NCBI GenBank assembly: GCA_019695095.1 | Contig: JAIBAQ010000049.1 | Coordinates: 1 to 35,300 of the forward strand | DNA length: 35,300 nt | Source: Candidatus Hydrogenedentota bacterium | GTDB taxonomy: Bacteria; Hydrogenedentota; Hydrogenedentia; Hydrogenedentales; SLHB01 | Direction: 5' to 3' | Shown: piece by piece, positions 1-35,300 of the stretch | Layout of the letters: every line of letters begins with the position of its first letter | Numbering within the stretch: position 1 is the stretch's first letter | The notes under the pieces: model-generated | Databases searched by the model: none | The model's input: the letters and a program-made list of their open reading frames with translations, nothing else | Told to the model about the DNA's origin: nothing | Program-made: the position numbers and the translations under genes

Positions 1-1
1 C

Positions 2-118
2 GCATCCGCCGCATCCGACGCCGTCCTCTCGCTGCCTTTACACCCGCAATTGACGGACAAACATCTTGCGGAAGTCATCGATGCGTTAAAGAAAGTCTTG
101 CGATACGCCCGACGCTAA
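2..118 (+). CDS. DegT/DnrJ/EryC1/StrS-type aminotransferase, C-terminal fragment
   Basis: Only the last 38 codons are in the window; the gene begins upstream. The frame ends in TAA at 116-118 and reads LPLHPQLTDKHLAEVIDAL followed by a short basic tail. The LPLHPxLT/S pattern followed by an amphipathic helix is the usual C-terminus of the PLP-dependent DegT/DnrJ/EryC1/StrS sugar aminotransferases, which make amino-sugars for surface polysaccharides or secondary metabolites. The catalytic lysine lies outside the window, so activity and substrate cannot be judged. A 43-bp tandem hairpin repeat begins one base after the stop codon. Confidence 0.72.
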   Translation, partial: ASAASDAVLSLPLHPQLTDKHLAEVIDALKKVLRYARR

Positions 119-247
119 CGTGTGGCAAGCATCTTGCCCGCCCCATTGCTCTTGTGCCTACCGTGTGGCAGGCATCTTGCCCGCCTCTTTGCTCTTGCGC
201 CTGCCGTGTGGCAGGCATCTTGCCTGCCTCTTTGCTCTTGTGCCTTT
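119..247. repeat. Three tandem 43-bp hairpin repeats
   Basis: Three units start at 119, 162 and 205 with an exact period of 43 bp. Each begins CGTGTGGCAGGCATCTTGC and ends with a TTGCTCTTGYGCCT-type segment. Inside the unit GGCAGGCA-TCT-TGCCTGCC forms a tight stem-loop, perfect in unit 3 and slightly degraded in units 1 and 2. The repeat fills the gap between a rightward stop (118) and a leftward stop (287), so it sits where a bidirectional terminator or a REP-like element would. Since 43 is not a multiple of three, each unit is read in a different frame, which argues against coding. Confidence 0.85.
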
Positions 248-286
248 GGTTAAGCCGTCGTTTCAGGCAGGATCCCTTCAAACAAT

Positions 287-775
287 CTACAACCCGACGG
301 TCTGGTCCAATTCCGCCAGAAACTTCGCAAGTTGACGTTTCGCGTCGTCCGTCAATCCGCGAAACTGCGCTCCCGATGCAAAACCGCCCTTTTCGGGCAC
401 GGCTTTGATCCACCGGACGACGCTCGCGGCGCTTATGCGCGCTCCATTGCGAAGCGCGATTGTCAGCTTCAGTTCCTGACCCGTCTCCAGCGGCTGTGAA
501 GTGAACAGCGAAGCCCCTTCGAGACTGAGGTCCAGCAGCTTGCCCTTTATCTTTACTGCGCTTACGCTCCAGACATCGGAGGCTCCCGCAGCCATCCCAA
601 TCATCATCTCGATTGCCACTTGACACGTGTGCCGGATCACGTGCCGTCGCTTACGCCGGATCTCGTGTCCGCCGCTGCTGCACTCCTCCGCCAACGCTCG
701 GAATCGTTCGTAGTCGATCCTCAATTCGCGATCTGCGGCGCGCCGCACGCTCGTTCGCCGTTCCTGACTTTGCAT
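287..775 (-). CDS. PilZ-domain protein, probable cyclic-di-GMP receptor
   Basis: A soluble 162-aa protein. About 45 residues of charged N-terminus precede a PilZ domain carrying both c-di-GMP signatures: an arginine-rich RRKRRHVIR segment (RxxxR) near residues 43-51, and DLSLEGASL ((D/N)xSxxG) about 40 residues later. Known PilZ proteins with both motifs bind c-di-GMP and control motility, adhesion or polysaccharide output. There is no fused catalytic or transmembrane part, so it probably acts through a partner. I take the ATG at 773-775; a TTG two codons upstream is possible. A link to the flagellar genes at 7.3-9.9 kb is speculation. Confidence 0.85.
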   Translation of the reverse strand: MQSQERRTSVRRAADRELRIDYERFRALAEECSSGGHEIRRKRRHVIRHTCQVAIEMMIGMAAGASDVWSVSAVKIKGKLLDLSLEGASLFTSQPLETGQELKLTIALRNGARISAASVVRWIKAVPEKGGFASGAQFRGLTDDAKRQLAKFLAELDQTVGL

Positions 776-930
776 TGCCAAAAGTCCCGCTCAGAATTCC
801 GGTCACCCCAGTGCAACGTCGGATTTCAGAGTCCCCTCGACAAAACAATAGCACAACTCGGTCAGTTGACCACGAACTTGGACATTGACGTAGAAATCCC
901 CTAGTATTCGTCCGTATAAAGGTGTGTGCC

Positions 931-1104
931 ATGCCCCAATGCTTGAATTGTGCCATAGAACTCATGCGCTATACCGGCACAATCTGGGATGACCAGGGAA
1001 ACGTAGATTCCCGCATACCCGGATTGGTGAATGGTGAGTGTCCCGTCTGTTCCGGGTCATCGCCCCTCGAAGCCGATACGTTTGAGAAAGTACGGCAGCC
1101 CTAG
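931..1104 (+). CDS. 57-aa CxxC...CxxC microprotein, possible zinc ribbon
   Basis: A small ORF opening with ATG at 931, preceded by AAAGGTG six to seven bases upstream. It contains MPQCLNC at the start and GECPVCSGSS about 35 residues later, giving two CxxC pairs, the pattern of a zinc knuckle or ribbon. Between them lies an acidic stretch (TIWDDQGNVDSRIPG). No membrane segment or signal peptide is visible. It lies between a divergent PilZ gene and a membrane protein that starts 107 bp downstream. I do not recognise a family. Start signal and cysteine spacing make it more likely real than chance, but the size leaves doubt. Confidence 0.5.
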   Translation: MPQCLNCAIELMRYTGTIWDDQGNVDSRIPGLVNGECPVCSGSSPLEADTFEKVRQP

Positions 1105-1211
1105 TCCGGCAACGCCGGATTGCAGCCGCGCGATTGTGAATTCCCGCCAGTAATGGCGGTTCTTTGTGTATCTATGCCGACCTGCAATCCAACGCACGGA
1201 GAGCGCTTTCG

Positions 1212-2471
1212 ATGAAGCAGCCGCATGTCTGGAATTCCACTGACTACCGAATCGTTGCTGCCATCATGGGACTGATGGGCGCCTTCTTTTGGGCCATTCG
1301 CGGCACCGGCGGCTACGGCGGCGAGATGGGCGGTATGCTCGCCGGTTTCGGTTGGGCGGTCCTTTGGTACGGTTTCTCGCAAGTCGGCGAAGGCGCCGAT
1401 CGAAGACCCTACGGTCACCCTTGGCTGTTCATGGCCATCACCCTCGGCATCGCATATGGAGGCTTCACCGGCTACGGCGTCTATATCGCGTGGGTACAAG
1501 GCAAGTTCCAATCCAACCCCAACGAAATGCTCCATGAAGTGTCTGCGTGGACCGGCTATGCGATGCTCTTCATCTGCGGTCTGCACTGGGGCGGCAATAC
1601 CGGCTGCTTCATGGCATGGTGCGCTCCCTCAAAACCGATACACGCCCGGGACTGGACCTTGCGCCTCGCCTCGGGCTTCATTGGGGCCGTGGCGGCTGCG
1701 CTGTTTGTACGCGCGTTTCCGCAGCTCTTTCTCCCTTTCTACAGCGAAGGAATCTACGCCAATCCCGGCTACAAGACCTGCATAAGGGCACTGGATTCGC
1801 TGCATACCATCGCGCCTCACGTAGGCGTATTTCTGGGCTTTCTGTCCTTTGAAGTGCTCCGCGGAGACCGCCGCGCCGTGTACATGATTCTGACGATGGC
1901 CCTTGGATTCGCGATCCCCTTCGCCGTTGGCGGTTACTGGCATACATTAAACGGTTCCGAACTGAAACTAGGCTGGTGGAAGAATTGGGAGATGAGCATC
2001 GGCCTCGGCGGCGGACTCGCCTTTGGAATCGCCTTCTGGCTGTTTAACCAACCCGCCCAGACCGCGCGCCTCCGACTGAGCCCCAAGTCCCTCGCCTTCT
2101 TTCGCTCGGGTCTTCCCTTCGGTGTGCCGGTACTGGTCGTCGTGTTAGGAGCAATCGACGGTCGATGCGGACTGCACGACATCGAAGTGCCTTCCAACTA
2201 CATATGGGGATTTCTTGCTTTAGGCACTGCAGGAATGGCGGCGCTTTGGTTCTGGCGCGCTCGACACGAAGATTCGTCGCCGATAACACATGAATACCGC
2301 GTCTCAACAAATGCCCTCGCCATCTATATTGCGGTAATCGTCGTTGCCGGGTGGGTGGTCACCATACCCAAGGAATGGAAGCTCGCCAACGTCGTGCTTG
2401 TTGGCTTGTATATCGTCTACCTGGGCGTCAGCGCCGTACTGCTGCGCGTATTTCAGAAACGCATCACGTAG
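1212..2471 (+). CDS. Polytopic inner-membrane protein of unknown function
   Basis: A 419-aa very hydrophobic protein with roughly ten to eleven predicted membrane segments separated by short loops. I use ATG 1212, with GGAGAG eight bases upstream; an in-frame extension to 1164 lacks a ribosome binding site. Distinctive features are the glycine-rich first helix region (FWAIRGTGGYGGEMGG), an aromatic HWGGNTGCFMAWC stretch near residue 140, and a WWKNWEMSIGLGGGLAFG segment near residue 260. Small residues packed in helices and conserved-looking aromatic/glycine patches suggest a transporter or a membrane-embedded enzyme. I cannot assign a family. It converges with the SSS symporter 69 bp away. 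Confidence 0.8.
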   Translation: MKQPHVWNSTDYRIVAAIMGLMGAFFWAIRGTGGYGGEMGGMLAGFGWAVLWYGFSQVGEGADRRPYGHPWLFMAITLGIAYGGFTGYGVYIAWVQGKFQSNPNEMLHEVSAWTGYAMLFICGLHWGGNTGCFMAWCAPSKPIHARDWTLRLASGFIGAVAAALFVRAFPQLFLPFYSEGIYANPGYKTCIRALDSLHTIAPHVGVFLGFLSFEVLRGDRRAVYMILTMALGFAIPFAVGGYWHTLNGSELKLGWWKNWEMSIGLGGGLAFGIAFWLFNQPAQTARLRLSPKSLAFFRSGLPFGVPVLVVVLGAIDGRCGLHDIEVPSNYIWGFLALGTAGMAALWFWRARHEDSSPITHEYRVSTNALAIYIAVIVVAGWVVTIPKEWKLANVVLVGLYIVYLGVSAVLLRVFQKRIT

Positions 2472-2540
2472 TCGAAGAAAGTCGCCGCGAACCGAATCGC
2501 GACAAGTAGACAACTGCTGCGGTTCTATCCGTGCCGACAC

Positions 2541-4172
2541 CTACTCCGCTTCGCCCTCTACGGGTTTTCGCGTCCAGATTGTGAGATTAGTCAAGTCACG
2601 TGTTCGCTGCTGAAACAGACTGGCAACACCGTACGCGACGAGAAACAGCAGGATGTTTCCGAAGACGCCGGTGTAGTACGTGTGAATCGGTTTGCTCAAG
2701 AGGTCGGCCCAATTCTCCGACAACCCAAACACGGCCATGAGTTTCAACTTCGTGACAATCTCCAGCTCGATGGCGGTGATGTATCCCGTAAAAATGAGCG
2801 TGCAAACAATGCCCGCCAGAACACTCTTCCCGTTGCCGCGCGTCGTAAAGAAGCCGAGCAGGTAGATTCCCAAGATGCCTCCCCAAAGCAGAGCGGCTAA
2901 TTTCGTTCCCGTGTGCTGAAGCGTCAGCTTGCTCATCTGGTTGAAGAGAATCGCGCCGCCCATCATGATTAAGCAACTGAATGCCGTTACGATGCGCGCC
3001 GCAAGCACGTAGTGCTTCTCGTCTCCGTTCTTCACGAGATGACGCCGATAGATGTCCGTAATAGTGACCGCCGAAATCGCGTTCACGCTCGATGACGAAG
3101 CCGACATTGCCGCGGCCAGCACGCCCGTAATCACAAGTCCCAGTATCCCCGACGGCAGCCTGCTCACGCAGAAGTAGGGGAGTATGGACTCGGCCTTCGC
3201 GCCACCCTCGCCGGTCAGAATAGCCGCGGCCGCCGGATCTGGGTTGACCTGGTAGAACACATAAAGGCTGGTGCCCAGAAACATGAAGAATGCCCACGTC
3301 GGCACACTACACAGACAACAGATCCAAATTGAAAGCGTAGCCTCCCTCGGGTTCTTTGCCGCCACGTATTTCTGGATCGTGTTCTGATTGCTGCTGTATT
3401 CCGTCAGCCAGTTGTTTAGTCCCATCACGAACATCATCAAGATGGCTTGCTCGCGCAGGCTAAACCACTTCGCCTTTTCGATCGTATTCGTGGCCGCATT
3501 CAAATCGCCGAGCATGAATTTGTGATCGGCGAGTGCCGTCGAGATGATGGTGGAAATACCGCCGTCTATACCTCGAACGATCATGATGAAACACAGAATT
3601 GCCCCACCCCACAACAGAAACGCTTGAACAAATTGAGCCGTGACAATCGCCCGGATGCCTCCCGAAACCGTATAGATCGCAATTACGATTCCTCCCGCAA
3701 AGATGCACACATACGGATCCGCGCCGGTCATCTGCTGAAACACGAGCGACACGAGATAAAGGATCGTGCTGATGCGCGCCACCTGGGTCACCAGGAACGC
3801 AATCGCTGCGTACAAACGAATACCAGGGCCAAATCGTCCTTCCAGGTATTCAAACGCCGATGTGCATCGACTGCGGCGAAACATGGGCAGGATAGTCAGG
3901 GACGTGATAAGTATGCCCACGGGAAGCATAAAGGCCGGCAGCAAACGCAAATACGCCGTCTTGTATGCATCGGCAGGAAAGGCTACGACCGTTATGGAAC
4001 TAATGGATGTCGCGAACATGGCCAAGCCAAGCAGCCACGCGGGAAACGAGCGGTTACCAACGAAGTAGCCGTCGGTTGATTTGTTCCGCCGCGCGAAATA
4101 GGGCCCTACCGACGCCATGGCCACGAAGTACACAATGACGATGGTCCAGTCCAAGGCTCCGAAGTGTGACAT
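2541..4172 (-). CDS. Sodium:solute symporter (SSS family)
   Basis: 543 aa with about thirteen to fourteen hydrophobic segments. The N-terminus LDWTIVIVYFVAMASVG leads into FARRNKSTDGYFVGNRS, a typical SSS opening where helix 1 is followed by the Y(F)xGGR-like turn. SGGIRAIVTAQFVQ near residue 170 and the central AAAMSASSSSVNAISAV segment match family helices that hold the sodium site. SSS proteins use the Na+ gradient to import sugars, sialic acid, amino acids, vitamins or carboxylates; the substrate cannot be read from sequence. I chose the ATG at 4170-4172, immediately downstream of a GGGAGGGGGG stretch, rather than the 31-codon longer frame. UroD-like and sialidase-like neighbours suggest a sugar or sugar-acid substrate. 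Confidence 0.9.
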   Translation of the reverse strand: MSHFGALDWTIVIVYFVAMASVGPYFARRNKSTDGYFVGNRSFPAWLLGLAMFATSISSITVVAFPADAYKTAYLRLLPAFMLPVGILITSLTILPMFRRSRCTSAFEYLEGRFGPGIRLYAAIAFLVTQVARISTILYLVSLVFQQMTGADPYVCIFAGGIVIAIYTVSGGIRAIVTAQFVQAFLLWGGAILCFIMIVRGIDGGISTIISTALADHKFMLGDLNAATNTIEKAKWFSLREQAILMMFVMGLNNWLTEYSSNQNTIQKYVAAKNPREATLSIWICCLCSVPTWAFFMFLGTSLYVFYQVNPDPAAAAILTGEGGAKAESILPYFCVSRLPSGILGLVITGVLAAAMSASSSSVNAISAVTITDIYRRHLVKNGDEKHYVLAARIVTAFSCLIMMGGAILFNQMSKLTLQHTGTKLAALLWGGILGIYLLGFFTTRGNGKSVLAGIVCTLIFTGYITAIELEIVTKLKLMAVFGLSENWADLLSKPIHTYYTGVFGNILLFLVAYGVASLFQQRTRDLTNLTIWTRKPVEGEAE

Positions 4173-4320
4173 GGCTACCCCCCTCCCTGTCGCACGGTCC
4201 CAAGCATCCGGAAATTCGCCCGCCGGGAACTGAAGAAACCTGGTGCAGTATTCCGACTGAGGCAACTCATGTCAATTGCGCGGTCGAGCCGTCACGGATC
4301 CGCCCTTCGGGAAGGCAGCC

Positions 4321-5622
4321 CTATCCGAAACGCGCTGCTTCATCCATGGCAATCGCTGCCCATTCCCAAAGCCGGGACGGCTCGTTGCGCACTGTAGAAA
4401 TGTCCTTCAAGATAATCTCGACGTGACACTCTCCCCCTGCGACTTCAAGAAACTCTCGAAGGTTCATTCGCGCTTGGGCCGGGTCCCACGAGGTTTCCGC
4501 CAAAATGGCCGGATTCGGTTTGTGGCTAATCACATAGTCGCGCCCAAGCCCCTCCACCGCACGCTCATAGTTGCTCCATGCGCTTACCGAGACTTTCCGC
4601 AGATTGGGGATCTTGCGCAACGAGTCTACTTTGTCATCGATCGGCTCACTACCGCCGTAGTACGTCATCCCCCACCGGTTCAACCAGCGAAGCTCGTGCG
4701 ACAACGCGTAGTCCCAGAACATCTCCGGCGAGACTTCCGAGAAGATTTGGGCTCTCGAACTACCCCACATGTGGCAAGGCATCGTAGTCTCCGAATTGGG
4801 GGCACCACCCGGCATCTCGCTCACGAATCCATATCCGCCAGTGCCAATGCGCGAGTTGTCGCAATTCGAATCCAGCAGATTCTGCTTCGCGAGCTGTTCA
4901 AGCTCCGCGAGCCAGGCATCTACGATGTGTTTCACGGCCGCGTTTACAATATCCGGCCTGAGAATGAAGTCCATCAACGCTTCCGTCACGCCCCACCACC
5001 GGACCAGACTGTCCCAGGGTGAAAACCACACATGCTTTTGGCCAGTCTTCTTGATCGGGATAATGTCTTCGTATGCGTCGATCATGGCCGCGTGGTGAAA
5101 CGCAGTGGCGGCAGTATCATGCGTCACGGTTGGGGTCCTGATGGCCTCGATGTCCTCCAATACGCGAATCTGCGTATGATATCGCTTCGAGACTACTCCT
5201 TCGCTTGATTCGGGCGGTGCAACATCCGCCTCTTCAAGGATGCTGAAGTTCGTGCTGCGAATCGCAAGCGGACACGCCAGGTGTTCATTCACGACCATGT
5301 CGCACGGGAAATGCCTCCACTGATACAGCATTCTCCGAAGCGCCTGCTCTTGCATTCGCGCCCACGGATGGACCGCGCGCAACGACAGCTCGTCAATGAC
5401 AGTCAATTCGTTCCAGCACACCTCATCAATGAGTACCATGGGGCGGCGTCCGTCAAGATCGTTGAGATGAGTCCATAACTTGGCTTTCTCGGTGTGAACA
5501 GGGAGTGAAGCTGCTTGCGAGATAGCTTCCGCCAGTCTTCGAAGAATGTCTCGGTCCCTAACGTCGAGGCAGACTTCCTCGGTTGGGAATATAGGCATGG
5601 CCTGTGTGAAATCGTGCAACAT
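4321..5622 (-). CDS. Uroporphyrinogen decarboxylase-like (URO-D/MtaA superfamily) protein
   Basis: 433-aa soluble protein. The C-terminal half has the superfamily layout: a helix with a long acidic/aromatic run, then HELRWLNRWGMTYYGGSEP, then LRKIPNLRKVSVSAWSN and AILAETSWDP, corresponding to late strands of the (beta/alpha)8 barrel. The family includes haem-synthesis UroD and corrinoid methyltransferases such as MtaA and CmuA. This copy is diverged: the GCE motif of many paralogues reads GSE, and CHMWG may supply metal ligands. It is unlikely to be the haem enzyme because no haem gene is nearby. Similar diverged paralogues are common beside sugar-catabolism genes. Start ATG 5622 has GGGGGAG eight to nine bases upstream. 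Confidence 0.75.
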   Translation of the reverse strand: MLHDFTQAMPIFPTEEVCLDVRDRDILRRLAEAISQAASLPVHTEKAKLWTHLNDLDGRRPMVLIDEVCWNELTVIDELSLRAVHPWARMQEQALRRMLYQWRHFPCDMVVNEHLACPLAIRSTNFSILEEADVAPPESSEGVVSKRYHTQIRVLEDIEAIRTPTVTHDTAATAFHHAAMIDAYEDIIPIKKTGQKHVWFSPWDSLVRWWGVTEALMDFILRPDIVNAAVKHIVDAWLAELEQLAKQNLLDSNCDNSRIGTGGYGFVSEMPGGAPNSETTMPCHMWGSSRAQIFSEVSPEMFWDYALSHELRWLNRWGMTYYGGSEPIDDKVDSLRKIPNLRKVSVSAWSNYERAVEGLGRDYVISHKPNPAILAETSWDPAQARMNLREFLEVAGGECHVEIILKDISTVRNEPSRLWEWAAIAMDEAARFG

Positions 5623-5851
5623 GTTCGACTCTCCCCCTGCACGAGGTTGGAGATGCCGCGTATCGTACTACGTACTACGCGAAGAGCGGTGTCTCCCCCT
5701 GCTCGCTCTTATCGAACTTCTCGAATACTGCGGAGTTCCCCTTACTGCTTGTGCCCTGCCGGGACGACCTGCAACGTCCCACACAAGCTCACCCCATTAT
5801 ACATGGCCACGCCAATTGCGAAAACCGTCGCGATTTCTCACTCGACGGTTC

Positions 5852-7150
5852 TCAACGAATCGTGAGCACGTACTTGTAGCAGTCCCCTGCCCCCTTTTCG
5901 GCGGGGTCGGCAAATTGCCCGTAAAGCGTCATGTAAAGCTCAAGTGCGTGCGTCTCCCGGTCCTCCAGAAGCGAGAAATTCGAGAACTGGATGTCCTTAC
6001 CCTGGTCAGGTTGACGGTCATCGACAACCGTCACCGTCGACTTTTTCAACGCAGCCTTCTCTTCATCCACCTCCGCGATCACCAACGGATAGCGCGGCAT
6101 ATTACCCGCTGGCGGTTCGGGCGTGATGTTACCGAACCAATAGAGCTTTCCCGTCACACTGTGCCGAATCATACGGTGAAATGACGACGGCGAATAGAAA
6201 CTCGTTCCGTCGTCGTATTTCCACTCGCCGGGCGCGGTCAGCGTCTTTCCGCCGTCGGTCGAGACACTAAAGAACTTCCGTCCCGGAATTGTCGCCTTCG
6301 TGCCGTCCCATCCTTCGGTGGAACCACGCCATACAACGAGAATCCGTCCGTCCTTCAATTGGACCACTTCCGGCTCCATCAATCCGCGCGCCGACATCTC
6401 CGGATTAATCTCCACGTGCGCCCCCGCCGTCCAGACGAAATCCTGCGCGGCATCGTCCCACACGCCGCTGAACATAACCGACCCCATGCGCCAGATTCGC
6501 TCGTTGTTCTTCGGATCGCCCGGCGCGTTTGCATGCGCTACACAGTGCAACAACGTACCGTCTGGCAATACCTCGATGTTGCTCCCGATGTACGCCTCGT
6601 TGCGATCCAAGTACGTCGCCTTCATCGGCTCGTTTGGATCGAAGTCCTCGCCGTCCTCATACCGCAACTGCTTCGGCGTAGACCACGTGCGCCCCGCATC
6701 ACGGCTGTATCGCGAATACGTCCAGCAGTGATAGAGCTTCCCTTCCTGGATCTGCCGCAGCCACATCTGCACCAACACACCCGGCTTCGGCGCGTACACG
6801 CTGCACGCCTCGCCTTCCCATACCGTTACGCCGTTGTAGTTAATGTTGTTCGATGGTTGGACCTTGACGAATTCCGACCAGGTCTTGCCATTATCGCTCG
6901 ACCACCGCGCCACAATGTCGTCGGAGACATCGTCGAGCGTCTGCGAACTCTGCACCTCGCGCCGCTCTAGCCCCGGGCCGACATACTGCATCGACGCCAG
7001 CACCGAGGTACCAGGCCTATCGTGCTTCCGATACAGTTCCTTCTTCACATCGGCGATGGGCGAATTTGTCTTCCATGGAGGAATGTCCTGCGCGAAGGTT
7101 AATCCCGAAACCAAAACAAACACGCAAAGGAGAAGGGCTATTCGGTACAT
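5852..7150 (-). CDS. Secreted sialidase-like (BNR/Asp-box) beta-propeller protein
   Basis: 432 aa. An N-terminal signal peptide (hydrophobic IALLLCVFVLVSGLTFA, likely cleaved after AQ) precedes a domain with repeated Asp-boxes: SSDNGKTW, SRDAGRTW and STDGGKTL, spaced as in a six-bladed sialidase propeller. Other propeller features are the GRILVVWRGSTEGW and YSPSSFHRMIR strands. Many such proteins are exo-alpha-sialidases, but others only share the fold; I do not see a clear arginine triad, so activity is uncertain. It should work outside the cell or in the periplasm, upstream of uptake. Start ATG 7150 follows GGGGGAAC. It lies in the same orientation as the UroD-like and SSS genes but 229 bp away, so it is probably a separate transcript. 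Confidence 0.82.
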   Translation of the reverse strand: MYRIALLLCVFVLVSGLTFAQDIPPWKTNSPIADVKKELYRKHDRPGTSVLASMQYVGPGLERREVQSSQTLDDVSDDIVARWSSDNGKTWSEFVKVQPSNNINYNGVTVWEGEACSVYAPKPGVLVQMWLRQIQEGKLYHCWTYSRYSRDAGRTWSTPKQLRYEDGEDFDPNEPMKATYLDRNEAYIGSNIEVLPDGTLLHCVAHANAPGDPKNNERIWRMGSVMFSGVWDDAAQDFVWTAGAHVEINPEMSARGLMEPEVVQLKDGRILVVWRGSTEGWDGTKATIPGRKFFSVSTDGGKTLTAPGEWKYDDGTSFYSPSSFHRMIRHSVTGKLYWFGNITPEPPAGNMPRYPLVIAEVDEEKAALKKSTVTVVDDRQPDQGKDIQFSNFSLLEDRETHALELYMTLYGQFADPAEKGAGDCYKYVLTIR

Positions 7151-7241
7151 GGGGGTTCCCCCGTCTTTGGTATGTACAACGCCCTTTCTTATACCACGTT
7201 ACGCCACGGCCAGGACACACAACGCATAGGACTCACAACAC

Positions 7242-7279
7242 ATAGGACGGATCCGTCGGATACGACCGATCCGTCCTAT
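7242..7279. repeat. 38-bp hairpin element between the fliD group and the sialidase gene
   Basis: ATAGGACGGATC (7242-7253) pairs with GATCCGTCCTAT (7268-7279). An inner GTCG/CGAC pair continues the stem after a single C:C mismatch and closes on a GATA loop. CATAGGAC also occurs just upstream at 7225, so the arm is partly repeated. The hairpin lies 22 bp beyond the stop of the leftward small gene at 7301. It could act as a terminator, but no T-run follows on the leftward strand. A dispersed palindromic repeat is equally likely. Confidence 0.75.
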
Positions 7280-7300
7280 CAAATTGCTTCAATCCGAAAT

Positions 7301-7510
7301 CTACTTCTCCCCCGCCTCCGTGAACCTCGCCCCGGCCGTGACCTTATTCACCGTGACAAGCAGCAGCAGCCGGTTTCCCGTACCCGGTTCAACCGTCGTA
7401 TACGCTCTCCACCCGCCATCTTCCACATCGGACTTGGCCACAATTCCACTCTCCAGCATAGGCGGCGGATGAACCTCCTTTGACACTATCTCGACTTCGT
7501 GTGGCCGCAT
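7301..7510 (-). CDS. Small protein (69 aa) downstream of fliS, unknown function
   Basis: ATG at 7508-7510 is preceded by GGGAGCGA and a second GGGGGAG further up, so translation is plausible. The protein runs MRPHEVEIVSKEVHPPP, then a segment with WRAYTTVEPGTGNRLLLLV, and ends TEAGEK. It is soluble, with no signal peptide, metal motif or coiled coil. An internal Met at codon 18 has a perfect AAGGAGGT (7473-7480) but 13 bases away, so a 52-aa form is possible. It follows fliS by 142 bp in the same orientation, in the position where many genomes carry fliT or another small flagellar accessory gene, but it does not resemble FliT. Function unknown. Confidence 0.5.
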   Translation of the reverse strand: MRPHEVEIVSKEVHPPPMLESGIVAKSDVEDGGWRAYTTVEPGTGNRLLLLVTVNKVTAGARFTEAGEK

Positions 7511-7652
7511 TCGCTCCCGCGTGCTCCCCCTTCCTGGTCCTCGCACTATACCACGGTGGAAACCGGCGGATTTGTGCATACGGCGGCGCACAAAACGAAG
7601 GCGGACAACCTTTCGGTTGCCCGCCTCGCCCAAATCACTCGCGACTGAGTGG

Positions 7653-8096
7653 TCAGCCCTGAATATTCATCACCTTCGCGCCCAGCGTATCGATCTGGCC
7701 CACCCGGCCAGGCTTCTCGCGCGCCGCCGCCTCAAAGGCTTCCCGCCACGTATCGCGCATGACCGTCAAGTGTCCGATAGCTTCCTCGATGGGAGCGGCT
7801 TCCTTCTTCACATTGCCTTTGATTAGCAGGTGCTGGAAATACTCGTAGATGCGGTCAAGATTCCGGGCCAGCTCACCGGCCTTCATATCCAGCGCGTTGC
7901 GCAATTCCGTCACGATATCCTGCGCGCGAATCAGGTTGCTGTGCACGCCCTGGGTGTTATTGCGCTGCAACTGACGTTTCGCTTCTTCGGCGCGCTGAAT
8001 CGCGCCGTTGAACAGCATAACGATCAGCTTTCCTTGCGACGTGGTCTCGATGTCCACGCGCTTGTACGCGCCCAGATGCGGAGATGAACCTTGCAT
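7653..8096 (-). CDS. fliS: Flagellar export chaperone FliS
   Basis: 147 aa, close to the usual 120-140. The N-terminal YKRVDIETTSQGKLIVMLFN stretch, including the D-I-E-T-x-S-x-G-K-L-I core, is the FliS signature; the rest is a four-helix pattern ending with an amphipathic helix. FliS binds the C-terminus of newly made flagellin in the cytoplasm, stops premature polymerisation and hands it to the export gate. The ATG at 8096 has GGAG eight bases upstream. It follows fliD by 41 bp and is presumably cotranscribed from the sigma-28 promoter at 9931-9958. The C-terminal 20 residues are longer than in enterobacteria. No flagellin gene lies in this window. Confidence 0.93.
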   Translation of the reverse strand: MQGSSPHLGAYKRVDIETTSQGKLIVMLFNGAIQRAEEAKRQLQRNNTQGVHSNLIRAQDIVTELRNALDMKAGELARNLDRIYEYFQHLLIKGNVKKEAAPIEEAIGHLTVMRDTWREAFEAAAREKPGRVGQIDTLGAKVMNIQG

Positions 8097-8137
8097 ATGA
8101 ATTCTCCTTCGCCCGCGAAACGTGCGACTACACTACC

Positions 8138-9853
8138 CTAGAGTAGACTGCTCAACGCGCTATTCTGACTTTGATACGTGGCCGACAGTTGCTCCAGCCG
8201 CGAGAACTGCTTCTTCAGCCGCGTCTCGTACTGCGTTACCCGGTCTTCCATCCGGTCGATTCGGTCGTTCAGCGCATCGATCTGCTCATCGATGATCCCA
8301 TTCGAACGCGCTCGTTCGTTCAAGAAACCTGATGTACCGGTCACCTCATCCAGGTAACTGAACATCTGGTCCATGATGCCGGTCTTGTCGGCGTTGGAGA
8401 AAAGATTGCTGACGCTGACGCGCCCATCCCGCAACGCTTCAAGAAACTTGTCCGAGTCCAATTCAAGTTGCAGCGCCGACGACGAATCAAAACTGTCGCC
8501 CGTACTGATCCCAATATCGAGCAGGCTGGTGTATTTGCCGCTCAGCCCGGCCACCGTGTTGAACACGGTCTGCTGGAGATAGCTGGTGATGCTCAAGATC
8601 GTGCTGTCGCCGGAGAGCGTACCTTCATTTCCCGCCAAGCCACGAATTTCGGAAATGGAGGTATTGAAGTTGTCGATGAACTCCTGCACCTTCTCCACAA
8701 TCGCGTCATTGTCCGTCGATACGGTCACGGTCGACGTCCCCGTGCTCTGCAGGTTCAGTGTTACGCCACCGATTGCGTCGGAGATCTCATTGCTGTTGCG
8801 CGTCTGTAACGCGCCGCCATTGATCGTGAACTTCGAATCCTGGCCCGCCGTTTGTGTCGCCGTCGTCAGATTCGTCACGTCCAGGAAATTGCTCGTCCCG
8901 CTCTGGAAACTAATTGTCCGGCTGCCCAGCGTGTTCGACACCACTTGGATGCTGTCCGTCGTTCCATCGTAACTGGCTGTTACGCCGGCGCCGCTGTCGT
9001 TTATTCGCTGGATAACGTCACTCACCGAATCGACCGTGACATCCACCGTGATCGATACGCCATTGATGCGAAATGACCCCGACGTTACGGCACCACCCGC
9101 GAAATTCACGGTGTTCAACAAGTCTGACGGCGCTATCGCTCCCAGATTCCTCGTTCCCACCGTCTCTGTGGAACCACTTCCATTCGTATACTGCGTCGAC
9201 GTGCTTACGCCAATCAGGTTCAAGAAGTTGCTGACGGTGTCTTCTTCGTCTCCGCTGTACGTGAAATTGATTACGCTCGTGTTGCCTGCCGCCGTGTTCG
9301 CGATCGTCACCTTATCGGTCGTCGCATTGTACGACGCCGTCACGCCGGCACTGCTCGAATTGATCGCGGACAGAATACTGTCGAGCGAATCCGTAGAGCC
9401 GTTAACATCGAACACGACCCCATTGATGCTGAACTTGCCGGTGGTCACGTCCTCGGACAAACCACTCGAATTCAGCGGGACGGCCGTATTGATGGGACTT
9501 CCCATTCGCGCGCTGCTGCGCGCTACGGTCGCACTCGCTAATTGCGTCACATTGAGTGTGTACGCGCCCGACACCGGATTCTGACCCGATATCTCCGCCG
9601 TCAACACCTCGCTGTCGCTGGACGTCGCGCCGAATTGGGAAAACTGATTGGTGAGTTGAAAGTCGCGAACCGTGTTCCGCAGAGACGTCAACGTCGTCCG
9701 CAGCCCTCGTATCGCTTCCTGACGCTGCTGAAATAACGATATTTGACTCTGAAGCCGCGTGATGGGCTGGCGCTCAAGGGCAACGAGTTGACTGATCAGG
9801 GTATCGGAGTCTATCCCGCTGACCAGACCACCTACGCTAAAAGAACCACTCAT
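8138..9853 (-). CDS. fliD: Flagellar filament cap protein FliD (hook-associated protein 2)
   Basis: 571 aa. The N-terminus MSGSFSVGGLVSGIDSDTLI followed by LVALERQPITRLQSQI is the FliD_N signature. The C-terminal 90 residues are a heptad-rich coiled coil (IDALNDRIDRMEDRVTQYE) ending in FSRLEQLSATYQSQNS, as expected for FliD_C. The Ser/Thr/Asn-rich middle holds two flagellin-hook (IN) motifs, FSINGVVFDV and FRINGVSITVDV, each followed by a similar block ending GVTASY, so this part looks internally duplicated. FliD pentamers or hexamers cap the growing filament. ATG 9853 has AGGAG ten bases upstream. A strong sigma-28-type promoter lies about 80 bp upstream. Confidence 0.95.
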   Translation of the reverse strand: MSGSFSVGGLVSGIDSDTLISQLVALERQPITRLQSQISLFQQRQEAIRGLRTTLTSLRNTVRDFQLTNQFSQFGATSSDSEVLTAEISGQNPVSGAYTLNVTQLASATVARSSARMGSPINTAVPLNSSGLSEDVTTGKFSINGVVFDVNGSTDSLDSILSAINSSSAGVTASYNATTDKVTIANTAAGNTSVINFTYSGDEEDTVSNFLNLIGVSTSTQYTNGSGSTETVGTRNLGAIAPSDLLNTVNFAGGAVTSGSFRINGVSITVDVTVDSVSDVIQRINDSGAGVTASYDGTTDSIQVVSNTLGSRTISFQSGTSNFLDVTNLTTATQTAGQDSKFTINGGALQTRNSNEISDAIGGVTLNLQSTGTSTVTVSTDNDAIVEKVQEFIDNFNTSISEIRGLAGNEGTLSGDSTILSITSYLQQTVFNTVAGLSGKYTSLLDIGISTGDSFDSSSALQLELDSDKFLEALRDGRVSVSNLFSNADKTGIMDQMFSYLDEVTGTSGFLNERARSNGIIDEQIDALNDRIDRMEDRVTQYETRLKKQFSRLEQLSATYQSQNSALSSLL

Positions 9854-9930
9854 TCGATCGACTCCTACGACTCGCCAATCCCCACAATCCCGGTCGTATC
9901 CCTCCGCAGTGGGATACTCCGTCTTTCAGT

Positions 9931-9958
9931 TTATCGGCAGTTCACACGCTAGACTTTA
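9931..9958 (-). promoter_or_regulatory. Sigma-28 (FliA)-type flagellar promoter for fliD-fliS
   Basis: Read on the minus strand, TAAAGTCT (9951-9958) is followed after 12 bases by GCCGATAA (9931-9938). The enterobacterial FliA consensus is TAAAGTTT-N11-GCCGATAA, so the match is 15 of 16 positions with a spacer one base longer. The expected start, near 9924, leaves a leader of about 70 bases before the fliD ATG. Placing fliD and fliS under a late flagellar sigma factor agrees with known regulation. Confidence 0.8.
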
Positions 9959-10028
9959 GCGAGAAAGTTGCCCTCAGCCCACTTTCTCCGATTCAGAATG
10001 CGCGATTTGCCATGAATTCAATAAATAG

Positions 10029-10058
10029 TTGACCGAAACTGGAGATTAGACGTATTAG
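10029..10058 (+). promoter_or_regulatory. Weak sigma-70-like promoter before the TIM-barrel gene
   Basis: TTGACC (10029-10034) is followed after 18 bases by TATTAG (10053-10058), in an AT-rich stretch of an otherwise GC-rich gap. It points toward the gene beginning between 10088 and 10172. The match is moderate and the spacer is one base long. Confidence 0.35.
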
Positions 10059-10087
10059 ATACTTATCCCGTCCGCAGCCTGACCGGT

Positions 10088-11008
10088 TTGCTAAGTCGCA
10101 ATGAGGTTCTCATACATTATATACTACGTCCGCCTGTACTCGCTTGGGTGATTTCACGTGAGGGGTTTTCCTTGTTTCCAACTCTAAATCCAGTAACGGC
10201 AAGCCTGCCTGACCCGCAGGACTACGTTGCATTGGCGGCCGCCAACGGGTTCGCCGCTGTCGACCACGGCGCTGACTTTTGGCATGCGTGGGTTGAAAGT
10301 GCCGGTCTCGCCAAAGTGCAGGAATACTGCACCTCCAAGAAGTGCACGATTGCCCACGGTGGGCTTCCGGTTGATTTCCGTCAGGACGACGCGACTTTTG
10401 AAGCCGGACTGGGTAAATTGCCCGCCATCGCGGCAACCATGAAGGCTTTGGGGACGCGCGGAATGGCAACCTGGATTATGCCCGTATGCAAGGTGGACCC
10501 CGCCGAATACAGGTCTATGCATGTGCGCCGCCTGAAAAAAGTCGCAGCCGTTCTTTCGCATCATGGACTTAAGTTAGGTTTGGAATTCGTCGGACCCAAG
10601 ACTTCCCGCTCCGAGGGTAACCCATTCATCTACACCATGCAGGGTATGCTTGAGCTCTGCAGCGAAATCGACGATGCGACCTGCGGTCTCTTGTTGGACA
10701 GTTATCATTGGTACACCTCAAATGGAACCCTTGATGATATCCGGCGGCTTTCCGTGGCAAAAGTGGTCCACGTTCATGTAAATGACGCTTACCCCGGCCC
10801 GCGCGACGAATTGATGGACATGAAACGCCTGTTGCCCGGAGAAGGGGTTATCGATCTGCCCGGATTTCTCACCGCCCTGAAAAGCATTGGGTATACCGGC
10901 CCGCTGGCCGTTGAGACATTCAGCGATGACCTCAAGGCGGCGGGTCCGCAGGAAGCGGCGCGCCGGGCGGGCGAGGCCATGTTACGCATGATGAAGAGCA
11001 TTCAGTAG
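10088..11008 (+). CDS. Sugar phosphate isomerase/epimerase-like TIM-barrel protein
   Basis: About 280-306 aa depending on start. The fold is the xylose-isomerase-like (AP endonuclease 2) TIM barrel: LKLGLEFVGPK supplies a metal-ligand Glu on a mid strand, CGLLLDSYHWY a ligand Asp and His, VVHVHVNDAYPG the H-x-H-x-N-D strand, and GPLAVETFSDD the final Glu. Family members are divalent-metal isomerases or epimerases of sugars, inosose or hydroxypyruvate; the substrate is unknown. The start is unclear: the open frame begins TTG 10088, GTG 10148 is in frame, and TTG 10172 is the only one with a good Shine-Dalgarno (GAGGGG, six bases). No in-frame ATG fits. hisS follows after 38 bp. Confidence 0.8.
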   Translation: MLSRNEVLIHYILRPPVLAWVISREGFSLFPTLNPVTASLPDPQDYVALAAANGFAAVDHGADFWHAWVESAGLAKVQEYCTSKKCTIAHGGLPVDFRQDDATFEAGLGKLPAIAATMKALGTRGMATWIMPVCKVDPAEYRSMHVRRLKKVAAVLSHHGLKLGLEFVGPKTSRSEGNPFIYTMQGMLELCSEIDDATCGLLLDSYHWYTSNGTLDDIRRLSVAKVVHVHVNDAYPGPRDELMDMKRLLPGEGVIDLPGFLTALKSIGYTGPLAVETFSDDLKAAGPQEAARRAGEAMLRMMKSIQ

Positions 11009-11046
11009 AGTCCGGTCCAATCGGCCCGGCCCAGACTTAAGGATCA

Positions 11047-12489
11047 ATGACTGTGGATTCACTGGTAGAGCCCCGTATCTTGAAGGGGTTCCAAGATTTG
11101 TTGCCGGAGGAATACATCCCCCGCAAGCATGTGATTGCCAAGATCGAAGCAATCTTCCAGAAATACGGGTTCGTCCCGATCGAAACGCCCGCGATAGAAC
11201 ACCTCGACGTACTGCTGGGAACCGGTGGCGAGGAAACCAACAAAGAGCTCTTTCGCCTGGAAACGCCCGAGGCCGAACCTGTTGCGCTTCGCTTTGACCT
11301 AACCGTTCCGTTTGCGCGTATCCTCGCTCAATACCCCGACCGCGTGAAGACCCCATTTCGCCGTTACGCCATGGGGCCGGTGTGGCGCGCCGACAAGCCG
11401 GGTCCGGGCCGTTTCCGCCAATTCACACAGTTCGACATCGACGCGGCGGGTTCCGATTCCGTCTCCGTCGACGCCGAAATCATCGCCATCATGTGCGAAG
11501 TGATGGAAACCTTGGGCGTCACCGGCTTTCGCGCCGTGGTCAACAATCGCAAAGTCATTGACGCGTTGTTGGTCGGCTGCGGCATCTCCGACTGCGACCG
11601 TCAAAAACACGTCCTCCGGGTTATCGACAAACTGGCCAAGGTCGGTATTGACAATGTTCGATTGGAACTCGGTCCCGGCCGCGTGGACGATTCCGGCGAC
11701 CCCATACCGGGTGTCGGACTCGATTCACAAACCATCGAGCGCGTGGTGTCGTTTGTCGGACTCGGCGGAGGCACGCGCCACGAAGTGGTAGAGCGACTCG
11801 CCTCAACGCTTCCCAACGACGAGATTTCGAATGCGGCTGTCTCCGACATGCGCGCGTTGGCCGATGCCTTGGCAGCGCTTGGCGTGCCGGAACAGTCTGC
11901 GCACTTTGAACCCAGCCTCGCGCGCGGACTCGATTACTACACGGGACCCGTGTTCGAAATGACAATCCCCAGCGCACCCCAATTCGGTTCAGTCATGGGC
12001 GGTGGCCGTTATGACGGCCTCGTATCGCGATTCATGGATCGCCCGGTACCGAGCACAGGGATGGCAGTGGGACTCGACCGCTTGGTCGCTGCATTGGCTC
12101 ACTTGGGCCTCATTTCCCCCGAGCGCACCACCGTCGAAGTGCTTGTTGTCTCTCTGGGCGGCGTGCCCGAAGCGGAGACCCTCAAGCTTGCCGCGGAATT
12201 GCGTGCCGCGGGGCTGCGCACGGAACCCTATTTCGGCTCCAAGAAAGGCATGAAGAATCAGTTGTCGCATGCGGACCATTACGGCATCCCCGTGGCGGTT
12301 ATTGTAGGCGGCGACGAATTGGCGCAAGGTGTCGTATCGGTCAAGGACCTGTTCGCGGGGAAACAGCAGCGCGAGGGTATCGAAGATCGGGAAGCGTATC
12401 GCCAAGCCGGACGCAGCGGCCAGGTGACTGTTTCCCGCGCGGAAATGGTGGCAGCGGTAAGGGACGTACTCGCTTCGCACACGTCCTAA
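11047..12489 (+). CDS. hisS: Histidyl-tRNA synthetase
   Basis: 480 aa, rather long against the usual 420-430. The N-terminus LKGFQDLLPEEYIPRK replaces the common GTxD opening. Class II motif 2 is FRRYAMGPVWRADKPGPGR, continuing RQFTQFDID; the histidine-specific LARGLDYYTGPVFE and GGGRYDGL follow, and motif 3 is STGMAVGLDRL. The C-terminal anticodon-binding domain starts near residue 360 (VEVLVVSLGG). A roughly 60-residue insertion between motif 2 and the HisA motif accounts for the extra length. It activates histidine with ATP and charges tRNA-His in the cytoplasm. AAGGA lies four bases before the ATG. It is probably cotranscribed with the TIM-barrel gene. Confidence 0.97.
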   Translation: MTVDSLVEPRILKGFQDLLPEEYIPRKHVIAKIEAIFQKYGFVPIETPAIEHLDVLLGTGGEETNKELFRLETPEAEPVALRFDLTVPFARILAQYPDRVKTPFRRYAMGPVWRADKPGPGRFRQFTQFDIDAAGSDSVSVDAEIIAIMCEVMETLGVTGFRAVVNNRKVIDALLVGCGISDCDRQKHVLRVIDKLAKVGIDNVRLELGPGRVDDSGDPIPGVGLDSQTIERVVSFVGLGGGTRHEVVERLASTLPNDEISNAAVSDMRALADALAALGVPEQSAHFEPSLARGLDYYTGPVFEMTIPSAPQFGSVMGGGRYDGLVSRFMDRPVPSTGMAVGLDRLVAALAHLGLISPERTTVEVLVVSLGGVPEAETLKLAAELRAAGLRTEPYFGSKKGMKNQLSHADHYGIPVAVIVGGDELAQGVVSVKDLFAGKQQREGIEDREAYRQAGRSGQVTVSRAEMVAAVRDVLASHTS

Positions 12490-12758
12490 TGAGGAACCGC
12501 GATTGTACGTCGCACCGGGCCCTTTGTCCGTGCTACACTATGCGGTTAATCCGCACTTTGTACCGGCGCGACTGAGCGTCGGCGCAAAATGCTTGTGCGC
12601 AAGACTTTGAGGTTATGCCATGAGGATTTCCTACGAACATGCTCGAATAACGGAGAGCGGCCCGGTTTTTCGCGGCAAATCGCGCGTATGCACAACGCGC
12701 GTGAGCTTCTCGTGTCTGTTCGAGAGAAATCCGGATTAAGCTGGAGGAGTAACGTTAC
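12490..12758 (+). other. 269-bp leader region before nadC with several potential hairpins
   Basis: No gene seen. TGCTACACT (12531-12539) resembles an extended -10 (TGnTATAAT), without a convincing -35. Downstream lie TGCGG/CCGCA (12541-12555), GCGCA/TGCGC (12582-12600) and a perfect 7-bp stem CGCGCGT/ACGCGCG (12681-12701). A GGAGGAG ribosome binding site ends about nine bases before nadC. A structured 5' leader is likely, but I do not recognise a known riboswitch. Confidence 0.4.
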
Positions 12759-13592
12759 ATGCTTGCCTTGAGGTCTCTGGTGCATGAAGCGCTTCTGGAG
12801 GACATCGGTCAGGGGGACATCACAACCAACTTGACCGTGCCCGAGGATGCGAGATGCCGCGCCCATCTATTTGCAAAACAAGATGGCGTTCTGAGCGGTA
12901 TTGGAGTCTTTCGCGCCGTCTTTGAAGGACTGGACGCGGACATGACCGACTGGAAGGCTTCGCCCGATGGGACCCGCTTTACGAAGGGCGTCGAGGTTGC
13001 TTCGTTCGAAGCGAATACCCGCTCGGTGCTTACGGGAGAGCGCGTCGCACTCAACTTCGTGCAGCGTCTGTGTGGAGTCGCCACGCTCACCTCAAAGTAC
13101 GTGGAAGCGGTGGCCGGACTCAACACGCGCATTTGCGATACCCGCAAGACGACCCCCTTCATGCGCCATCTTGAGAAGAAAGCCGTTCAACACGGCGGCG
13201 GCACCAATCACCGCTTCGCCTTGTTCGACGGAGTCCTCATCAAAGAAAACCACATCGTCGCCGCAGGCGGCGTGCGCCAGGCCGTTGAGAAGGCATCCTA
13301 TGGCACTCACCACCTGATGAAGGTTGGCGTCGAAGTGACTACGCTTGACGAATTGCGCGAAGCACTCGATGCCGGCGCGGGCGCGATCCTGCTCGACAAC
13401 ATGACGCTGGAACAAATTCGCGATTCCGTTGAAATCGCCCAAGGCACCCACGTCGTGCTCGAAGCCAGCGGCAATATGTCGCTCGAACGCGTGCGGGCCA
13501 TTGCGGAAACCGGCGTGCACATCATTTCTATCGGCGCTCTCACTCATTCGGCCCCCGCCGTAGACCTGTCGCTAGAAATCGAGAATGTCTAG
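12759..13592 (+). CDS. nadC: Nicotinate-nucleotide pyrophosphorylase (carboxylating)
   Basis: 277 aa, the standard length. LLEDIGQGDITTNLTVP at the N-terminus, ALNFVQRLCGVATLT, then the catalytic block CDTRKTTPFMRHLEKKAVQHGGG (residues 127-149), DGVLIKENHI, and AGAILLDNM/LEASGNM near the C-terminus are all diagnostic. It converts quinolinate and PRPP to nicotinate mononucleotide with release of CO2 and PPi, in de novo NAD synthesis in the cytoplasm. A GGAGGAG element precedes the ATG. The 3' end overlaps birA by 8 bp, so translation is coupled. It opens the nadC-birA-coaX-lptCAB group. Confidence 0.97.
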   Translation: MLALRSLVHEALLEDIGQGDITTNLTVPEDARCRAHLFAKQDGVLSGIGVFRAVFEGLDADMTDWKASPDGTRFTKGVEVASFEANTRSVLTGERVALNFVQRLCGVATLTSKYVEAVAGLNTRICDTRKTTPFMRHLEKKAVQHGGGTNHRFALFDGVLIKENHIVAAGGVRQAVEKASYGTHHLMKVGVEVTTLDELREALDAGAGAILLDNMTLEQIRDSVEIAQGTHVVLEASGNMSLERVRAIAETGVHIISIGALTHSAPAVDLSLEIENV

Positions 13593-14325
13593 AGGATTCC
13601 AACAAGACTCCCTCTTGGCAACCCCGCTCAACACCTCATTTGTGGGCTCTCGTGTGTTGATGTATGAAGAAGTGGAATCGACAAACGACCGCGCGCTTCA
13701 CCTGGGTGGCGAAGGGACCGTCATTATTGCAGACCGCCAGACCTCCGGACGGGGCCGTCATGGCCGTTCGTGGGACAGCCAAGCCGGCCTGGGCCTCTGG
13801 TTCAGCGTAGCCTTTGAGACCCCTATCGACGGACTGGCCTTTGCCGCGCCACTGGCTGTACGCGATGCGGTGAAACCGATTTGTGCCTGCACGGTCAAAT
13901 GGCCGAATGATGTCCTTGCCGGGGGCCGCAAGATCTGCGGAATACTCGTTGAAAGCCGAAACAATCGCACCGCCCTGGGGATCGGCATCAACGTGCGCCA
14001 CAAACCCGAGGACTTCCCCCCGGAGCTTAAGGACAAGGCAACGTCTATCGAATGCCTCGCGGGACGCGACGTCGACCGGGGAGCCCTTCTCCGAGACGTT
14101 TTGACGGAACTCGACCGGAGAATTATGGTATTAAGGCAGGGCGGCCTGGAAGCTGTCCGCAGGGAATGGGTAGAAGCCTGTGCCATCATGGGCCGTCGCG
14201 TGCGGTGCGGCGATCACGTGGGTGTTGTGAAAGAGATTACTCCGGAAGGCGGTCTCGTGCTGGAAACCGAAAGCGGCGTCCGGCAGTTGCTCCTGGGCGA
14301 AATCGTAGAGATGAACGGAGCCTGA
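13585..14325 (+). CDS. birA: Biotin--[acetyl-CoA-carboxylase] ligase
   Basis: 246 aa. It contains TSGRGRHGRSWDS, the biotinyl-AMP-binding motif, then VKWPNDVLAGGRKICGILVE with the active-site lysine region, GIGINV, and a C-terminal SH3-like domain (RRVRCGDHVGVVKEI). The N-terminal winged helix of E. coli BirA is absent, so this is a monofunctional group I ligase and not a repressor. It attaches biotin to carboxyl-carrier proteins. It starts inside the end of nadC and ends 4 bp before coaX. The pairing birA-coaX is common in bacteria. Confidence 0.95.
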   Translation: MSRGFQQDSLLATPLNTSFVGSRVLMYEEVESTNDRALHLGGEGTVIIADRQTSGRGRHGRSWDSQAGLGLWFSVAFETPIDGLAFAAPLAVRDAVKPICACTVKWPNDVLAGGRKICGILVESRNNRTALGIGINVRHKPEDFPPELKDKATSIECLAGRDVDRGALLRDVLTELDRRIMVLRQGGLEAVRREWVEACAIMGRRVRCGDHVGVVKEITPEGGLVLETESGVRQLLLGEIVEMNGA

Positions 14326-14329
14326 AATT

Positions 14330-15106
14330 ATGCTGCTCGTAATGGACGTCGGCAATTCCCATACGGTCCTGGGTCTCTTCGAAGGCACGGAATTGCGCGC
14401 TAATTGGCGTGTCGTCACCACGACGCACCGCACCAGCGACGAATTGCGCATCTTGTTCAGCATGCTGTTTCAACAAGAGAACATCGATCCGCGCTCCGTG
14501 CGCGGATGCTGCATATCCAGCGTCGTGCCGCAAGTCAACCACTCTCTCGAAAAGGCGGCTAGAGAAGGGTTCAAGACGACGCCACTTTTCGTCGGACCCG
14601 GCATCCGCACCGGCATCGTCATCAAAGTCGACAACCCCAAAGAGGTGGGGGCCGATCGCATTGTCAATGCTGTCGCTGCGGTCGACGAACATGGCGGTCC
14701 ACTAATCATCGTTGATTTCGGCACGGCCACCACCTTCGACGTGGTTTCCGAAGCTTCCGAGTTCCGTGGCGGCGTCATCGTTCCCGGCATTCAGATTTCC
14801 TCCGACGCCCTCTTCGAACGGTGCGCCATGCTTCCACAAGTCGAAATTGCCAGGCCCGCCAATGTGATCGGGCGCGATACGATCTCTTACATCCGATCCG
14901 GTCTCACCTTCGGTTATACCGACATGGTCGATGGACTCATTGGCCGTATCGCTGAAGAAATGGGCTGCAATCCGAAGGTCGTCGCCACGGGCGGTTTTGC
15001 GGGTTTCATCTCGCAAATCTCCAAGCGCATTACACATGTCGATCCCTTGCTTACACTGAAAGGGCTGCGGCTCATCTACACCAAGAATGAGAGGGTACCT
15101 GCGTGA
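14330..15106 (+). CDS. coaX: Type III pantothenate kinase
   Basis: 258 aa, normal length. Motifs in order: MDVGNSHTVLGL (phosphate-binding strand-turn), SSVVPQV, NPKEVGADRIVNAVAA with the catalytic Asp, IIVDFGTATTFDVV, and GGVIVPGIQIS. These match the ASKHA-fold CoaX, which phosphorylates pantothenate as the first step of CoA synthesis and is not feedback-inhibited like CoaA. GGAG lies about eleven bases before the ATG. Its stop codon overlaps the GTG of the following LptC-like gene (GTGA), so both are likely translationally coupled. Confidence 0.96.
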   Translation: MLLVMDVGNSHTVLGLFEGTELRANWRVVTTTHRTSDELRILFSMLFQQENIDPRSVRGCCISSVVPQVNHSLEKAAREGFKTTPLFVGPGIRTGIVIKVDNPKEVGADRIVNAVAAVDEHGGPLIIVDFGTATTFDVVSEASEFRGGVIVPGIQISSDALFERCAMLPQVEIARPANVIGRDTISYIRSGLTFGYTDMVDGLIGRIAEEMGCNPKVVATGGFAGFISQISKRITHVDPLLTLKGLRLIYTKNERVPA

Positions 15107-15729
15107 AGCGAAGTTTAGTCGTAATCGCGGTCATTGCCGCGGCCATTGCAGGCTGCACGAAACCTGCAGCAACGCCGTCCCAACCGGCTCCAGCTCCGAC
15201 CCAGCAACCAGGTACGCAACCCGCAACGCCTGCTCCCGCCCAGCCTGAAACGGTGCCAACCGCCTCGGCGCCGTCGGATCAGGTCACGATGACGGGCAAT
15301 CTCACGTTCAAGCTCTTCGAGACGTCTGTCGAAGGTGAACAACAAAAACCCACTTTCGAAGTAACCTCGCCACAGGGCTCGCTGCTCGAAGACAACGTGT
15401 GGGCGCTTAAGAACGCTTCCGCCGTCGTATTCGGAAAGAACGGCGAGGAAACCCGCTTCGAAGCCGGCAGCGCCCGCTTTGACAACGTGAACAAGACGGC
15501 GGAACTTTCCGAGGGCGTCGTAATCACCATGGGGACACGCCGCATTGAGCTCCAGGATGTGACATGGAACAACGATAAACGTGAGGCCGTCTCGGAAAAC
15601 GAGGCCACCGTCACCGACGGCGATACTCAGTTGAAGTCCAAGGGGATGGAGTTCCATGCCGAGACGCAGCAACTCCTGCTGCGGAACGTGGTCGGCAAGG
15701 TCAGCATGCAGGGAGGCGCCACCCAATGA
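15103..15729 (+). CDS. lptC: LptC-like LPS-export protein, predicted lipoprotein
   Basis: 208 aa. The N-terminus VVIAVIAAAIAGC is a lipoprotein signal (lipobox AIAGC, Cys near residue 18), followed by about 40 residues rich in Pro, Ala, Gln and Thr. The domain from about residue 65 has the LptC pattern of short beta strands, ending DGDTQLKSKGMEFHAETQ then LLLRNVVGKVSM. In E. coli LptC is held by one transmembrane helix and passes LPS from LptBFG to LptA; here a lipid anchor and a flexible linker seem to replace it. GTG start overlaps coaX; the 3' end overlaps lptA (ATGA). Position before lptA and lptB supports the call. Confidence 0.82.
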   Translation: MKRSLVVIAVIAAAIAGCTKPAATPSQPAPAPTQQPGTQPATPAPAQPETVPTASAPSDQVTMTGNLTFKLFETSVEGEQQKPTFEVTSPQGSLLEDNVWALKNASAVVFGKNGEETRFEAGSARFDNVNKTAELSEGVVITMGTRRIELQDVTWNNDKREAVSENEATVTDGDTQLKSKGMEFHAETQQLLLRNVVGKVSMQGGATQ

Positions 15730-17072
15730 GACGAGTCTATGTCGTTCTGATGGCCACCTGCACAGTCGGCGTGTGCGCTTTCGCGCAGGCCGGCAACTAC
15801 GAATCCATCGAGATTCTAAAACCCGCCCCCCTGGTCGAATTCAACGGCGGACAACTCAAACAGATATCGGGCGGCGTTGAAATCGCGCTGCACTCCAAAG
15901 ATGCCGCCGGACAATCCATGCGCCTGGGTTCCCAGGACATGGCGTTCGAATGGCCCAAGGAAGGCGGCACAAGCCCCACGTCCATCCGCATGAAATCGAA
16001 GGTAAGCGTGGACAGTCCTCAAGGCAAGATCACCGCCAACAACGCCGACCTCGACATCAAGGGCAATCGACTCACGTTCTCCGGCGCCGTCCGGGGTTCT
16101 TCCGAGCAGATCGAAAGTTTTGAGGCCGAAAAGATCGTATACAACCTGGATTCGGGCGATTCCGATATGACGAATCTCCGCGCGCGCGGAATCCGGCTGG
16201 GCGATAGCTCCGGTTACTCGCGTATGAATATCGACCGTGCGGCCACCGTGAAGTTTGCCAACGGCCAGGCAAAACACTTGGGCGGCGGCGTCTCCATCGT
16301 CCTCGATTCGACACAAGAAGGCGGGAAGCCTCTCAAACTCAGCGCGTCCGAAGTGGGCATTGCGTGGGGAGGCAACGGCCAACCCTCTGCCATCGAACTG
16401 CGCGGCAATGTGCGCGTCATTAGTCCTCAGGGAGACATCACATCCGAGCGCGCCGATTTCAGTCTCGCGAAGGAAAGCATTGACTTTTCGGGCAACGTCA
16501 AAGGAACATCGGACCAGATTCCGTCATTCAATTCGGACACGTTCTCGTACAACATCAAGACCGGCGACACGACCATGACGAATCTGGTCGCCAAGGGTCT
16601 AGAGTTTCCCGCGGGAGACTCCAGTACGTCTGAACAGGGTTATTCCAAGATGGACGTAGACAAAGCTCCCGAAGTCGCTATGGTGGGTGGAAAGCTCGCT
16701 TCAATTCGCGGCGGAGTCGACATCAAGCTCCGCGGCGAGAAACCCGAACAAGAATCCCTGTGGATGCAGGCGCAAAGCTTCGCCTTCCATTATGTTTCTC
16801 CCGATGCGCCTTCTCCCGATCGCGTCGTCCTGGAGAAAGATGTCAAGGTAAAAGGTCCCGCTGGCAATATCCTGTCCGATAGGGCCGATTTGAATCTGTC
16901 CAAGAATTTGGTGACGTTCTCTGGCAATGTGTCTGGCAACACGTCAGACATAAGTCAGATCAAGGCGCAAGAGTTGGACTACGACCTCAAGACGGGGAAT
17001 ATCTCGATGAGGAGTTTTCGCGCCGACGAACTCAATCCGCATGCCAATGAGAAAGCCGACCGCGAGCAATAA
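15726..17072 (+). CDS. lptA: LptA/OstA-like periplasmic LPS-bridge protein with three tandem OstA domains
   Basis: 448 aa, more than twice the usual LptA. A signal peptide ([19 protein letters not shown]) precedes three repeats of about 140 residues (roughly 25-160, 160-300, 300-440). Each repeat contains GGVxIxL, a (V)xVxSPQGxIxxxxAD strand, then FSGxVxGxSxQI and a Y(N/D)LxTG(D/N)xxM segment: [36 protein letters not shown]. This is the OstA/LptA beta-jellyroll pattern. LptA monomers stack head-to-tail to carry LPS through the periplasm; a built-in trimer would be a pre-assembled bridge. It overlaps lptC by ATGA and lies 20 bp before lptB. The middle repeat is closest to the other two. Confidence 0.85.
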
Positions 17073-17092
17073 CATTTCCGGGGAGCATTACG

Positions 17093-17839
17093 GTGTCCGA
17101 ACCTATCGCCTCTTTGATGAACGCCATTGGACTGGTCAAGCAGTTCAAGCGCCGGTCCGTCGTCAACAACGTTTCCATCGAACTGAATCCCGGCGAAGTC
17201 GTCGGCCTCCTGGGCCCCAACGGAGCGGGCAAGACAACTACGTTTCGCATGATTGTCGGCATGCTTCGGCCCACGCGCGGCACAATCTGGTTCTGCGGCA
17301 AAGACGTAACCAAGTTCCCCATGTATAAACGCGCTCGCGCTGGAATGGCCTACCTGCCCCAAGAACCCTCGGTCTTTCGAAAACTGACCGTGCGGCAAAA
17401 CATACTGGCCGTGCTCGAACATCAAAAGCTCAAAAGCGCCGAACGAAAGCAACGCGCCGAAGAGCTCATGACCGACCTCAGCATACTTCACCTCGCCGAC
17501 AGCCCCGCCTACACCTTGTCTGGCGGTGAACGGCGTCGCACCGAGATATGCCGCGCGCTGGCAACGCGACCCAAAGCGTTCCTGCTCGACGAACCCTTCG
17601 CAGGCATCGACCCCATCGCCGTGGCCGATCTGCAAGACATCGTATCCGCGCTGAAAAACATCGGCATCGGTGTGCTCATCACCGACCACAACGTCCGCGA
17701 GACCCTCGAAATCACCGACCGCGCCTACATCATCAGCGAAGGCCAAATCTCCGTCGCCGGTACGTCGCAGGAAATCGCCAACGATCCCATTGCGCGTCGT
17801 ACCTACCTCGGCGACCGCTTCCGCATGGACTTCGAATAG
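17093..17839 (+). CDS. lptB: LPS export ABC transporter ATP-binding protein LptB
   Basis: 248 aa. Walker A is [14 protein letters not shown]-loop [17 protein letters not shown] (a typical LptB sequence), signature [14 protein letters not shown], Walker [16 protein letters not shown] and the switch His in [11 protein letters not shown]. The C-terminal extension GDRFRMDF is also LptB-like. As a dimer it powers LptFG in pulling LPS out of the inner membrane. The start is GTG 17093, with GGGGAG seven to eight bases upstream. lptF, lptG and lptD are not in the window. It closes the nadC-to-lptB operon; a 10-bp minisatellite follows. Confidence 0.96.
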
Positions 17840-17850
17840 ACCGTCTTATC

Positions 17851-17945
17851 CATGCTGGTCCGTGCCGGTTCGTGCCGGCCCATGCCGGTCCGTGTTCGTC
17901 CGTGTTCGTCCGTGTTGGTTCGTGTCAGTCCGTGTTCGTCCGTGC
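17851..17945. repeat. 10-bp minisatellite, about 9.5 units
   Basis: Nine complete decamers in perfect register follow the consensus CGTGYYSGTC, beginning CATGCTGGTC at 17851, with CGTGTTCGTC at 17891, 17901 and 17931, and ending in a partial CGTGC at 17941. There are no insertions or deletions, only substitutions. The array starts 11 bp after the lptB stop. It would shift reading frame from unit to unit and has no start signals, so it is not coding. Uninterrupted units exclude CRISPR. Confidence 0.92.
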
Positions 17946-18084
17946 TTTTACATTCTTTTTACATCCCCCTCACCCCGTTCTCACCACGTCATTGCTCTCT
18001 ACGCCTATCCTGGCTCCAACAACCGCTCACATCCACTTCGGCTTCTCGACCGGTTAGTGGTATCGTGGGTACAAGGAGGCCACC

Positions 18085-19434
18085 ATGACTCCCATGACTC
18101 GAACCGCACTGCGGCACTTCTCCAGGGCCATACTCGCCTTACTTCTCCTGGGCGCAATTGCGTGGGCCGAATCCGTCGATGTCGCGCTCGAAATCGCCAA
18201 CCCAGTCTTGCTGAAGAATCAGAAGACAACCACCTACCTTCGCCTGTCCATGACCGGCAAGGAACCCGCCGACGCCGAACATCGTGCGCCCGTGAATGTT
18301 GCGTTTGTGATCGACAAATCGGGTTCAATGCAGGGCGAGAAGATCGCTCGCGCTAAAGAGGCTATCCGCATGGCCATCGAAAAGCTCCGCAGTGACGATA
18401 TTGTCTCTGTCGTCGCGTACGACACGAATGTGCGCGTACTGGTGCCCGCAACAAAACTCACTGACAAGCAGCCGGTCTACAGCGCCGTTGCGCAGCTCAA
18501 CGCGGATGGGTCCACGGCGCTCTTCGCGGGTGTAAGCAAAGGCGCAACGGAACTCCGCAAGTTTCTCGACAAGGACCGCGTCAACCGCATTGTTCTTCTG
18601 TCCGACGGAATCGCCAACGTGGGGCCGAGTTCGCCCGGCGACCTCGCCGAACTCGGCACTTCACTGGGACGCGAAGGCATCGCCGTAACCACCATTGGCC
18701 TGGGTCTCGACTACAACGAAGACCTCATGACAAAGCTTGCGCAATCGAGCGATGGCAACCACATGTTCGCGGAAAACGCCGCCGACCTGGAACAAACATT
18801 CATGCGCGAATTCGGCGACGTGCTGACCGTCGTCGCGCAAGAGGTGAAAGTGGAAATAAACTGCGCGGATGGCGTGCGGCCCGTCCGCATGCTGGGGCGC
18901 GAGGCGGACATCGCCGGACAGAAAGTCACGCTTACGTTGAACCAGCTATACGGCGGGCAGACCAAGTACGCCATCGTGGAGGTCGAAGTTCCGGTGAACT
19001 TTGCGGCAGATAGTCCAGGTACCGTAAGCGACATTGCGGGCGCGCTCGTCAAGTACAGAGACATAGAAGGTCAGTCGCCCCATTCGTTTACGCGCATGGT
19101 AAGTACAAGATTCACGGACTCCTCCGAAGAAGTCGAAAAGAACGTCAACACCGATGTGATGACCGCCGCAATTTATCAAATCGGCGTCGAACGAAATATC
19201 ATGGCTATGCAACTCCGCGATGAAGGCAAGGTCGAGGAAGCACGCCAGGCCCTTTTCAGCAATGTCTACTACCTGGAACAGAACGCCGACCTGTATGGAG
19301 ATGCGAAACTGAAGGAAGAGGCCGCACGAAACAGTTCGAATGCTGCAAATGTGGCGACGCCGTTCTGGGGGCTCGAGCGCAAGAAAATGAAGGCCGATCA
19401 GTATCAAAGCATCAATCAGCAGAAGGCCCGGTAA
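18085..19434 (+). CDS. Secreted or membrane-anchored von Willebrand factor A domain protein
   Basis: 449 aa. A signal or anchor segment (AILALLLLGAIAWA) is followed by a beta-rich stretch and a VWA domain from about residue 70. The complete MIDAS is visible: DKSGS, the Thr in DGSTALFAG, and the Asp in LLSDGIANVG. MIDAS-containing VWA domains bind a divalent cation and mediate protein-protein contacts. The C-terminal part is beta-sandwich-like and ends in a helical, repeat-like segment (KVEEARQALFSNVYYLEQNA). The layout matches the COG2304 group (YfbK-like). AAGGAGG lies five to six bases before the ATG. It is followed after 15 bp by a sensor kinase, suggesting shared control or a sensory partnership. 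Confidence 0.88.
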   Translation: MTPMTRTALRHFSRAILALLLLGAIAWAESVDVALEIANPVLLKNQKTTTYLRLSMTGKEPADAEHRAPVNVAFVIDKSGSMQGEKIARAKEAIRMAIEKLRSDDIVSVVAYDTNVRVLVPATKLTDKQPVYSAVAQLNADGSTALFAGVSKGATELRKFLDKDRVNRIVLLSDGIANVGPSSPGDLAELGTSLGREGIAVTTIGLGLDYNEDLMTKLAQSSDGNHMFAENAADLEQTFMREFGDVLTVVAQEVKVEINCADGVRPVRMLGREADIAGQKVTLTLNQLYGGQTKYAIVEVEVPVNFAADSPGTVSDIAGALVKYRDIEGQSPHSFTRMVSTRFTDSSEEVEKNVNTDVMTAAIYQIGVERNIMAMQLRDEGKVEEARQALFSNVYYLEQNADLYGDAKLKEEAARNSSNAANVATPFWGLERKKMKADQYQSINQQKAR

Positions 19435-19449
19435 TCCAAGCGAGGGGTT

Positions 19450-21060
19450 GTGAAACCGAAATTGGCCGTCATTTACTTCCTGATTATTGTCGCTCCGCTT
19501 GCCGCAGTGACGTGGCTGGGGATCGTTGTGTCGCGCAACGAGACCGCGATGGTCCGTGTACGGTTCAATGAACTGATGGCCGGGCGTCTAAACGATATTG
19601 CGGCGCAAATCTCCGCGCTGCTTGAACAGAGAGAGCGTGAACTAATGGCGCAGTGGCCGACAGACGCTTTAACGGCCGAGTTGCTGCGTGAGCGGGCACG
19701 CTCCTCCGGAATCGTACGGCAGTACTTTGTGCTCGATCCGCGGGGGACGCTGCTGTATCCGTCCCCTGCTGAAACACTGACCAAGGACGAGCAGGACTTT
19801 CTCACGCGCACGCGCACCATCTGGGAGCGCTCGGAAATCCCAGGGCCTGAGACAGAAACACAGGCACAGAGCACCGCCGTCCAGCAGGACAGTGTTAATC
19901 CGATTACGCAATTCAAGAAGGCCGCGCCTCCTCCTGTCACGATAAAGGGTTGGCACTCGGGTTATTGGGGCAGCGGAATCCAGTTGCTATTCTGGTGGCG
20001 GGAAGAGTCGGGCCGACTCGTTGGCGCAGAACTCAACGAAGTTCGACTCATGGCCGACATTGTGGGATTGCTCCCGGAGGCGTCGGCATTGCCGGATGCT
20101 AGAATCGAGTTGAACGACTCGCAAGATGCAGTCGTCTATCAATGGGGAGACTATCTAGGCACCGAAGGAAATCGCGCGCCCGTGCAACTCGCGCTTGCTC
20201 CACCCCTGGGCTCATGGCATCTGAGCTACATAGTCCCCGACGATAGCCAAGGGGCTCCTCTGTGGTTTGGCATGGCATCGGGCATCGCAACATTGGCCCT
20301 GGCGTGCGCAGGATTGGCGGTCTATTTCTACCGCGAAAACACGCGCGCCCTCCGCGAAGCGCAGCAACGCGTAACCTTCGTCAACCAAGTCTCTCACGAA
20401 TTAAAGACACCCCTCACGAATATCCGGATGTACGCCGAAGTCCTGCAAGAAGATCTGTCGGAAACCGATGAGCGCATCCGCCGCCGGCTCGATGTCATCG
20501 TATCGGAAAGCCAACGCCTGAGCCGCATGATCGGCAACGTTTTGACCTTCAGCCGCAACGAACGCCAACTGCTCACGCTGCATCCGTCGCCGGGCAACGC
20601 GGGAGATGTGTTGCGCAATGTCGCATCGCAGTTCGACACACCCCTGCGTAACCGGGGGATTCACATTGACCTCGACACCTCTAACTGCCGTGTCGCGGCA
20701 TTTGACCGTGACGCGTTCGAGCAAATCGCGGGAAATCTCCTGAGTAATGTGGAGAAATACGCGATAGGCGGCGATAGCGTGCGAATAACATGCAAACAGG
20801 AAAATGACACCCTAATCCTCGAAGTCGCGGACAATGGTCCCGGCATACCCGCTCCCCATCACGAACGCATCTTCAAACCGTTCTACCGCGTGAGCGACAG
20901 GATCAACGACGGTGTCGCCGGCACGGGCCTCGGATTGACCATTGCGCGCGAGCTCGCGCGGCTTCACGGAGGCGACCTGACGCTTGAGCCGTCGGAGCGT
21001 GGCGCACATTTCAAAATCACGCTCCATGCCCCCATACACTTGATGGAAGACCAATCATGA
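19450..21060 (+). CDS. Sensor histidine kinase
   Basis: 536 aa. TM1 (residues 6-26) and TM2 (about 274-293) flank a roughly 245-residue periplasmic sensor domain I cannot classify, perhaps Cache-like. No HAMP domain is seen: TM2 leads straight via a short helix to the DHp helix VNQVSHELKTPLTNIRMYAE, with the phospho-accepting His. The catalytic domain has N-box NLLSNVEKYA, G1 DNGPGIP, F-box FKPFYR and G2 GTGLGLTIA. It should autophosphorylate and pass phosphate to the response regulator whose ATG overlaps its stop (ATGA). GTG start at 19450, with GAGGGG four bases upstream. Confidence 0.95.
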   Translation: MKPKLAVIYFLIIVAPLAAVTWLGIVVSRNETAMVRVRFNELMAGRLNDIAAQISALLEQRERELMAQWPTDALTAELLRERARSSGIVRQYFVLDPRGTLLYPSPAETLTKDEQDFLTRTRTIWERSEIPGPETETQAQSTAVQQDSVNPITQFKKAAPPPVTIKGWHSGYWGSGIQLLFWWREESGRLVGAELNEVRLMADIVGLLPEASALPDARIELNDSQDAVVYQWGDYLGTEGNRAPVQLALAPPLGSWHLSYIVPDDSQGAPLWFGMASGIATLALACAGLAVYFYRENTRALREAQQRVTFVNQVSHELKTPLTNIRMYAEVLQEDLSETDERIRRRLDVIVSESQRLSRMIGNVLTFSRNERQLLTLHPSPGNAGDVLRNVASQFDTPLRNRGIHIDLDTSNCRVAAFDRDAFEQIAGNLLSNVEKYAIGGDSVRITCKQENDTLILEVADNGPGIPAPHHERIFKPFYRVSDRINDGVAGTGLGLTIARELARLHGGDLTLEPSERGAHFKITLHAPIHLMEDQS

Positions 21061-21743
21061 AAGTACTGATAGCCGAAGACGACCCCAATACACGCGAAGG
21101 GCTTGCGGAAGTACTCCAACGCGAAGGCTACGACACGGTTTGCGCGGCCAACGGCACGGAAGCGCTCGATGTGTTTGAGCGTGAGAAACCCGACTTCGTG
21201 TGTCTCGACATCATGATGCCCGGGGTAGACGGATACGAAGTCTGCCGCGAAATTCGACGCCGCCAGACGCTCACTCCAATCATCTTCATCAGCGCCAAAT
21301 CCGAAGAGATGGACAAGGTCGTCGGCCTCGAACTGGGTGCGGACGACTTCATCATGAAACCGTTCGGCGTGCGCGAAGTCATCGCCCGCATTCGCGCCGT
21401 TACCCGACGCTGCCTCGCCGCGCGAAGACACGATCCGGCAGTCGAATCGTTCAGCCTGCTCGACGTCGAAGTGTTTCCTTTGGAGCTGCGCGCTCGTCGC
21501 GGCAACGAGTCCATCGATCTCAGTCTTCGCGATGTGAAGATCCTGCAACTCCTCCACCGCAAATCAGGACAAGTCGTCACTCGCAACGAGTTCTTCGACG
21601 AATGCTGGGGCATCGACTACCTCCCCAACAGCCGTACCCTCGACCAGCACATCTCCCAATTGCGCAAACGCATCGAGCGAGACCCGCAAGCCCCCGCTAT
21701 CATCAAGACCGTCCACGGCGTTGGATACCGCTACGAAAAATAG
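21057..21743 (+). CDS. OmpR/PhoB-family response regulator
   Basis: 228 aa. The receiver domain has the acidic pair in LIAEDDPNTREG, the phospho-accepting Asp in DFVCLDIMMPGVDGYE, the Thr/Ser switch in FISAKSEEMDKV and the Lys in DDFIMKPFGVRE. The C-terminal winged helix shows LSLRDVKILQLLHRKSGQVV, TLDQHISQLRKRIE and TVHGVGYRYEK, all OmpR/PhoB hallmarks. It should be a DNA-binding regulator activated by the preceding kinase. Target genes are unknown; the VWA gene upstream is a natural candidate. ATGA overlap with the kinase gene shows coupling. Confidence 0.96.
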   Translation: MKVLIAEDDPNTREGLAEVLQREGYDTVCAANGTEALDVFEREKPDFVCLDIMMPGVDGYEVCREIRRRQTLTPIIFISAKSEEMDKVVGLELGADDFIMKPFGVREVIARIRAVTRRCLAARRHDPAVESFSLLDVEVFPLELRARRGNESIDLSLRDVKILQLLHRKSGQVVTRNEFFDECWGIDYLPNSRTLDQHISQLRKRIERDPQAPAIIKTVHGVGYRYEK

Positions 21744-21750
21744 TCTGTTT

Positions 21751-21770
21751 CCAGGATGCAGGCGTCCTGG
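21751..21770 (+). terminator. Candidate hairpin terminator after the two-component operon
   Basis: CCAGGA (21751-21756) pairs with TCCTGG (21765-21770) across an 8-base loop, 7 bases after the response regulator stop. A pyrimidine-rich CTTCCTATTCTTT follows instead of a clean T-run. The stem is short, so this may be a dispersed palindrome rather than a terminator. Confidence 0.3.
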
Positions 21771-21868
21771 CTTCCTATTCTTTCGATCCGGCGTTCCTGT
21801 AAGCTGCTTTTAAGTCTCGCAGAATCGAAAGTCCCCAGCGTCCCCCATGATGGCCAGGAGTCTTTACA

Positions 21869-22606
21869 TTGACTCGCGTACTCGGCTTCTTCGTCGACAA
21901 CTTCCCTACTCCCATCGAGCTTGCCACACTGGGACCTGTGTGGTTGGCCTATGCCTTCGGAGCCCTGGGTCTGGCGGGTTGGCTCAAGCGCAAGCGCGGC
22001 TGGCGCACACCGTACACGCGCAAGACGTTCCACTTCCTCACGTTCGCCATGGCTGCGGCGCTCCAATGGCATTCCGGCACGCGCGCCGTCTGTCTCTTTG
22101 GCGCGATGACATCCCTCGCCATCTTCTTTGCCGTTTGGCGTGGTGACGGCAATCTTTTTTACGAAGCAATGGCCCGCGAGCGTGACGCGCCCCGCCGCAC
22201 GCACTACATCTTCGTCCCCTATCTCGCTACACTTGTCGGGGGGGTATCCTCATCGCTCCTTTTCGGTCCCGCCGCGTTTACAGGATTTCTTGTGACCGGC
22301 CTGGGCGATGCCATTGGCGAACCCGTCGGCGCGCGCTTTGGCAAGCACCGGTACCCTGTCCCTTCGTTGCGAAGCGTGCCCTCCACACGCAGCCTGGAAG
22401 GATCGGCGGCCGTGTTCGCCGTCTCGGCGCTCTCGGTCGCCGTGGCGCTGATCGGCATCTTTCACATGCACCCTTCGCCGTTGGTGTGCATGCAAATACT
22501 CGGAATTGCCCTGGCATCCGCGTTGCTCGAAGCGATCTCCCCCCACGGCTGGGATAACGCAACCCTTCAAATTGCGCCTTCCTATCTTGTCTATCTCTTA
22601 GTTTAG
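21869..22606 (+). CDS. Membrane protein of the phytol/dolichol kinase (SEC59/VTE5-like) family
   Basis: 245 aa with about six to seven membrane segments. Family motifs are RKTFHFLTF at residues 51-59, then GLGDAIGEPVGARFGKHRYP at about 149-168, and STRSLEGSAAVFAVSAL. The GDAxxxxxGxxxGKH and (K/R)(T/S)LEGSxA signatures belong to CTP-dependent lipid kinases (dolichol kinase Sec59, phytol kinase VTE5, diacylglycerol kinase Dgk1), related to CDP-diacylglycerol synthases. The bacterial substrate is unknown; polyprenol or another isoprenoid alcohol is plausible. TTG start at 21869, with AGGAG about eight bases upstream. Confidence 0.78.
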   Translation: MTRVLGFFVDNFPTPIELATLGPVWLAYAFGALGLAGWLKRKRGWRTPYTRKTFHFLTFAMAAALQWHSGTRAVCLFGAMTSLAIFFAVWRGDGNLFYEAMARERDAPRRTHYIFVPYLATLVGGVSSSLLFGPAAFTGFLVTGLGDAIGEPVGARFGKHRYPVPSLRSVPSTRSLEGSAAVFAVSALSVAVALIGIFHMHPSPLVCMQILGIALASALLEAISPHGWDNATLQIAPSYLVYLLV

Positions 22607-22663
22607 GGAGAGGTAATCCATGCATTTCGGAGCTCCCCAGGAAACGAAGCGCATGCTTGCGGG

Positions 22664-22692
22664 TATTAACAAGTATAGAGTTTCTGTTAACC
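22664..22692. promoter_or_regulatory. Inverted repeat in the leader of the esterase gene
   Basis: GGGTATTAACA (from 22661) pairs with TGTTAACCC (22685-22693) with one bulged A and a 13-base AT-rich loop. It lies about 130 bp before the esterase ATG. It could be an operator or an mRNA stem-loop. No clear -35/-10 was seen beside it. Confidence 0.35.
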
Positions 22693-22818
22693 CGGATGAC
22701 GGGACACGTATCCGCTGCGGAAAGGACCGCGTCTTCAGGGTTAGTTCCTTGTAGTAGCAGTTTTCGCACCACGCACGGAAGTTGCCTCGCACGCCTCTCC
22801 AGCGGTGGGAGATTCACC

Positions 22819-23805
22819 ATGAAGTTGTCGCTGACCTCCTTTCGCCACATTCGAACGATCGCGAAGTGGATCCCTTTGGTCGCCTTGTGCCTGTTGGTTT
22901 CCAGTTGCCCCGATTCCATTGCAGGCGAGCGCCACGGTTCGCTCATTCGAGATGGCATCGAGCGCACCTACCGCATCTTCACGCCCATTACCACACCGAA
23001 CGGCTGGAAGGTACCCTTGGTCATTGTGCTGCACGGCGGCGGTAGCACCGGAAATCAAGCCGCGTTGTACTCCCGGTTCGATGAGCTTGCGCGCAAGGAA
23101 CGATTCATCGCCGTGTATCCCGACGCGTACGAACACCACTGGAACGATGGCCGGAAGGGAACCTCCTTTCCCTCCCAGCAGGAAAACATCGACGACGTGG
23201 GGTTCATCTTTGCGCTAACCTGGAAAATTAGGCGGGAACACACCATCGACACATCCCGCATCTACGTTACGGGCATGTCCAATGGCGGCATGATGACGTA
23301 CCGTCTCGCGTGCGAGCTTCCCTTTCTTTTCGCGGCCGCCGCGCCAGTCATCGCAAACCTTCCTGAAGACCTGGAACCTGACTGCAATTCGACCACCCCC
23401 ATACCCATGCTCATCATCAACGGCGAAGACGATCCAATCATGCCGTGGGATGGTGGAGAAATCGGCCCGGAACTGCCGGAAGAACTCCCTCTGCAGCATC
23501 GCGGCCGCGTCATTTCCGCTGAGGACACAGCCCTATTCTGGGCCGCACGCAACCAGTGTAAGACCGTGGGCGAAAAGACCTATCTGCCCGACAGCGACCC
23601 CTTTGATGACACGCGCGTGTGGGTCTTACCTTATACGAATGGGGCGCAAGACTCGGATGTGCTGCTCTACGGCGTCGAGGGCGGTGGCCATACCTGGCCC
23701 GGCAGCTTCCAATACCTCCCCGCCTTCGCCGTCGGCGAAGTCAGCAACGATATCGACGCCACACAAGTCATTTGGGAGTGGTTTTCCACGCACTCGCGGG
23801 ACTAG
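22819..23805 (+). CDS. PHB-depolymerase-family (LpqC-like) esterase, predicted lipoprotein
   Basis: 328 aa. A hydrophobic segment ends in LLVSSC, a plausible lipobox. The alpha/beta hydrolase has an oxyanion strand VIVLHGGGSTGNQA, the nucleophile elbow VTGMSNGGMMTYRLAC (Ser in GMSNGG), an acid in INGEDDPIMPWDGG and the His in GGGHTWPG. The G-x-S-x-G motif with MTYRLACE is typical of secreted PHB depolymerases and feruloyl/acetyl-xylan esterases (CE1). The natural substrate is uncertain: polyester or an ester-linked plant polysaccharide. ATG 22819 with GTGGGAG eight bases upstream is preferred to a 54-codon extension. It is anchored outside the cytoplasm. Confidence 0.87.
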   Translation: MKLSLTSFRHIRTIAKWIPLVALCLLVSSCPDSIAGERHGSLIRDGIERTYRIFTPITTPNGWKVPLVIVLHGGGSTGNQAALYSRFDELARKERFIAVYPDAYEHHWNDGRKGTSFPSQQENIDDVGFIFALTWKIRREHTIDTSRIYVTGMSNGGMMTYRLACELPFLFAAAAPVIANLPEDLEPDCNSTTPIPMLIINGEDDPIMPWDGGEIGPELPEELPLQHRGRVISAEDTALFWAARNQCKTVGEKTYLPDSDPFDDTRVWVLPYTNGAQDSDVLLYGVEGGGHTWPGSFQYLPAFAVGEVSNDIDATQVIWEWFSTHSRD

Positions 23806-23834
23806 GGCAAAGATGAGGACGACAGCGGGTCTCT

Positions 23835-24911
23835 CTATCGGTCCCTCTCGATGATTCCCGCACCGAGTACGTAATCGTACTTGTCGTAGAGCACGGCCCA
23901 TTGTCCAGGGGTTACTGCGCGCTGGGGTTCGTGGAACTGAATGGTAAGTCGTTCCCCGTCTGGATGCGCGGTGCATGGAACCGCCCGGTTCTTATAGCGA
24001 ATCTGCACCAGGCAATCGAAGGGACCGCTGTCGGCATCTTCTAATCCCCAGATCATCTGGCCTACAGAGAAGAACTCGATAAACGTGTCTTCTTCGCGTC
24101 CCACGACGAGTGTATTGTTCGCAACATCCAACTTCACCACGTAGTAGGGCCGTTCGGAGGCAATCCCCAACCCCTTCCGCTGACCTACCGTGTAGTGCAT
24201 CAATCCCGAATGCACGCCGACGACCTGCCCCTGGGTATTCACAATAGGGCCCGGAGCCGGCACGTCCACGCGTTGCGCCAGGAAGTTCCGGTAATTGTCG
24301 TCGGGCACAAAGCAAATCTCCTGGCTCTCCGGCTTCTCCGCCGTACCCAGTCCAAGCGATCGCGCGATTTCCCGCGTCCGCTCCTTGGTCAAGTCTCCCA
24401 AGGGGAACATGGCGCGGCGAAGTTGATCTTGAGCCAGCCCTGCAAGCGTGTAACTCTGGTCCTTGTTCAGATCCAGCGCGCGCCGCAGCACGGACTTACC
24501 GGACCTCTGCTCGACACGCGCATAGTGCCCCGTGGCAATGCGATCCGCCTCAATGGCGAGTGCCTTCTCGTAGAGGGCGCCAAACTTCACGCGCTGGTTA
24601 CACCGTGCGCAGGGGTTGGGAGTCCTTCCCGCCATATATTCTTGGATGAAGTCGGAGATGACTTCCTTTTCAAATCGCTGCACGTAATTGAGCACATAGT
24701 GAGGAATCCCGAGGGCATCGGCCACGCGGCGCGCGTCGTTGGCCGCGTCGAGCGTGCAACACGCCTTGTCGGACGATTCCCGCCCTTCGCCCGACGCCAC
24801 TCGCATGGTCATTCCGATGACGTCATACCCTTGTTCGACAAGAAGGGCCGCCGCGACGGAGCTGTCCACTCCCCCGCTCATAGCAACAATAATACGCGCA
24901 CGGTGAGACAT
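23835..24911 (-). CDS. mnmA: tRNA-specific 2-thiouridylase MnmA
   Basis: 358 aa, normal length. PP-loop AMSGGVDSSVAAALL near the N-terminus, the catalytic Cys in TPNPCARCNQRVKF, GHYARVE, the KDQSYTLAGL motif, the second catalytic Cys in PESQEICFVPDD, and GLMHYTVGQRKGLGI. It uses ATP and persulfide sulfur to make 2-thiouridine at tRNA wobble position 34 for Lys, Glu and Gln. It is the last gene of the M23-bactofilin-mnmA run, 31 bp after the bactofilin stop. The Shine-Dalgarno is weak. Confidence 0.97.
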   Translation of the reverse strand: MSHRARIIVAMSGGVDSSVAAALLVEQGYDVIGMTMRVASGEGRESSDKACCTLDAANDARRVADALGIPHYVLNYVQRFEKEVISDFIQEYMAGRTPNPCARCNQRVKFGALYEKALAIEADRIATGHYARVEQRSGKSVLRRALDLNKDQSYTLAGLAQDQLRRAMFPLGDLTKERTREIARSLGLGTAEKPESQEICFVPDDNYRNFLAQRVDVPAPGPIVNTQGQVVGVHSGLMHYTVGQRKGLGIASERPYYVVKLDVANNTLVVGREEDTFIEFFSVGQMIWGLEDADSGPFDCLVQIRYKNRAVPCTAHPDGERLTIQFHEPQRAVTPGQWAVLYDKYDYVLGAGIIERDR

Positions 24912-24942
24912 GATGGATTGGAGACCGGCTTAGACCGCCGCG

Positions 24943-25374
24943 TCAGACGGGGCGGCGTTGGAGATCAGGATTCGGCAACGCTTGCTGCTCGGGTGGCGCG
25001 GCCAGAGCCGGGTCAGTGCCCACCGCCTTCATGACGCATTTGCCTTCGAACAAAACGCCCTCGGCGATGGCGACTCGCGGCGCGGTAATGTCTCCGACCA
25101 GTTTGCCCGGCGATACGATGTCGAGCCGCTCGGAAGCAGTCACGTTGCCCTCAACTTCGCCACTTATGGAAATAGTCCCCGAAACCAGATCCGCCTTCAC
25201 GCGGCCCGTTTCGTGAACCGTGATGCTTTCGTCACTATGCACCTTGCCCGAAACAACGCCTTCGATACGCACCGAGCCTTTCGACTTGATGTCCCCGATT
25301 ATCGTGGTCCCTTGACCGATAATCGTCACAACACGCGCGTCTCCCACGGAGCGCTTCTGTCGAGCTTCAAGCAT
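24943..25374 (-). CDS. Bactofilin family cytoskeletal protein
   Basis: 143 aa. The central region is built of six-residue beta-helix turns rich in Val, Ile and Gly (KSKGSVRIEGVVSGKVHSDE, VEGNVTASERLDIVSPGKLV, GDITAPRVAIAEGVLFEGK), with short disordered tails, the DUF583 bactofilin pattern. Bactofilins polymerise without nucleotide and place cell-wall enzymes, so they affect shape, stalks and motility organelles. It starts 5 bp after the M23 peptidase stop. This M23-bactofilin pairing is known from other phyla and suggests the scaffold positions the peptidase. I use ATG 25374 and not the longer frame, which would run through the M23 gene. Confidence 0.93.
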   Translation of the reverse strand: MLEARQKRSVGDARVVTIIGQGTTIIGDIKSKGSVRIEGVVSGKVHSDESITVHETGRVKADLVSGTISISGEVEGNVTASERLDIVSPGKLVGDITAPRVAIAEGVLFEGKCVMKAVGTDPALAAPPEQQALPNPDLQRRPV

Positions 25375-25379
25375 AGATT

Positions 25380-26393
25380 CTAGAACCCCAAGTATTTTTC
25401 TGCGTCCACCGCTTTGCCCTTGATCCGAACTTCGTAGTGGACGTGGGGGCCCGTACTGCGGCCGGTGCTTCCGAGTTTTCCAATTTCCTGATTGCGCCGG
25501 ACCTTGTCGCCCTGCCGCACCGTGGTCTTGTTCAAGTGGCCGTAGACCGTCACCGTGTCGCCGCCGTGATCGATCTTGACGCAATAGCCCAGATACTTAT
25601 CGTAACCGGAGAAGATTACCACACCCGCGCCTGTCGCCACCACCGACGAATTCACGGGCGCGGCAACGTCCGTACCTTCGTGCCTGCGAAGGTCTCGCGT
25701 GAACGGATCTTTGCGATAACCGAACCGCGACGTAATCTTGCCTTTTCCGTTGCGCACCGGCCAGATCGCCGGGCGGCGCTCCACCTGGGCCCTCGCCGCC
25801 ATCGTCGAAGACTCGTATTCACGAAGGCTGTCCCGGCGCAGATTGATTTCCTGGACAATTAGATCGGCTGAAGGCCGGTAAACCCCATTAATCACACTGG
25901 GCGGACGCATCAGCACGTCCCGGCTGAAATCCACGTCATCATCCACATCCGAACCCGTCGGTGGGCCACCCTTTCCTCCCTCTTCCGAAACGGCCCCGCC
26001 CACGTAACCCGCGGGCGTGTTGCTCTTCGGGGGAAGTCCATTGATTTGGCGGAAACGAGTCTCAAGATCGTACAACTCGCTCAACTCGCCGGTGATGGTG
26101 GCGATCCGCGCCTCGTACTCTTCGCGGATGGTCTGTTCAATCTTCTGGCGGTCCTGCTCGGAGAGTTTTGCGGGACTTTCCTGCGCCGCACCCGCCAAGC
26201 CCATCTCGCGCTTGTCTCGCTCCAAACGGTCAATGCTGTGACGAGCGACCAAGTTGCTTTTATATAGGAAGGCAGATGTAAACGAAAGGAGGGCAAAAAC
26301 GCCTACAACAAGCCATACCTGAACCGAATATAGATTTAAGCTGCGCGTGTTCCCCGCTCCATGGGGAATCAGCATCACAGTCCATCGCTTCAT
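25380..26393 (-). CDS. M23 (LytM) family metallopeptidase, membrane-anchored
   Basis: 337 aa. One N-terminal transmembrane helix (VWLVVGVFALLSFTSAFLY), then a coiled coil of about 75 residues (SEQDRQKIEQTIREEYEAR), a low-complexity linker, and a C-terminal peptidase domain. Zinc ligands: His and Asp in LRRHEGTDVAAP and the HxH in TGPHVHYEVRIKG; a second site residue is in YGHLNK. Such enzymes cut peptidoglycan cross-links or act as divisome/elongasome regulators. All catalytic positions look intact, so it should be active. Start ATG 26393 has GGAG ten bases upstream. It leads the operon from the promoter at 26534-26562. Confidence 0.93.
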   Translation of the reverse strand: MKRWTVMLIPHGAGNTRSLNLYSVQVWLVVGVFALLSFTSAFLYKSNLVARHSIDRLERDKREMGLAGAAQESPAKLSEQDRQKIEQTIREEYEARIATITGELSELYDLETRFRQINGLPPKSNTPAGYVGGAVSEEGGKGGPPTGSDVDDDVDFSRDVLMRPPSVINGVYRPSADLIVQEINLRRDSLREYESSTMAARAQVERRPAIWPVRNGKGKITSRFGYRKDPFTRDLRRHEGTDVAAPVNSSVVATGAGVVIFSGYDKYLGYCVKIDHGGDTVTVYGHLNKTTVRQGDKVRRNQEIGKLGSTGRSTGPHVHYEVRIKGKAVDAEKYLGF

Positions 26394-26533
26394 GCAGATG
26401 TTGCTCCAAACTCATTGCAAAGACCGGAGCACACATAGATAGTCATAACTCGGCTCCAATCCGCTGACAACTTACGTATCGGTTGAGAATACGTCCCCGC
26501 TTCTGCGAAATTGGCTTTGCGCTAAACGTCCGC

Positions 26534-26562
26534 ACTATAGCACGCACCCTCTTTCAAGTCAA
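26534..26562 (-). promoter_or_regulatory. Sigma-70 promoter for the M23-bactofilin-mnmA operon
   Basis: On the minus strand TTGACT (26557-26562) is followed after exactly 17 bases by TATAGT (26534-26539), close to TTGACA-N17-TATAAT. The expected start near 26527 gives a leader of about 130 bases to the ATG at 26393. Confidence 0.75.
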
Positions 26563-26586
26563 CCGATAAAATTCTTGACGCACGAA

Positions 26587-26608
26587 AGTTATTCATATTT
26601 GAATAACT
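26587..26608. promoter_or_regulatory. AT-rich palindrome upstream of the -35 box
   Basis: AGTTATTC-atattt-GAATAACT is a perfect 8-bp inverted repeat centred about 35 bp upstream of the -35 element at 26557. The position suits an activator site or an UP element. It lies 268 bp beyond the GH2 stop, too far to be that gene's terminator. Confidence 0.5.
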
Positions 26609-26875
26609 CAACCTACCCGTCGGCACGGCCCGAACAGACGTCTTAGCACGCCTCCGGGAACCTCTTGTTTATAGGCCGATCCCCTCATGGCCCGTACTGG
26701 AATCCGCAAACGATCTTTGATACGCAGTTATCTTCCTAATCGATTCCGTCAACCAATACCCCTGATAATGCACCTACCAAAGGAGGCTTTCCCCTCTTAT
26801 CCCTCATCCCTATGGACCAGTTGCATGGATCGGATGGACTGTTTTTCGGAAAAACGCGCCGATAACGGCATCGCC
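26609..26875. other. Gap between the M23 promoter palindrome and the GH2 stop
   Basis: The sequence is moderately AT-rich with no credible ORF or RNA gene. A GTTTTT/AAAAAC palindrome (26840-26854) lies about 22 bp downstream of the GH2 stop and might weakly terminate that transcript. I see nothing else in this stretch. Confidence 0.5.
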
Positions 26876-29800
26876 CTACGGAGCAGAGTGGCCAAGCACA
26901 TCGGCATAGGGATGCAGCGCAAACCAGCGCCGGCTTCCCGCACCCAGCGAGCGAACGGTGAGCGTACAGGGTCTTCCCGGCGTCAGATACTCGCGAGGTA
27001 CACGGAGATAGAACAAGCCCGCGCAATCTTCTTTCGTCATCTTTCTCGGCACGAAGTTCAGGGTTACCTTGCCCGTCTCATCTTTCCAATCCACCCGGCC
27101 GTGCCCCACGTCGAAACCGATTGCATCTTTTCCGTCAATCGAGAGCATGAAGCCATCCGTCTGCGGCTCGGATATCCACCCGAGGCCACCCGCAAACACG
27201 AAGGTAATCCCTTCCTCCGAAAACGGCTCGGGAACAGCCGCCGTCTTCCACTCCAACGCTCGCCCTGCTTCCGTCTGGCGCACGACCAACACCTCGGCAA
27301 TCTGCTTCCGATAGGAAAACGACTGGCCCTTTTCCAGCTCGGTGCTGAGAGTTTCCGCATAGCCTTCCACAAAGGGCCCTTCAAACTGGGGCATTTCGAT
27401 TGCGCGCTCCCGTAGGATGCTCTCCGGCATGGCCGCCCCCGGATTGGGGAACGAGCCCGCGTATTCGATGAGCTGTGACGTCAGCCATTCGGCCTCGGGA
27501 CACGCGGCACCGTCATCCGATGCATCCAGGTTCAACCCGCAGACAACGACTGCTCCTTCTCCAACCGACGCTTCGAAGAGCAGACCCTTGTTTCGGCAAA
27601 CGTGGACGACCTCGATTCCTCGCAGGATCACGTTGGGCCGCACGGGCAACTCGTCCAACAGATACCCTTCGCTTCCTTCCAGCAAGCGGTACCACGAGGT
27701 GTCGCACCAGCCCTCCGGAGCCATGTCCCGCGTCACCGGATGCTCGTAAACCACCGTACCCGCGTTGTTGTCGTCTGGACTGCCCGACCACCACGCCGTC
27801 TTATACCGAACGGGTGCGGCAGTGGTAAACATGAGAGGCTTGTACAACACGAGCGACGCCCCCGCCAAGACGGCGTCCACCAATTCCGGCGTCAACTGGT
27901 TGCTGACGTAGACTGCCTTCGTGGGGTACGGCTTCTGACTGGGAAACGCCAAGGCCCCTCGTTTCCCCAGCCACGGCAAGTATTCGCCGCACGCATAAAG
28001 TGGAACCGCTGCTGCCTGACTGTGTGGTTCCGCCGGATACACCCACGTGAACCACTCGTTTGTGAAGGTCCTCCCATTGGCCATGAGCCGCATCTGAACG
28101 GTAAACCGGCGGGGAGTGTCAACCTCCGGCAGCGGAAACTTGAAATTAGAGAGCTTCGTCAGCCTTCCTTGCGCAGCCCCTTGCTCGGCTGGGCCCGACT
28201 CCAACACGTCCGCAAGCGTGTCCTCTCCAAGCTTCATCAAATAGCCGATACCTTCGATCTTCAAGTCCGCGGCGCTGAAATTGGAGACAAACTGCGCGGA
28301 CGCCAGCTCTTCCCCGCTCCGGTAAGTCAGCTTAAGGCCGTCCTCCACCAAAACCACGTCATTGTTGAATTGAAGTATCGACTCCTTGTCGACGCCCGGT
28401 TTTACCCGCAAGTAGGTATCAACGATGCCATTCGACGTCGTCCAGTAGTCCTGGAACAGCCACCAGTGGTACCCGGACAGGTCCGGGTTCTTGCGAATCG
28501 CCTCCACATTGAGCTTGTGCAGCAGTGTGTACAGCCGCTCGGAGTTCTCGGACCAGCGTGGCGCCTCCGTCAACAGCCCCATCGCCGCGACCTTGTCGCG
28601 TGCCGCTGTCAGCCAGAACGGCTTGAAGTTGTCCTTGAACAGGTCGATCTGGTCCAGTCGCGGAAATGTCACATAGTTCCCGGATTCGTGCGAGATGACC
28701 GGCTTCGGCAGCGCCGGAAACGTATACATGTCCGGATTTTCGAGCGGTGTGTTGAATACGTCGAACTGCGAGAAGTACAGGTCGAGCGTGGGCCGCTTCA
28801 ACGCCTCGTCGTTCCGCCCGGGCGGCCAGATACCATCCGTGTCCACAACGGGCCGCGTCGGATCCAATTCCTTCGCAATCCTGTACAACTCGGGTGCGAT
28901 CGGGATGCTGTTGTACATCTCGTTGCCCATGCACCAGTCGAAAATCGAGGGATGGTTTCGCAGCTTGCGGATGGCCGCGGCCCACTCCGTCTTGTACAAC
29001 TCCAGCGCAGGACCCTTCGCCTTGTCGTAGAAGGGCTGATACCCAATCGGCAATTCCGGCGACACCAGCATCCCCAACTCATCGCAAACGTCGAAATACT
29101 CCGGCGGCAGGATGTGGCTATGGTGCCGGACGTGGTTAAATCCAAACTCCTTCGCCAGTCCTATCTTCTTCCGGTACCACGCCTCATCCGACGGTGCGGT
29201 CATCGTCTCCGGATAAATGGAATCGTCGCCGTAGCCTCGCAGGAAGTAGGCTTTCCCGTTCAGAAGGATGCGCGTCCCCTCGAACACGATCTGCCGGAAT
29301 CCGAACCGGGCCTCCTGCACATCGATTGCCTGCTCGCCCTGCATCAAGGACAGACGCGCCACGTAAAGCTCCGGCGTATCCGGGGTCCACAGCTTCGCGT
29401 CCGGATACTCGAAGTTCACCGCGGCGATCTGCCCGGCAGCGACCGCGTCTTTCGATTCCGTCTTCCCCACCGTGGCTCCGCCCTGGTCCAGCAATTCCAA
29501 CCGGAATGTTGCGCCTTGCGGAACCTCGCCTTTCACCGTCGCGGACGCTCGGCACGCCGCCGGATTCACGCGCGGCTCGACGAACAAGTCTTCCAAATAG
29601 GCGGCGTTGCGCGCCTCAATCGACACATGCCCGTAGATTCCGCCCCAATACGTGTCCATGTAATCGATGATGTCGAACGCGCCGAGCATCGTGTCGACGT
29701 CCCAGCGTTGCACCGAATCTACCCGCACCGCCACCAACGCCGAAGCCCCCGGCGCTGCCAACTCGGTGATGTCGTATTCGAATGGCGACAGGTAGCCGAT

Positions 29801-30187
29801 GTGTTCTCCCAGAAACGTGCCGTTCACCCACACCGACGCATAACGATGCACCGCGCTAATCCGCAAATACACCCGTTTCCCCGCCCAGTCCGCGGGCACA
29901 TCCACTTGCCGCTTATACCACGCTTTGCCAAGGAACTGATGCCGGATCTTATCGGTCTCGCCGCCGAATCCCTGCGCATCCCAACATCCCGGCACCTGAA
30001 TGGAATCGCTAAACGACGTCTCCGCCCCAAACCACTTCTGAGCCTCCCCCACATTGTCCGGGTCCATCCGAAACGACCACGCGCCGTCCATGCTGACCAC
30101 GGGCCGCCCTTCGGCCAACGCGGTCATACCCGCGAGAATCGTCACCACCAAACCCACGATTCCAGGCAATCGCTTCAAGCATTCCAT
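26876..30187 (-). CDS. Glycoside hydrolase family 2 protein (beta-galactosidase/mannosidase-like)
   Basis: 1103 aa. Signal peptide (GIVGLVVTILAGMTALAEG), then a GH2 sugar-binding jellyroll (WYKRQVDVPADWAGKRVYL, VWVNGTFLGEHIGYLSPFEY), an Ig-like domain, and the TIM barrel from about residue 340 (FNHVRHHSHILPPEYFDVC). The acid/base Glu is in FDWCMGNEMYNS near residue 450; the nucleophile is likely the Glu in PVISHESGNYVTF about 90 residues later. The last 400 residues add beta-rich modules of unknown role. GH2 enzymes hydrolyse beta-galactosides, glucuronides or mannosides; substrate unknown. Start ATG 30187 directly follows GGGGGGAGTCGA; the longer frame lacks such a site. Predicted to act in the periplasm or outside. 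Confidence 0.9.
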   Translation of the reverse strand: MECLKRLPGIVGLVVTILAGMTALAEGRPVVSMDGAWSFRMDPDNVGEAQKWFGAETSFSDSIQVPGCWDAQGFGGETDKIRHQFLGKAWYKRQVDVPADWAGKRVYLRISAVHRYASVWVNGTFLGEHIGYLSPFEYDITELAAPGASALVAVRVDSVQRWDVDTMLGAFDIIDYMDTYWGGIYGHVSIEARNAAYLEDLFVEPRVNPAACRASATVKGEVPQGATFRLELLDQGGATVGKTESKDAVAAGQIAAVNFEYPDAKLWTPDTPELYVARLSLMQGEQAIDVQEARFGFRQIVFEGTRILLNGKAYFLRGYGDDSIYPETMTAPSDEAWYRKKIGLAKEFGFNHVRHHSHILPPEYFDVCDELGMLVSPELPIGYQPFYDKAKGPALELYKTEWAAAIRKLRNHPSIFDWCMGNEMYNSIPIAPELYRIAKELDPTRPVVDTDGIWPPGRNDEALKRPTLDLYFSQFDVFNTPLENPDMYTFPALPKPVISHESGNYVTFPRLDQIDLFKDNFKPFWLTAARDKVAAMGLLTEAPRWSENSERLYTLLHKLNVEAIRKNPDLSGYHWWLFQDYWTTSNGIVDTYLRVKPGVDKESILQFNNDVVLVEDGLKLTYRSGEELASAQFVSNFSAADLKIEGIGYLMKLGEDTLADVLESGPAEQGAAQGRLTKLSNFKFPLPEVDTPRRFTVQMRLMANGRTFTNEWFTWVYPAEPHSQAAAVPLYACGEYLPWLGKRGALAFPSQKPYPTKAVYVSNQLTPELVDAVLAGASLVLYKPLMFTTAAPVRYKTAWWSGSPDDNNAGTVVYEHPVTRDMAPEGWCDTSWYRLLEGSEGYLLDELPVRPNVILRGIEVVHVCRNKGLLFEASVGEGAVVVCGLNLDASDDGAACPEAEWLTSQLIEYAGSFPNPGAAMPESILRERAIEMPQFEGPFVEGYAETLSTELEKGQSFSYRKQIAEVLVVRQTEAGRALEWKTAAVPEPFSEEGITFVFAGGLGWISEPQTDGFMLSIDGKDAIGFDVGHGRVDWKDETGKVTLNFVPRKMTKEDCAGLFYLRVPREYLTPGRPCTLTVRSLGAGSRRWFALHPYADVLGHSAP

Positions 30188-30344
30188 TTCGACTCCCCCC
30201 GCCGTTTCATCCTGCAACGATTCTATAGCAACTACCGTTGCAAACTCCCAGTCCTGAATGAGTCCAGACCGTGAACCCCAAATCCTAGCGTAGTGAATCC
30301 TAATTGGAGCAACATTCTGGAAGACCCAAGGAAGAGTCAAAAGC

Positions 30345-30408
30345 GGCGGAAAACAGGGACTGACACAAGCGCAGCGAAGCGAAGACGTGTCTGTCCCAGT
30401 TTTCCGCC
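30345..30408. repeat. 64-bp imperfect palindrome (REP-like)
   Basis: GGCGGAAAACAGGGACTGACAC (arm one, 30345-30366) pairs with its near-complement at 30387-30408; 20 of 22 positions match. The 20-base loop contains GCAGCGAAGCGAAG. The outer part spells the TGTCTGTCCCAGTTTTCC motif, which I associate with REP-like sequences mobilised by RAYT transposases in other genomes. That link is recall, not shown here. Confidence 0.85.
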
Positions 30409-30681
30409 CCCCCTTCGCCGTCCATCGCCCTCATCGTCATTCCCGCGAAAGCGGGAATTAATCTACACTATTACAGTGGTTTTCGGCACTACATCCGGTT
30501 CCCGGCCAAAGACCCAAGTCAAAACCCACGGCCCGCGAACAACACCCCGCTCCCTGCGTCTCCGCGCCTCTGCGCGAGAGACATTCTTCAGGGACCGCCC
30601 TCCCAGTCTTCTCTTCATGGCACTCCGTCGCTCATCGTGGTAGCATGGCTCTCTCGGTTTACATTTGAGGGGGAGGAATCC
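30409..30681. other. Repeat-rich gap before the propeller gene
   Basis: Apart from the dRS3-like palindrome, 30554-30590 holds CTGCGTCTCCGCGCCTCTGCG followed by CGAGAGA, a motif I know as a dispersed bacterial repeat. No gene is supported. The ribosome binding site of the next gene, GGGGGAGGAA, lies at 30669-30678. No promoter could be chosen with confidence. Confidence 0.45.
30439..30458. repeat. dRS3-like palindrome (ATTCCCGC-GAAA-GCGGGAAT)
   Basis: A perfect 8-bp inverted repeat with a GAAA loop. The ATTCCC-N8-GGGAAT form is that of the dRS3 repeats known from Neisseria and of a widespread bacterial palindrome. It lies 30 bp after the larger REP-like element. Confidence 0.85.
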
Positions 30682-32133
30682 ATGAATCTGGCAACTCGCT
30701 GCTTGTGTATCCTGGTCGTCGCGATTTCGTTTTCAACCGCATTCGCGCAGGACACTCCCGTGTCCGTCGGCTCACGCCTTGAACTCTTCGTCGACCACTC
30801 CCTAATCGACCGTCTCGACGGTGTGCGTCTTGAATTGCACAAGCCGCTCCTCGCCGAGAACGTGCTCGCCTTCGACAAACCCTGGGAAGGCCTCTTCTGC
30901 GGTTACGTCACCGTGTTCATGGACGGCCCGCTGTATCGCATGTATTACCGCGGATTGCCCGAAGCCCGCAAGGACGGTTCTGACTCCGAAGTCACGTGTT
31001 ACGCGGAAAGCACCGACGGCATCACCTGGACCAAACCCAATCTCGGCCTCTTCGAAAGTGCGGGGTCGAAAGACAACAACATCATCCTCGCGGGACATGC
31101 CCCCTTCTCGCACAACTTCTCTCCGTTCAAAGACACCAAGCCCGGCGTCCCCGCGGCGGAGCAGTACAAGGCCCTCGCAGGCACTAGCGAAACCGGACTC
31201 GTCGCGTTTGTCTCCGAGGATGGACTGCGCTGGACCAAGCGCAGCGACGCGCCCGTCATCACCGAGGGCGCTTTCGACTCGCAGAACGTCGCGTTCTGGT
31301 CTGAGTCCGAGAACGAATATGTCTCCTACTTCCGCACCTGGCGCGAAGGAGACTTCAAAGGCCACCGCACCGTGAGCCGCGCCACGTCACCGGATTTCTT
31401 CACGTGGACCAAGCCCGAGTACATGAACTTTGGCGACACGCCGCCCGAGCACCTCTACACCAACCAGACCGCACCCTACTTCCGTGCGCCGCACATCTAC
31501 ATCGCGACCGCCGCGCGCTTCATGCCGGACCGCCGCGTCATCTCCGCCGAGAAGATGAAGGAAATCGGCGGTGAAGCCTCGTACTCCGGCGACTGCTCCG
31601 ACACGGTGCTCATCACCAGCCGCGGCGGATTCAACTACGACCGCACGTTCATGGAAGGGTTCATCCGGCCCGGCATCGGCGCGGGCAACTGGACATCGCG
31701 CACGAACTACCCCGCGCGCGGCGTCGTGCCGACGGGTTCGGAAACCATGTCGCTCTACGTGCAGCGCAACTACGGACAAGTGACGCACCACCTCCAACGC
31801 CTCACCCTGCGCACCGACGGATTCATCTCCATCAACGCCCCATACACGGGCGGCGAGGCCGTCACGAAGCCGTTCACCTTCACCGGCAAGTCGCTCGTCC
31901 TCAACTACGCCACTTCCGCGGCCGGCAGCGTGTGGGTGGAGGTGCAGGACGCGGAGGGCAAGGCCATCCCCTCGTTCACGCTGGGCGATTGCGACGAAAT
32001 CATCGGCGACGAAATCGAGCGCACGGTGACATGGAAAGGCAACGCCGACGTGAGCTCCCTCTCCGGCGCTCCCATCCGCCTCCACTTCAAAATGAAAGAC
32101 GCCGATCTGTATTCGATGCAGTTCCGGCCCTAA
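30682..32133 (+). CDS. Secreted beta-propeller-like protein, possible glycoside hydrolase relative
   Basis: 483 aa. A signal peptide (ILVVAISFSTAFAQ) is followed by repeated short strands: ELFVDHSLIDRL, YRMYYRGLPEA, CYAESTDGITWTKPNLGLFE, VSEDGLRWTKRSD and FYRxW-like motifs. The recurrent x(S/T)xDGxxWTK pattern is that of five-bladed propellers such as GH32, GH43 and GH117, often annotated as hypothetical in planctomycetes and relatives. The last 130 residues form a separate beta-sandwich (YATSAAGSVWVEVQDAEGK). No catalytic triad could be placed with confidence, so it may bind or cut sugars. ATG 30682 follows GGGGGAGGAA. Confidence 0.8.
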   Translation: MNLATRCLCILVVAISFSTAFAQDTPVSVGSRLELFVDHSLIDRLDGVRLELHKPLLAENVLAFDKPWEGLFCGYVTVFMDGPLYRMYYRGLPEARKDGSDSEVTCYAESTDGITWTKPNLGLFESAGSKDNNIILAGHAPFSHNFSPFKDTKPGVPAAEQYKALAGTSETGLVAFVSEDGLRWTKRSDAPVITEGAFDSQNVAFWSESENEYVSYFRTWREGDFKGHRTVSRATSPDFFTWTKPEYMNFGDTPPEHLYTNQTAPYFRAPHIYIATAARFMPDRRVISAEKMKEIGGEASYSGDCSDTVLITSRGGFNYDRTFMEGFIRPGIGAGNWTSRTNYPARGVVPTGSETMSLYVQRNYGQVTHHLQRLTLRTDGFISINAPYTGGEAVTKPFTFTGKSLVLNYATSAAGSVWVEVQDAEGKAIPSFTLGDCDEIIGDEIERTVTWKGNADVSSLSGAPIRLHFKMKDADLYSMQFRP

Positions 32134-32155
32134 CGTAAACGGAGAATTGGGCGCG

Positions 32156-32350
32156 TCGTGGCGAGATCTCCTGATCCGCCACGGCGCACGTTGTGACGTG
32201 ATCATGTTGTGGCGTGGTCCATGTTGTGGCGTGGTCTCCTGACCGCGCCACTCTTGCGACCGTAAGGTCTCCCTCCCCGCCCTCGCTGTGGCGTGGTCTC
32301 CTGATCCGCCTCGGCGGACACATCTTGCGACCGTAGGTCTCCCTCCCCGC
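32156..32350. repeat. Degenerate direct repeats with a GTGGCGYGGTC hairpin
   Basis: Two longer copies (32223-32280 and 32285-32350) share GTGGCGTGGTCTCCTGA, CTTGCGACCGTA, AGGTCTCCCTCCCCGC. Upstream at 32156 and 32189 are shorter, more decayed copies of the first half. GTGGCGTGGTC-TCCT-GACCGCGCCAC (32226-32251) is a stem-loop. The block fills the gap between the propeller stop and the squalene synthase start. No ORF here has a start signal. Confidence 0.82.
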
Positions 32351-32408
32351 ATCTTTCCGTTTCTCCCCCTTTTCTTGAATCCCCCGCGCCGCTAGCGTAC
32401 CCTCTCGA

Positions 32409-33509
32409 ATGTCCACTGAACTTGCACATACCGCACAATCACGCATGAACGCTATCGTCAAACCAGAATCTTCCATACCTCACGCGCTGTCCGAGGACGT
32501 CGCCTACCAAGACGCCATTCTCCAGGACGTGTCGCGTACGTTTGCATTGACGATCCCCCAGTTGCCCGAACGCCTCCGGCTCGTTGTGGGCAACGCCTAT
32601 CTCCTGTGCCGTATCGCCGATACCATCGAAGACGCCACGGCGATACCGATTGAGGAAAAGGTCCAATTCTCGCAAGAGTTCGTGCGCGTCGTCGCGGGAG
32701 AGACTTCCGCGGAAGCATTCGCCGACGGTCTCGCGCCTCGGCTTACTACCGGCGCGTCCGACGCCGAACGCGACCTTATCGCAAACTCGCCGAGAGCTAT
32801 CCGTATTACGCACAGTTTTTCAGAAGCCGAACGCGCCGCGCTCACCCGCTGCGTGCGAATCATGTCGGAGGGCATGGACGAGTTTCAGGAAGGCCGCTTC
32901 ACCGACGGTTTACGCGATTTGCCCCACCTCGACGCCTACTGCTACCACGTCGCGGGCGTTGTCGGCGAAATGCTTACGGACCTCTTCTGCGCCTACTCCC
33001 CCGAAGTCGCCGCGCGCCGCGACGAGATGCAAAAGCTCGCGGTCTCCTTCGGACAAGGCTTGCAGATGACCAACATTCTTAAAGACATCTGGGACGACCG
33101 AAAACGCGGGGTCTGCTGGCTGCCGCAGAGTATATTCAACGAAACCGGTTTCGACCTGACCAAGCTCGAGCATGGACCCAACGATCCCGCGTATCGCGAA
33201 GGCATCCAGCGCCTCGTCGCCGTCACGCTGCATCACCTCGAAAACGCGCTCGAATACACCCTGCTGCTGCCCAAATCCGAAACCGGCATCCGCCGCTTCT
33301 GCCTTTGGGCCATCGGGATGGCCGTCCTCACCATTCGCAAGATTCACCGCCACCCCGGCTTCACGGCGGGCAATCAAGTGAAGATTACCCGCCGCACCGT
33401 CTACGCCACCATCCTCGTCTCCAACTCCGCCTGCCAGTCCAATGCACTGCTACGCCTAATCTTCAAAGCGTGCGCAATGGGGCTGCCAAAAATTCACTCG
33501 AAATCCTAA
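32409..33509 (+). CDS. Squalene/phytoene synthase family protein
   Basis: 366 aa, longer than the 280-300 of typical bacterial HpnC/HpnD or CrtB; the N-terminal 30 residues are extra. Motifs: QDVSRTFALTIPQLPERL, the first Asp-rich site in YLLCRIADTIEDA, YCYHVAGVVGEMLTDLF, and the second Asp-rich site in GQGLQMTNILKDIWDDRKRG. These bind the diphosphates of two prenyl substrates through Mg2+. The enzyme joins two farnesyl diphosphates to squalene (or two geranylgeranyl diphosphates to phytoene); the sequence alone does not decide. The C-terminal 80 residues contain an LWAIGMAVLTI membrane-associating helix. There are no neighbouring hopanoid or carotenoid genes. The start may be ATG 32409 or 32445; no strong Shine-Dalgarno is visible at either. 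Confidence 0.9.
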   Translation: MSTELAHTAQSRMNAIVKPESSIPHALSEDVAYQDAILQDVSRTFALTIPQLPERLRLVVGNAYLLCRIADTIEDATAIPIEEKVQFSQEFVRVVAGETSAEAFADGLAPRLTTGASDAERDLIANSPRAIRITHSFSEAERAALTRCVRIMSEGMDEFQEGRFTDGLRDLPHLDAYCYHVAGVVGEMLTDLFCAYSPEVAARRDEMQKLAVSFGQGLQMTNILKDIWDDRKRGVCWLPQSIFNETGFDLTKLEHGPNDPAYREGIQRLVAVTLHHLENALEYTLLLPKSETGIRRFCLWAIGMAVLTIRKIHRHPGFTAGNQVKITRRTVYATILVSNSACQSNALLRLIFKACAMGLPKIHSKS

Positions 33510-33589
33510 TTGTATTAGTTTCCCCCATGTAGTAGCATTTAGTCTCTCAACTCATCCGTTTACGCGGGGGCAAATCCGGATCGCAACAG

Positions 33590-33612
33590 TTTGGTTGAAA
33601 ATTTAAACCGAA
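33590..33612. promoter_or_regulatory. Palindromic operator and -35 region of the mqsRA operon
   Basis: The sequence is symmetric about 33601: GGTT-n-AAA-n-TTT-n-AACC, with outer TT/AA pairs and mismatches at two internal and one outer position pairs. TTGAAA (33595-33600) inside it can serve as a -35 element, so a bound repressor would block RNA polymerase. E. coli mqsRA is repressed by MqsA at an AACCT-AGGTT palindrome. GAGG (33613-33616) is a possible ribosome binding site for mqsR. Confidence 0.6.
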
Positions 33613-33627
33613 TGAGGCACTATCTAG

Positions 33628-33942
33628 ATGGAGAAACGAAAGCCGCATTACTCGCTTTCGCGCCTGAAGGAACTCGTCAAGGAAGGCAGCTATCGTGTGA
33701 CGCGTACGGCTCTCCGGTGCGCCAGTGACGACTTCGGTTTACCGAATAACGAAGCGATTGCAAAACACGTGTTGACCCTAGAAGCGAACGAATTCTACAA
33801 GTCGATGACAACTCACACCAATACAAAACTCTGGCAGGATGTCTATCATCATAACGTCTATGGGGCGATTGCCTATTTGAAGGTTCAGATCCACGATGAC
33901 GAAACCGTTGTGATCTCATTCAAACGGTTGGAGGAACAGTGA
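33628..33942 (+). CDS. mqsR: Type II toxin MqsR (mRNA interferase)
   Basis: 104 aa versus 98 in E. coli. The start MEKRKPHYSLSRLKELVKEG matches the family opening. Catalytic residues are kept: Lys58 in NEFYKSMTTH (E. coli Lys56), Gln70 in WQDVYHHN (E. coli Gln68), a tyrosine at 82-83 of the AIAYLKVQI strand, and VISFKRLEE at the end with Lys99. MqsR cleaves mRNA at GCU-type sites and stops growth when free of antitoxin. ATG at 33628; the antitoxin ATG follows the stop by one base. An intact toxin implies a working antitoxin. Confidence 0.93.
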   Translation: MEKRKPHYSLSRLKELVKEGSYRVTRTALRCASDDFGLPNNEAIAKHVLTLEANEFYKSMTTHTNTKLWQDVYHHNVYGAIAYLKVQIHDDETVVISFKRLEEQ

Positions 33943-33943
33943 A

Positions 33944-34381
33944 ATGCGCGACAAAGACTGGAAAGACTGCCCCATTTGTGGTTCGGAAGGCACTATGCGC
34001 TACAAGAAGGGTATCCACGAACGCTGCAAACCTAAAAACTACACCCCGTTTGAGGTAAAGGGACTGGATGGTCACTTCTGCACCGTCTGCAAGGATGGGT
34101 TCTGGACGCTGGCGTCTGAGCAGAAGTTGTCCAAAGCCATTAGCGAACACATGGCCCGCGAAGATGCTGAGCGCGTCAAAGCGTCCGAACTCGCCAGCGT
34201 CAAAGAAGCTGCACAGGCCTTGAACGTCACGGTGCAAGGCGTCCACAAAATGATGAAGGAAGGACGCCTTCGCTACGTATTTGCCGCGGGTCTCTGCCTG
34301 CCGATTCGCTCGGAACTCAAGAATGCCATAGGCGCCAAGAGAGCCAAACCGGCGGCAAAACGCCGCTACCAGTCCACTTAG
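33944..34381 (+). CDS. mqsA: MqsA-like antitoxin with an atypical excisionase/MerR-type DNA-binding half
   Basis: 145 aa. The N-terminal zinc domain resembles MqsA: Cys9-Cys12 in DCPICGSEG and Cys46-Cys49 in FCTVCKDGFWTL, the part that binds and blocks MqsR. Instead of the XRE-type helix-turn-helix of E. coli MqsA, residues 83-115 read ASVKEAAQALNVTVQGVH then KMMKEGRLRYVF, the HTH_17 pattern (xVxEAAxxLxVxxxxVxxMxxxGRL) of phage excisionases and MerR-like proteins. It may therefore bind DNA with different symmetry or bending. GGAGGAA lies about seven bases upstream of its ATG, overlapping the end of mqsR. Confidence 0.85.
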   Translation: MRDKDWKDCPICGSEGTMRYKKGIHERCKPKNYTPFEVKGLDGHFCTVCKDGFWTLASEQKLSKAISEHMAREDAERVKASELASVKEAAQALNVTVQGVHKMMKEGRLRYVFAAGLCLPIRSELKNAIGAKRAKPAAKRRYQST

Positions 34382-35009
34382 CTGTCGAACAGTGGCACCC
34401 ATTTGGTTTGTTCATCGGAATTATGTTCATCGGTGATTAAGTCATATTGACTGCGGCTCCGCTGCGCTGTGACCTATGTACTACAATCTGGTATTTTCTC
34501 TGTTCTATTCGCAGAATTTGCCCCCCCAATCCGGTACATTTCCGCAAGGATTCGACCGTAATTTTCCGTGGCTCCAGCGTTCGCCCTGGCCTGATATCAT
34601 TCGGACTTGATAGATCCTTCTTTTCGTGTAATTCGTCTGATTCGTGGTCAAATTCCAATCCTCGTCATCTGTACGTTTTGAACTACTATCCGAAACGTCC
34701 GTGTAAGCTTGACAGACTTCCCCGCGCGCCCAGTGTCCCCCGTGGCTTGATGTCATACGGGCTTAATCCTTCCTCTTTTCTGCGTTCATCGGTGATCATC
34801 AGTGGTTGAGTCAATTGGGTTGCGGCTATGCTGCGCTGTGACCTTTGTGCTCTCTCGCGGCAATGGCTTGCCTGTTCTTTCGGGTTCAACACGTCAAACC
34901 CACTTGACGGTTCCCATTCAATTTGCATCCTAGCCGCGGTTTCATTAAGGTTCCGTCTCGCACGGGTCGTTTGGGGCAATCGGTCAATCCCAGTAGAGGT
35001 GTACCCACC
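34382..35009. repeat. 628-bp non-coding mosaic of two diverged repeat modules
   Basis: Module A occurs at about 34425-34478 and 34784-34852: GTTCATCGGTGAT, then TTGCGGCTnnGCTGCGCTG, then TGACCTnTGT. Module B occurs at about 34586-34626 and 34740-34784: a GGCTTGATGTCATnCGG-like string, then GnTTnATnnTTCCT. So the order is A-B-B-A, with B2 running into A2. CGTGTAATTCGTCTGATTCGTGG (34625-34647) is a further motif of the type dispersed in environmental genomes. No ORF has plausible start signals. A weak promoter (TTGACG 34904, ATCCTA 34927) may serve the DUF2961 gene. Confidence 0.65.
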
Positions 35010-35300
35010 ATGCATTCACACCAACACGAACCGTGGCGCAACCTCGCCACAATACGCGCTGACCGCACATTCGGGATGAGCAACGCCGGGTGGCATTACG
35101 ACGCTTACCCGGATATGGAACCGCTTAACGCGGGCAAGACGATCACCCTCGCTGACATTAAAGGTCCGGCCGCCATCACGAGCATTCATTCAACAATGCA
35201 CCACGTGCAGGACGGATCCCTGGCCGCCGTTCAACGCGAAGCCCTCGCGGCGCGCGGCATCATCCTTCGCATCTATTTCGACGACGGGCCATCGCCCGCC
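35010..35300 (+). CDS. DUF2961 (GH172-like) protein, N-terminal fragment
   Basis: 97 codons from ATG 35010 to the window edge, still open. AGAGGT lies about nine bases upstream. There is no signal peptide in this part. It contains LADIKGPAAITSIHSTM near residues 47-63 and ARGIILRIYFDDGPSPA near 81-97, matching the family pattern of DxxGPGxIxxI followed by a (L)VLRIYWDGExxPSV strand. Some members (GH172) are exo-acting enzymes on fructofuranosides or arabinofuranosides, with the Glu catalytic pair further on. The remainder lies outside the window. Confidence 0.75.
   Translation, partial: MHSHQHEPWRNLATIRADRTFGMSNAGWHYDAYPDMEPLNAGKTITLADIKGPAAITSIHSTMHHVQDGSLAAVQREALAARGIILRIYFDDGPSPA

Follow-up and report, generated by a model that had tools for sequence, protein, structure and literature searches.

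The closest described counterparts of the protein discussed here are the periplasmic bridge components LptA and LptH (Escherichia coli YhbN and Pseudomonas aeruginosa LptH; PF03968, TIGR03002), which combine a signal peptide with one self-stacking OstA β-groove domain, are encoded between lptC and lptB, and act as partners of LptC and LptD. For E. coli, the contact between two LptA units was reported to be weaker than that between LptC and LptA, and with one LptA, the Lpt machine would reach an estimated 16 nm, as compared to a periplasm 21 nm wide (PMC5575297). How many LptA units make up one LPS bridge has been stated as unknown (PMC7237710). In terms of concept, the closest match is provided by the eukaryotic repeating β-groove bridges such as VPS13 and ATG2, in which tandem groove modules are joined in one chain and module number sets bridge length (PMC7613979). 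These bridges differ in being cytoplasmic, longer, dedicated to phospholipid cargo and devoid of an LptB2FG-type ABC motor, and their likeness to the protein described below is one of working principle.

A Hydrogenedentota locus encodes a protein that shares with LptA/LptH the signal peptide, the OstA fold, the gene position and the predicted partnership with LptC and LptD, yet contains three fused OstA domains and scores under the TIGR03002 cut-off. LptC (PF06835, TIGR04409) likewise has the β-groove fold; the repeats score with LptC profiles and, in some relatives, form one covalent chain with LptC, whereas the protein itself carries a cleavable signal peptide and neither a lipobox nor a membrane anchor. 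With the single-domain LptA of other Hydrogenedentota (about 293 aa), it has in common the orthologous lptC-lptA-lptB position and a homologous OstA domain, but it harbors three such domains instead of one and lacks the helical domain (about 115 aa) at their C-terminus. It is thus well supported as a variant of the Lpt bridge and not as a new kind of system. A literature search, within partial coverage, retrieved neither a naturally concatenated LptA nor a natural fusion of LptC with LptA. The claim to novelty is lowered by the multi-OstA proteins of other phyla, for example, Bacteroidota and Deinococcota.

The three-domain gene and its Lpt neighbors

The analyzed window is a stretch of 35,300 nucleotides (contig C49) from an organism represented by metagenome assemblies only, with a 6.77-Mb draft genome in 405 contigs that is 95% complete. 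Following hisS-, nadC-, birA- and coaX-like genes (named by inspection), the forward strand carries an lptC-like lipoprotein gene (15103–15729, 208 aa), the lptA-like gene (15726–17072, 448 aa, ATG start), whose start codon overlaps the lptC stop as ATGA, and lptB for the LPS-export ABC ATPase (17093–17839, 248 aa; NCBIfam LPS_export_lptB, 344 bits, equivalog cut-off 240). The lptA product starts with a predicted signal peptide (residues 1–22, 15726–15791; cleavage after AQA, by inspection), in which residues 1–20 are modeled with a pLDDT of about 40. It is followed by OstA domain 1 (D1; residues 24–159, 15795–16202, profile E 6.9e-45, strands within 25–157), domain 2 (D2; residues 160–302, 16203–16631, E 2.5e-42, strands within 164–293) and domain 3 (D3; residues 303–442, 16632–17051, E 1.1e-43, strands within 306–429), all on the forward strand, and by a short C-terminal helix (residues 440–447).

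A previous reading of the sequence alone had described this 448-residue frame as three tandem copies of about 140 residues, and both the exact coordinates and the repeats are borne out. The copies measure about 136–143 aa, match the profile separately and align locally 29–34 standard deviations above 1000 shuffles (D1–D2, 48 of 123 positions identical, z 34; D1–D3, 43 of 129, z 32; D2–D3, 43 of 132, z 29). The shared motifs FSGxVxGxSxQI and YNLxTGDxxM of that reading are present, albeit in looser form than they had been written. As the copies have diverged to 33–39% pairwise protein identity and the same three-domain array occurs in five other genomes, an assembly artefact is excluded; the three tandem OstA copies are real.

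Profile scores give a less uniform picture of the name. Pfam LptD_N/OstA (PF03968) matches two stretches of the protein (34.7 bits, cut-off 20.4) and Pfam LptC (PF06835) reaches 36 bits (cut-off 21). The LptA equivalog TIGR03002, a model that appears to be tuned to close E. coli-type LptA, stays at 24.4 bits, below its cut-off of 71.7. By contrast, the LptC equivalog TIGR04409 matches three stretches with 50.2 bits (cut-off 38), which is judged to be a cross-hit within one fold family. The protein is secreted like LptA according to its AQA site and the lack of a lipobox or membrane anchor, although an LptA would have a single OstA domain per chain. The N-terminal membrane or lipid anchor typical of LptC is missing here, and the lipobox (AIAGC, IAGC/T cleavage) resides in the upstream gene. 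Together with a Pfam LptC match of 34.6 bits (cut-off 21), this motif substantiates the earlier naming of the neighboring lipoprotein as LptC. TIGR04409 thus passes on the three-domain LptA and, at 37.8 bits, narrowly misses the true LptC next door (15103–17072), so that automatic annotation is likely to swap the two names. Since the TIGR03002 cut-off is missed and that of TIGR04409 passed, the name LptA rests on gene order, on fusions in relatives and on profile matches to solved structures, and the protein is treated as the LptA orthologue in position by fold, gene order and pathway, despite its three domains and its low score with the LptA equivalog model.

Further Lpt genes are scattered over the draft genome. 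Those for LptF and LptG are adjacent on contig C74, and LpxC is encoded as well, as it is in 63 of the 68 genomes overall. An LptD candidate of 1215 aa on contig C55 (L097:4347–7994, minus strand) was recognized by weak PF19838 and OstA_2 matches in one ORF, with all single Pfam scores below cut-off. From the N-terminus on, it comprises a β-propeller-like part, a linker rich in Pro, Ala and Glu, an OstA-like domain and a barrel-like C-terminal part ending in Phe. Its orthologues in genomes G053 and G057 exceed the LptD_N/OstA cut-off, and that of G057 also exceeds the LptD_2 cut-off. The propeller-like part and the linker recur in the LptD candidates L127, L128, L129, L131, L133 and L135; the LptD homologue of G007 (L130, 916 aa) is devoid of the propeller. 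A further OstA_2 match, on contig C347, falls within a SecA-like gene of the same orientation and was discarded as a chance hit.

A separate single-domain lptA in the genome was named in the sequence-only reading as evidence against a built-in trimer. Genome-wide searches with Pfam PF03968 and PF04453 gave no match. Because PF03968 missed even the three-domain protein in this setting, both searches were replaced by a lineage-specific OstA profile built from the three window copies together with single-domain relatives. At E ≤ 10, this profile retrieved from the assembled 95% of the genome the three window copies (E 1e-42 to 1e-45) and no other lptA.

Predicted fold and the LptC partner

The structure prediction proposed along with the built-in trimer, an AlphaFold2 model based on a 34-sequence alignment, yielded a confident all-β fold (mean pLDDT 90.5, pTM 0.85) in which pLDDT drops below 50 in the signal peptide only. 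The model contains 25 strands, i. e. about eight per domain and one extra at the N-edge, in addition to the C-terminal helix as its only helical element. Given the pTM for the whole chain, the relative placement of the domains is confidently predicted. It is best for D1–D2 and slightly less certain at the D2–D3 linker (pLDDT 76–79), where the predicted rod may bend. In a fold search of the PDB, LptD, LptA, LptC and LptH take the lead and unrelated folds appear from rank 23 on, with TM scores of up to 0.55 against single-domain targets (normalized to the target). A profile search of the PDB with the OstA domains returned solved LptA first (best E 4.6e-5), followed by LptD and LptH chains, and no LptC structures. 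Profile and fold matches include 2r1a, 7zax and 4uu4. The hydrophobic alternation of the strands, a weak test of amphipathicity, amounts to 1.91, as compared to a mean of 1.37 and a maximum of 2.13 among shuffles. A groove running continuously through all three domains may be inferred from this model.

As a stand-in for a complex with LptC, the natural fusion of LptC with three OstA domains from G047, a sister genus, was folded (pLDDT 87.8, pTM 0.77). E. coli LptC (4b54, 3my2) superimposes on this fusion with TM scores of 0.75–0.77 and an rmsd of 2.2–2.4, and LptC of the LptBFGC complex 6mit with a TM score of 0.65. The matched portion is taken to be the N-terminal LptC domain of the fusion, where Pfam LptC matches as well.

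OstA architectures across Hydrogenedentota

The locus was taken from more than 50 Hydrogenedentota genomes, and architectures were assigned with an iterated domain profile, which includes the previously suggested count of OstA repeats in homologues. Nearly all loci examined retain the gene order lptC-lptA-lptB, and a lipobox-like motif is present in 40 of 54 LptC homologues or fusions. In most genomes, LptC is encoded separately, and LptA (about 293 aa) consists of a single OstA domain followed at the C-terminus by a helical domain of about 115 aa, referred to as H. From their length, these homologues could have been read as two-domain proteins, which was ruled out by the profile. H is missing from the LptA of G024 and G026, which has one OstA domain. 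In the window species and G052/G053, a separate LptC is combined with three OstA domains and no H, while G047/G048 produce one lipoprotein of LptC fused to three OstA domains, again without H, and G051 has a single chain of LptC, three OstA domains and H. Three-domain arrays thus occur in five genomes besides the window species and are fused to LptC in two genera. A second type of long chain (761–846 aa) is encoded in G057, G060 and G067 and consists of LptC, two elongated OstA domains of about 200–235 aa each with an internal partial duplication, and H. A minimal fusion of LptC and one OstA domain (336 aa; L096:2005–3015, plus strand) in the distant family of G027 looks independent of the other LptC-LptA fusions, and G055 has at least two OstA domains in an ORF that runs off the contig end. 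A scan with a narrow conserved pattern matched four loci, all from Hydrogenedentota.

In a tree of the individual domains, the D1 copies of the window species, G052, G053, G047 and G048 group together (82/91), as do the D3 copies with G051 included (91/93), so that the triplication is older than the divergence of these genera. The tree leaves D2 copies as well as D1 and D2 of G051 without a resolved place. The elongated domains form a clade of their own (100/99), and hence the long OstA tract most likely arose twice. By profile boundaries, the tracts measure 426–440 aa in the three-domain proteins versus 427–447 aa in the elongated pairs. The close match hints at a preferred length, though with two origins, it may also be due to chance. 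In the accompanying LptB tree, row L042 was disregarded as an out-of-frame ORF.

H itself is probably a helical domain, judging from its sequence, and no Pfam or PDB relative was detected. At least one H occurs in 67 of 68 genomes, and most genomes of the phylum encode a second H-bearing protein. In most of the loci examined, the protein that hosts this second copy is MraY, with H inserted between transmembrane segments 4 and 5, in a loop that is presumably periplasmic, as in MraY structures. The window species has such a MraY (494 aa; L124:5562–7046, plus strand, contig C77) despite the absence of H from its three-domain LptA, and MraY with an inserted H of about 115 aa is also found at L125, L126, L132, L137, L139, L141, L146, L149, L150 and L155. 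In G061, LptB (L090:1398–2693, plus strand), which is encoded directly downstream of an H-bearing LptA, has a C-terminal H on the cytoplasmic side. Two minus-strand ORFs (L136:2781–4955 and L138:2519–4510) have H near the N-terminus and an outer-membrane-barrel-like C-terminal part ending in F, and the symporter-like L140, L142, L143, L144, L145 and L147 match about half of H. The sharing of H between the LPS bridge and MraY, the lipid I synthase of peptidoglycan synthesis, points to a partner common to both, and H may link LPS transport with peptidoglycan precursor synthesis.

A probable pre-assembled bridge segment

The best explanation, which is considered likely, is that the gene encodes LptA of the Hydrogenedentota Lpt machine, with three β-groove modules fused head to tail in one secreted chain that would provide a pre-assembled bridge segment. 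Gene order, fusions and fold suggest that the protein binds LPS, LptC and the N-domain of LptD; the cargo, the direction of transport and the order of docking are modeled on the known Lpt pathway. LptB2FG would extract LPS and load it onto the lipid-anchored LptC encoded next door, which would dock at the N-edge of OstA domain 1. LPS could then slide through the three grooves in turn, from domain 1 via domain 2 to domain 3, and pass on to the LptD candidate at its OstA-like N-domain. In such a segment of about 25 β-strands, covalent joins would stand in for the weak LptA-LptA contacts of E. coli. By estimate, the two extra eight-strand domains would add about 7–8 nm at about 0.48 nm per strand, enough for a gap of E. 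coli size.

A more far-reaching proposal is that the covalent OstA tract serves as a molecular ruler, giving a bridge with exactly three LptA-equivalents. A fixed length is plausible as such, and this specific version is put forward tentatively. It draws on the two lineages near 425–447 residues and roughly 25 strands, one with a triplicated domain and the other with a duplicated elongated domain, in each of which LptC is fused to the long tract in some or all members. Equally tentative is the notion that the three-domain protein forms one block of a longer, variable bridge, in which fusion adds stability without fixing the length. In its favor, relatives with one domain presumably have to stack, or else form bridges from fewer modules, dynamic assembly has been proposed for the LptA bridges of E. 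coli (PMC5575297), and the LptA number per bridge is described as unknown (PMC7237710). However, two independent lineages converge on nearly the same tract length, the covalent bond to LptC in G047, G048 and G051 fixes one end, and, according to the model, the short last strand with the subsequent helix and polar tail may cap stacking.

A soluble LPS carrier or chaperone, or another envelope role that makes use of OstA domains, appears improbable. OstA-like stretches do exist in unrelated settings within the phylum, for example, in large ORFs of G053 and G050. The ORF of G053 (contig C142, L157:3767–8830, plus strand, 1687 aa) combines, by eye, an M56/BlaR1-type peptidase, an OstA-like stretch, secretin-like repeats and a penicillin-binding transpeptidase-like part, and the OstA-containing ORF of G050 (L156:2447–6046) encodes 1199 aa. 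The gene in the window is nevertheless the sole lptA found in a genome with lptB, lptC, lptF, lptG, lpxC and an LptD candidate; it sits between lptC and lptB, and its relatives are fused to lipid-anchored LptC. Finally, that the protein is mainly a multi-domain LptC and the upstream lipoprotein something else, as the TIGR04409 scores of the two genes might imply, is very improbable, considering that fused relatives place the homologue of the upstream lipoprotein (phmmer E 6e-37, G047) N-terminal of the three repeats, that Pfam LptC matches residues 75–185 of the G047 fusion, that solved LptC chains fit this fusion far better than the three-repeat protein alone (TM 0.48–0.55), and that the repeat profile matches LptA, LptD and LptH structures and not LptC.

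As a pre-assembled LptA segment, the one-chain bridge, fused to LptC in some relatives, would have a defined minimum stoichiometry and length. It would suit single-molecule, crosslinking and cryo-EM work, for which the E. coli bridge is labile. If the ruler proposal were true, the question of how many LptA units a bridge holds would find a natural answer here. By analogy, these architectures suggest that bacteria may evolve bridge length via module number, as VPS13-type bridges do (PMC7613979).
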